From: Nitrososphaerota archaeon
GTDB lineage: Archaea; Thermoproteota; Nitrososphaeria; Nitrososphaerales; Gagatemarchaeaceae
NCBI GenBank assembly: GCA_027887005.1
Contig: JAPCJI010000010.1
Location: 1-43,303, forward strand
DNA: 43,303 nt
Reading direction: 5' to 3'
In this document: piece by piece, positions 1 to 43,303 of the stretch
Numbering within the stretch: the stretch's first letter is position 1
Layout: each line of letters opens with the position of its first letter
Made by a program: the position numbers and the translations under genes
Notes under the pieces: generated by a model
Database searches by the model: none
What the model saw: only the letters and a program-made list of their open reading frames with translations
Told to the model about the DNA's origin: nothing

Positions 1-101
1 CCGACCTCTGCCTTTCCACCGTGCTTTGTGGCGTTCAGCAAGGCCCCTTCCTCGATGGAGGAAAGGACCTTCTCGGACAGCTGCGGCTTCTTGTCTACCA
101 T
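1..101 (-). CDS. gltX: Glutamyl-tRNA synthetase, N-terminal end only (runs off the left edge)
   Basis: Only the first 33 codons lie in the window. The ATG at 101-99 overlaps the stop codon of the upstream prenyl synthase (ATGGTAG). The visible peptide contains ALLNATKHGGKAEV, which resembles the start of archaeal GluRS, where a helical segment of the type ALxNAxKHGGKA precedes the class I catalytic domain. In many archaea gltX directly follows the prenyl synthase gene, which supports the call. The enzyme charges tRNA-Glu in the cytoplasm. With so little sequence the catalytic HIGH-type motif cannot be checked, so the identification rests on the short N-terminal match and on gene order. Confidence 0.7.
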   Translation of the reverse strand, partial: MVDKKPQLSEKVLSSIEEGALLNATKHGGKAEV

Positions 102-1105
102 TCCCGCTCTACTGCGAAGCGGGCGAACTGCTCGAGGAGCGCAGCGGCGTCCTTGTCGCCCGTCCACCTGATGCTCTTCAGTGTCCCCACGGCCTCCTTC
201 ATCAGCTCGTAGGCCCTCTTCCGGGCGTAGCCCACGGCGTCGTGGCTTTCCACCAGGGAGAGGATGTAGGCGATGTCGTCGGGGGTCTTGTCGGCCCTCT
301 GCTTGTTCATTATGGCGATTATCTTCTTCCTCTCGGAGGGAGAGACGCTCCCGAGGAGGTGCAGGAGGATCAGGGTCCTCTTCCCCTCGAGGACGTCGTC
401 AGATTTCGCCTTCCCGTACTTCTCCTGGTCTCCGACCAGGTTCAATGCGTCGTCCTGGATCTGGAATGCGACCCCGAGCTTCAGGCCGAAATCCTTGAGC
501 TTGTCCAGGACAACGTCGTCAGAGCCGGCGACTATCGCGCCCAGCCTGCAGGGGCTCGCGACCGTGTACCACGAGGTCTTCCTCGTGCACATCTCATAGT
601 AGTCCGACTCCTTCAGGTCCCACCTCCTGTTCTGCACCCAGCCCAGCTCCATGTGCTGCCCCTCGGTGGTCGCGTTGACCATCCGCGAGAACTCCTCGAT
701 GACCGTGACAGCGGCCTCGTGGCCGAGCTTCACCTTGTTGAGGGCGAGCGCCTCCCACATCCGGGCGTGGAGGGCGTCCCCGGTGTTGAGCGCGAGGGCC
801 TCGGAGTACTTCTTGTGGAGCGAGGGCTGGCCCCTTCTGAGCTCCGACCCGTCCTCGATGTCGTCGTGAATCAGAATCCAGTTCTGGAAGAGTTCGATGC
901 AGGCGGCGGTCAGCAGGGCGTCCCCCTCGGTCCCTCCCCCGGCCCTGCAGGTGGTGACGCAGAGGAAGGGCCTCATCCCCTTCGCCGGGCGCGAGGGATA
1001 GTCCCGCATCATCTTGTAGAGCAGGTCCACCTCCCTGATCGGGCTCGACTCCGGCAGGATCTGGTCGAGGATCAGCCGGTCGACCGCTGCCTTCACTCGC
1101 TTCAT
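95..1105 (-). CDS. idsA: Geranylgeranyl/farnesyl diphosphate synthase (trans-prenyltransferase)
   Basis: A 336-residue polyprenyl synthetase that would condense isopentenyl diphosphate with allylic diphosphates to make the C15-C20 chains of archaeal ether lipids. The first Asp-rich motif is DDIED at residues 81-85, preceded by the substrate-binding KGMRP and followed by an RRGQPSLH segment. The second motif reads QDDALNL, with Asn where a third Asp is often found, a variant known in other prenyl synthases. I start at ATG 1105, which has AGGAGG just upstream; the open frame continues further, but that part lies antisense-free inside the kinase gene and has no family similarity. A TTG at 1126 is an alternative. 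It lies 29 nt downstream of the isopentenyl phosphate kinase stop and belongs to the same isoprenoid operon. The exact chain length cannot be told by eye. Confidence 0.9.
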   Translation of the reverse strand: MKRVKAAVDRLILDQILPESSPIREVDLLYKMMRDYPSRPAKGMRPFLCVTTCRAGGGTEGDALLTAACIELFQNWILIHDDIEDGSELRRGQPSLHKKYSEALALNTGDALHARMWEALALNKVKLGHEAAVTVIEEFSRMVNATTEGQHMELGWVQNRRWDLKESDYYEMCTRKTSWYTVASPCRLGAIVAGSDDVVLDKLKDFGLKLGVAFQIQDDALNLVGDQEKYGKAKSDDVLEGKRTLILLHLLGSVSPSERKKIIAIMNKQRADKTPDDIAYILSLVESHDAVGYARKRAYELMKEAVGTLKSIRWTGDKDAAALLEQFARFAVEREW

Positions 1106-1134
1106 TTCCTCCTGAAGGTCGGACAAGGCCTGGC

Positions 1135-1881
1135 TCAGGACCTGACTACTGTCCCGTAGAAATCGAGTCCCTTGAGCGCCTTGGAGAACTCGTTGCGCCT
1201 GTAGCCGGAGACGAAGCAGACCTTGGCCCCCAGAGAGGCCGCCCTGGCGGCGACCTCCAGCTTGAGCCTTATCCCCCCGGTGGCGTCGTCCCCGGTCGGG
1301 ACCTGCATCTTCCGGATCTTCGATGGGGTGAGCTCGGGGATGATGACCCTGGTGTTTTCTTCGTACACGCCGTCGACGTCGAGAGAGAAGACGCACCTAT
1401 CCGGTTTGAGCACCCTGACCAGGTCGAGGACCATGAGGTCCCCCGACAGCACCTTGAAGCCTCCCGGGGACGGAACGACGTCTCCGAAGGTCACCGGGGT
1501 CATCCCCGCCTTCAGGAGTCCTCGCAGCCACTGGGCGAACTTGGCCTTCCCGGACCTGGCGACTGCGTCGAAGGGAGAGAACGCGTAGGGGTTGAGCTTG
1601 TACTCGACCATGGTCTTGCAGACGAGGGCGTTCAGTTCGTACATGGCCGCCCTGGTCTTTGACACCCCCGCGGCGCTGGAACCAGCGGCGTCGGAGGAGA
1701 GGCCGCTCTGCTTCGCGACCACATGACCGAAGGACCCTCCACCGTGGACGAGGACGGCATCCTCGCCCGACGAGGCTATCTCCTCGGCGAGGGCGGAGAC
1801 GACGTCGGGCCTGTATGAGAAGGGCTTGGACTTGTCCGTGATGACCGAGCCCCCCAGTTTGACTACTACTGTTCTAGCCAG
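1135..1881 (-). CDS. ipk: Isopentenyl phosphate kinase, apparent CTG start
   Basis: Amino-acid-kinase-fold enzyme that phosphorylates isopentenyl phosphate to isopentenyl diphosphate, the last step of archaeal mevalonate pathways. From a CTG at 1881 the protein is 248 residues, the family's usual length. It starts (M)ARTVVVKLGGSVITDK, with the catalytic-type Lys at about residue 8, then HGGGSFGH around 46-53, whose His is characteristic of this kinase. The first conventional start codon in frame is GTG at 1722, which would remove 53 residues including the Lys and the His. An in-frame TGA lies about 45 nt upstream of the CTG and no ATG, GTG or TTG lies between. It overlaps the end of mevalonate kinase by 16 nt, so the two are translationally coupled. 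Function confident; the start codon is inferred. Confidence 0.88.
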   Translation of the reverse strand: MARTVVVKLGGSVITDKSKPFSYRPDVVSALAEEIASSGEDAVLVHGGGSFGHVVAKQSGLSSDAAGSSAAGVSKTRAAMYELNALVCKTMVEYKLNPYAFSPFDAVARSGKAKFAQWLRGLLKAGMTPVTFGDVVPSPGGFKVLSGDLMVLDLVRVLKPDRCVFSLDVDGVYEENTRVIIPELTPSKIRKMQVPTGDDATGGIRLKLEVAARAASLGAKVCFVSGYRRNEFSKALKGLDFYGTVVRS

Positions 1882-2795
1882 CTCTTGACGCCCCCCGTGG
1901 GAACTACCGCTCTGAAGGTCTCAAAACCCCGCGCCTTTAGCCCCGAGATTATCCTTTTTTCCTTTCCTTCGGGCGCCACTGAAACGACGCTTCCGCCCCC
2001 TCCTGCCCCCGTCAGCTTGGCGCCGTAGCTGCCCAAGGAGAGCGAGAGGTCCACCAGCCTGTCGAGAGACTCGTTCGAAACCCCCAGGGTCGAAAGGACT
2101 GCGTGGTTGAAGTTCAGGAGCCTCCCCAGCCCCTTGATGTCCCCCGCGGCCAGCCTTCCTGCAGCCATCAAGCTGACCTCGCTGGCGGCCTCGGTCAGGC
2201 CGTCGAAGAGGCTGGGGAAGGACTCCTTCACGCTCGAGACCCGGGAGATCTGCCTCTTCGTGCTTCGCCTCTTGCCAGAAAATGAAACCAACAGGGTCCT
2301 AGTTCCCTTGAATGCCACCTTCTTCGGGGCCTTCCCGCGTCTGAAGAGGATGACGCCGCCGAGGGCGCAGATGGCAGGGTCGACCCCCGAGGGTCTGCCG
2401 TGGATCTCCTGCTCCCCGACCATGGAAAGTCGGACGAGCTCCCCGGGGCCGAGCTTCAGAGAGCGAAAGCGTGCGAGTGCGGACGCTACGGCGACCATGG
2501 TGGAGGCAGATGAGCCAAGCCCTGCCCCCTCCGGTATCTGCGAAGCGATCGACACCTTGAGCGCCGGACTGAAGGAGAACTCGCGGGCCATGGCCTCGAC
2601 CAGGGCAGAGACGGGCGTCAGGGCCCGGGCGCCTGCCCCCTGGAACCTGTCCGAGACGACCCTGAAGGCGCTGGATTCGCGCACCTCGACCCTCACCTTC
2701 TTCGGGAGGGCGGCAGCGAGGGCCCAGGCGCCGTGGACGACGAAGTGTTCTCCCGTTATGATTGCCTTGGAGGGGGCCTCAGCGATGGATTTCAT
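1866..2795 (-). CDS. mvk: Mevalonate kinase
   Basis: GHMP-family kinase of 309 residues that phosphorylates mevalonate at the head of lipid precursor synthesis. The N-terminus APSKAIITGEHFVVHG is the mevalonate kinase signature. The ATP-binding GHMP motif PEGAGLGSSAS is at about residues 88-98, GRPSGVDPAICALGG contains the Asp used for catalysis in the family, and LTGAGGGGSVVS near 262-273 is the third GHMP motif. It starts 2 nt after the stop of the MEMO gene and runs into isopentenyl phosphate kinase. Together with the kinase downstream and the decarboxylase at the right edge of the window, it indicates one of the modified mevalonate routes that pass through isopentenyl phosphate. Confidence 0.95.
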   Translation of the reverse strand: MKSIAEAPSKAIITGEHFVVHGAWALAAALPKKVRVEVRESSAFRVVSDRFQGAGARALTPVSALVEAMAREFSFSPALKVSIASQIPEGAGLGSSASTMVAVASALARFRSLKLGPGELVRLSMVGEQEIHGRPSGVDPAICALGGVILFRRGKAPKKVAFKGTRTLLVSFSGKRRSTKRQISRVSSVKESFPSLFDGLTEAASEVSLMAAGRLAAGDIKGLGRLLNFNHAVLSTLGVSNESLDRLVDLSLSLGSYGAKLTGAGGGGSVVSVAPEGKEKRIISGLKARGFETFRAVVPTGGVKSWLEQ

Positions 2796-2797
2796 GG

Positions 2798-3640
2798 CTA
2801 CACGAACCTGAGGGACCCGTAGCCGACCACTTGGCTGTTGTCCCCCGTGGTGTCGCCGCTGCTTGCGTACTTCAAGAGCTCGCCCCTGCGGAGTCCGAGT
2901 GCAAGGGAGGCCTCCATCACGGTCGCGATGGGGCCGTAGCCGCAGGCGGTGACCTGGAGCCGCTCGAGGGTGGCGTAGAACGCCTCGGAGTCCATCCTCA
3001 CGATCGAATCGAGGAGCTCGGCGTCCTTCTTCCTTGCGACGTCTGCCGGCTCGTAGTGGGTTAGGTCCGAGGACGCCACCAGGACCGCCTTCCTTCCCCC
3101 AACTACGTTGACGATGGCGGAGGCGACCTCCTTGGCGGTGTCTGGGTCCTGGAACAGGAGCGATATGGGGAGAAAGGGGACGGAATCCCCGTAGATCTCC
3201 TGGAGGAAGGGGAGCTGGACCTCAAGGGAATGCTCGAGCCGCTGGGCCTCCGGGTCGAATGCCACCGCCTCCGACGACCGGGCCAATTGCGCAGCCGATT
3301 CCGAGTCGACCTTCATCCTTCCAAGGGGGGTCTCCCACTCGCCCTCCCTGAAGGTCGACACACCGCTCCCGATTCCGTAGTGGTTTGGGGCCACCACCAC
3401 TATGAGGTTCGGGTCACTGAGCGAAGAGACGTGCAGGAAGCTGTGGGCGGCCACCGGTCCCGAGTACTCGTAGCCGGCGTGAGGTGACACGACTGCGACC
3501 ACCTTCGCCCTGCCGGCCGGGGCCGGGGGGAGTCTGCCCGGACCGAGGGGGTGGAGGTAGCAGTCCCCTATCATGGCTGAAAGCTCAGACTTCTTAGAAG
3601 GATAGAATGAACCCGCGACGGCAGGTTTCCTTACGGCCAA
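2798..3640 (-). CDS. MEMO1/AMMECR1-adjacent family protein (dioxygenase-like fold)
   Basis: A 280-residue MEMO-like protein. It begins AVRKPAVAGSFYP, the hallmark opening, and carries SPHAGYEYSGPVAAHSF around residues 52-68, supplying one of the His residues of the putative metal site. Further conserved pieces are VVAPNHYG, ASSDLTHYE and the C-terminal ACGYGP. The fold is that of class III extradiol dioxygenases; no enzymatic reaction is established for the archaeal members. In many archaea it sits between uS2 and mevalonate kinase, exactly as here. The start is TTG at 3640; no ATG or GTG precedes the conserved opening. Confidence 0.9.
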   Translation of the reverse strand: MAVRKPAVAGSFYPSKKSELSAMIGDCYLHPLGPGRLPPAPAGRAKVVAVVSPHAGYEYSGPVAAHSFLHVSSLSDPNLIVVVAPNHYGIGSGVSTFREGEWETPLGRMKVDSESAAQLARSSEAVAFDPEAQRLEHSLEVQLPFLQEIYGDSVPFLPISLLFQDPDTAKEVASAIVNVVGGRKAVLVASSDLTHYEPADVARKKDAELLDSIVRMDSEAFYATLERLQVTACGYGPIATVMEASLALGLRRGELLKYASSGDTTGDNSQVVGYGSLRFV

Positions 3641-3673
3641 CGGCAGGCCGCCGCCGCTGGGAGGCGGATAAGT

Positions 3674-4342
3674 CTACTCGAGAATCTCTTGTTCTGGTTC
3701 TTCTTCGATCTTCGTCTCGAAGTCCTCGATGGAGTACTTCATGGGCTGGTCGGCGTTCAGCTGCCCCGCGTGTACGAGGGTGGCCCGTGCGAGCATCCAG
3801 AAGATGGCGGCTATGGCCTTTCGGCCCCTGTTGTTGCCGGGTATCACCAGGTCGATGTCGTCGGTTATGTTGTCAGTGTCGCAGATCGCGATGATCGGGA
3901 CCCCCTGGCTCCCTGCCTCGACTATCGCCTGGGTGTCCGACATAGGGTCAGCGACCACGACGAGTTCCGCGTCGAGGTGCCCGGGGTAGAGAGGGTTGGT
4001 GAAGGTGCCGGGCATGAACCTGCCTATCCGAGCCATGGCACCTGTCAGCTCGCAGAACTTCTCGACGGCGACCGACGCGTGCTCTCGGCTGGTGTAGACC
4101 ACGGTGTTCTGGGCGCCGGCGTGGGCGATGAACTTTCCAGCGATGTCGATCCTCTCGAAGGTCTTGGCGTCGTCGATCATGTGGAGGCCGTCGGGCCTCG
4201 GGCGGGTGGTGAAGATCTCCATGGTCTTGGTCCGGACCGGGGTCCCGATGCGGATTCCAGTCGCGATGAGCGCCTTCTCGCTGAGCCCCGGAGCGACCAT
4301 CTTGTCCGGCGACCCAGCTTCGTCGTCTTCGAACTGTGACAT
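3674..4342 (-). CDS. rpsB: Ribosomal protein uS2
   Basis: Small-subunit protein of 222 residues. Recognisable archaeal/eukaryotic uS2 (Sa) segments are GTPVRTKTM, a RPDGLHMIDD block, FIAHAGAQNTVVYTSREHA, RFMPGTFTNPLYP and VPIIAICDTDNITDDIDLVIPGNNRG split over about residues 150-172. The C-terminus is acidic (EEEPEQEILE). It lies between RpoN and the MEMO gene; RpoK and enolase, often found between RpoN and uS2 in other archaea, are missing. Confidence 0.96.
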   Translation of the reverse strand: MSQFEDDEAGSPDKMVAPGLSEKALIATGIRIGTPVRTKTMEIFTTRPRPDGLHMIDDAKTFERIDIAGKFIAHAGAQNTVVYTSREHASVAVEKFCELTGAMARIGRFMPGTFTNPLYPGHLDAELVVVADPMSDTQAIVEAGSQGVPIIAICDTDNITDDIDLVIPGNNRGRKAIAAIFWMLARATLVHAGQLNADQPMKYSIEDFETKIEEEPEQEILE

Positions 4343-4358
4343 TGTGAGTCCCCCAGGC

Positions 4359-4571
4359 CTACTGCAGGTCTGCCTTCCTGCTGAAGAACGGGAGGACCTG
4401 GTCGATCACGTCGACGGAGGAAATGAGCATGCGGCGGCAGCAGTACCTCTTGAGCCCCAGGGCGTCGAGCACCTTGGCCGGGTCTTCCCCGTCCTTGACC
4501 CTGGACTGGAAGGAGGCGAACTTGTCCCCGATCTGGTTGCCGCATGTGAAGCATCGGATTGGTATCATCAT
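4359..4571 (-). CDS. rpoN: RNA polymerase subunit N (Rpb10 homologue)
   Basis: A 70-residue zinc-bundle subunit of RNA polymerase that bridges the D/L platform to the largest subunits. The zinc ligands are Cys7 and Cys10 in IRCFTCG and the pair Cys44-Cys45 in RYCCRRM, the invariant archaeal and eukaryotic arrangement. Full length for the family. It follows uS9 by 6 nt and precedes uS2, the usual archaeal order. Confidence 0.97.
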
Positions 4572-4577
4572 TTCTGG

Positions 4578-5009
4578 TTACCTATACGATTTTTGCCGTT
4601 TGCGTCTAGCACCTGGGCCGCCAAACTTCTTCGGTTCCGCTTGTCGCGGGTCACCCGATAGCAGGTATTTATTGTATGCATTCATCTTGTCCCTGAATTC
4701 GTTTCCTCTGACCTGGTCGACATATGCCCGCGCGATTGCCATCGCCGCCGCGTCAGCCTGTCCCATGAAGCCTCCCCCCGAGACGCTCACGTCCACGTCG
4801 TACTTCTCCCGGAGTTCTCCGACGACAGCGACAGGGCCCATGAGATGCAGTCTCGCAACCTCTGGCTCCCACATCTCGACCGGGATGCCGTTGACCCTGA
4901 CCCTCCCTGCGCCGAGCTTGATGGCGGCAGTCGCCCTCGACGTCTTCCTCGCACCGGAGTACAGCTTGGGGCCCTTCTTGACCGGGACCTTCGGAGTGGG
5001 GTTCACCAT
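4578..5009 (-). CDS. rps9: Ribosomal protein uS9
   Basis: Small-subunit protein, 143 residues from ATG 5009. It shows the conserved ARKTSRATA block, the central GGGFMGQADAAAMAIARA segment (in two parts) and the basic C-terminal ARRKRQKSYR whose last Arg contacts the P-site tRNA. A GTG 15 nt upstream inside the uL13 gene is possible, but the ATG lies 2 nt after the uL13 stop and gives the more usual spacing. Confidence 0.95.
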   Translation of the reverse strand: MVNPTPKVPVKKGPKLYSGARKTSRATAAIKLGAGRVRVNGIPVEMWEPEVARLHLMGPVAVVGELREKYDVDVSVSGGGFMGQADAAAMAIARAYVDQVRGNEFRDKMNAYNKYLLSGDPRQAEPKKFGGPGARRKRQKSYR

Positions 5010-5011
5010 GT

Positions 5012-5461
5012 CTACTCGTTCCACCCGAGCGTCTTGGACAGCTCCCTCATCGTAACGTAGGTGGGGATGGGGCGGGCCGCCTTCGAATCCTCAAAAACTG
5101 TGTACTTGGCCCCCTGCGCTCCTGCGGGGACACCGATGTGGACCCTGAGCCTCTTCATCGCAACTGCGCCCTTCGGCTTCTTCCTTGGGACCATCCCTCT
5201 GACCATCCTTCTCAGGATGTTGTCGGGCCTTCGGGGGTGGAAGGGCCCGTAGATCGGGTTCACCCTACTGGAGATCTCGAGCTTCTTCTGCCATTCCGTG
5301 ACGACAGACTCGCGGCTGCCGGAAATCAGGGCCTTCTCTGCGTTCACGACTATCACCCTCTTGCCGTTGAGCAGGAGCTTGGCGACCTTGGAGGAGAGCC
5401 TCCCTGCGATCTGGTTCGTGGCGTCCACGTACACCGTGCTTTCACTGGACAAGCATGACAC
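5012..5461 (-). CDS. rpl13: Ribosomal protein uL13
   Basis: Large-subunit protein. YVDATNQIAGRLSSKVAKLLL is the conserved N-terminus, followed by the GPFHPRRPDNILRRMVRGMVPRKKPKG block (about residues 72-98). Starts are uncertain: GTG at 5461, as given, or TTG at 5452, both overlapping the eL18 stop, and both short of the conserved region. Translation is probably coupled to eL18. Confidence 0.94.
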   Translation of the reverse strand: MSCLSSESTVYVDATNQIAGRLSSKVAKLLLNGKRVIVVNAEKALISGSRESVVTEWQKKLEISSRVNPIYGPFHPRRPDNILRRMVRGMVPRKKPKGAVAMKRLRVHIGVPAGAQGAKYTVFEDSKAARPIPTYVTMRELSKTLGWNE

Positions 5462-5795
5462 CGCTTCCCTTCGGGTATTTCTTGAGGAACTGTTCGACTG
5501 TCAGGGCAGAACCGCCGGAGGATTCGAGCTTGGCCTTCGCACTCGCAGAGAAAGCGAAGGCGCCGACGACCAGCTTCTTGTCGACCAGCCCGGAGCCGAG
5601 GACCTTGCCTGGGACAAATAGGGCGCTCCCTTCGCCGGCGAGCCTGGAGAGCCGTCCAAGGTTCACTTCGACTGTGGTGCTGTGCGGCCTCGAGAGCATT
5701 CGCGAAGCAGTCTCCCATATTGGGGCTTTGTACTCCTTCCCCGCCCGCTCGAGCATCACGGAGATATGCCTGTGAAGCGGGTTCGAGGAAGTCAC
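5442..5795 (-). CDS. rpl18e: Ribosomal protein eL18
   Basis: Archaeal/eukaryotic-specific large-subunit protein of 117 residues. The GTG start at 5795 overlaps the RpoD stop (GTGA). VNLGRLSRL, FVPGKVLGSG and the C-terminal QFLKKYPKGSGV are family features. A longer open frame continuing upstream to 6167 is only the shadow of rpoD in another frame. Confidence 0.94.
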   Translation of the reverse strand: MTSSNPLHRHISVMLERAGKEYKAPIWETASRMLSRPHSTTVEVNLGRLSRLAGEGSALFVPGKVLGSGLVDKKLVVGAFAFSASAKAKLESSGGSALTVEQFLKKYPKGSGVMLVQ

Positions 5796-6439
5796 TGAGC
5801 CGCACCTCCGACCGAGACCTGGATTTCCTTGAGCTTCTTCTCGAGGAGTTCGATGGCCTTGAGGACGATCGTCCTGGCCGGGAGGCCCCCGGCGGATTCG
5901 ACCATCAGGTTGAAGGTCCCTTCGGTCTTGCCGTCCGTAAGGACCGCCACTGTGCAGGGCTGCCACTTCGCATGCTCCTTCCCCTTGCCCAGCCTGGCGT
6001 AGGCTTCCAATTTCACCGACTGGCCCATGGCGAGCTTGACCAGGGGTATGGTCTCGCTGACCGGCCTGATCTCTCTGTCTTCGGAGACCAGGTCCCCGGA
6101 GTTGACGATCGAGACCTTTTCCTTCCCCTTGGCGTCGAGCACGAAGAGTACCCTGCACTTGTGGCATCCGAGGGGGTTGCCGCAGTCGCAGTCCTCGGGA
6201 AGGTTGTACCTCTCGAGGTCGGTCTTGATCGGAATCATCCCCAGCCTGTGCGCCAGGATCTCGTCGTAGAGGACGGAGGAGTTCTCGAGGATCACAACGT
6301 CGTCGATGGCCATGGCAGGGACCTCCGAGATGCAGAACCGCCTGACCGCGTTGGCATAGGACCGGTCTATCCCCTCCAACTGAAGGGTCACAGACTCGTC
6401 GCTGTCTGCCAGCACCTTTACCTTAACCAATGACCACAC
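5792..6439 (-). CDS. rpoD: RNA polymerase subunit D (Rpb3 homologue)
   Basis: The 215-residue assembly-platform subunit of archaeal RNA polymerase. YANAVRRFCISEVPAMAIDDV (residues 28-48) is the alpha-like dimerisation motif. A four-cysteine loop, Cys84, Cys86, Cys92 and Cys95 (C-x-C-x5-C-x2-C), sits in domain 2, where yeast Rpb3 binds zinc. The ferredoxin-like Fe-S insertion known in Sulfolobus and some methanogen D subunits is absent. Start is GTG 6439; TTG nine bases in is an alternative. It heads the operon D-eL18-uL13-uS9-N-uS2 and is divergent from uS13. Confidence 0.95.
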   Translation of the reverse strand: MWSLVKVKVLADSDESVTLQLEGIDRSYANAVRRFCISEVPAMAIDDVVILENSSVLYDEILAHRLGMIPIKTDLERYNLPEDCDCGNPLGCHKCRVLFVLDAKGKEKVSIVNSGDLVSEDREIRPVSETIPLVKLAMGQSVKLEAYARLGKGKEHAKWQPCTVAVLTDGKTEGTFNLMVESAGGLPARTIVLKAIELLEKKLKEIQVSVGGAAQ

Positions 6440-6500
6440 CCACTAGATTGCTATGCATGCCCATGAAGCGTCGCGTTTCGAACTTCGCGATTGACTTGAG

Positions 6501-6510
6501 GTTAAAAAGT
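6501..6510 (-). promoter_or_regulatory. Probable TATA box of the rpoD operon
   Basis: Read on the minus strand, ACTTTTTAAC lies about 65 nt before the rpoD start, which would leave a leader of roughly 35-40 nt. It is in the divergent intergenic region 6440-6621, which otherwise holds only the two promoters. Confidence 0.5.
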
Positions 6511-6586
6511 TTTAGAGGCATCGGAGGGGATTCCGCGACGTCCCGACCGGATTCGGTTTCGGATTTTTCACATGAGAGCGCCCAAA

Positions 6587-6596
6587 CCTTATAACC
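6587..6596 (+). promoter_or_regulatory. TATA box of the uS13 operon
   Basis: CCTTATAACC lies about 26-35 nt upstream of the uS13 ATG, the archaeal TATA-to-start distance for a transcript with almost no leader. Confidence 0.65.
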
Positions 6597-6621
6597 TTAG
6601 AGCAGTGGGCTGGTCAAGAAT

Positions 6622-7125
6622 ATGTCGACCCCCGCCGAATTCAGGCACTTGGTCAGGCTGGCCGGGAGAGACCTGGACGGCAGCAAGAAGCTGAACGTGG
6701 CCCTTTCCGACCTCAGGGGGGTGGGCTTCAATTTCGCTAACATCGTCACTAGGAGGCTTCAGATCGACCCGAGGGTCAGGCTGGGGACTATGACCGAGGA
6801 GCAGGTGAAGGAGGTAGAGCGGGCCATCCAGAGCGTTTCGACGTCTTCGCTCCCCCAGTGGTACTACAACAGGAGGAAGGACCCGTACACAGGGGAGACG
6901 AAGCAGCTGCTGGGCTCGGACCTGGACTTCGTAATCAAGGGGGACGTGGACGGTGAGAAGAACCTCCAGAGCTGGAAGGGGATCAGGCATGGCCTGGGGT
7001 TGAAGGTGAGGGGCCAGAGGACCCGGACCACCGGCAGGAAGGGGAGGACGGTGGGGGTCAGGAAGGCAGCCCTCATCGCAGCCGCGAAGGAAGCCGGCAA
7101 AGAGAAAGACAAGGAAGAGAAGTAA
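6622..7125 (+). CDS. rps13: Ribosomal protein uS13
   Basis: Small-subunit head protein of 167 residues. GVGFNFANIV with the helix-two-turns region, LPQWYYNRRKDPYTGE and the basic RGQRTRTTGRKGRTVGVRKA (residues 130-149) are standard archaeal/eukaryotic uS13. The tail is Lys/Glu-rich. First gene of the uS13-uS4-uS11 unit, with a TATA box close upstream. Confidence 0.97.
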   Translation: MSTPAEFRHLVRLAGRDLDGSKKLNVALSDLRGVGFNFANIVTRRLQIDPRVRLGTMTEEQVKEVERAIQSVSTSSLPQWYYNRRKDPYTGETKQLLGSDLDFVIKGDVDGEKNLQSWKGIRHGLGLKVRGQRTRTTGRKGRTVGVRKAALIAAAKEAGKEKDKEEK

Positions 7126-7128
7126 GAC

Positions 7129-7698
7129 TTGGGAGACCCGAAGAAGGCCCGGAAGCAGTACAGCAGGCCCAGGAGCCCCTGGAGGGCCGACCAGCTGGCC
7201 CAGGAGCTGTACCTTCTTGGGACCTACGGTCTACGAAACAAGAGAGAGCTTTGGAAGGCCCAGACCCAGCTGAGTTCGGTCAGGAAGCAGGCCAGGACGC
7301 TGCTGGCCGCGACGGAACAGGTCAGGCTCAGGGAGGAGAAGAAGCTCCTCGACAGCCTGCACAGGCGGGGTCTGGTCTCCGAGGGCGCGACCCTCGACGA
7401 CATCCTGAGCCTCACAGTCGAGGACTCCCTGTCAAGGAGGCTGCAGACCATGGTCTTCAAGAAGGGGATGGCGGTCTCGCCCCTGCACTCGAGGCAGCTT
7501 ATCGTCCACGGTCATATCATGATTGGAAAGAGCATAATCACGATTCCAGGCTACGAGGTGGGCCACGGGGAGGAGGGAGGGATCTCCCTTGTTTCGGGTC
7601 GGGAGCCCGCGCCGGCTCCGGAAGTCCAGCCTCCGGCCGAGGAGAAGGTTGAGGAGAAGACCGCGACGGTGACTGAGACGCCAGCGGCGTCCGAGTGA
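7129..7698 (+). CDS. rps4: Ribosomal protein uS4
   Basis: Small-subunit protein of 189 residues. GDPKKARKQYSRPRSPW is the archaeal N-terminus; the S4 RNA-binding domain covers about residues 105-155, including SPLHSRQLIVHGHIMIG. The last 40 residues are a low-complexity Pro/Glu/Thr tail. It starts with TTG three bases after the uS13 stop, a placement fixed by the conserved GDPKK opening. Confidence 0.96.
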   Translation: MGDPKKARKQYSRPRSPWRADQLAQELYLLGTYGLRNKRELWKAQTQLSSVRKQARTLLAATEQVRLREEKKLLDSLHRRGLVSEGATLDDILSLTVEDSLSRRLQTMVFKKGMAVSPLHSRQLIVHGHIMIGKSIITIPGYEVGHGEEGGISLVSGREPAPAPEVQPPAEEKVEEKTATVTETPAASE

Positions 7699-7704
7699 TA
7701 GAGT

Positions 7705-8112
7705 TTGGCATCAGAAGAGGAGATTGCAAATGACCGTTGGGGTGTAGTCCATATCTATTCGTCCTATAACAACACGATAGTCCACATAACCGACCTGACT
7801 GGGGCGGAGACGATCTCCTTCTCGTCCGGGGGCAGGCATGTGAAGGCTGACAGGTTCGAATCGTCCCCATACGCTGCGATGCGGAGCGCCTCGGCTGCCG
7901 CGGACGTGGCGAAGACGAAGGGGATCAACGCTGTCCACATCAAGGTCAGGGCCGTCGGCGGAACCGGGCCGAGGACCCCCGGGCCCGGAGCCCAGGCAGC
8001 CATCAGAGCCATAGCCAGAGCAGGCTTCAGGATTGGGCGGATCGAAGACGTGACACCGATTCCTCACGACACTACTCGGAAGAAGGGCGGCCGCAGGGGA
8101 AGAAGGGCCTAG
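7705..8112 (+). CDS. rps11: Ribosomal protein uS11
   Basis: Small-subunit platform protein of 135 residues with a TTG start at 7705. [25 protein letters not shown] (two adjacent stretches, residues 12-36), the HIKVRAVGG segment and the C-terminal [18 protein letters not shown] are diagnostic. In most archaea rpoD follows directly; here the unit ends and the next gene converges with it at 8116. Confidence 0.97.
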
Positions 8113-8115
8113 GCC

Positions 8116-9066
8116 TCAGGCCTGCCGCAGCACTTCTACAGAATCGACTTTTCCGTCTCCGTCCTTGTCGGTCCCGCGTAGCAGGCATGAGTATTCGCCC
8201 GACCTGTACTTCTCGAAGAGCAGTGAGGCGTGGTTGCTGATGCCTATGATCGCGGCCTTGGTGCCCGCCCCGGTGAGGCCGGCCGCGAGGACGCAGGTCG
8301 CTTCCTTGTTCCAAGGGTTCCGGACCTTCTCCACCACGCAGTCGAGGTCCGAGCTGTAGGACCTCCCCCTTTCGTCGACGATCGAACTCCAGAACCCCTC
8401 CTGCTTGAACCGGAATCTGAGGTAGGGGTTGAGCTCCTCGGCGACGAGGTTTGTCCTAGGCCCCCCGACCACGATGAGGTTGGACCCCAGCAGCTTCTCC
8501 GCCTTGAGGTCCACGTCCAGCTTGACCGGGAAGCCAGTCGGTAGGGACACGAACTGTCCTAGGGCGAACCCCAGCTGGACTGCGTAGTGCCCGTCTCGCG
8601 CCTGGGTCCCGCTCGCGCCGTGCTGAAGTGGAGACCCCACCACTATCCAGCCGTCGAGCCTGCCGTCCATGACGAATTCCTGGAAGAAGTTCCCGAGGGA
8701 CTTGGACCTCCTTGCGGACTTCAGCGTGGGAATCGGCTCCCCCTTCACAGGGAACTCCACTGCATAGCCATCAGAAGCCAGGGCGAAGCGGTTGGCCACC
8801 CCTCCGCGAATCGATTGGCTGCCGACGCGGACTATCAGGCCTGCCCTCTCCAGCCTGCCCATGTGGTAGTAGACCGTCTGGTGATGCGTCTTAAGTGATC
8901 TGGCGACCTCCGCAGGGTACCTGGGGCCAGAGGCGAGTAGGACAAGGATCCTTTGGCCGAACTTCCCGGACGCTGCCTTGAAGGCGTCTGGCCGCTCTGA
9001 GACGAGGACTCGCTTGGCGGTCCTCTCGGACGCGTCGGGGTCGAAGAGGAATTCTTCCTTGTGCAA
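8116..9066 (-). CDS. Winged-helix regulator with S-layer-like C-terminal domain and EF-hand loop
   Basis: Predicted one-component transcriptional regulator of 316 residues. Residues 28-105 form an ArsR-like winged helix-turn-helix: FGQRILVLLASGP, then YPAEVARSLKTHHQTVYYHM as the recognition unit and a basic wing. Residues 135-295 resemble the C-terminal domain of archaeal S-layer proteins, with GWIVVGSP, RDGHYA and LIVVGGPRTNLVAEELN. Residues 300-311, DKDGDGKVDSVE, form a complete EF-hand calcium loop. No signal peptide or membrane segment is apparent, so it should be cytoplasmic. I start at TTG 9066, about 25 nt from a TATA-like element; the open frame upstream to 9459 is a shadow of glmS. 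What it senses is unknown; calcium or cell-envelope state is a guess. Confidence 0.75.
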   Translation of the reverse strand: MHKEEFLFDPDASERTAKRVLVSERPDAFKAASGKFGQRILVLLASGPRYPAEVARSLKTHHQTVYYHMGRLERAGLIVRVGSQSIRGGVANRFALASDGYAVEFPVKGEPIPTLKSARRSKSLGNFFQEFVMDGRLDGWIVVGSPLQHGASGTQARDGHYAVQLGFALGQFVSLPTGFPVKLDVDLKAEKLLGSNLIVVGGPRTNLVAEELNPYLRFRFKQEGFWSSIVDERGRSYSSDLDCVVEKVRNPWNKEATCVLAAGLTGAGTKAAIIGISNHASLLFEKYRSGEYSCLLRGTDKDGDGKVDSVEVLRQA

Positions 9067-9086
9067 CCACCCTTCGTGGCCGCGAC

Positions 9087-9103
9087 CACTAAAAAACGTT
9101 TTT
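9087..9103 (-). promoter_or_regulatory. Promoter of the regulator gene with a palindrome
   Basis: On the minus strand TTTTTTAGTG (9096-9087) is TATA-like, 21-30 nt from the TTG start of the regulator. The perfect 12-bp palindrome AAAAACGTTTTT (9092-9103) overlaps it and could be an operator for autoregulation. The divergent gap 9067-9217 otherwise holds the glmS promoter. Confidence 0.45.
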
Positions 9104-9186
9104 GCATGGTGGGATTCCTGTCTTGAGCGCTTCAGTTCGAAGCGTGCAAGGAAGTCCCTGCACGGTAAACTAAAGCCCTTGTCGGG

Positions 9187-9196
9187 ACTTAATACC
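9187..9196 (+). promoter_or_regulatory. TATA box of glmS
   Basis: ACTTAATACC ends 21 nt before the glmS GTG start, so the transcript is probably leaderless. Confidence 0.5.
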
Positions 9197-9217
9197 GCCC
9201 CGGACGCCTCGTTGGTC

Positions 9218-10984
9218 GTGTGCGGGATAATCGGTTGCGTGGCCGAGGAGCCTGTCGCCGGGATACTCCTTGACGGATTGAGGAGGGTGGAGTACAGGGG
9301 ATACGACTCGGCCGGAATGGCGACCATAGGCAACGGCAAGCTCAGGGTCAGGAAGGGAGCTGGGAGGATCAGCGAGATCGAGGGACGCAAGAAGCTCTCC
9401 GAGCTAGGCGGGAGCATCGGTATGGCCCACACCAGGTGGGCTACCCACGGCGGCGTCACCGACAGGAACGCCCACCCTCAGACGTCCTGCGGGGATACGG
9501 TGGCAGTCATCCACAACGGAATCATCGAAAACTACCTTCCACTGAAGAAGAGGTTGGGGGCGAAGGGGCACGCGTTCAAGAGCGAGACCGACACGGAGGT
9601 GATCGCCCATCTTATCGAGGACGAGTACAAGAAAGCCAAGGACCCCCTTGCGGCCACGGTCACAGCGACCAAGAAGCTGAAGGGACAGTATGCGATAGCG
9701 GTGATGTTCCAGGATAGGCCAGACGTCATCATCGGGGCCAGAAAGGATGCGCCCCTGGTCATTGGCATCGGGAACGGGAAGATGTTCATCGCAAGCGACG
9801 TCCTCGCATTCATCGAACACACGGACAGAACCATCTTCCTCGACAATCACGAGGCGGTGGAAATCACGAAGGACAGGGTGAAGATTGTGGGACCAGGAGG
9901 AAGGGAGGTCAGGCGCAAGCCCACCCAGGTCGCCTGGGAGCTTTCCGACCTCTCGAAGGCTGACTACGCGCACTACACCCTGAAGGAGATCCACGAACAG
10001 CCCCAGACGGTGGTCAGCGCGTCCGTGCAGGAAGCTGGAAAGATAGCTGAGTTCGCGGCGGCCATCAGGGGGGCGAAGTCGCTCTTCATCGTTGCCTCGG
10101 GGACCAGCTACCACTCGGGACTCCTGATGAAGTTCAGGCTCAACCAGGAAGCGGGCATAAGGTGCGACGCGGTGGTGGCAGGGGAGCTGCGCGAGAACTC
10201 CGCCTTCCTGATCAGGGGGTCGGTGGTTGTCGCGATTTCGCAGAGCGGTGAAACAGCCGACCTGCTGGAAGCGGTGAAAGTATCGAAGAAGAGGGGCGCG
10301 AAGGTGTTGTCAATCGTCAACGCTGGCGGGTCGACACTCGCCCGGGAGAGCGACCTGGTGCTGCTCCTGAACTGCGGACCCGAGGTGGGGGTAGCGGCCA
10401 CGAAGAGCTTCACTGCACAGGTTGTCGTCGCGAACCTAGTGGTGGACGCTGTCCTCGGCAAGAAGAGGTCGAACGGGGTGCAGGATCTCTCGGAGGGGGT
10501 GAAGAAGGCCCTCGAATGCGAGGACCAGATCAAGGAACTAGTGGCAAGGTACAAGGACAGGTCGGACTTTTACTTCGTCGCTCGGGGGTACAATAGTCCG
10601 GTCGCGCTGGAAGGGGCACTAAAGCTGAAGGAGCTCTCCTACATACATGCAGAGGGGATGCCGGCCAGCGAGCTGAAGCACGGGACCCTGGCGCTCATCG
10701 AGAAAGGGACCCCCGTGGTCGTGATCAACCCGTCGGGGGAGGCCCACGCTGACTCCCTGTCGGCGGCCGAGGAGTTGAAGGCAAGGGGGGCCGACGTCAT
10801 CGGGATATCGGACGTGAAGGACGATGTCTACAGGTACTTCGTTCAAGTGCCGAAGGTCCCGCCCAAGTTCACGCCAGTGGTGGAGGCGATTCCGCTGCAA
10901 CTCCTTGCCTATCATTTCGCGGTCGCCAAGAGGAACGACCCGGACTACCCGCGCAACCTCGCGAAGTCCGTCACTGTCAAGTAA
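9218..10984 (+). CDS. glmS: Glutamine-fructose-6-phosphate aminotransferase (isomerising)
   Basis: A 588-residue enzyme making glucosamine 6-phosphate from fructose 6-phosphate and glutamine, the entry to UDP-GlcNAc and glycan synthesis. The start GTG at 9218 is set by CGIIGCV: after Met removal, Cys becomes the N-terminal nucleophile of the class II glutaminase domain (residues 2 to about 220, with RRVEYRGYDSAG and HTRWATHGGVTDRNAHP). Two SIS domains follow, with ASGTSYHSG, ISQSGETADLLEA and the C-terminal NLAKSVTVK. The open frame upstream to 8978 has no family match. It is followed 37 nt later by the deoxyhypusine synthase-family gene. Confidence 0.96.
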   Translation: MCGIIGCVAEEPVAGILLDGLRRVEYRGYDSAGMATIGNGKLRVRKGAGRISEIEGRKKLSELGGSIGMAHTRWATHGGVTDRNAHPQTSCGDTVAVIHNGIIENYLPLKKRLGAKGHAFKSETDTEVIAHLIEDEYKKAKDPLAATVTATKKLKGQYAIAVMFQDRPDVIIGARKDAPLVIGIGNGKMFIASDVLAFIEHTDRTIFLDNHEAVEITKDRVKIVGPGGREVRRKPTQVAWELSDLSKADYAHYTLKEIHEQPQTVVSASVQEAGKIAEFAAAIRGAKSLFIVASGTSYHSGLLMKFRLNQEAGIRCDAVVAGELRENSAFLIRGSVVVAISQSGETADLLEAVKVSKKRGAKVLSIVNAGGSTLARESDLVLLLNCGPEVGVAATKSFTAQVVVANLVVDAVLGKKRSNGVQDLSEGVKKALECEDQIKELVARYKDRSDFYFVARGYNSPVALEGALKLKELSYIHAEGMPASELKHGTLALIEKGTPVVVINPSGEAHADSLSAAEELKARGADVIGISDVKDDVYRYFVQVPKVPPKFTPVVEAIPLQLLAYHFAVAKRNDPDYPRNLAKSVTVK

Positions 10985-10991
10985 GGCAAAG

Positions 10992-11000
10992 GAATTAAGC
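10992..11000 (+). promoter_or_regulatory. TATA box of the deoxyhypusine synthase-family gene
   Basis: GAATTAAGC in the short glmS-dhs gap lies 21-30 nt before the GTG at 11022, so this gene may have its own leaderless transcript in addition to read-through from glmS. Confidence 0.4.
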
Positions 11001-11021
11001 AGATTTCCTGGCACGACTGAC

Positions 11022-12041
11022 GTGGTATCAAGGAAGGAAGTCCTTTCGAAGCCGGTCGCGACGATTCAGGTGGGCAAGAAGAGCATCTCCCGTTTATTGC
11101 GCGAGATGGCTCAGACTGGGTTCCAGGGGAAGAAGCTCGGGGAGGTGGCAAACATCTGGGCGGAGATGGCGCGCCAGAAGGACCTCACCGTATTCCTGGG
11201 GCTGACCGGCTCGCTCAGCACGACAGGGCAGTGGAAGATCATCAGATGGCTGATAGAGAAGAGATACGTCGACGTTCTTGTAAGCACCGGGGCGAACATC
11301 TCCGAGGACATCCTCGAGGCGCTCGGGTACCACTACTATCAGGGGACCTGGCTGGCTGACGACGAGGAGCTCCTAAGGCTCAAGATCGACAGGTTCTACG
11401 ACGTATACGCGGACGAGTTTCAGTATCGCAAGCTCGAGAACACAATCTACAAGTTCGCGAACACACTCGACGAGCGCAAGATCTACTCCACCCGGGAGTT
11501 CCTGCACCAGTTCGGCGAGTACCTTTCGAAGAAGGGAATAGACAGCATAGTCGCGGCTGCCTACGAAGCGGGGGTCCCAATCTATTCGCCGGGACTCATC
11601 GACAGCGGGTACGGTGTGGCCCTGAGCCTCCTCCGGAGACAGAAGGGGAAGCTGATCAGGCTGGACCAGACCAAGGACATGGAGGAGCTTGCGCAAATTG
11701 CGGAGAGGACAAAGCGGACGGGGGTCGTATACCTGGGCGGAGGGGTCCCCAAGGACACCATCCAGCTCTCTACCATAATCAAGTCCCTGGACAAGGGAGG
11801 GAAGGAGGAGACTCCCCACGAGTACGCCATTCAGATCACTGCCGACAGCCCCCAGTGGGGAGGTCTGTCCGGGTGCACCCTAGAAGAGGCGGTCAGCTGG
11901 GGGAAGATAGCGGCCGGTGCGAAGAAGGCGACGCTCTACTCGGACATCACCCTGGCGCTTCCGATCGTGGTCCACGCCCTCAACGAGAGGGTCGAGAAGA
12001 GAAGCTACCCGCCGGACCTGGACTGGGTCTTCAAGCTCTAG
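11022..12041 (+). CDS. dys: Deoxyhypusine synthase family protein
   Basis: A 339-residue member of the NAD-dependent family that transfers the aminobutyl group of spermidine to a lysine of aIF5A. MAQTGFQGKKLGEVANIW (from residue 30) and VDVLVSTGANISED (83-96) are family signatures, and Lys244 in YLGGGVPKD matches the active-site Lys. IYSPGLIDSGYG replaces the usual substrate-site loop only slightly. Start GTG 11022; the in-frame extension to 10824 lies in glmS. Archaea often carry a second, functionally different DHS-like paralogue, so strict DHS activity is likely but not certain. Its 3' end overlaps the convergent purB by 11 nt. Confidence 0.88.
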   Translation: MVSRKEVLSKPVATIQVGKKSISRLLREMAQTGFQGKKLGEVANIWAEMARQKDLTVFLGLTGSLSTTGQWKIIRWLIEKRYVDVLVSTGANISEDILEALGYHYYQGTWLADDEELLRLKIDRFYDVYADEFQYRKLENTIYKFANTLDERKIYSTREFLHQFGEYLSKKGIDSIVAAAYEAGVPIYSPGLIDSGYGVALSLLRRQKGKLIRLDQTKDMEELAQIAERTKRTGVVYLGGGVPKDTIQLSTIIKSLDKGGKEETPHEYAIQITADSPQWGGLSGCTLEEAVSWGKIAAGAKKATLYSDITLALPIVVHALNERVEKRSYPPDLDWVFKL

Positions 12042-13338
12042 GGCGCAGAAGGTCGGACACGACCTTCGGACAGGCCTCGGCGAGCCTGGGGGCCTCCCCC
12101 AGGTAGGACTCTGGGTCTTTCAGGAAAGGGACGAAGACCCCCTTCTTGACTGCGGCACTGACCCTTTCGTATCCTGATTCGTCGCCTCGGAGGCGAAGTG
12201 AGACCTGTTCGGCCTCGGCGAGGACCTCTGGGTGCCCAAGGAGTTCCTGCCTCATGAACTTGGCCTCGACCTTCATCGAATCCAGGGAGGCGCTGAGCCT
12301 CGAGGAAGCGACGAGCGAATGGGCAAGGGCCTGGCCCACCATCCTCCTGATCACTGAGTCGGAGAGGTCGCGCTGCATCCGGGTGAGCTGGAGCCTGTAG
12401 GCCATCATGGTCAGAAGGGAGTTGGAGACCTCGACCTGCCCTTCGGCGTTTTCCAGGTCGACGGGGTTCACCTTCTGTGGCATCGTGGAGGAGCTGACCT
12501 TGCCCGGGCGCGTGAAGTGGACGTAGTCGAGGGCCTGGTAGAGCCAGAGGTCCCGGGAAAGGGAGAGGATCAGCTGGTTGATGTTCACAACGCAGTGCAG
12601 GATGTCCGAGAGCCTTTCTCCGGGGACGACCTGGGTCGAGTATGCGGCTGGTTCTACCCCCATGCTAGCAACGAATTCGCCGAGGACCCTTGGCCAGTCC
12701 TTGGCGCCCATCAGAGAGAAGGATGCGAAGGTGCCGACCGCCCCGGAGAACTTGGCCATGGGCCTCAGAGAAGAAAGGAGGGAGACCCTCTCGGCAATCC
12801 GCACCGCGAAGATTGCCAACTCCTTCCCGAATGTCGTAGGGACGGCAGGCCTGCCGTGGGTCCGGGCAAGCATGACTGTCCTCGCCTGGTCCCTGGCCAT
12901 GGCCGCGAGCTCTCGGGCGAGAGCGGAGTAGGCCGGGATGAGGACCTTCTGTAATGCTGACTTCAGCAAGAGGGCGAAGGCCAGGCTGTTGGTGTCCTCG
13001 CTCGTGAGCCCGAGGTGGACGTAGGGTCCGAGGCGGACTGACTCCGAGTCCTTCAGCGAATCCCGGATGTAGACTTCGACCGCCTTGACGTCGTGGCCGA
13101 CCCGCCCTTCGATGGCTTTCAGCTTCTCCAAGGAGACGTTGAGCCTGGGGACCCTGGTTCTGGGCGCGACGCCGAGCCTTACCAGAAGGGAGAGGTACGC
13201 GAGCTCCACGCTGACCCGCTCCTGGTTCAGGGCCCCTTCAGAGAAGTAGGCGGCGAGGGGCTCAGCCTCGCGTCGGTATCTTCCGTCTATCGGAGAGATC
13301 GCATCATAGCTCAATGGTTCTCGAACGCTCCTCACCAT
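12031..13338 (-). CDS. purB: Adenylosuccinate lyase
   Basis: Fumarase/aspartase-superfamily lyase of about 435 residues that acts twice in purine synthesis (SAICAR to AICAR, and adenylosuccinate to AMP). It opens with YDAISPIDGRY; GLTSEDTNSLA, ARTHGRPAVPTTFGKE (catalytic His) and the signature loop KVSSSTMPQKVNPVDLENAE (catalytic Ser) are all present. The ATG at 13338 overlaps the purA end by 35 nt; TTG at 13314 gives a shorter overlap and is nearly as good. Runs convergently into the deoxyhypusine synthase gene. Confidence 0.95.
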   Translation of the reverse strand: MVRSVREPLSYDAISPIDGRYRREAEPLAAYFSEGALNQERVSVELAYLSLLVRLGVAPRTRVPRLNVSLEKLKAIEGRVGHDVKAVEVYIRDSLKDSESVRLGPYVHLGLTSEDTNSLAFALLLKSALQKVLIPAYSALARELAAMARDQARTVMLARTHGRPAVPTTFGKELAIFAVRIAERVSLLSSLRPMAKFSGAVGTFASFSLMGAKDWPRVLGEFVASMGVEPAAYSTQVVPGERLSDILHCVVNINQLILSLSRDLWLYQALDYVHFTRPGKVSSSTMPQKVNPVDLENAEGQVEVSNSLLTMMAYRLQLTRMQRDLSDSVIRRMVGQALAHSLVASSRLSASLDSMKVEAKFMRQELLGHPEVLAEAEQVSLRLRGDESGYERVSAAVKKGVFVPFLKDPESYLGEAPRLAEACPKVVSDLLRPRA

Positions 13339-14518
13339 GGGAGACAAGGGTGACAGTAACCGCGAGCTCTCGCTCCAGGTAGTCCACGAACTTCTTCCCT
13401 TCGACCGGGAGCCCCTGGTCGTACTTCGCGCCGTAGAGGGAGAGGGGGGACTCGAGCACGGGTTCGACGCTCTCAAGATGGGAGAGGGAGCGCTGGAAAT
13501 CTGTCGTCTCCGAGCCCTGGTCCTTGTAGGCCACGCAGACCTTGAAGTCCTTCACCTGAGAGAGGACGTCGAGCTTCGAGATTGCGACGTTCTTGACTCC
13601 GTTCAGCCGGATGGCGTAGCGGAGCGCGACCAGGTCGATCCACCCGACCCTCCGCGGCCTGCCCGTGGTGGCCCCGTATTCGTTCCCAGCGGACCGGATC
13701 AGCTCGGAAGTCGCGTCGCTGAGCTCGGTGGGGAAGGGGCCCGAGCCCACCCGGGTGGTGTAGCATTTCATCACCCCGAGGGCCTCCCCTGCTTCGGCTG
13801 GGGGGATCCCCAGGGCAGCAGGGATGTAGCTGACGATCGTGTGCGAGCTCGTGACGAAGGGGTAGGAGCCGTGGAGGATGTCGAGCAGGGTCCCCTGGGA
13901 GGCCTCGAAGAGGACGGAACCACCTCCCCTCCCGATTTCTGAGATGCGGGAAGAAACGTCCCCCACCAGCCCCGAGAGGAGTCGTTTGGATTCCTCGACC
14001 CACGAGATCAGCCCGGCGGAATCGATGCCGAGGCGCCCGTAGAACTGGGAGAGGGCCCGGGTGTCGAACCCCTCCATCAGGTCGGAGACGCGGGGAGCGA
14101 GGCGCAGGGCCCTGAGGGCGTAGGCCGGGCCTATGCCGCGCTTTGTGGTCCCTATGGCCCCGGAGCCCCGCTGCTCCTCGAGGGAGGCGTCGTACTGCCT
14201 GTCAAGCGGAGAGACCAGGGTGCAACGCCCGTCGACGACCAGGCTGGCCCTGACCTTGTCGGGGAGGAGGGAGAGCTCCTCTTTGAGGATGGCTGGGTCC
14301 AGGGCGACCCCTGCCCCGATCAGGAGCTGCTTGCTTTTCAGGGCGCCGGACGGGATGAGGTGGAAGGTGTGCTTGCTGTCTCCTATCACGACGGTGTGGC
14401 CGGCGTTGCTACCGCCGTTGAAGCGGGCGACGGCGTCGAACCCACCCGCGAGGTAGTCCACCAGCTTGCCCTTGCCTTCATCCCCCCACTGAAGGCCCAC
14501 GACGGAGAGGTTGGCCGT
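13304..14518 (-). CDS. purA: Adenylosuccinate synthetase, apparent ACG start
   Basis: GTP-dependent ligase of 404 residues joining IMP and aspartate on the way to AMP. The P-loop QWGDEGKGK (residues 10-18) contains the catalytic Asp, and GGSNAGHTVV contains the catalytic His. From ACG at 14518, one base after the guaB stop, the N-terminus reads (M)ANLSVVGLQWGDEGKGK, matching the family's first beta strand. The first conventional codon is GTG at 14500, which would delete that strand; an in-frame TAG lies 9 nt above the ACG. The gene is sandwiched between guaB and purB with overlaps, so the IMP branch point to AMP and GMP is controlled in one operon. Confidence 0.92.
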   Translation of the reverse strand, partial: TANLSVVGLQWGDEGKGKLVDYLAGGFDAVARFNGGSNAGHTVVIGDSKHTFHLIPSGALKSKQLLIGAGVALDPAILKEELSLLPDKVRASLVVDGRCTLVSPLDRQYDASLEEQRGSGAIGTTKRGIGPAYALRALRLAPRVSDLMEGFDTRALSQFYGRLGIDSAGLISWVEESKRLLSGLVGDVSSRISEIGRGGGSVLFEASQGTLLDILHGSYPFVTSSHTIVSYIPAALGIPPAEAGEALGVMKCYTTRVGSGPFPTELSDATSELIRSAGNEYGATTGRPRRVGWIDLVALRYAIRLNGVKNVAISKLDVLSQVKDFKVCVAYKDQGSETTDFQRSLSHLESVEPVLESPLSLYGAKYDQGLPVEGKKFVDYLERELAVTVTLVSHGEERSRTIEL

Positions 14519-14519
14519 A

Positions 14520-15995
14520 TCAGACTACCTTCTGGATGTCATGGGGGAGGCTTTCCTTGACGCCGGCCGCCGTTATCCTCATGAATTCGGCCTTCCTCTG
14601 CAGCTCGCCTATGTTGCGGGCCCCGGAGTAGCTCATCCCCGAGCGGAGGCCACCCACGAGCTGCTTGACCACTTCGTCCACCCTCCCCTTGTAGGGGATG
14701 AGGCCCTCGACCCCCTCGGGGACGCTTTCTTCGATCACCTCTTCGATCAGCTCCGCATCATTGGACCTGCGGGCTCCTCCTTCCCTGATGCGCCTGTCCA
14801 CGCCGGCAGTGAGCGATGCCATGCCCCGGGTGAGCTTGTACCTGACCCCCTCCCGGAGTATGGTCGGGCCCGGGCTCTCTTCCGTGCCGGCGAAAAGGCT
14901 CCCTATCATGACTGTCGAGGCACCTGCGGCCAGGGCCTTGGTGACGTCTCCCGGGTTCCTGACCCCGCCGTCCCCGACCACCGGGACGTCATACTCGCGT
15001 GCCGCCTTCGCGCTGTCCATGATCGCAGTGAGCTGGGGGACACCCGACCCGGTGACCACCCTCGTCACGCAGATGGACCCCGACCCCACGCCCACCTTGA
15101 TGCCGTCGGCACCGGCTTTGATGAGGTCGCGTGCGCCCTTCGTCGTGGCTACGTTGCCGGCCACGACCTGGACGTCCCCGAACTCTTTCCTGATCATCCT
15201 TAGAGTGTCGATGGCGTAGGTGGAGTGCCCGTGGGCGATGTCCACCACCAGGGCATCTGCCCCCACCTCGAGGAGCCTCTCGGCTCGCTTGATGTGGTCT
15301 CCCTTCACGCCTATGGCCGCCGCCACCCTGAGGCGTCCCTTCGAATCCTTCGTCGCCGAGGGGAACTGCCTCCGCTTCATGATGTCCTTCGACGTTATCA
15401 GGCCGGACAGCCTGCCCGCCCTGTCCAGGAGGGGGAGCTTCTCTATCTTGTGAGAATGAAGTAGCTTCCTGGCAGCTTCGAGGGACACCCCCCGGGCGGC
15501 AGTGACCAGGTCCTTCCTCGGGGTCATGACGTCCCTGAGCTTTCTGTCCATCTGGTCTTCGAGGGTGATGTCCCTCCTGGTGACCAGGCCGAGGACCCTC
15601 CTTCTTTCGTCGACTATGACGATGCCTCCGATGTCCTGCTCTCCTATGGCGTCCCAGGCGTCCCTGACCGTCTTCTCAGGACCGAGGGTGAACGGGTCCT
15701 CGATGACTACGCTCTCCGAGCGCTTGACCCTGAGCACTTCGGAGACCTGGACTTCTAGGGGGAGGAACCTGTGGATGACCCCGATTCCGCCTCCCCGTGC
15801 CATTGCGATGGCCATGGCCGACTCCGTGACTGTGTCCATGTTGGCGCTGATAATGGGGACGCTCAGCGCTATTTCGCGAGTGAACCTTGAGGTCGTGTCC
15901 GCGTCGCGCCTGGATTTTACGTTGGAGAATTTGGGAACTAGAAGAACATCGTCGAAAGTGAGGCCGATTCTCGCTTCCTGATCGGAACCCTTCAC
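14520..15995 (-). CDS. guaB: Inosine-5'-monophosphate dehydrogenase
   Basis: A 491-residue enzyme oxidising IMP to XMP, first step to GMP. The TIM barrel opens with [10 protein letters not shown] and [14 protein letters not shown]. Two CBS domains occupy about residues 95-208. The active-site loop GSGSICVTR places the nucleophilic Cys at 309; the family usually has GPGSICTTR, so two loop residues differ while the Cys and second Thr remain. The flap begins RGMASL rather than RGMGSL. GTG start, leaderless-type promoter at 16016-16026. First gene of guaB-purA-purB. Confidence 0.95.
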
Positions 15996-16015
15996 TTGAC
16001 TTCGCCAAGCTCATT

Positions 16016-16026
16016 GGGTTAATAGT
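16016..16026 (-). promoter_or_regulatory. TATA box of the guaB-purA-purB operon
   Basis: ACTATTAACCC on the minus strand lies 21-31 nt before the guaB GTG, just downstream of the tRNA gene. Confidence 0.6.
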
Positions 16027-16058
16027 GTTTGCGGGGCTTCAAGATGTCACGAAGAGAA

Positions 16059-16179
16059 TGGCGCCGGGAGTGGGATTTGAACCCACATCCCGCTTTCGCG
16101 AGACAGGCTCACTTGCCCTTCTGGATTCCAGGCGTACGCTGACTAAGGTCTGCGCCCTACCAGATTAGGCGACCCCGGC
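16059..16179 (-). tRNA. Intron-containing type II tRNA, probably tRNA-Leu(UAG)
   Basis: On the minus strand: acceptor GCCGGGG paired with UCCCGGC, D arm with GG, a long variable arm with stem CUCGC-GAAA-GCGGG, T arm GUGGG-UUCAAAU-CCCAC, discriminator G and an encoded CCA (16061-16059). The long variable arm limits it to Leu or Ser. The 5' anticodon strand CAGAC is followed by CUUAG and the 3' strand GCCUG is preceded by GA; joining them by removing about 32 nt gives the loop CUUAGGA with anticodon UAG. That leaves an A-C mismatch at 30-40, and the G discriminator is more typical of Ser, yet no Ser anticodon can be built from these exons. Exact splice sites are inferred. Confidence 0.78.
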
Positions 16180-16200
16180 ACAACTCCCCCTGAATTCGCG

Positions 16201-16210
16201 GCTTAAATGT
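16201..16210 (-). promoter_or_regulatory. TATA box of the tRNA gene
   Basis: ACATTTAAGC on the minus strand lies 22-31 nt before the first base of the mature tRNA, so the tRNA has its own promoter rather than being cut only from the upstream operon. Confidence 0.6.
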
Positions 16211-16260
16211 CCGTGAAGACGATTGAAGAGGCCAGGTGGAAACGCGAAGGCGACGGCTGT

Positions 16261-17274
16261 TCAGGCTGCCTTCGGCTTGGCCTTGCTCTTCCAGAGCTTC
16301 GGGTAGGTGCCTGCCTTCATGATCACCCGCTCGGTGGTGCAGCTCAGGCCCTTGTGAAGGGAGCGCATCTCTTCCGTCGTGAGGAGAGCCTTCCCTATGG
16401 CGACCAGCTCCCCCTTCGAAGACATCAGCGCGAGGGTGTCGTCCTTGGAAATCCCTTCGGACACGGAGAGGATTCCGGGGATCCCCAGGCGCGCGCCATG
16501 GCAAATGGCGTCCACCGCAGAGTCGCGGACCACGATCCTGTCAATCGAACCCAGCGAATCCTCGATGGGCTTGACGATGGACCTCAGACCGGATTCGTCG
16601 CCGCTGCGGAGCTTGTACATGGCGTCGCTCAGCTGGTGCAGGTTGGAGAAGCCGTCGCTCTCCACGAGGGGCCCCACCTTGGTCCTGCGGAGTTCCACCA
16701 TGGTGGCCCCGACCTCCAGGACCTCCCCCATGTCGTAGACGAGCTTCCTGATGTAGGTCCCAGACTGACAGAGGCAGCGGAACAGGTGGAGGTTTCCCTT
16801 GCCCTCGGCGAGGCTCAGCTCGTAGATGGTCCTGCTTCTGACCTGCCTACTGACCGAGGAGCGCTGCGGGGGCCTCTGGAATATCTCCCCGGTGAACTCC
16901 TTCACTACTGCGCCGAGTTTCTTCGCAGGGACTGAAGAATGGATCCGCAGCACGCCCCAGTACTCCTTCGGGAACTCGAGGAGGAGGCTCAGGGCCTTGG
17001 TGGCGTGCCCCAGGCCGATGGGGAGGAGGCCCGAGACCGGGGGGTCGAGGGTCCCGCTGTGCCCCGCCTTCTCGACGCCCAGCATCTTCCTGACCCAGGC
17101 GACCACCTCGTGGCTCGTGGGACCGCGGGGCTTGTCGAGGGCGATGAGGCCGTACTGGAGCATCACGTCGACGGGGCGGGACCTGGGTTCCCAGCCGTGT
17201 TCGGGGTCGGCATCCTCCTCGTCGAGGACGACCATCCTCGGAGACCGGAACCTAGTCTCTTCTGCTTTTGACAT
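16261..17274 (-). CDS. cbf5: tRNA/rRNA pseudouridine synthase Cbf5 (TruB family)
   Basis: A 337-residue TruB-family enzyme, the catalytic subunit of H/ACA guide ribonucleoproteins and able to modify U55 of tRNA. GLIALDKPRGPTSHEVVAW and AGHSGTLDPPVSG carry the family motifs, with catalytic Asp77. The C-terminal third (about 235-325) is a PUA domain, followed by a basic tail. Start at ATG 17274, overlapping the end of cmk; a TTG six bases upstream is possible. The last protein gene of the long operon before the tRNA. Confidence 0.94.
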   Translation of the reverse strand: MSKAEETRFRSPRMVVLDEEDADPEHGWEPRSRPVDVMLQYGLIALDKPRGPTSHEVVAWVRKMLGVEKAGHSGTLDPPVSGLLPIGLGHATKALSLLLEFPKEYWGVLRIHSSVPAKKLGAVVKEFTGEIFQRPPQRSSVSRQVRSRTIYELSLAEGKGNLHLFRCLCQSGTYIRKLVYDMGEVLEVGATMVELRRTKVGPLVESDGFSNLHQLSDAMYKLRSGDESGLRSIVKPIEDSLGSIDRIVVRDSAVDAICHGARLGIPGILSVSEGISKDDTLALMSSKGELVAIGKALLTTEEMRSLHKGLSCTTERVIMKAGTYPKLWKSKAKPKAA

Positions 17275-17812
17275 ACTCAAGGATTATCCGCGCCACCCTG
17301 GACTCGTCTATGCGTTCCGTGTCCACGACGAGGTCGAAGGGCTTCAGGTCTTTGCCGAACTCGATCTGGTAGATCTTTCTGTAGAGCTTGTAGTTCTCGA
17401 AATCTCGGACCGAGAGGACCTTCATACACTTCGACAGAGAGATTTGGTCCCTCTTCGCCATCCTGGCCGCCCTGCTTCTGACCGACCCGGACAGCCACAC
17501 CTTCAGGCCGCCCTTCGAAAGCCAAGGCAGAGGGTAGCTGGTTATCACCACGTCTCCCTTCTTCGCCTTCTGCAGGAGCCTCGCGTCCACCTCCCTATCG
17601 AAGTCCGACGAGCGCTTCCTCTCCTCCAGGAACTTCATCCCCTCGCCCTTGTCCCACCAGTCCTCTCCTCCAGGGGTGTACCCCTCCTCAACCGCCATCT
17701 CCTTGAGGACGTCCCCGCCCCCGACGGTCGGGACCCCGAGGTCGGCCGCAACCATCTTCGAGACAGTTGTCTTTCCTACGGCGGGCATCCCTGAGATGAT
17801 GATGGCTTTCAT
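17252..17812 (-). CDS. cmk: Cytidylate kinase (archaeal type)
   Basis: P-loop kinase of 186 residues that phosphorylates CMP and dCMP. The Walker A stretch GMPAVGKTTVSK is at residues 8-19. The rest follows the short archaeal Cmk: VKGDVVITSYPLPW-like strand, LSGSVRSRAARMAKRD lid-like segment and DLVVDTERI near the end. In archaea cmk usually sits between adk/DUF106 and truB, as here, but the eL34 and eL14 genes often found around it are missing. Confidence 0.88.
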   Translation of the reverse strand: MKAIIISGMPAVGKTTVSKMVAADLGVPTVGGGDVLKEMAVEEGYTPGGEDWWDKGEGMKFLEERKRSSDFDREVDARLLQKAKKGDVVITSYPLPWLSKGGLKVWLSGSVRSRAARMAKRDQISLSKCMKVLSVRDFENYKLYRKIYQIEFGKDLKPFDLVVDTERIDESRVARIILEYVKSRRD

Positions 17813-17828
17813 GGCAATGACCGTGAGC

Positions 17829-18719
17829 CTAGGTTGTGGTGTGCAGGAGCTTGGTCAGCAGGCTCGAAGCGGTGAACGAGCTGATCAGATACCACCAGAA
17901 GAGGACCATGGCCCCGGTCGGACCGACCAGGAAGGGGATAGGGATCGGGGAGTGCGCGACCGCCACGTTGAACCCGCCGAGGAAGTTGGCCATCAGGTAA
18001 TAGACTCCGAGCAGAGGGACGAATGTGACAGCAGTCACCTTCAGCCTGGCGGTGGAGACCTTGGTCTGGGCCTGCCTCATCGGAAGCTCTCTCTTCTTTA
18101 TCTTCTCCAGCCTCGCCTTGTCGTTTGCCAGGGTCGCTTCTCGCTTCTCCTTGTTGAAGGCCGCGACTTCAGCCTTCATCCGCCTTTCGGCGTTGAGGTC
18201 CACGAGCCTGCGCGTCGCCAGCTGCGTCACGAGGCCGAGGGTGACCGAGGTCAGCGTTACGAGGTAGGTCGACTCCGGGATCGATATCGAAGGGACGGTG
18301 AAGGTGGAGGAGGCGGAGTTGGTGCCGTCGGTGACGAGGACGTGGTGGGCCCCGGAGCTCGAAGCTGGGACCCGGAAGTTGCACCCCGGAATCAAGCCGG
18401 TCGAATCAGTCCTGCAGGTCCCGCTGAAGGCGACCTGGTTGCCGTCGTAGATCACCGTTACGTTTCGGCCGGCCAGGAAGCCAGACCCGGAGACCTCGAC
18501 CAGGGCGTTGGAGCTGTCTGAAGATGGGCTCAGGGAAACTGCGGCTGCGCCCGAGCCCTGGGTGGCAGTCGTAGTGACAGTGGCGGTCGTCTGGGCGAAT
18601 ACTGGGGCAATCCAGCCCAGGGCCACGACCAGGAGGAGGATGATGGCGGCCAGGGAGGAGCTCGAGGCCCTGTCCGACGGAAGGGTCCTGCCCTGTCTGT
18701 GCATCTGCGAACGGGTCAT
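17829..18719 (-). CDS. EMC3/DUF106-family membrane protein with N-terminal Ig-like domain
   Basis: A 296-residue membrane protein of the archaeal DUF106 family, related to EMC3/TMCO1 and to YidC/Oxa1 insertases. Residues 22-42 are a hydrophobic signal or anchor ending at APVFAQ. Residues 55-142 look like an IPT/TIG or Ig-like beta domain (VSLSPSSDSSNALVEVSGSGF, then a TFTVP end) with Cys102 and Cys113 able to form a disulfide outside. TM segments follow at about 151-169, 228-248 and 266-290, with a charged, helical cytosolic hairpin between (170-225). Family members normally lack the extra domain. The start overlaps the adk stop (ATGA), and the gene lies next to secY, consistent with a membrane-protein insertion role. 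Confidence 0.8.
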   Translation of the reverse strand: MTRSQMHRQGRTLPSDRASSSSLAAIILLLVVALGWIAPVFAQTTATVTTTATQGSGAAAVSLSPSSDSSNALVEVSGSGFLAGRNVTVIYDGNQVAFSGTCRTDSTGLIPGCNFRVPASSSGAHHVLVTDGTNSASSTFTVPSISIPESTYLVTLTSVTLGLVTQLATRRLVDLNAERRMKAEVAAFNKEKREATLANDKARLEKIKKRELPMRQAQTKVSTARLKVTAVTFVPLLGVYYLMANFLGGFNVAVAHSPIPIPFLVGPTGAMVLFWWYLISSFTASSLLTKLLHTTT

Positions 18720-19285
18720 TTGGCCGCCCTCAACAACCCTGCGATTCTCCTCGCAGTGGCATCGGCTTTCCCTGCGGAGTTTCTGAAGGCGAACATGGGC
18801 GCGCCGGTGATGGTCGACACCACAGCAAGGAAGGTGCGGGCAAGCTCCAGCTCCTCTTTGACCTCCTCCACCGCGATCTTGTCCCTGTACCTCTTTGTGT
18901 CAGTGGCCCTGCGAGAAAGGATCTCCTCCGGGGCCGCTTCGATCAGGACCAGGTGGGTTGGTTTGAGTGCCCTCGCGACGTCGAAGGGTAACCCCGGCCA
19001 GAATCCCTCTTTCGTCCTGATGAAGAGGTGGGTGTCGACCAGGACCGAGGGGTGGGTCATCCTCGAGATCCTTGAGGCGGCCATAGTCTGGAGCTGGTTC
19101 TGCTTCACGACGGGAAGCTTCCGCAGCTCGTCCCGGTCCTTGATCCACTTCCGCTTCTTCCCTTCCTCGAGCATGACTGTGCCGAAGGTGACGAGCTCGG
19201 CCCCCTTGAGAAGAGACCTGACCCTCTCCACCACGGTCGTCTTCCCGACCCCGGCAATTCCGACGACCACAACCCTCAGGGACAC
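18716..19285 (-). CDS. adkA: Adenylate kinase (archaeal AdkA type)
   Basis: A 189-residue archaeal adenylate kinase that interconverts AMP, ADP and ATP. Walker A is GIAGVGKTTVV (residues 9-19). LVTFGTVMLEE, KLPVVKQNQLQ, VLVDTHLFIRT and a short Arg-rich lid (ILSRRATDTKRYRD) are the archaeal pattern. GTG start 4 nt before the end of secY spacing; usual position after secY in archaeal ribosomal operons. Confidence 0.93.
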   Translation of the reverse strand: MSLRVVVVGIAGVGKTTVVERVRSLLKGAELVTFGTVMLEEGKKRKWIKDRDELRKLPVVKQNQLQTMAASRISRMTHPSVLVDTHLFIRTKEGFWPGLPFDVARALKPTHLVLIEAAPEEILSRRATDTKRYRDKIAVEEVKEELELARTFLAVVSTITGAPMFAFRNSAGKADATARRIAGLLRAAK

Positions 19286-19289
19286 CGGT

Positions 19290-20726
19290 CTACCCTGCCC
19301 CTATCAGCCCGGCAAGGGCCGGCGATATCTCTTCCACCTGCTCCTTCAGGAGCATCTGGTAGTACTGGAGCACTATGTCCACCATCAGCAGGATGCCTAT
19401 GCCTGTGCCGAAGACCCCGAACAGGTCTGACACGCCGGCGACAAGGCCGATCAGAATTCCCCCTATGATGGTCAGGGTGGGTATGTACCTGTTCAGCACC
19501 TGCTCGATCGAGAGCCCCGTCCTGCGGAACCCTGGGACCTGGACGTTGGCGTCCATCAGGTTCTTGGCGACGGCCCTCGGATTCAGGCCGCCTATTTCGA
19601 CCCAGAGCCTGGCGAAGAGGACCGCCATTCCAACGAGATAGAAGAGGTAGATGAGGGAGTGAATTGGGTCTGCGACGGTCGCATTAACCCCCTGGGGGGC
19701 GGTGATGTAGTACACAAGCCCGCCGTTCGGGTAGGAGGACTGGGTACCGTTGACCGGGGCGGGCCAGGTGCCAAGGTAGTTCAACCATGAGTTGCTGGAA
19801 CTCCCGGCATAGTTGTACAGGATCCTCGTGAAAAAGGTGACGTTCGCCCCGAGAGCAGAGACCAGGATGACGGGGATGTTCGAGACGTAGAGGAGCTTGA
19901 TTGGATAGACTCCCTGGAAGCCCCTGTACTTGATGGAGGTGATGGGGAGCTCGACCCTGATGCCCTCGATGTATACTAGGACGAGGAGCATGACCAGGGT
20001 GAGGGTGAAGGTCAAGAGGCTCGGGTATCTGTACCCCCTGATCACGATGTCCGGGAGGGTGTGGGTGAAGAATGAGCTGATGAGGGCGGGGATGAAGCCG
20101 AATATCTCCGTCGTCGTAGATGTGGCGCGGACTGTGAAGGGGGAGAAGGTGTACCACATGACGGTCTGGCAGACGCCGGCGAGGATGAAGAGGCTGACCC
20201 CGCTGCCGATCCCCCATCCCTTCTGAATCATCTCGTCTAGGAGCAGGACGAGCACGCTCGCGATGAAGAGCTGGACGAAGATGACCAGCTCCTGGTTGCC
20301 AGTCAGGACCCCGAGGGCCCCGCCCAGGATGTAGGCCAGCGACTCTCCAACGATTACGATGAACGTCAGGAACTTCGTCGATGAGCCGAAGATGGCCCTG
20401 TCTGCGGGGTTGCTCATGTCGAGCTTGATGATGTCGCTGCCGACGAGGAGTTGGAGTATTAGACCGGACGTGACGATGGGCCCGATGCCCAGTTCCATGA
20501 GGGTCCCCTGGGTGGACGCGAAGACGACCCTCAGGAACGCGAGCTGGTCCTGCTGGTGGCCTGGCCCACCGAAGCCGAAGAGCGGGGTCGTGGCCATGAC
20601 AAGGTAAGCGATTAGGGCCAGGCCAGTCCAGATGAACCGCTCGTTGAGGCCAGGCTTGCGTTCGGGCTTCGGAATCTCGGGAAGGACAGTCCCTACGCTC
20701 TTGATGAACTCGCGCATCGATGCCAA
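19290..20726 (-). CDS. secY: Preprotein translocase subunit SecY
   Basis: The 478-residue channel subunit of the Sec translocon with ten membrane segments. GFGGPGHQQDQLAFLRV marks the plug region, and TLMELGIGPIVTSGLILQLL is transmembrane segment 2. The SIKYRGFQGVYPIKLLYVSNIPVI region (split, near residues 275-300) is the ribosome-contacting archaeal loop. The C-terminal helix ends VEEISPALAGLIG. Follows uL15 by 11 nt, the universal order. Confidence 0.97.
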   Translation of the reverse strand: MASMREFIKSVGTVLPEIPKPERKPGLNERFIWTGLALIAYLVMATTPLFGFGGPGHQQDQLAFLRVVFASTQGTLMELGIGPIVTSGLILQLLVGSDIIKLDMSNPADRAIFGSSTKFLTFIVIVGESLAYILGGALGVLTGNQELVIFVQLFIASVLVLLLDEMIQKGWGIGSGVSLFILAGVCQTVMWYTFSPFTVRATSTTTEIFGFIPALISSFFTHTLPDIVIRGYRYPSLLTFTLTLVMLLVLVYIEGIRVELPITSIKYRGFQGVYPIKLLYVSNIPVILVSALGANVTFFTRILYNYAGSSSNSWLNYLGTWPAPVNGTQSSYPNGGLVYYITAPQGVNATVADPIHSLIYLFYLVGMAVLFARLWVEIGGLNPRAVAKNLMDANVQVPGFRRTGLSIEQVLNRYIPTLTIIGGILIGLVAGVSDLFGVFGTGIGILLMVDIVLQYYQMLLKEQVEEISPALAGLIGAG

Positions 20727-20737
20727 TTGAAGAGGCC

Positions 20738-21139
20738 TTACTCCTCGAGTGCTACCTTTCCGCCCGCGGCCTCTATTTTAGCCTGAGCATTCTTGGTTAT
20801 TGAGGCGACCTTGACCTCGTAGGCGCCCTTGACGCTTCCCGAGCCCAGCAGCTTCTGTATGCCCAGTGAGGAGAGGTCCACTGACTTCCCCTTGGCGAGC
20901 GAGTCGAGGTCCCCGACGTTGATCACATGGGTCGGCTTCAGGTAGTAACTTGGAGGCCGGAACGGGTCCCTGCCGAAGTGGTCGGGGTCGTTCTGGATCA
21001 TCCAGCTCCACTTGTGCTTGTGCAGGCCTGCGTTGCCGTGGCCCCCCCTGCTTCCGGAGTGGCGATGCTGCCCTATCTGCCCGTAGCCGTGGGTCCTCAT
21101 GCCCCGATAGCGCCTGCTCTTCCGGACTCTGGTCGGCAT
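20738..21139 (-). CDS. rpl15: Ribosomal protein uL15
   Basis: Large-subunit protein of 133 residues. RKSRRYRGMRTHGYGQIGQH and SRGGHGNAG are the conserved glycine-rich basic N-terminus of archaeal uL15. ATG start directly after uL30. Confidence 0.95.
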   Translation of the reverse strand: MPTRVRKSRRYRGMRTHGYGQIGQHRHSGSRGGHGNAGLHKHKWSWMIQNDPDHFGRDPFRPPSYYLKPTHVINVGDLDSLAKGKSVDLSSLGIQKLLGSGSVKGAYEVKVASITKNAQAKIEAAGGKVALEE

Positions 21140-21140
21140 G

Positions 21141-21605
21141 CTAGACCATCCTCTTCACAATGTCTGCCAGCTTGGGGTTGCTCCCCAGCATCCCCCTTTC
21201 CGTGTACTGCCGCCTCATGGACTGCTTGAAACCCCCCCTCGGAGGGGCGAGCCGGAAGAAGGGCCTGATCCCTTCGACTGCCGAGAGGCGCATCCCTTCC
21301 TTCAGCATCTTCTCCGCCAGGTCTTCTGGCTTCTTGAAGCCCAGGGCCTTCAAAGCGGCGGCGTCCAGGCCCTTGGTCGTGCTGACCATCCCGCGCTTCT
21401 TCAGGAGGGTCGCCAGCAGGTCGGCGTCCACGGGGGCCCAGGCCACGTGGTCCTTGCAGAGCCTGAGCATCCCCAGGGTGGAAGCGTCGTCGGGGACCAC
21501 CGAGGCGGTGAACTTCCTTACGACCTTCAGCCCTTCGAGTGCCTTCCTGACAGGCGCAGAGGAGTTGATGGCTCCGTGTATGTTCAGGACGAGGAGAAGT
21601 GTCGT
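21141..21605 (-). CDS. rpl30: Ribosomal protein uL30, apparent ACG start
   Basis: Large-subunit protein of 154 residues if started at ACG 21605. That gives (M)TLLLVLNIHGAINSSAPVRK, the first strand and loop of archaeal uL30, followed by LEGLKVVRKFTASVVPDDAS. No ATG, GTG or TTG lies in frame before the conserved region; the first is GTG at 21500, which would remove 35 residues including the first strand. A TGA is in frame 6 nt above the ACG. GGTGAT, a good match to the 16S 3' end, lies 6 nt upstream. The C-terminal half has the archaeal extension with GFKQSMRRQYTERGMLG. Confidence 0.9.
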   Translation of the reverse strand, partial: TTLLLVLNIHGAINSSAPVRKALEGLKVVRKFTASVVPDDASTLGMLRLCKDHVAWAPVDADLLATLLKKRGMVSTTKGLDAAALKALGFKKPEDLAEKMLKEGMRLSAVEGIRPFFRLAPPRGGFKQSMRRQYTERGMLGSNPKLADIVKRMV

Positions 21606-21616
21606 TCCAAATCACC

Positions 21617-22246
21617 CTATACGTTGAGCCCGTGGGACATCCGGAAGGCGTCGTAGACTGCGTTGGCCAGGGAGGACATCGTGTTGGTGGAGCCGAAGGT
21701 CCGGATCCATGCGTCCTTGACGCCGGCAAGCTGAAGCAGGTTCTTGAGGGCAGGTCCGGCCACGAGCCCTAGTCCCCTCGGGCCCGGCATGGCCTGCACA
21801 GTCACGCTCCCGGCCTTCCCTCTGATCCTGTAGGGGACAGAGTGAGTCCCTCCGCACCTGCACTCCCAGCTCCCGCAGCCGAGCTTCACCGGTATGATGT
21901 TCAGAAGCGCCTGGACCGTCGCCTTCTCAATGGCATCCCGGGTCTGCATGGCCTTGCCCTTGCCGACCCCGAACCAGCCGGCCCCGTTCCCCACTGCGAC
22001 GACCGCTGAGAATCGCGTCAGCTCCCCGGCGTCGGTCTGCTTCTGGACTACGCTGACCCCTACGACCTCGTTCCTGAGGTCCGGGAGGAGTTTTTTCACT
22101 ATCTCCGCTTCGCGCACCCTCTGGCCTGTCCTGAATACCTCTTCCAGGGACGTGATCTTGCCTTCGTTGACCAGTTTGCCCAGCTTCGTCCTCGGCACCC
22201 ACACCTGCTCCTCCTCTTCACGCCTTCCCCTGCCGAAGGATGACAT
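21617..22246 (-). CDS. rps5: Ribosomal protein uS5
   Basis: Small-subunit protein of 209 residues. The dsRNA-binding-like N-terminal domain contains RFSAVVAVGNGAGWFGVGKG; GCGSWECRCGGTHSVPYRI and the C-terminal GSTNTMSSLANAVYDAF are typical of archaeal uS5. ATG overlaps the uL18 stop (TAATG). Confidence 0.96.
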   Translation of the reverse strand: MSSFGRGRREEEEQVWVPRTKLGKLVNEGKITSLEEVFRTGQRVREAEIVKKLLPDLRNEVVGVSVVQKQTDAGELTRFSAVVAVGNGAGWFGVGKGKAMQTRDAIEKATVQALLNIIPVKLGCGSWECRCGGTHSVPYRIRGKAGSVTVQAMPGPRGLGLVAGPALKNLLQLAGVKDAWIRTFGSTNTMSSLANAVYDAFRMSHGLNV

Positions 22247-22827
22247 TACTTCTTCTCCCCTGCGATCGCTGCCTTCGTCTTCTCAAAGTGGCTGGGGTAG
22301 TCCTCTGGCTTGAAGCCCGCCTTGAGGAGCGATGCGAAGGTCTTCTCGTAGGCCTCCTTGGATTCAGACGAAAGCTTGGCCGCGTACTCCGAGATCGACT
22401 TTCCGGACAGCCTCTCCTCTGACGGCAGCGCCTCCTCGCCGATGGGGACGCTGACTCCGGCGTCGACCACCCCCTTGGCGAAGGCCACCATCCTGCCCCC
22501 GCGGATGAACGGGTCAAGCCCGTTGTAGAGGAATGCCTCCTTCACACCCTTGGCCAGGGCCTTCTTGCCCGCGACCATCCCGAGCAGGTAGCAGGCAGGG
22601 GTCGACTTCAGCGATCCGTGCCAGCCGAGCTGCGGTAGCTCTCGCGAGTGCGCGGACGCGACCACCATGTCTCCCTTGACCGTGGGTTGCACGAACTGTG
22701 CCGAGACGTTCTTGTTCGAAATGCGCACGACCAGCAGGACCCCCTTGGAGGTGATCGCCCGCTTCCTCGACCTGTAGTCGGTGACGCCCTCTCTCCTTCT
22801 GCGGAGCAATGGGACGTGGGTGGACAT
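22246..22827 (-). CDS. rpl18: Ribosomal protein uL18
   Basis: Large-subunit 5S rRNA-binding protein of 193 residues. LLRRRREGVTDYRSRKRAI is the archaeal N-terminus; LVVRISNKNVSAQF and GMVAGKKALAKGVKEAFLYN follow. Start ATG 22827 overlaps the eL19 stop; the longer frame to 22989 is a shadow. Confidence 0.95.
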   Translation of the reverse strand: MSTHVPLLRRRREGVTDYRSRKRAITSKGVLLVVRISNKNVSAQFVQPTVKGDMVVASAHSRELPQLGWHGSLKSTPACYLLGMVAGKKALAKGVKEAFLYNGLDPFIRGGRMVAFAKGVVDAGVSVPIGEEALPSEERLSGKSISEYAAKLSSESKEAYEKTFASLLKAGFKPEDYPSHFEKTKAAIAGEKK

Positions 22828-23261
22828 TACTTCTTTGCCTCCTTCATCAGGTCCAGGAGATGCTTGACTCCCCTGACCTGTCCTCCCTTCACCTGCTTGT
22901 AGAGCTTCTTGTAGGACGCCTGGGTCAACTCCTTCCTGTCCTTCGCGACCTTCAGCCGCCATCTCAGGGCGCGCACCTTGGTGATCCACTGTTGCTTCCT
23001 CGGGTTGCGCGCGTGGGCGCTTCCTTCCGTCGAGCCTGAGCCCCGGCCGCGCTTCAGCTTCGCCGACCTTTCCCTGAACCTTCCGCGCGACACACCTTTC
23101 TCGGGGGCCGCGTGGATCGCGCCGAACCCGATCAGCCCGCGGATTGTGCTGCGGGTGATGGCGTCCTGGATCAGGTCTGAGTATTCATCGTCGAAGATCA
23201 CTCTGTCCAGTCCCACGCCCATGACGGAGGCGGCGAGCCTGCGCTTACTTCTTAGATTCAA
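22827..23261 (-). CDS. rpl19e: Ribosomal protein eL19
   Basis: Archaeal/eukaryotic-specific large-subunit protein of 144 residues. NLRSKRRLAASVMGVG and the basic RGRGSGSTEGSAHARNPRKQ region are the family pattern. Start TTG 23261 lies inside the eL32 end. Confidence 0.94.
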   Translation of the reverse strand: MNLRSKRRLAASVMGVGLDRVIFDDEYSDLIQDAITRSTIRGLIGFGAIHAAPEKGVSRGRFRERSAKLKRGRGSGSTEGSAHARNPRKQQWITKVRALRWRLKVAKDRKELTQASYKKLYKQVKGGQVRGVKHLLDLMKEAKK

Positions 23262-23673
23262 TTATCCTCAACCCTGTCGGATTCACGACCCTGAGCCCGA
23301 GCTCGGTGGCCCTCGCAAGGATCTGCTCCCTCTTCTTCGCGCCGACGGTGCCCCCGATCCTGGCGACGTCCCTTCCTGGGACCAGGGCGTCGAGTTCGGA
23401 CACCCTCTGGACGAGCACGTCGAAGTGCCCGCTTGGATGGAGCCCCCGGGCGTGGACGGGGCCCCTGTACCCTACCCTCACCAGGGCGGGCCAGCCCTTG
23501 TCCTGGCGTCTCATCTTGCTGTCGACCCCCTTGGGCTTCCTCCACTCGGGGTGGATCCGGACGTAGCGCCAGCTCTCCTGTCTGACGAACTCCGGCCTGT
23601 TGACCGCGACTTCCTTCCTCTTCGCGACCAGGGCCTTCAGCCTGTTCTCCTCTGAAACCTTCTGCTTCGGCAA
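23245..23673 (-). CDS. rpl32e: Ribosomal protein eL32
   Basis: Archaeal/eukaryotic-specific protein of 142 residues. ESWRYVRIHPEWRKPKGVDS and MRRQDKGWPALVRVGYRGP are conserved; VVNPTGLRIIE ends the fold. TTG start at 23673, 2 nt after uL6. Confidence 0.94.
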   Translation of the reverse strand: MPKQKVSEENRLKALVAKRKEVAVNRPEFVRQESWRYVRIHPEWRKPKGVDSKMRRQDKGWPALVRVGYRGPVHARGLHPSGHFDVLVQRVSELDALVPGRDVARIGGTVGAKKREQILARATELGLRVVNPTGLRIIESKK

Positions 23674-23675
23674 AG

Positions 23676-24230
23676 CTAGAGCCCCACTTCCTTCACGTAG
23701 ATATAGAGTCCGTCGAGGAAGATCCTCGAGTCCTTCCTTTTCACCTTGGTCGCGAGCTCTACGTTGGCTGCCGTCTGGCCCACGTCTTCGAGGGAGACCC
23801 CCTTGACGATGACGTCGTCCCCTTCGACCGACGCCTTGCAGCTGCCGACGATCTTGGCGATCCTGGGGGAGCGCTCGCCGACGAAGTTCTCCACGTGGAT
23901 TTCGTCCCCCTTGACCTTTACCGAGATCGGGAAGTGGGCGTAGACCACCTTGAGCTTGTAGGTGTACCCCTTGGTCACGCCCGTGATCATGTTGTTGATC
24001 AGGCTCGCGACTGTGTTGATGATGACGTTGTCCTTCTTCTTCTTGGAGAAGGGAGATATGATCACGCTGTCCCCTTCAACCCCGATGTTCACCCCGACCT
24101 TGTCGAAGTGCTTCTTGGCCTCTCCCAGCTTCCCCTTGACTGTCAGCGTCCTCTCTTCAAGCTTCACGCTGACGCCTTCGGGCATCTTGACTGCCTGCTG
24201 CGCGACCTGGCTAGTAGACAAATCCCACAA
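23676..24230 (-). CDS. rpl6: Ribosomal protein uL6
   Basis: Large-subunit protein with two similar domains, 184 residues. The first holds KMPEGVSVKLEERTLTVKG; VVYAHFPISVKVKGDEIHVE with NFVGERSPR is the second. TTG starts at 24230 or 24221 both overlap the uS8 stop and cannot be separated by sequence. Confidence 0.95.
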   Translation of the reverse strand: MWDLSTSQVAQQAVKMPEGVSVKLEERTLTVKGKLGEAKKHFDKVGVNIGVEGDSVIISPFSKKKKDNVIINTVASLINNMITGVTKGYTYKLKVVYAHFPISVKVKGDEIHVENFVGERSPRIAKIVGSCKASVEGDDVIVKGVSLEDVGQTAANVELATKVKRKDSRIFLDGLYIYVKEVGL

Positions 24231-24603
24231 GCCTCCCGCCGATCTTCTTTTCCTGGGCTTCTGCGTGCGACATCACTCCCTGAGGCGTTGAGACAATCAG
24301 GGTCCCGACCCCCACGGCCGGGAGGTACCTGTGCTCCCAATCGACCAGCTTGGCCGACTTCACGGCGAAGCGTGGCGAGATGACGCCGCACCTGTTTATC
24401 CGCCCGAGGAGCTGGACCTTCAGCTTCCCACCGACTCCGTCGTCGATGTGCTCGAATTCACCTAGGTAGCGCCTCTTCTGCAGGACCTTCAGGACCTCGC
24501 TCGCAAGCTTCGAAGCGGGGATGACCACGCACTCTCGCTTGTTCCTCAGCTCCGCGTTCTGGAGGCTCGCGAAGAGGTTTGACAGGACGTTGGTTGCTGC
24601 CAT
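24211..24603 (-). CDS. rps8: Ribosomal protein uS8
   Basis: Small-subunit 16S-binding protein of 130 residues. LSNLFASLQNAELRNKRE and the C-terminal VSTPQGVMSHAEAQEKKIGG match archaeal uS8. ATG start 11 nt after uS14. Confidence 0.96.
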   Translation of the reverse strand: MAATNVLSNLFASLQNAELRNKRECVVIPASKLASEVLKVLQKRRYLGEFEHIDDGVGGKLKVQLLGRINRCGVISPRFAVKSAKLVDWEHRYLPAVGVGTLIVSTPQGVMSHAEAQEKKIGGRLVGFVY

Positions 24604-24613
24604 CTCTTATCCC

Positions 24614-24775
24614 TCAGTCATACTTCCTGAAGCCTAGCTTCTCCGCTACTTCTCTGAAACACTGCCTGCAAAGGACGAGGTTGTAGGACCTGATAACTGC
24701 CCCGTACTGGCCGCACCTTCGGCAGTAGTGGGCGACCTTGCCATACTTCCTCACCTTTGTGTGCCTCTCTTTCAT
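24614..24775 (-). CDS. rps14: Ribosomal protein uS14 (zinc-binding type)
   Basis: A 53-residue gene. It reads [18 protein letters not shown] and onward, with zinc ligands Cys18, Cys21, Cys36 and Cys39. The ATG overlaps the uL5 stop (ATGA) and the TGA at 24616-24614 precedes uS8. Full length for archaeal uS14. Confidence 0.96.
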
Positions 24776-25299
24776 ATTACCGTGACCCCGAAGTGTTCCC
24801 TGAAGTACTGCATCGACTCCTCCTTCGACACGAGGTGGGCCTTGCCCACGCGGGAGGTCCGCCTGGTCCTCCGTGAGACTCTGTACCCCGGCCTCTCCAG
24901 GAGGACGGAGACGTTCATCCCCAGGATGCCGATGGCAGGGTCGTATCTGATGCCTGGGATCTCAATGTGCTCCTTGATGCCGAAGGACACAGATCCCTTG
25001 GGGTCGAACGAGGACTCGGGGAGCTTGTTCTCCCTCGCGACGAGGAGTTTCTTGATCAGCCCTGCAGTCGCTGTCCCCCTGGTGGTGACCACCACTCCGA
25101 TTGGCTCTCCTTTGTGGATGCCGAAGTCCCTGATGGATTTCTTGGCGCGCCTCTGACTGGGAGTCTGCCCGGTGACCTGCTCCAGCACGCGCTTGCCCCT
25201 CTCGATGGCTTCTCCAGATTTGCCCAGGCCGATGTTGACCACTATCTTCCCCACCCTTATGGCCCTCATGGGGTTCTCCTGGACCGACTCCTGGCTCAT
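24772..25299 (-). CDS. rpl5: Ribosomal protein uL5
   Basis: Large-subunit 5S-associated protein of 175 residues. [39 protein letters not shown] and the archaeal [20 protein letters not shown] are diagnostic. ATG overlaps the eS4 stop. Confidence 0.96.
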
Positions 25300-26024
25300 G
25301 CTGACCCAGCTCCAACGGTGATCATCGGGGCCTCGGTGCCGACCGGGAAGACCAGTCTCGAAGGGACCTCGGCGTCTCCGCTGGCCAAGGATATCCTGAC
25401 CATTCTCTCCCTTGAAATCGTCCCCTTCTTCACTTCCACTATCTTGCCCAGCTGGCCCGCCCTGTCCCCGGACAGGACCAGTCCGAGGGAGCCCTTGGCG
25501 AGCTTGACCTTGTCGAGGACCTTCTGCGATGGGACCTCCAGGAGGACTGCGTCCCCTGGCGCCAGGTTGAGCCCGTCGTCGAGGACCGACCTGCCGTCGT
25601 GGAGCCCGTACTGGACGTGTCCACCCCTGACCTTGGTCTTAGTGTGAACGCTGCAGAGCTTTCGGTTGGTTTCATCCCCCTTGACTTTGGCGAGGACGAG
25701 GCCCTTGGGCGAGGGAACCAGCCTGAAGTTCGTGTCCTCGAGGGGGACGCTTACCAGGTTGAAGAGCCCCACGGGGAAGCTCGGGGAGTGCCTTTCCACT
25801 CCGTCGACGAGCACCTTCCCGGTCTTCGTGATGTACTTGATCTCCTTCGAGCGGGTGGCGAGCGCAGCGAAGTCCCTGACGATCACTCCGAGAGGATAGG
25901 CTGCATCGATGGGATATGTCCCCGGGGTCGGCTTGAAGACGAACCTGTCCCCCTTCCTCGAAATGTCCCAGGAGCGCGGAGCCGCGACGCTCTTGAGCCT
26001 GTTCTTTCCGCCCTTCTTTCCCAA
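25296..26024 (-). CDS. rps4e: Ribosomal protein eS4
   Basis: Archaeal/eukaryotic-specific protein of 242 residues with an S4-like RNA-binding domain (VGVERHSPSFPVGLFNLVSV region, residues 70-95) and a C-terminal KOW-like segment (RAGQLGKIVEVKKG). TTG start immediately follows the uL24 TAG. Confidence 0.95.
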   Translation of the reverse strand: MGKKGGKNRLKSVAAPRSWDISRKGDRFVFKPTPGTYPIDAAYPLGVIVRDFAALATRSKEIKYITKTGKVLVDGVERHSPSFPVGLFNLVSVPLEDTNFRLVPSPKGLVLAKVKGDETNRKLCSVHTKTKVRGGHVQYGLHDGRSVLDDGLNLAPGDAVLLEVPSQKVLDKVKLAKGSLGLVLSGDRAGQLGKIVEVKKGTISRERMVRISLASGDAEVPSRLVFPVGTEAPMITVGAGSA

Positions 26025-26315
26025 CTAGACCGCTGCCTCCACTTTGTTCTTGCGCGTCGTGTCGGTGAGTATCAGCGACGTGAGCACCACGTTGGAGGAG
26101 TGTATCGGCACAGGAGAGGTGCCTCCCTTCATCTTCTCCTTGGTGACCCCCTCGACGTTGAGGGTCCCGTCGCGAGGGAGGACCTTCGTGACCTTCCCCT
26201 CGATGCCCTTGAACTCGCCGCGGACGATCCTGACCGAGTCCCCTTCCCTGGGTCTGACTGTCTTCCGCTTGTACTTCTCCCGCAGGTCTTTCGAAAGCAA
26301 AGAACCGAATCTCAT
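26025..26315 (-). CDS. rpl24: Ribosomal protein uL24
   Basis: Large-subunit assembly initiator of 96 residues. The KOW motif is REGDSVRIVRGEFKGIEGKV. I use ATG 26315 because GAGGTAG lies 6 nt upstream; GTG 26321 is the other option. It follows uL14 closely. Confidence 0.93.
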   Translation of the reverse strand: MRFGSLLSKDLREKYKRKTVRPREGDSVRIVRGEFKGIEGKVTKVLPRDGTLNVEGVTKEKMKGGTSPVPIHSSNVVLTSLILTDTTRKNKVEAAV

Positions 26316-26325
26316 TTCCACTACC

Positions 26326-26760
26326 TCAGATGATTATCGACGCGAGGTTCGCGATTCTGGGCCACTTCTCTGCGGCCTCGCTGGCGACCGGACCCTTGAT
26401 GTCCGTGCCCTTCAGGTCCCCCTCCGGCGTGACGATGACTGCGGCATTGTCCTCGAAGGCCACCCTCTGGCCGCTCACCCTTCTTACTGGATACTTCTGC
26501 CTGATTATCACTGCCCCGAAGACCTGCTTCCTGAGGTCCGGCGGGCCCCTCTTCACCACGCAAAGGATGCTGTCCCCCACCGAGGCGGCGGGGTATCTGG
26601 CGAGACGCGTCTTCGCCTTCGAAACCATGATCACCCTGAGGGTCTTGGCCCCCGTATTGTCGGCGCAGGTGATGACCGCGTTGAGCGGGATGGATTTTGT
26701 GATGTAGTTCTTGAACTCCTCGACCCCCTTGGCGGAGACTGCACGAGATTTTGTTGACAT
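26326..26760 (-). CDS. rpl14: Ribosomal protein uL14
   Basis: Large-subunit protein of 144 residues. ITCADNTGAKTLRVIMVS, VGDSILCVVKRG and AVIIRQKYPVRRVSGQRVAF form the conserved core. ATG overlaps the uS17 stop (TGATG). Confidence 0.96.
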   Translation of the reverse strand: MSTKSRAVSAKGVEEFKNYITKSIPLNAVITCADNTGAKTLRVIMVSKAKTRLARYPAASVGDSILCVVKRGPPDLRKQVFGAVIIRQKYPVRRVSGQRVAFEDNAAVIVTPEGDLKGTDIKGPVASEAAEKWPRIANLASIII

Positions 26761-27086
26761 CAGGTAGCCCTCTTGGATTCAACGACGACGAACGAGATTG
26801 ACTTGGAAAGGGGCCTGCATTCGCCGATGGTCACCATGTCGCCGTCCTGCACCTGGAGACAGGGGGGGAGATGGGCGCTTATCCTGCTCCTCCGCCTTTC
26901 GCCTCTGTTGTACTTTGCGATCTTGTGGAGGTAGGCCATCTGGACTACGACGAATCCCTTGCCGGCCGTCGAGACTGCCTTGCCCGACAGGAGCCGTCCC
27001 CTGACCTTGAGGCTGCCGTGGAAGGGACACCTGTCGTCCTCGCAGGATTTCTTGGGCGCAGCGACCTCCAGCCCGGCCGTGCTCAT
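26760..27086 (-). CDS. rps17: Ribosomal protein uS17
   Basis: Small-subunit protein of 108 residues. CEDDRCPFHGSLKVRGR is the archaeal N-terminal motif and the OB fold ends with HLPPCLQVQDGDMVTIGECR. I take ATG 27086, which overlaps the P29 stop as ATGA; an in-frame ATG at 27104 would add six residues. Confidence 0.95.
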   Translation of the reverse strand: MSTAGLEVAAPKKSCEDDRCPFHGSLKVRGRLLSGKAVSTAGKGFVVVQMAYLHKIAKYNRGERRRSRISAHLPPCLQVQDGDMVTIGECRPLSKSISFVVVESKRAT

Positions 27087-27319
27087 CTCGGCTTGGACCC
27101 CCATCTGTCCTCGAGCCTCCCGCGTATGTCAGAGCCGAGGATGACCGTCTTCGAGCCTGAAACCTGGAATGCGGAACCTTCCTTCTCGATTCTAACCGCC
27201 TTCTTGCCTGAGTCGAGTACGAGGGTGCGCGCCGTCTCAAGGACCACAAGCCCAGACACGCCCCTCTTCGACGGGTCTGCTGACTTCAGCACGGTCAGCC
27301 TTTCCCCTATCACGTTCAT
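27083..27319 (-). CDS. rnp1: Ribonuclease P protein component 1 (P29/Pop4)
   Basis: A 78-residue Sm-like barrel protein of archaeal RNase P, which trims tRNA 5' ends. VGERLTVLKSADPSKRGVSG-type start (IGERLTVLKSAD), GLVVLETARTLVLD and GSDIRGRLEDRWG agree with Rpp29/Pop4. It sits between uL29 and uS17, its standard archaeal position, with overlaps on both sides. Confidence 0.9.
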   Translation of the reverse strand: MNVIGERLTVLKSADPSKRGVSGLVVLETARTLVLDSGKKAVRIEKEGSAFQVSGSKTVILGSDIRGRLEDRWGSKPR

Positions 27320-27522
27320 TCCGAAACCCCCTTTTCGTGCATGACCGTCAGCACCTTGGCGACGTCCTTCCTGATCCTGTGGATGTTCCCAACGTCCTTC
27401 TTGACGAGACCGCGCTCCGCGCCGCCCCTCACCTTGGCGAGCTCCGACCTGAGGTCGAAGAGCGTCTGCCTCAGCTTCTCAGCGTCCTGCTTCCTCAGTT
27501 CCTTCGCTTTGAGTTGTGCCAT
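27316..27522 (-). CDS. rpl29: Ribosomal protein uL29
   Basis: A 68-residue two-helix large-subunit protein at the exit tunnel. LRKQDAEKLRQTLFDLRSEL and the NIHRIRKDVAKVLTVM segment are typical. It starts 44 nt inside the uS3 gene, whose tail is read in another frame. Confidence 0.94.
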   Translation of the reverse strand: MAQLKAKELRKQDAEKLRQTLFDLRSELAKVRGGAERGLVKKDVGNIHRIRKDVAKVLTVMHEKGVSE

Positions 27523-28153
27523 CCTCTCTCTTTTCCTCTTCGTTGACGTCCTCCTTGAACTGGAAGTCCTCGGGGAGGGCGCCCTTCAGCGCAATCTTGA
27601 CCTGGATTCCGTAGAGTCCGAGCTTCAGGAGCACGTCCGTCGTGGCCTCGCTTACCGAAAGCTTGGCGGTCTCCCCGCTCTTGGGGACAATGCCAGCCCT
27701 GTACTTCTCTCCGTGAGACCTGTCGCTCCGGAGCTTGCCTGCGACCGAAATCTCCACTCCTGCGGCCCCTGCGGCCATTATGTTGTTGACCGACCACTGG
27801 GCTGCCCTCCTGAAGGCTGTGCCCCGAGAGACGATCTGGGCGATCCTCGATGCCATTATTCTCGCGTTCAGCTCTGGGTTCTCGATCTCAGTTACCGCTA
27901 TCTGGGCGTTTACAAGCTTGAACCTGGCGGTGACCTTGTCTGTCAGGTCCTTGATGCCCGTGCCCCTCCTGCCGATGGCCAGGCCCGGCCGCGCGACGTA
28001 TACCTTCAGGGTCGTCCCCACCGGGGACTTCTGCACCTCCAGACCTCCGTAGCCAGCCTCCTTCAGCTCCTTCTCGAAGAATTCGTCCATTTCTGCGAAT
28101 GCCCTGTTGGTTGTCAGTATGGCCCTCACCGAGGTCTGCTGTTGGACTGACAT
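27479..28153 (-). CDS. rps3: Ribosomal protein uS3
   Basis: Small-subunit protein of 224 residues. The KH domain holds RPGLAIGRRGTGIKDL; AQWSVNNIMAAGAAGVEISV and GVEISVAGKLRSDRSHGEK belong to the C-terminal domain. A Glu-rich tail of about 24 residues overlaps the uL29 start. ATG 3 nt after uL22. Confidence 0.96.
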   Translation of the reverse strand: MSVQQQTSVRAILTTNRAFAEMDEFFEKELKEAGYGGLEVQKSPVGTTLKVYVARPGLAIGRRGTGIKDLTDKVTARFKLVNAQIAVTEIENPELNARIMASRIAQIVSRGTAFRRAAQWSVNNIMAAGAAGVEISVAGKLRSDRSHGEKYRAGIVPKSGETAKLSVSEATTDVLLKLGLYGIQVKIALKGALPEDFQFKEDVNEEEKREDGTTQSEGTEEAGR

Positions 28154-28156
28154 GGC

Positions 28157-28618
28157 CTAGACTTCCTTTCCTACGAGCTCGATGTGTACCAGCTGGTGGA
28201 AGTTCGGGGAGCTCCGACCGAAGGCCCTAGGGACGAAGTCCTTGACGGTCCTGCCAGCGTAGGCAGAGGCGTGGATTATCGAAATCCGCTCGGGGTCGAG
28301 CCCCTTGAATTCAGTGTTGCCCTGGAGGTTCCTGAGGACGTCGAGGTAGGCCTTGGCTGCCTTCACCGGGTATGAGCCAGTCGGGAACCCTTGGAGCTCG
28401 CTTCTGTGGCCTACCTTGAGCTTGTGGCGTCGGAAGGCTATGGGCATCTTCTTGCTTTGGACGAGTTCTAGGTGGTCGATGGCCTTTGCGACAGTCATCC
28501 CTTTGATCGCGACGGCTATCTCCCGGGCTGCCTTCGGGGATATGTTGACCTCTCTCCCGCTAGCCCTGACGTGGACCGCGGGGTCGAAACCCTCGAAACT
28601 GTAGCCATATTGAGGCAC
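28157..28618 (-). CDS. rpl22: Ribosomal protein uL22
   Basis: Large-subunit exit-tunnel protein of 153 residues, first gene of this operon. REIAVAIKGMTVAKAIDHLE, IAFRRHKLKVGHRSELQGF and IIHASAYAGRTVKDFVPRAF are conserved. GTG start with GAGGGAT nearby. uS19 and uL2, usually directly upstream, are absent. Confidence 0.95.
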   Translation of the reverse strand: MPQYGYSFEGFDPAVHVRASGREVNISPKAAREIAVAIKGMTVAKAIDHLELVQSKKMPIAFRRHKLKVGHRSELQGFPTGSYPVKAAKAYLDVLRNLQGNTEFKGLDPERISIIHASAYAGRTVKDFVPRAFGRSSPNFHQLVHIELVGKEV

Positions 28619-28655
28619 TTTATCCCTCTCGTAACCTACTTCCGATTTCTGAAGC

Positions 28656-28665
28656 GGTTAAAAGC
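28656..28665 (-). promoter_or_regulatory. Probable TATA box of the uL22-cbf5 operon
   Basis: GCTTTTAACC on the minus strand lies 38-47 nt before the uL22 GTG, implying a leader of about 15 nt. Confidence 0.5.
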
Positions 28666-28674
28666 TTATCCATG

Positions 28675-28872
28675 TGAAACGGGGTTTCAAACCAACAGGA
28701 AAAGGCCGTCTGGGGCGCGAGGGCGATGGAACGCAGCACTGTCGGCCCACCTCGAATCTAGACATGTTCCCGAGAGTCAGGAGGTGAGAAACTCAGGTCC
28801 AGGAGGTTGGTCCCGAAAATAAGGGTCGGGCCAGTTTCCCCGAGAGAGGCTCGTCAGAAGGATCTCTCGGGG
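28675..28872. other. Unexplained intergenic stretch with hairpins
   Basis: The 438-nt gap between uL22 and sdhA holds no convincing gene. It contains TGAAAC-GGG-GTTTCA (28675-28689) and a perfect 10-bp inverted repeat CCCCGAGAGA / TCTCTCGGGG (28838-28847 and 28863-28872) with a 15-nt loop. CAGGAGGT occurs twice around 28779 and 28801, and CCCGAGAG occurs near 28763 as well as in the hairpin. A small non-coding RNA is possible; I recognise no known RNA family. Confidence 0.35.
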
Positions 28873-29024
28873 CGCGTTCTGGGTTGCCCTGCCCCAACGT
28901 TCCTGCCAAAAGTCTGCCAACTCTCTGACCATGTTTGTGATTCAGTCTATCGGAACAGAGACTCTGACGTCGTTTCCGGAGCAATCCCGAGACAAGCAGA
29001 CTTCGAAAAAGCAAAGGCTAAGTG

Positions 29025-29034
29025 TTTAGAATTG
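29025..29034 (+). promoter_or_regulatory. Possible TATA box of the sdh operon
   Basis: TTTAGAATTG lies 23-32 nt before the sdhA ATG, the right spacing for a short-leader transcript; the match to a TATA box is only fair. Confidence 0.35.
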
Positions 29035-29056
29035 CGGGCGAAACAGGCGAACGCCG

Positions 29057-30772
29057 ATGGTCGAGAGTCTAAAGCACGATATCGTGATCGTCGGTTCCGG
29101 ACTCGCGGGCCTGAGGGCCGCCATAGAAGCTGCGCGAGTCAGCGGCGGCAAAGCTGACATTGCTATCGTGACGAAGTTGCAAGCGATGAGGTCCCATTCC
29201 ATCAGCGCGGAGGGAGGGACGGCCGCGGTCCTCTACCCGGAGCTCGGTGACTCGCTCGAGTCGCACGCTTTCGATACGGTCAAGGGATCGGACTACCTCG
29301 CTGACCAGGACGCCGTCGACCGGTTCGTAAGCCTAATGCCGCAGGAGATTTACCAACTGGAGCACTGGGGAATGCCCTGGTCCAGAAGGGAGGACGGGAG
29401 GATTGCGCAGAGAAACTTCGGCGGCTACAGCTATCCCAGAGCTACCTTCGCAGAGGATAAGGTGGGATTCTTCGAGATGCAGACCCTGTACGACACTGCG
29501 ACGAAGTACGACAACATAACTTTCTACCAGGAATGGTTCGCCACATCCATCCTGGCCGAAGGGGGACAGTTCATGGGGATCACTGCCATAGAGAGGAAGA
29601 CAGGGAACTTCGCCGCGATTCTTGGCAAGGCTGGGATAATGGCAACGGGCGGGTCGGGGAGGCTGTACAGCTTCGCGACATACGCGTACAGCTCGACCCC
29701 TGACGGCATGGCCATAGCATATAGAGCGGGGATACCGTTGAAGGACATGGAATTCATCCAGTTTCATCCCTCCGGATTGATACCCTCTGGCATACTGATT
29801 ACGGAAGCAGTCAGGGGCGAGGGAGGATTGCTGCTGAACAAGGACGGTGATCGGTTCATGAAGAAATACGCACCCGAGAAGCTCGAACTCGCTTCGAGAG
29901 ACGTCGTCTCGAGAGGCATGATGACAGAAATAGAAGAAGGAAGAGGGTTCAAGGACGAGAAGACCGGGCTCGATTATCTGAATCTCGACTTCGCACCAAT
30001 AGGTGCCGAGAAGATCAAGTCAAGGCTGTCAGGAATAAGAGAAATAGCTATCAAGTTCAAGGGCATCGACCCCATCGAAAAGCCGTTGCCCGTCCGACCA
30101 GTATGTCACTACGTGATGGGAGGCATAGACACCAACATAGACGGAGCGACGAGGCTCAAGGGGCTCTGGGCTGCGGGCGAAGCGGCGTGCGTCAGCATCA
30201 ACGGCGCCAATAGATTGGGAGCGAACTCAACCTCCGAGTGTCTGGTCTGGGGGAAGATTACGGGCGCGGAAGCCGCAAAGTATGTCGAGGGGAAGAGCAC
30301 TCCGCAGCCCTCGAACGAAACCATCATGATCGAGGCGGGGAGGATTTTCGACGGGATCTTCCACGGGCGGGGAGGCACAAACCCGTACGAAGTGAGAGAC
30401 AAGCTGCAGAGGCTAATGGCCAAGAACGTCTTCGTCTTCAGGACAGGCGAGGGGCTCTCAGAAGCACTCAAGGGGATTAGGGAGTTGAAGAAGGAGGAGT
30501 ACCTGCACTGCGAAGACAAGAGCCGCATCTACAACACGAACCTGAGCGACGTGCTGGAACTCGAGGGCATGCTCCTCGTCGCAGAGGTCGTCGTAAGCTG
30601 CGCTTTGGCCAGAACAGAGTCGAGGGGGGCGCATTCGCGCAGGGACTTTCCCAAGAGGGACGACAAGAACTGGCTGAAGCACACACTGGCATACCAGAAG
30701 GATGCAGGGCCTGCCCTCGAGTATTCGCCGGTGACGGTTACAAGATACAAGCCGATGGAGAGGCATTACTGA
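29057..30772 (+). CDS. sdhA: Succinate dehydrogenase flavoprotein subunit
   Basis: A 571-residue FAD subunit oxidising succinate to fumarate on the cytoplasmic face of the membrane. The dinucleotide motif VGSGLAG is at residues 12-18. MRSHSISAEGGTAA contains His47, the expected site of covalent FAD attachment. FIQFHPSG, a VSRGMMTEIEEG active-site Arg segment, RPVCHYVMGGI with the catalytic His, and NRLGANSTSECLVWG all match SdhA/FrdA. First of four co-directional genes A-C-D-B. Confidence 0.95.
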   Translation: MVESLKHDIVIVGSGLAGLRAAIEAARVSGGKADIAIVTKLQAMRSHSISAEGGTAAVLYPELGDSLESHAFDTVKGSDYLADQDAVDRFVSLMPQEIYQLEHWGMPWSRREDGRIAQRNFGGYSYPRATFAEDKVGFFEMQTLYDTATKYDNITFYQEWFATSILAEGGQFMGITAIERKTGNFAAILGKAGIMATGGSGRLYSFATYAYSSTPDGMAIAYRAGIPLKDMEFIQFHPSGLIPSGILITEAVRGEGGLLLNKDGDRFMKKYAPEKLELASRDVVSRGMMTEIEEGRGFKDEKTGLDYLNLDFAPIGAEKIKSRLSGIREIAIKFKGIDPIEKPLPVRPVCHYVMGGIDTNIDGATRLKGLWAAGEAACVSINGANRLGANSTSECLVWGKITGAEAAKYVEGKSTPQPSNETIMIEAGRIFDGIFHGRGGTNPYEVRDKLQRLMAKNVFVFRTGEGLSEALKGIRELKKEEYLHCEDKSRIYNTNLSDVLELEGMLLVAEVVVSCALARTESRGAHSRRDFPKRDDKNWLKHTLAYQKDAGPALEYSPVTVTRYKPMERHY

Positions 30773-30798
30773 GAATCCGCAAGAGTGGACTAGTTTGA

Positions 30799-31272
30799 AT
30801 GGAGTCGACTGAAATGGATGAAAATGAGCGAGCGAAGAACAAGAGGGGAGTAGCCGGATGGCTCGGTCCATACCAACATAATCTCGAGAGGTGGGCTTAC
30901 GTCTTCCAGAGGCTGTCTGGGGTTGCGGTACTCCTGTACGTGATCGGGCATCTAGGAGACACGAGCTTCTTCGTCGGCGGCCCTATCGGGGGCGGACCTA
31001 GCCAGTCGAGCTGGGCGTTCATCTCGAACATTGTTGAAAACTCCTTCGGCCATCTGATTCTCGTACTGGTCGTGCTCATGGTGACCTTTCATGGAATCAA
31101 CGGAATCAGGCTGATACTGGCGGAGTTCGGCTTGTTCTTCAAGAAGCCTTCGGCGATAGACTATCCATACACCCCCAAGACGCTGAAGTCCGTTCAAAGG
31201 CCCATCTTTTGGCTGGCAGTAGTTATGGGAGTACTGGCCGCACTCTTGGCAGCCTCGATCCTCTTCAAGTGA
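30799..31272 (+). CDS. sdhC: Succinate dehydrogenase membrane subunit C
   Basis: A 157-residue membrane anchor with three predicted segments (about 36-52, 80-100 and 132-155). WAYVFQRLSGVAVLLYVIGH is the cytochrome b556 pattern with a candidate haem ligand at His51, and a second His occurs in FHGINGIRLI. It follows sdhA by 26 nt. Confidence 0.88.
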   Translation: MESTEMDENERAKNKRGVAGWLGPYQHNLERWAYVFQRLSGVAVLLYVIGHLGDTSFFVGGPIGGGPSQSSWAFISNIVENSFGHLILVLVVLMVTFHGINGIRLILAEFGLFFKKPSAIDYPYTPKTLKSVQRPIFWLAVVMGVLAALLAASILFK

Positions 31273-31277
31273 TTGGG

Positions 31278-31631
31278 ATGAGAGAATCTAGGCTAATGCT
31301 GGTACAGTATGTGACGGCGGTCGCGGCCGTTCTGCTCGTTGCTTTACACCTCCTCATGCAGGGGGTCCTGGCTCCCTACGCCACAGCCATATCGTTCACC
31401 AACATTCTATCAATCTATAGGAACGGATTCTACCTAGTCTTCTTGGAAGCGCTGCTCGTCGTTGTGCTCGTGCACGGGTTCAACGGGGTGAGGATAATGC
31501 TCCACGAATGGCGCCAGTCGGCACCCTGGAGCAAATGGGTCGACATCGGGACTGCGATCGCCATCGTAGCCTTCGTCGGCTACGGGACGCGGACAATAAT
31601 CCTTGCCGTCTTGGGAGGGGTTGGGGCATGA
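31278..31631 (+). CDS. sdhD: Succinate dehydrogenase membrane subunit D
   Basis: A 117-residue hydrophobic subunit with three predicted membrane segments (about 8-28, 50-72, 88-110). His24 and the VHGFNGVRIML motif parallel those of the neighbouring SdhC, suggesting the two form the quinone- and haem-binding anchor. ATG 31278 is 5 nt after the sdhC stop; the open frame begins earlier inside sdhC but without family sense. Confidence 0.85.
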   Translation: MRESRLMLVQYVTAVAAVLLVALHLLMQGVLAPYATAISFTNILSIYRNGFYLVFLEALLVVVLVHGFNGVRIMLHEWRQSAPWSKWVDIGTAIAIVAFVGYGTRTIILAVLGGVGA

Positions 31632-32389
31632 GGGAAGTCAGGCTGGCAGTGCAGAGATTCAATCCGTCTGTCGACAGCAAACCGACCTTCGCTGAATACA
31701 GGGTCCCATTCAGGGAGGGGATGACCGTCCTGGACGCTCTTCTCCATGCCAGGGACTACCAAGACCATTCGATCGGCATGAGGTTCTCGTGCCGGCAGGC
31801 GTCCTGCGGATCGTGCGGGATGAAGATCGATGGGAAGGCGAGGCTGGCGTGCTATACGCAGGTGGAGGAGCTGAAGGGCGAGCAGGTCGTAGTCCAGCCG
31901 ATGGACAACTTCCCCATTATCAGGGACCTGGCCACGGATCTAGAGTCATTCTTCGACAGACATAAGGAGGTCAGGCCCTACATCATCAGGGCCGACGAGG
32001 GAGAAGTCGATAATCCGACTGCCGAGTACCTGATGAGCCCTGAGAAACTGGAGGAGATACTCCAGTTCACCTACTGCATCAAGTGTGGGCTGTGCTCTTC
32101 GTCCTGCCCCACTGCGTCGACTGACTCGCTTTTCCCCGGACCCCAGGCCCTTGCTCAGGCGTACAGGTACCTCACCGACGAAAGGGACGAGGGGGGAGAA
32201 GAGAGGCTCAAGAACGTCGACACGACTCACGGGGTATGGAGGTGCCACTTCGCGGGCACGTGCTCGGCCGTCTGCCCCAAGGGGGTCGACCCCGCGCTCG
32301 GAATCCAGCTTCTGAAGAGACATGTGATGGCAGCGAAGGCGCCCAGGAAGGCGGGTGAGGGTGCAAAGGTCTGGAAGCCTTCGGCCTAG
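31628..32389 (+). CDS. sdhB: Succinate dehydrogenase iron-sulfur subunit
   Basis: A 253-residue electron-transfer subunit. Cluster ligands: 2Fe-2S at Cys55, 60, 63 and 75; 4Fe-4S at Cys150, 153, 156 and 160 (CIKCGLCSSSCP); 3Fe-4S at Cys206, 212 and 216. The complete classical set argues for a normal electron path to quinone. ATG overlaps the sdhD stop, and the 3' end overlaps the convergent sufU by 4 nt. Confidence 0.95.
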   Translation: MREVRLAVQRFNPSVDSKPTFAEYRVPFREGMTVLDALLHARDYQDHSIGMRFSCRQASCGSCGMKIDGKARLACYTQVEELKGEQVVVQPMDNFPIIRDLATDLESFFDRHKEVRPYIIRADEGEVDNPTAEYLMSPEKLEEILQFTYCIKCGLCSSSCPTASTDSLFPGPQALAQAYRYLTDERDEGGEERLKNVDTTHGVWRCHFAGTCSAVCPKGVDPALGIQLLKRHVMAAKAPRKAGEGAKVWKPSA

Positions 32390-32793
32390 TCCCCGGTGAA
32401 GTCGAGCTTGCTGCCGAGGTAGCCGTAGACGCCCATCTTCAGGACCTTCATTCCCAGGAGGGCGCACTTGATCCTGGAAGGCCCCAGCTCCGGGTTCCCG
32501 AGCATTTTCAGCATGTCTTCCTTCGAGACCTCCTTGACCCATTCGAGCTGCTTCCCCTTCGCCAGTTCTGTCAGCATCGAGGCGGAGGCTTGGCTGATGG
32601 CGCATCCTTTGCCTGAGAAACGGATATCTTCTATGTTGTTGTCTTCGCCCACCCTGATCTGCATGTCCACCTCATCCCCACAGAGTGGGTTGGTGTCATG
32701 GGCATCGATATCGTATTTCTCGAGCTTCCCGAAGTTCTTCGGGTGCCTGTAGTAGTCCAGTATGAGCTCCTTGTAGATGTCCGCGCTGCTCAT
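32386..32793 (-). CDS. sufU: SufU/IscU-like iron-sulfur scaffold protein
   Basis: A 135-residue SufU-type protein. Cys38 and Asp40 in NPLCGDEV, Cys64 in GKGCAIS and Cys110 in SRIKCALLG are the zinc or cluster ligands. In SufU systems the protein accepts sulfur from SufS or serves as scaffold. The insertion typical of SufU is short here. ATG overlaps the sufS stop; last gene of the SUF cluster. Confidence 0.92.
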   Translation of the reverse strand: MSSADIYKELILDYYRHPKNFGKLEKYDIDAHDTNPLCGDEVDMQIRVGEDNNIEDIRFSGKGCAISQASASMLTELAKGKQLEWVKEVSKEDMLKMLGNPELGPSRIKCALLGMKVLKMGVYGYLGSKLDFTGD

Positions 32794-34028
32794 ACCTTGA
32801 AGATCCTCCCGGCTTTCTCGAGGCCACCCTTCAGGGCGTCAACGTCGTCGGTGGAGTTGTAGAGGTAGAAGCTCGCCCTGCTCGTCGCCGCAACGTCGAG
32901 CCACCTCATTAGCGGCTGAGCGCAGTGGTGCCCGGAGCGTATGGCTATTCCCTCTTCGTCGAGGATCGTCGCGAGGTCATGTGGATGGACGTCCGCGAAG
33001 TTGAACGAGACGACGCCGCTTCGCACACTTACATCAGAGGGACCGTATTCATGGAAACCCTTGAGCTTTGACAGCGTCTCGGCCGTGTACTTCAGAAGCG
33101 AGAGTTCGTGCTCCCTCACCTTTCCCATCCCCAGCCCAGCTAGGTAGTCGATGGCCGCCCCGAGCCCGATCGAGTCGGCAATGTTGACGGTCCCTGCCTC
33201 GAACTTGTAGGGCACGTCATTCCAGGTGGAATGGTCCAGGAAGACTTCCCGGATCATCTCTCCCCCTCCCTGAAAGGGCTCCATCTCCTGGAGCAGCTCC
33301 TCTCGGCCAAAGAGGGCGCCGATTCCCGTGGGCCCAAGCATCTTATGGCCGGAGTAGGCGTAGAAATCGCAGCCTATCGACGAAACGTCCACGGGCATGT
33401 GGGGGACCGCTTGTGCTCCGTCCACAATGCTGGTCGCGCCTGCTCGTTTCGCCATCGAGCAGATTTTCGCAACATCGTTTATCGTGCCTAGGACATTCGA
33501 GCAATGTGTGACTGCCACCAACCTCGGGGACTCCTTCAGGAGCTCTTCGTAGGTGGCGATGTCCAGGGTCCCGTCAGTCTGGAGACCCACGAACTTCAGG
33601 GTGGCTCCCCTGTGCTTGGCGAGGAGCTGCCAGGGCACGATGTTGCTGTGGTGCTCCATAAGCGTGGTAACCAGCAGGTCGCCCTCCTTCACATACTTCT
33701 CCCCCCAGGCGAACCTGACGAGGTTGGTCGCCTCGGTTGTTCCCCTCGTGAAGATAAGCTCCTTCGGGGACGCTCCTATGAAGCGCGCCGCCTTCGTTCT
33801 CGAAGCTTCGTAGGCGGCCGTCGCCTCTTCTCCAAGGGTGTGGACGGACCTGTGGACGTTGGAGTTGTACCGCGAGTAGTAGTCTACGAGCGCGTCGATG
33901 ACCTGCTTCGGTTTCTGAGTGGTCGCTGCGTTGTCGAGGTAGACCAGCCTCTTGCCGTGAACCTTCCTGCCAAGGATGGGGAAGTCTTGCCTTATCCTTT
34001 CGACATCGAGCGGCTCGGTCTCGAGCAA
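32790..34028 (-). CDS. sufS: Cysteine desulfurase SufS
   Basis: A 412-residue PLP enzyme of the group II desulfurases, supplying sulfane sulfur for cluster building. YLDNAATTQKP opens the fold, Lys229 in YSGHKMLGPTG binds PLP and Cys369 in IRSGHHCAQPLM is the persulfide Cys. TTG start, 18 nt after the Rieske gene. Confidence 0.95.
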   Translation of the reverse strand: MLETEPLDVERIRQDFPILGRKVHGKRLVYLDNAATTQKPKQVIDALVDYYSRYNSNVHRSVHTLGEEATAAYEASRTKAARFIGASPKELIFTRGTTEATNLVRFAWGEKYVKEGDLLVTTLMEHHSNIVPWQLLAKHRGATLKFVGLQTDGTLDIATYEELLKESPRLVAVTHCSNVLGTINDVAKICSMAKRAGATSIVDGAQAVPHMPVDVSSIGCDFYAYSGHKMLGPTGIGALFGREELLQEMEPFQGGGEMIREVFLDHSTWNDVPYKFEAGTVNIADSIGLGAAIDYLAGLGMGKVREHELSLLKYTAETLSKLKGFHEYGPSDVSVRSGVVSFNFADVHPHDLATILDEEGIAIRSGHHCAQPLMRWLDVAATSRASFYLYNSTDDVDALKGGLEKAGRIFKV

Positions 34029-34046
34029 ATTACTTCTTGTCTCCTC

Positions 34047-34364
34047 TCAGACCTCTACGAAAATCGTCTCGCCTTCTATTTTAACATTGAAACGCTGAAG
34101 GGGGACGGTCGCGGGCGGGTTCTGGACCTCGCCCGTCTTCAGGCTGAACTGAGAGAGGTGCAGCGGGCACACGACCCTGTCCTCCAGCATGAACCCCCGA
34201 CCAAGGTCTGTCTCTTCATGGGTGCAGATGCCGCTCACAGCCGAGACTTCCCCCCCAATCCGTGCGAGGAGGACGTGGACCCCCATTACGTCCAGGCCGG
34301 CCATGGAGCCCTCGGCAAGGTCGGAGGACTTCATCGCGGGAACGAACTCTCCCATGAAGATCAT
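34047..34364 (-). CDS. Rieske-type ferredoxin
   Basis: A 105-residue soluble Rieske protein with the 2Fe-2S ligands Cys47-x-His49 (GICTHEE) and Cys66-x2-His69 (CPLHLSQF). It has no membrane anchor and resembles the small ferredoxins of oxygenase systems. It overlaps the sufD stop by 4 nt and is thus co-translated with the SUF genes; an electron donor role in cluster assembly is a reasonable inference. Confidence 0.9.
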   Translation of the reverse strand: MIFMGEFVPAMKSSDLAEGSMAGLDVMGVHVLLARIGGEVSAVSGICTHEETDLGRGFMLEDRVVCPLHLSQFSLKTGEVQNPPATVPLQRFNVKIEGETIFVEV

Positions 34365-35773
34365 CGATACTTGTAGTGGCGCTCGAAGATGTCTTCTGAC
34401 TGCTTTGCCTCGGGGGTCGTTTCTCCGGTCGCGGCGAGGAGGGTCTCCCTGTCGACGAGTCTTCTCTTCTCACCCTGCCACTTGCCTTCGATCATGAACC
34501 TGGCCCCCTCGCGCGTCTGTTCGATTGGGACCCGCGACAGGACAGGCTCGAAGAAGCCGAGGACGACCATCTTCCTAGCTTCGTCGGGAGGGAGGCCCCT
34601 TGCCTCGAGGTAGAACAGCTGCTCGTCGTCTATCTGGGCGACGGAGGCGGAGTGAGTAGCCTTCACCTCGTTGTTGTCTATCTCGAGTCCGGGTATGGCG
34701 TCGGACCTCGCACTCCTTTCGAGGATCATCGCGTGGTGCGCGAGGTAGGAGCGTGAGTTCTTCGCCGCTTTGACGATCTTGATCATGCCCTTGAAAATGG
34801 TCTGGGATTCGCCCTTGAGGACACCCCGGGCCTGGGTCGAGCCGGTGGTGTCAGGGGAGTTGTGGAGGAGGTTGGTCTCGAAGTCGTACCTCTGCTTCGA
34901 GTCGGTGAAGAAGATCTCGAACCCCTCGGCCAGGGAACCCCTACCGTTGAGGAGGAAGTTCATCCTCGAGCGGGAGACGGAAGCCCCGAGGGAGAGGGCG
35001 CTCACCGTCGCCCGGGAGTCGTTGGCTGTCTCGATGGCGCGGTTGGAGACATGGACGGCCTGAGGGTCCAGGAGCTGGATGGAAGAGAAGTCGACATGGG
35101 AGCCGGGCCCTGCGCGGATCTCCAGGTTCGACGCAGTCAGGGAAGGGCCGGAGGGTCCCTTCGAATAGAGCTCCTCGAGGAAGACGAGCTTAGATCCCTC
35201 TTCCGCGACCACGAATGTCTGGTCGATGATGCTGGTCCTGGGAGAGTCGAGCAGCAGCATCCTTCGTAGGGGCTTGACCTGGACGACGTCCCGGGGGACG
35301 TGGACGAAGGTCCCGGTGTTGAAGAAGGCGTTGACGAAGGCTGCGAACTTGTCGGCTGCGGACTTCACGAGCCTGCTTTCGAAGAGCTTCCGGACGAGCT
35401 GTTCGTCGGTCTGGAGGGCCTCGTGTATTGAGACGAGCTTCACACCCTTCGAGGAGGTCTCCTCGTCCAGCTCTGCGTGGACCTGGGTCTCGTTGCCCTG
35501 GAGGAGGATGTTGCTCTCGTTCCCAGTGAGGAAGCCGCTGAAGAAACTTCGGAAGTCGACAGGGGTCTTCTCCGGTGAAAGCCGGAACTGCCCGAGGTCG
35601 AAGCTAGAGATGCTGGCGTACTTCGTGTAGAGCGGGTTCTTCTCGGGGGGAAGCTTCACGAACTCCGCGAAGGCTTCGAGCCTTGCGTCGGTCAGCCATC
35701 GGGGTTCATTCAGAGAGTCCGAGATCGTCCTGACCATGTCAGCGTCGAAAGAGCCCAATGCTGTCTGCGACAT
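34361..35773 (-). CDS. sufD: Fe-S assembly protein SufD (SufB/D family)
   Basis: A 470-residue SufB/D-family protein, partner of SufB in the SufBC2D scaffold. The beta-helix core runs about 120-400; NLLHNSPDTTGSTQARGVLKG, AHHAMILERSARSDAIPGLE and IDNNEVKATHSASVAQIDDE are family motifs. It lacks some SufB-specific residues, consistent with SufD. ATG 27 nt after sufB. Confidence 0.92.
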   Translation of the reverse strand: MSQTALGSFDADMVRTISDSLNEPRWLTDARLEAFAEFVKLPPEKNPLYTKYASISSFDLGQFRLSPEKTPVDFRSFFSGFLTGNESNILLQGNETQVHAELDEETSSKGVKLVSIHEALQTDEQLVRKLFESRLVKSAADKFAAFVNAFFNTGTFVHVPRDVVQVKPLRRMLLLDSPRTSIIDQTFVVAEEGSKLVFLEELYSKGPSGPSLTASNLEIRAGPGSHVDFSSIQLLDPQAVHVSNRAIETANDSRATVSALSLGASVSRSRMNFLLNGRGSLAEGFEIFFTDSKQRYDFETNLLHNSPDTTGSTQARGVLKGESQTIFKGMIKIVKAAKNSRSYLAHHAMILERSARSDAIPGLEIDNNEVKATHSASVAQIDDEQLFYLEARGLPPDEARKMVVLGFFEPVLSRVPIEQTREGARFMIEGKWQGEKRRLVDRETLLAATGETTPEAKQSEDIFERHYKYR

Positions 35774-35800
35774 GTCTGAATCATGCCCGACCGCAGGTCC

Positions 35801-37210
35801 TCAACCTACGGCGTTCGTCATTTCGAGGGACATCAGGCGGTTGAACTCGACGGCGTAGGCCATTGGGAGCTCCTTGGCGAACGGTTCGAGGAACCCATTT
35901 ACCACCATGCTAAGGGCGTCTCCCTCTGAGATTCCCCTGGCCATGAGGTAGAAGAGCTGCTCCTCTCCGACCTTTCCGACGCTCGCCTCGTGGGTGACTG
36001 TCGCGTCGTCTTCCTGGATTTCCATGTACGGGTAGGTCGCTGTCGTGCTCCTCTCGTCGATGAGCAGGGCGTCGCAGCGCACGCTCGATTTCACGTTCTT
36101 GGCCCCTTTCGCGATGTGGAGGAGGCCCCTGTAGGCCGTGTGCCCCCCGTCCTTCGATACTGACCTCGAGATGATCTTGGAGGTGGTGTCCCTGGCGAGA
36201 TGGATGGCCTTGCCCCCTGTGTCCTGGACCTGACCGGCCCCTGCATAGGCCACTGAGATGATGTCGGCCTTGGCTCGCGGTCCGAGCAGGTAGATCGACG
36301 GGTACTTCCTAGTCAGCCTCGAGCCCCCGTTGAAGTCGACCCAGGAGACGGTCGAGTCTTCGTAGGCGTGGGCCCGCTTGGTGACGAGGTTGAGGACGTC
36401 CCTCGACCAGTTCTGGAGCGTCGTGTATTTCACCAGCGACCCCTTCTGGGCGATGATTTCGACTATCGCCGAGTGCAGAGATTGAGACGAGTAGACCGGG
36501 GCGCTGCACCCTTCCATGTAGGTGACTTCGCTGTAGGGCTCGCCGACGATCAGGGTCCGTTCGAACTGCCCCATGTTCCGCTCGTTTATCCTGAAGTATG
36601 CCTGCAGAGGCATGCTGACCTTGACGCCTTCGGGGACGTAGACGAAACTTCCAGCGCTCCACACCGCAGTCTGGAGGGCAGCGATGTAGTTGTCCTGGTA
36701 GGGGACCACGGTGCCGAAGTACTTCTTCATGATTTCCGGATATTCCTTCAGGGCGGTCACGGTGTCGGTGAATACTACCCCCTGCTTCGAAAGCTCTCCT
36801 TGGATGCTGTGGTAGACGGCCTCGCTCTCGTAGATGGCTCCCACACCCGCGAGGAACTTCTTCTCCGCCTCTCCGATCCCCAGCTTGTCGTAGGTGTTCT
36901 TGATGTACGCCGGGAGCTGGTCCCAGGAGTCGGCAGCCTTCTTGGTCGGCCTTGCGTAGTAGTAGAAGTCCTGGTAGTCGATGTCGGCGAGCTCCGGCGC
37001 CCATGCGGGGGCCTTCCGGTCAAGGAAGTGTTTGAGTGCCTTCATCCTGGTCTGCTCCATCCAGGCAGGCTCGTCGTGGAGGCGGACTATCTCCTGGACA
37101 ACCCTCTCGCTGAGCCCCTTGACCCCCTTGACCGCGTACTCCTCGATGGGGTCGCTGAAACCGTACTTCTCCTTGTAATCTTCAGTTACGATGTCTACCT
37201 TGGTGGGCAC
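35801..37210 (-). CDS. sufB: Fe-S assembly protein SufB
   Basis: A 469-residue core scaffold protein. YTTLQNWSRDVLNLVTKRA, RVSRSVSKDGGHTAYRG-type segment (IISRSVSKDGGHTAYRGLL), SVRCDALLIDERSTTATYP and EASVGKVGEEQLFYLMARG are SufB hallmarks. GTG start. A copy of the SUF inverted repeat lies just upstream, indicating its own promoter even though sufC precedes it. Confidence 0.95.
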   Translation of the reverse strand: MPTKVDIVTEDYKEKYGFSDPIEEYAVKGVKGLSERVVQEIVRLHDEPAWMEQTRMKALKHFLDRKAPAWAPELADIDYQDFYYYARPTKKAADSWDQLPAYIKNTYDKLGIGEAEKKFLAGVGAIYESEAVYHSIQGELSKQGVVFTDTVTALKEYPEIMKKYFGTVVPYQDNYIAALQTAVWSAGSFVYVPEGVKVSMPLQAYFRINERNMGQFERTLIVGEPYSEVTYMEGCSAPVYSSQSLHSAIVEIIAQKGSLVKYTTLQNWSRDVLNLVTKRAHAYEDSTVSWVDFNGGSRLTRKYPSIYLLGPRAKADIISVAYAGAGQVQDTGGKAIHLARDTTSKIISRSVSKDGGHTAYRGLLHIAKGAKNVKSSVRCDALLIDERSTTATYPYMEIQEDDATVTHEASVGKVGEEQLFYLMARGISEGDALSMVVNGFLEPFAKELPMAYAVEFNRLMSLEMTNAVG

Positions 37211-37229
37211 TAACGTCTCACACTCGAAT

Positions 37230-37243
37230 ATAACATAGGTTAT
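37230..37243. promoter_or_regulatory. Inverted-repeat operator in front of sufB
   Basis: ATAACATAGGTTAT (arms ATAAC/GTTAT, centre ATAG) lies between the TATA-like CCCTTTTAAC (37260-37251, minus) and the sufB GTG at 37210, roughly over the expected transcription start. The same 14 bases recur before sufC. A regulator bound here should block transcription. Confidence 0.6.
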
Positions 37244-37260
37244 TTTCCCAGTTAAAAGGG

Positions 37261-38037
37261 TTATGGGGTCGCCGGGGCGATTTCTTCCTCGCCACCGTAG
37301 CCCTCTATCCAGGTGTACCCCTTCTCTTCGAGGAGACGCGACAGCTCTTCTCCCCCCGACTTGATGACCCTCCCCTGGTGCAGGACGTGCACGAACTGCG
37401 GCTTGACGTACTTCAGGATCCGCTGGTAGTGGGTGATAAGCAGGGTGCCCATTTCAGGGCCAGAGACTTTGTTGATGCCTTCGGCCACGATCCTCAGGGC
37501 GTCGATGTCCAGCCCGGAGTCCGTCTCGTCCAGGACTGCGAACTTCGGCTGCATCAGCGCCATCTGTAGGATCTCCGCCCTCTTCTTCTCCCCCCCCGAG
37601 AACCCTTCGTTCAGATACCGCGTCAGGAATGACTCGTCCATGCTCAGCATCTTTAGCTTCTCGGCGACGGTTTCCTTGAAATCGAATATTGTGGGAGTCT
37701 CCGAACCCGCAGGCCTCGAGTTGTTGTAGGCGGCCCGGAGGAACGAGAACATGCTCACTCCCTGAACGCTGACTGGATACTGGAACGCGAGGAAGAGCCC
37801 CTTCCTGACCCGCTTGTCGGGAGAAAGGCCGGCGATGCTCTCGCCGTCGATGAGAATCTGTCCGGACGTGACCTGGTACTTCGGGTGCCCCATGAGGGTG
37901 TAGGCGAGGGTGCTCTTGCCCGACCCGTTGGGCCCCATCAGCGCGTGTGTCTCTCCCTGTGCGACGGTCAGGTTCACGCCCTTTAGGATCTCCTTTCCTT
38001 CCACGGATGCGTGAAGGTCCTTGATTTCGAGCTTCAT
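37261..38037 (-). CDS. sufC: Fe-S assembly ATPase SufC
   Basis: ABC-type ATPase of 258 residues that drives SufBD. Walker [10 protein letters not shown] is at residues 35-43; the signature region is [16 protein letters not shown], followed by Walker [15 protein letters not shown]. First gene of the SUF cluster, with a TATA box (GTTTAAAAGG, 38075-38066) and a long inverted repeat immediately upstream. Confidence 0.96.
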
Positions 38038-38074
38038 GGTTTGGAATCGAAACTCCGCAAATCTGCCTTTTAAA

Positions 38075-38094
38075 CGTATAACATAGGTTATACG
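38075..38094. promoter_or_regulatory. Inverted-repeat operator in front of sufC
   Basis: CGTATAACATAGGTTATACG has perfect 8-bp arms around ATAG. It abuts the sufC TATA box on its upstream side, covering the TFB recognition element. Its core is identical to the element before sufB. Confidence 0.65.
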
Positions 38095-38101
38095 CTCTGT
38101 C

Positions 38102-38584
38102 TCATGCGGACCAGCGTTCGCTGGTCTTCCTGGCGACCGCCTCGAGCAGCTCCCTGTCCAGGGTGGAGAAGGCGTCGAGCTGGTCGCTGTCGATGTCTAT
38201 CTCCCCCACTACGCTGGTTCCGTTGAAGATCGGGACGACTATCTCAGCCCTTGTGGAGAGGAAGCACTGAAGATAGCGCGGGTCCTTGCTGACGTCCGAG
38301 ACTATCTCCGTCCTCCCGGCTTTCGCGGCGAATCCACAGATGCCCTTCCCGATTGGTATGCGGGTGTGCTCGGTCGCAGCTGGCCCTGCCCAGGCGTCGA
38401 GGACGAGGTCCTTTCCCTCGACAGCGTAGATGCCGACCCAGGAATATGTCGGGACAATTGAATTCAAAGTCTTTGCGACGCGCTCTCTCGCCTCGCGGCC
38501 CTTGGACTCCCCTAGAGCGGCGTCGACCTTGCCCAGGACCTCTCTAGCCTGTTCTCTCGTCAACTTGACCATGGACGACTTCAA
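38102..38584 (-). CDS. GAF-domain protein, free methionine-R-sulfoxide reductase-like
   Basis: A single GAF domain of 160 residues. [31 protein letters not shown], a [12 protein letters not shown] stretch, AEIVVPIF and VVGEIDIDS follow the pattern of fRMsr (YebR) proteins, which reduce free methionine-R-sulfoxide. Cys83 (GICG) and Cys107 (QCF) align with two of the three active-site Cys of that family; the third position is Arg. It may be a reductase or a redox/ligand sensor. It is transcribed toward sufC and has its own TATA box at 38620-38611. Confidence 0.75.
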
Positions 38585-38610
38585 TGAATCAGAGCGCCTT
38601 TCGAAGGCCG

Positions 38611-38620
38611 TATTTATTCC
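38611..38620 (-). promoter_or_regulatory. TATA box of the GAF-domain gene
   Basis: GGAATAAATA on the minus strand is 27-36 nt before the ATG at 38584, separating it from the aquaporin gene upstream. Confidence 0.5.
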
Positions 38621-38629
38621 CGACCCTCT

Positions 38630-39322
38630 CTACTGTCTGCTCTCAATGACGAAAGCGTAGACGAGGCCCGCCGCCAGAGCGCCGATTACCGGGCCGACCC
38701 AGTAGATGTACCAGTAGCTCGGGAGGAATCCACCGGCAATCATGGGGCCCATGGCCCTGGCCGGGTTCATCGCCGCGCCTGTCAGGTTGCCCCCCAGGAG
38801 CACATCTGCGATTACCGCGAGCCCGATGCCAAGGCCGCCGATCTTGGGAGCCCTGGGGTCGACGGCCGTCCCGTAGACTGCGATCACCAGGATGAACGTC
38901 AGGAGAGCTTCGATCCCGATGCCCTGCCAGGAGCTCAGCATCTGGCTGAGGGTGGGAGCCCCCCAGTTGACCGGAGACCCGATCGGCGACGGGAAGGAAC
39001 CTACCAGCACGAGTCCGGCGAGGATGGCGCCCCCGAGTTCGGCCAGGATGTACGGGACAAGGTCCCTGGGGGCCAGCTTCTTCCCCACCAGGAGCCCGAG
39101 CGCGACCGCGGGGTTCAGGACGCCACCGGAGGTGCCCATGGTCGCGGAGACTGCCATGGCAAGGCCCAGGCCGTTTCCAAGGGCCGCAACCAAGAGAGAG
39201 GATGCGGGATCCTGCTTCCCGAGGGAGTAGGCGCCGATAGCGGAGCCTGCGCCGACGATGATGAAGACGAAGGTGCCTACGAACTCTGCGGCGACCTTCT
39301 TGGAGAGAGGGACGGAGGACAT
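38630..39322 (-). CDS. Aquaporin / major intrinsic protein
   Basis: A six-helix MIP channel of 230 residues with two half-helix loops. The motifs are LNPAV (Asn70) and MNPARAMG (Asn186, Arg189). By spacing to the second motif, the selectivity-filter positions occupied by His and Thr in E. coli AqpZ appear to be Val174 and Ala183, a hydrophobic filter reminiscent of archaeal AqpM rather than a strict water channel. Substrate (water, glycerol, small neutral solutes) cannot be assigned. Confidence 0.9.
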   Translation of the reverse strand: MSSVPLSKKVAAEFVGTFVFIIVGAGSAIGAYSLGKQDPASSLLVAALGNGLGLAMAVSATMGTSGGVLNPAVALGLLVGKKLAPRDLVPYILAELGGAILAGLVLVGSFPSPIGSPVNWGAPTLSQMLSSWQGIGIEALLTFILVIAVYGTAVDPRAPKIGGLGIGLAVIADVLLGGNLTGAAMNPARAMGPMIAGGFLPSYWYIYWVGPVIGALAAGLVYAFVIESRQ

Positions 39323-39342
39323 TGACCGGGGAAAATCGCTTC

Positions 39343-39360
39343 AAGAACCGTTCTTAAGAC
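39343..39360. promoter_or_regulatory. Aquaporin promoter with inverted repeat
   Basis: GTCTTAAGAA on the minus strand (39360-39351) is a TATA box 29-38 nt before the aquaporin ATG. The inverted repeat AAGAAC-C-GTTCTT (39343-39355) overlaps it on the downstream side, as an operator would. Confidence 0.45.
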
Positions 39361-39435
39361 TTTGCGCGGGCGCTCCTGGCAGGCTTCCGTCCAGGATGCG
39401 ACGGACTGTTCGAGAGAGGCCTCGGACGCCCTAAC

Positions 39436-39453
39436 ACATATAACCATGTGGTT
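39436..39453 (+). promoter_or_regulatory. Thermosome promoter
   Basis: ACATATAACC (39436-39445) is a strong TATA box 28-37 nt before the ATG. AACCA-TG-TGGTT (39442-39453) is an inverted repeat overlapping its downstream edge, possibly a heat-shock operator. Confidence 0.55.
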
Positions 39454-39472
39454 GTATACCGAGGCGAGACAT

Positions 39473-41110
39473 ATGTCAGCCACAGGCCAGCCAGTAATCA
39501 TTCTGAAGGAAGGCTCCGGCGAGTCCAGAGGTCGAGAGGCTCAAAGGAACAACATATCGGCCGCGAAGCTCATAGCCGAGGTCGTCAGGACTTCACTGGG
39601 ACCCAGGGGGATGGACAAGATGCTGGTCGACTCGATGGGAGACGTCACGATCACCAACGACGGCGCCACGATGCTGAAGGAACTGGACATCCAGCATCCG
39701 GCAGCGAAGATGATGGTGGAGATAAGCAAGGCGACTGACAACGAGGTTGGAGACGGGACGACGTCTGCAGTGGTCTTCGCAGGGGCGCTCCTGGAGAAGG
39801 CTGAGGACCTGATAGACAAGGACGTTCACCCCGTGGTGATAGTGGAGGGGTATTCCAGGGCAGCGGAGAAGGCCCAGAGCATCCTGGAAGAAATGGCTGA
39901 GAAGGTCGACCCGACCAGCAGGGCGGACCTGCTCAAGATAGCGAACACCAGCATGCTGACGAAGTTGGTCAACGAAGACTCGCCTCACCTCGCGGGCGTG
40001 GTCGTGGACGCCATCCTCCTCGTCGCAGATAAGGCGGAGAAGGGGTTCAAGGTTGACATCGACAACGTCAAGGTGGAGAAGAAGCCCGGAGGCTCCATTA
40101 CAGACACACGGCTGATCAAGGGAATAGTCCTGGACAAAGAGGTGGTCCACTCAGGAATGCCCAAGAAGATAGAAGAGGCAAAGATTGCTCTGATCAACTC
40201 AGCCCTGGAGATAGAGAAGACCGAGTTCTCCGCAGAAATCAGGATCAACGACCCTGAACAAATGCAGCAGTTCATGGACGAGGAGAGCAACATCCTGAAG
40301 GGGATGGTCCAGAAGGTCAAGGAGTCAGGGGCGAACGTGCTCATCTGCCAGAAGGGGATCGACGACCTGGCCCAGCACTTCCTAGCAAAGCAAGGGATTC
40401 TGACGGTGAGGCGGGTCAAGGAGAGCGACATGTCGAAGCTTGCGAAGGCTACAGGAGCGAGGATGGTCACCAACCTCGACGACCTTACGGCGAAGGACCT
40501 CGGATACGCGAAGACTGTTGAAGAGAGGAAGATAGAGGATGACAAGTGGGTCTTCATCGAGGGGTGCAAGAACCCGAAGGCGGTCACAGTGCTCGTGAGA
40601 GGCGGGACTCAGCGAATAGTCGACGAGGCGGAGAGGGCGCTGCACGACGCCCTGATGGTGACGAAGGACGTTGTGGAACTTCCAGCGATAGTCGCAGGCG
40701 GAGGGGCACCCGAGGAAGAAGTCTCAGTCCAGCTGAGGGCTTGGGCACAGAAGTTGTCCGGAAGAGAGCAGCTGGCCGCGCTGAAGTTCGCCGATGCCAT
40801 GGAGTCGGTCCCCATGACTCTGGCCGAGAACGCTGGGATGGACGCAATTGACACTCAGGTGGACCTCAGGGCCAGGCACGGAAAGGAGGGCAAGTGGTAC
40901 GGGGTAGACGCCATGAACGGGAAGGTGGCGGACATGTATGCAAAGTCAATCTGGGAGCCCCTGGCGGTGAAGCTTCAGATCCTCCGAGCGGCAACCGAGG
41001 CGGCTTCGATGATCCTGAGGATTGACGACGTAATCGCGGCCAGCAAGATGAGGGCGCCCCCGATGCCGCCAGGCGGCGGCGGAATGGGCGGCATGCCTCC
41101 GATGGGCTAG
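39473..41110 (+). CDS. thsA: Thermosome subunit (group II chaperonin)
   Basis: A 545-residue archaeal chaperonin. [20 protein letters not shown] and [10 protein letters not shown] (residues 61-70) form the nucleotide pocket, and GDGTTS (93-98) the ATPase motif; the equatorial domain resumes with [11 protein letters not shown] and ends in a Gly/Met-rich tail, [12 protein letters not shown]. Start ATG 39473; the open frame before it lacks family similarity. Folds cytosolic proteins in a closed double ring. Confidence 0.96.
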
Positions 41111-41117
41111 GCGCCGG

Positions 41118-42065
41118 TCAGCCGAGTTCGAATTCAAAGCTGCTGAAGCGGCCGGTCTTCACGGCCTTGTCGTAGACCATGCTTCCCACGGCCACGTCTT
41201 CGAGCGCGACGCCCCCGGACTTGAACAAGGTCTTTCCCCTGGGTTTCATCCTTCCTCCCACTACATCCTTCAGCTCTACCATCTTCCCCCAGTCCGTCGT
41301 GCCTGCCTTCACCCCCTGGATCAGGTCTCCGTACTCGACCTTTGCCTGGGCAAGGTCGTCGACTACTATGGTGCCGAAGGCGCCCAGTGCGGAGGGGGCG
41401 ATCTCAAAGCGGTCCGGGGTGTTCGACCCGCAGATGTTGAGGTGGGACACTTTTCTGATCGACACCCCGTCGATGAAAGGCTGGGTCGACGAGGTGATTG
41501 CCGACACTACGTCCGCGCCTTCGAGGGCCTCTGCGGCGGAGTCGAAGGCGGTGGAGTCAAACCCGCGGGCTCCCAAGGCTTCAGCGAAGGACTTTCGGTG
41601 CTCTCTGGTGGGGCTCCAGACCCTTACCTCGTGGACTGAGACGACCGAAGCCAGAGCAAGGACCTGGGTGAGCGCCTGCTTCCCCGAGCCGCAGACGGCG
41701 AGCCGGGCTGACCTCCTGCCGTAGAGGTGCTTGGTGGCCACTGCGGAGGCCGCGCCGGTCCTGTATCGGCCTAGGACGTCGGCCCCCATCACTGCAAGGG
41801 GCTTGGAATCGGAAGAGTCGAAGAGTATGAACGCGAACCTGGTCCCTTTCCTCGACGAAGTGTAGCACTTCAGCCCACCCCTACCCAGGTAGGAAAGCGA
41901 GGCGTGCATGACGCTGAGGATCGATGCCCTTCCTTTGGTCCGCGTCCGCATGAAGTTCTCGGCTTCCCCCTCGGACTGGCGTCGGAACGCTTCCTCGACG
42001 CTGAAGACGACCTCGTCCATCTTGAGGAGGCCTTCGACATCCCTCTCGGAGAGGAGCAGCGTCAA
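41118..42065 (-). CDS. Ornithine cyclodeaminase / mu-crystallin family protein
   Basis: An NAD(P)-dependent enzyme of 315 residues in the family that includes ornithine cyclodeaminase, archaeal alanine dehydrogenase and imine reductases. GLKCYTSS carries the catalytic-type Lys, GRYRTGAASAVATKHL is the family signature and ARLAVCGSGKQALTQVLAL is the Rossmann nucleotide site. The substrate cannot be decided from sequence. TTG 42065 overlaps the stop of the preceding small gene (TTGA); the longer frame to 42113 is unlikely. Confidence 0.85.
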   Translation of the reverse strand: MTLLLSERDVEGLLKMDEVVFSVEEAFRRQSEGEAENFMRTRTKGRASILSVMHASLSYLGRGGLKCYTSSRKGTRFAFILFDSSDSKPLAVMGADVLGRYRTGAASAVATKHLYGRRSARLAVCGSGKQALTQVLALASVVSVHEVRVWSPTREHRKSFAEALGARGFDSTAFDSAAEALEGADVVSAITSSTQPFIDGVSIRKVSHLNICGSNTPDRFEIAPSALGAFGTIVVDDLAQAKVEYGDLIQGVKAGTTDWGKMVELKDVVGGRMKPRGKTLFKSGGVALEDVAVGSMVYDKAVKTGRFSSFEFELG

Positions 42066-42313
42066 CTGGTTGGGGTTTCTTCCTTCTTCTCTTCGGCCTC
42101 GGCCTTGCCCCACCTGCCCACCTTCGGCAGGTTCTTCGTCCTGAAGATCGCCATTCCCTGCTGATACCGCTGGAGTTCGACCTCGATAGATCTGATGTCT
42201 GAGACCATCGCGGCCAACTCCTTGGCCTTCCCCTTCTTCCCGGTCAGCCCCGCTAGTTTGGCCTTCCTCTCCAGGACCATTGATGAGAGGAGTCGCTCGT
42301 ATTCGGTGGTCAC
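42062..42313 (-). CDS. Small coiled-coil protein of unknown function
   Basis: An 83-residue protein I do not recognise. It is mostly predicted helix with heptad-like spacing (residues 3-55), basic in the middle (LTGKKGKAKEL), then PKVGRWGKAEAEEKKEE at the end. It overlaps and is probably co-translated with the cyclodeaminase-family gene, but no functional link follows from that. GTG start. Confidence 0.6.
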   Translation of the reverse strand: MTTEYERLLSSMVLERKAKLAGLTGKKGKAKELAAMVSDIRSIEVELQRYQQGMAIFRTKNLPKVGRWGKAEAEEKKEETPTS

Positions 42314-42341
42314 GGAAACAATGGGCCTAAGGACTGTCGAA

Positions 42342-42349
42342 TCTATAAA
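42342..42349 (+). promoter_or_regulatory. TATA box of the small zinc-ribbon membrane protein gene
   Basis: TCTATAAA lies about 24-31 nt before the ATG at 42373, again suggesting a leaderless mRNA, and confirms that the short gene is expressed separately from the divergent one. Confidence 0.55.
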
Positions 42350-42372
42350 GACATCACCTGCCAGTCGATGGC

Positions 42373-42645
42373 ATGCGTCCGCCGCTGCTCGGTTCAGGCC
42401 TCCTCGTCATGGCTACGGGGGCCGCCTTCTATTTTCTGGAACTCCCAATCTTCTCGGTCTGGGGATTCCCGATGGTGGTCGGAGGTGGGATAATGTCGGC
42501 CGTCGCATTCTGGCTCCCCGAAGGGCGCGGCCAGGTGCGCCCCCCCGATGGATACAGGTTCTGCGTCTTCTGCACCTCCCTAGTGCCCATAGGCGGGGTG
42601 AGGTGCTCCCACTGCAACGGGATACAACCGCAGGGGGGTGCGTAG
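42373..42645 (+). CDS. Small membrane protein with C-terminal zinc ribbon
   Basis: A 90-residue protein not assigned to a family. Two hydrophobic stretches (about 5-23 and 28-47) should form a membrane hairpin. The cytosolic tail holds two CxxC knuckles, Cys64/Cys67 and Cys78/Cys81, a zinc-ribbon arrangement. The stop codon directly abuts the GTG of the DUF371 gene, so the two are co-transcribed. Confidence 0.65.
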   Translation: MRPPLLGSGLLVMATGAAFYFLELPIFSVWGFPMVVGGGIMSAVAFWLPEGRGQVRPPDGYRFCVFCTSLVPIGGVRCSHCNGIQPQGGA

Positions 42646-43104
42646 GTGAAGCCAGTACAACGAGCTGCGTTCGTCCCCGTGGAAATTCAGACGGAGACAG
42701 TCCTGTTCAGGGGACACCCGATGGTGAGCTCCCTTCATCCCACCACGATCGAAGTTACGACTGAGGAGCACCTCACTCCGAGGGGAGACTGTATAATAGG
42801 GGTAGGTGCTTCCAAAGGGTGTGCAGGGCTCAGCGAACCTTTCAAGCAGGCCATTCGTCGCAGAGGGTCGAAGGTAACATTCATCCTGCGGGCCGGAGAG
42901 GAGAGGTTTCAGTTCACAGCCCAGGGAGACCCGAGCCTTACCCTTTCTCATCCACGGGACATTGTGATTAGGAAGAGCCGGTTCACAAGCGACAGGACGA
43001 TCGCGTTGGGTGCTGCGGCCGCGGCGAGGGACATTCCGGCGAGGCTCGTAGCGTGCCTGAGGGACCCCCGGACAATTGGGGCGTTGGAGATTCAGGTGAG
43101 CTGA
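42646..43104 (+). CDS. DUF371 family protein
   Basis: A 152-residue archaeal conserved protein. RGHPMVSSLHPTTIEVTTEE and LTPRGDCIIGVGASKGCAGL are the DUF371 signature; the C-terminal half has a series of short strands. No biochemical role is known. GTG start, followed after 2 nt by the decarboxylase gene; the shared operon may hint at a connection with isoprenoid metabolism, but this is only context. Confidence 0.85.
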   Translation: MKPVQRAAFVPVEIQTETVLFRGHPMVSSLHPTTIEVTTEEHLTPRGDCIIGVGASKGCAGLSEPFKQAIRRRGSKVTFILRAGEERFQFTAQGDPSLTLSHPRDIVIRKSRFTSDRTIALGAAAAARDIPARLVACLRDPRTIGALEIQVS

Positions 43105-43106
43105 CC

Positions 43107-43303
43107 CTGGCCACCTACAGGGCTGTTGCGTTTACCATGCAGGCGCTGGTGAAGTACCACGGCCTGAAGGACTGGAAGCTCAGGCTCCCCTACCACGACA
43201 GCATCTCTGTCAACACGACCTGCATGAAGACCGAGGCGCAGATCACCGACTCGAGGAAGGGGGGCGTGTTCATCGAAGGCAGGGCGAACGAATCGGCGAA
43301 CGA
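43107..43303 (+). CDS. Mevalonate-type (di/mono)phosphate decarboxylase, 5' part, apparent CTG start
   Basis: The first 65 codons of a GHMP-superfamily decarboxylase. From CTG 43107 the protein starts (M)ATYRAVAFTMQALVKYHG, aligning with the ATAVAxxNIALIKYWG start of mevalonate diphosphate decarboxylases, and continues with KLRLPYHDSISVN, the substrate-pocket segment. The first conventional codon is ATG 43137, which would remove the first strand. GGTGAG lies 7 nt before the CTG, a good ribosome-binding site. It could act on mevalonate phosphate, diphosphate or bisphosphate; the part that would discriminate is outside the window. Confidence 0.72.
   Translation, partial: MATYRAVAFTMQALVKYHGLKDWKLRLPYHDSISVNTTCMKTEAQITDSRKGGVFIEGRANESAN

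Follow-up and report, generated by a model that had tools for sequence, protein, structure and literature searches.

We consider it likely that the gene at positions 8116-9066 of the window (the whole 43,303-nt stretch of archaeal DNA analyzed here) encodes a one-component transcription regulator of amino-sugar synthesis, according to the model of protein domains, DNA element and effector proposed below. In this protein, a winged helix is fused to a domain of the type that anchors archaeal S-layer proteins, and its gene is read divergently from glmS (glucosamine-6-phosphate synthase). The best explanation of the locus was built on the domain make-up, the conservation, the gene linkage and a conserved element at both promoters, all of which were computed. 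What the regulator does is explained by the glmS locus and not by the S-layer link. The regulator family with its predicted target and site is well supported and apparently undescribed in the literature searched, where we also found no description of transcriptional control of glmS in archaea. The source genome is archaeal (1.6 Mb, 26 contigs, 96% complete), and the named relatives are Thaumarchaeota/Nitrososphaerales MAGs.

Table 1. Positions of the regulator gene, its protein parts, the promoter elements and glmS in the window.
Feature	Position	Strand	Remarks
Regulator gene, winged helix and S-layer-anchor-type domain	8116..9066	minus	316 aa, TTG start
Winged-helix DNA-binding core	8827..8952	minus	residues 39-80; HTH_20; archaeal ArsR-type structures 1uly, 2p4w
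S-layer-anchor-type alpha/beta domain	8119..8709	minus	about residues 120-316; separate prediction, 9fsa match
GSPxxHG loop, candidate ligand-site motif	8617..8637	minus	residues 144-150; P146, H149, G150 in 51/51 loci
Ca-type loop DKDGDGKVDSVE	8134..8169	minus	residues 300-311, between two predicted strands
26-bp palindromic element of regulator promoter, ACCATGCAAAAACGTTTTTTAGTGGT	9085..9110	minus	contains 12-mer AAAAACGTTTTT at centre; enriched in relatives
TATA-like stretch of regulator	9090..9096	minus	24-30 nt before TTG, inside the 26-bp element; from sequence
Second, imperfect element copy AGCGTGCAAGGAAGTCCCTGCACGGT	9141..9166	plus	glmS side, 52-77 nt before glmS start
TATA-like stretch of glmS, CTTAATAC	9188..9195	plus	from sequence, putative
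glmS, glutamine--fructose-6-phosphate transaminase	9218..10984	plus	588 aa, GTG start, divergent neighbor; TIGR01135 690 bits, cut-off 418

Regulator gene and winged helix

A winged-helix regulator had been proposed in the preliminary description for 8116-9066. The frame runs from 9066 to 8116 on the minus strand, and the winged helix was borne out by Pfam HTH_20, which matches residues 39-80 with 35.7 bits (cut-off 27; E 8e-9). For HTH_5, the window protein is under the cut-off and the orthologues L079 and L086 are over it. Several orthologues have a GTG or ATG start codon at about the same place. The predicted winged helix was superposed on the archaeal ArsR-type regulators PH1932 (1uly; Z 13.2, rmsd 1.4, 84 residues aligned) and Phr (2p4w; Z 12.1, rmsd 2.9, 81 aligned), which share this part, but the C-terminal domain of the regulator is unrelated to theirs as far as seen. 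All Cys residues are located in the C-terminal half; since the winged helix contains none, it carries no ArsR-type metal thiols, and the ArsR/SmtB metalloregulator model NF033788 gave 16.6 bits, under its cut-off of 55. The regulator is not a member of the TrmB family either (PF01978, 18.7 bits, under the cut-off of 25.6), and the TrmB effector domain was not among the profile matches.

No export signal was seen: the highest mean hydropathy of 12-residue stretches starting within residues 1-30 was 0.07. Neither a secretion signal nor a lattice region as in S-layer proteins was found, the N-terminus being a helix-turn-helix and not hydrophobic. The earlier view of a cytoplasmic regulator with an S-layer-type domain is supported.

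C-terminal S-layer-anchor-type domain

In the full-length model (pLDDT 64.9), the winged helix dominated the fold search, and the C-terminal domain was therefore predicted separately (pLDDT 77.5, pTM 0.81). In a Foldseek search against the PDB, the top match was the S-layer protein of Methanococcus voltae, namely its anchor domain (9fsa; E 2.2e-4; Z 11.8, rmsd 3.0, 126 aligned), to which the domain is related. In the fold comparison, N-terminal domains of GH115/GH67 glucuronidases and BcsB tie with 9fsa. These were tried as proof of sugar binding and dropped, because a shared fold (Z about 7-12) shows no function; the solved relatives of the domain show no bound sugar, and fold relatives do not tell the ligand. 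For a profile of 44 C-terminal domains, the sole match at E<=0.001 was again the M. voltae S-layer protein 9fsa (E 1.1e-5). In the predicted structure, the C-terminal domain has the fold of the archaeal S-layer anchor domain. The S-layer likeness claimed for the C-terminus held for the fold and for the profile of 44 domains and also for orthologues, which pass S_layer_C (PF05124) with 28.3 bits in L079 and 39.7 bits in L086 (cut-off 23.9), but the window protein alone gave a weak match of 16.8 bits, under this cut-off.

According to the available part of PMC11410804, the M. voltae anchor comprises aa 24-75 and 484-576, i.e. the two ends of a secreted lattice protein, and dimerizes. It resembles the regulator domain in fold and sequence, including the shared motifs IVVGS, LD, GGPxxN and AG..T. 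There, however, the anchor is split and secreted, whereas the regulator domain is continuous, cytoplasmic and fused to a winged helix.

The PF05124 search of 151 genomes of the phylum yielded 22 matches in 21 genomes, 19 of them over cut-off and all of these in 315-340 aa frames of the regulator; a PF05124 match was also found in M. jannaschii, among 14 control genomes. In the source phylum, Thermoproteota, the domain occurs almost only in the regulator. Two of the 22 matches lie outside it, both under cut-off, and one of these frames looks like a DEAD/H-box helicase by eye. The source genome has no second copy of the domain: its profile matches the regulator alone, and PF05124 finds nothing else at E<=0.001. 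These results speak against the earlier idea that the protein senses unassembled surface protein, in which the domain would pair with its like in cytoplasmic S-layer proteins and report the state of secretion or assembly. To this idea we give hardly any probability, despite the relationship to an anchor that dimerizes in the S-layer (PMC11410804, available part) and the fact that GlmS feeds glycan synthesis.

Conserved residues and Ca-type loop

Residue conservation was counted over 51 distinct orthologous loci. P146, H149, G150, G201, P203, N206, N213, A262, G263 and T269 are invariant, while D158 is kept in 49/51 and D184 in 50/51 loci. Most of these residues are located at strand ends or helix starts in the domain model, where alpha/beta folds commonly bind ligands. 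No counterpart of the PHG motif, of DGHY (mostly kept in the regulators) or of the Ca-type loop was seen where 9fsa aligns. A candidate ligand site is proposed because of the position of the conserved residues and the lack of PHG and DGHY in 9fsa. The invariant polar motifs beyond those of the M. voltae anchor also argue against a C-terminal domain that is an enzyme or a dimerization module without effector binding, which would make the protein a constitutive regulator. We regard such a protein as unlikely, although dimerization is the role of the M. voltae anchor domain (PMC11410804, available part) and glycosidases and BcsB share the fold in their N-terminal domains.

The loop at residues 300-311 satisfies the 12-residue EF-hand pattern DxDxDG, as had been claimed, but strands flank it at residues 292-299 and 309-315 in both the full-length and the domain-alone model. 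The flanking helices of an EF-hand were not found in these models; with a predicted strand on either side, the loop does not form the helix-loop-helix of an EF-hand. In profile searches, calmodulin-type proteins matched over the loop only (best 0.029 and 0.017); a kinship to EF-hands was dropped in favor of chance similarity of a short Ca loop. We take the loop to be closer to the Ca loops of FG-GAP/integrin type hairpins. The S-layer-like domain had been described as ending in this loop; the loop follows the Pfam S_layer_C match and has no place in the part of the M. voltae anchor that was matched. The Ca-binding residues are retained in orthologues in part: D300, D304 and D308 are invariant (51/51) and position 302 is D or N in 50/51, but the acid at position 12 is kept in only 40/51. 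Because the loop is invariant, calcium binding is plausible from the sequence. It is a further step to assume that the loop senses cytoplasmic calcium and thereby switches DNA binding. This calcium-sensing role, also suggested earlier, found no support and appears very improbable to us: the retained aspartates would fit it, yet position 12 varies, a loop joining two predicted strands suits a structural ion, and the locus speaks for amino sugars rather than calcium.

Distribution and linkage to glmS

The preliminary description did not extend to the divergent glmS or to the promoter region that the two genes share; the conserved divergent glmS is the strongest clue at this locus. The full-length regulator profile matches 55/300 genomes of the phylum, nearly all in single copy. 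With the domain profile (E<=0.001), 128/250 genomes of the order were matched, including most of family f1 and the large family f4; among the matches listed, family f2 has no match of regulator strength and only a weak one in G268. A 655-aa frame of family f3 (L144:3538-5505, minus strand; G336) contains the same domain with a hydrophobic start and without the winged helix, and is perhaps a surface protein.

In 35 of the 51 distinct loci, glmS is the immediate divergent neighbor of the regulator. These loci belong to f1, f4, f5, f17, f21, f31, f37 and f41 or are named Thaumarchaeota loci. In six further loci an insert separates the divergent glmS from the regulator (0.56-3.7 kb between the starts), and in one glmS lies 3.8 kb away on the same strand as the regulator. 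The immediate divergent neighbor in 4/51 loci is a glmU-type nucleotidyltransferase/acetyltransferase gene, one of which was checked (TIGR03991, 347 bits, over the cut-off of 225). All four (L078, L077, L082, L083) come from family f30. The four genomes of this family have either no glmS match or a weak one, which suggests a different route to UDP-GlcNAc. Neither glmS nor a glmU-type gene is found next to the regulator in 5/51 loci, and two of these five genomes, G016 and G024, are without glmS match. In L084 and L086, from genomes without glmS match, the regulator follows a gene for a zinc-type alcohol/sugar dehydrogenase on the same strand; the target of the regulator may have changed in these genomes.

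Since glmS itself is common (269/300 genomes), its presence alone says little, but its place does. Among held-out loci, glmS was divergent in 24/28, 22 times within 240 bp and twice at about 750-765 bp (start to start), and was not found in the fetched stretch of the other 4/28. The other flank of the regulator varies by lineage and includes genes for ribosomal proteins, DUF371 and a MobA-like enzyme. In many distant loci, a cluster of 18, the gene after the regulator on its own strand is the DUF371 gene (L091:5263-5694, minus strand; PF04027, 165.6 bits). The divergent glmS genes of L005 (1595-4909, minus strand) and L006 (2393-5002, minus strand) contain inteins (Intein_splicing, 72.1 and 70.5 bits) directly after GMAHC of the glutaminase domain, with a LAGLIDADG domain in L005.

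Conserved promoter element

A palindromic 12-mer, AAAAACGTTTTT, had been taken as a sign of autoregulation. As an operator it was dropped because it is not conserved among relatives. In the genome it occurs a single time, and a search for it in other promoters was thereby negative. Autoregulation is nevertheless supported by the conserved 26-bp element around it. In relatives, the outer arms of this element, ACCR-N18-YGGT, persist at the fixed spacing of 18 while the centre drifts. Its copy at the regulator is the only exact match to its pattern in the source genome. The placing of the TATA-like stretch before the regulator agrees with the position of archaeal TATA boxes. A location near -26/-27 is given in the available part of PMC4158304. 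On the glmS side, L002 and L011 have an element copy at about the same place as the window.

At the training loci, from which the pattern had been read off so that the statistics are not independent, the exact element was found in 7/11 near and 7/40 distant loci (shuffle means 0.16 and 0.28), and with <=1 mismatch in 11/11 and 22/40 (shuffle means 3.2 and 5.6). The independent test was carried out on held-out promoters. There, 8/28 contained the exact element against a shuffle mean of 0.14 (maximum 3 in 500 shuffles) and 19/28 contained it with <=1 mismatch against 3.47 (maximum 9 in 500 shuffles); no shuffle (0/500) reached either count, and spacing 18 was the peak among spacings 8-28. With <=1 mismatch, the element is missing in 18/40 distant training loci and 9/28 held-out loci. 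Regarding a wider regulon, the source genome has seven matches with <=1 mismatch on both strands versus five for the reversed control, and no further targets are claimed.

Genomes with separated regulator and glmS

Whole genomes were scanned with the pattern ACCAYTAT-N10-ATARTGGT. In G321, where regulator and glmS are 3.8 kb apart, it has two exact sites, of which the first lies at the regulator promoter and the second 113 bp ahead of the glmS start; a weaker site is 57 bp ahead of glmS. The two copies before glmS (G321:C8:50934-51015) are 56 bp apart, the same as the window copies (9085 and 9141); this equal spacing may point to cooperative binding. In G310 (2.9 kb apart), an exact site lies at the regulator and a single-mismatch site 58-83 bp before glmS; with R/Y arms, all three sites with <=1 mismatch are at the regulator and glmS promoters. 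No site was found at glmS of G353 and G237 with this pattern, and G304 has only a 2-mismatch site 178 bp before glmS, with a count below control (4 vs 8). In nine other genomes, which were partly picked for a known regulator-side site, 10/15 distinct sites are at regulator or glmS promoters and the remaining five are no more than the reversed control gives (7). The sites at glmS in G310 and G321 first came to light with the scan.

These data also bear on the possibility that the regulator acts on itself alone or on other genes, with the adjacency to glmS as a relic of gene order. Operator-like sites stay at the regulator in L119 and L125, where glmS has moved, and some genomes lack any site at glmS. 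Against this, the glmS linkage is kept in eight family labels despite a changing other flank, and G310 and G321 carry elements at glmS promoters that lie far from the regulator. We judge a relic quite unlikely and retain control of glmS as the preferred reading.

Proposed mechanism and comparison with known systems

From this evidence, we infer DNA binding, the sign of control, dimerization, metal and ligand. The ArsR-type winged helix, probably dimeric, would bind the 26-bp palindrome. Through the copy over the TATA region of its own promoter, the regulator would repress itself; autorepression is expected because the element covers the TATA-like stretch 9090-9096. Through the second copy, located a short way upstream of the glmS TATA region, it would probably activate or tune glmS, activation being the likelier sign because the copy at 9141-9166 lies upstream of the TATA-like stretch 9188-9195. 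The C-terminal domain, with GSPxxHG, mostly DGHY and the Ca-type loop, would most likely dimerize and bind a small effector. Our best guess for the latter is a metabolite of the amino-sugar pathway (GlcN-6-P, GlcNAc-P or UDP-GlcNAc); such an intermediate is an economical guess because most lineages pair the regulator with GlmS and another pairs it with a GlmU-type enzyme.

In bacteria, glmS is controlled by the glmS ribozyme, GlmR/YvcK and NagR-type regulators. These act on the same step as proposed for the archaeal regulator, the first of amino-sugar synthesis, by means of different molecules. The archaeal sugar regulators of the TrmB family are similar in combining a winged helix-turn-helix with a C-terminal effector domain and, in the available part of PMC4158304, in a palindromic site that represses or activates depending on where it lies with respect to BRE/TATA: archaeal sites over or downstream of BRE/TATA repress and upstream sites activate, as in the case of TrmBL1/Tgr.

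Significance

The product of GlmS is the amino sugar source of UDP-GlcNAc and surface glycans, and the finding offers a named regulator, a DNA site and a target that are directly testable. It also connects the fold of S-layer anchors with a regulatory domain inside the cell, a link with a bearing on how archaeal S-layer anchors arose. Tentatively, and with more doubt than confidence, we propose that the S-layer anchor domain has a cytoplasmic, metal-stabilized, ligand-binding counterpart, namely an amino-sugar sensor controlling UDP-GlcNAc synthesis in several lineages of Thermoproteota. If true, the S-layer anchor could derive from an intracellular sugar-sensing domain that became secreted and was interrupted by the lattice domains.
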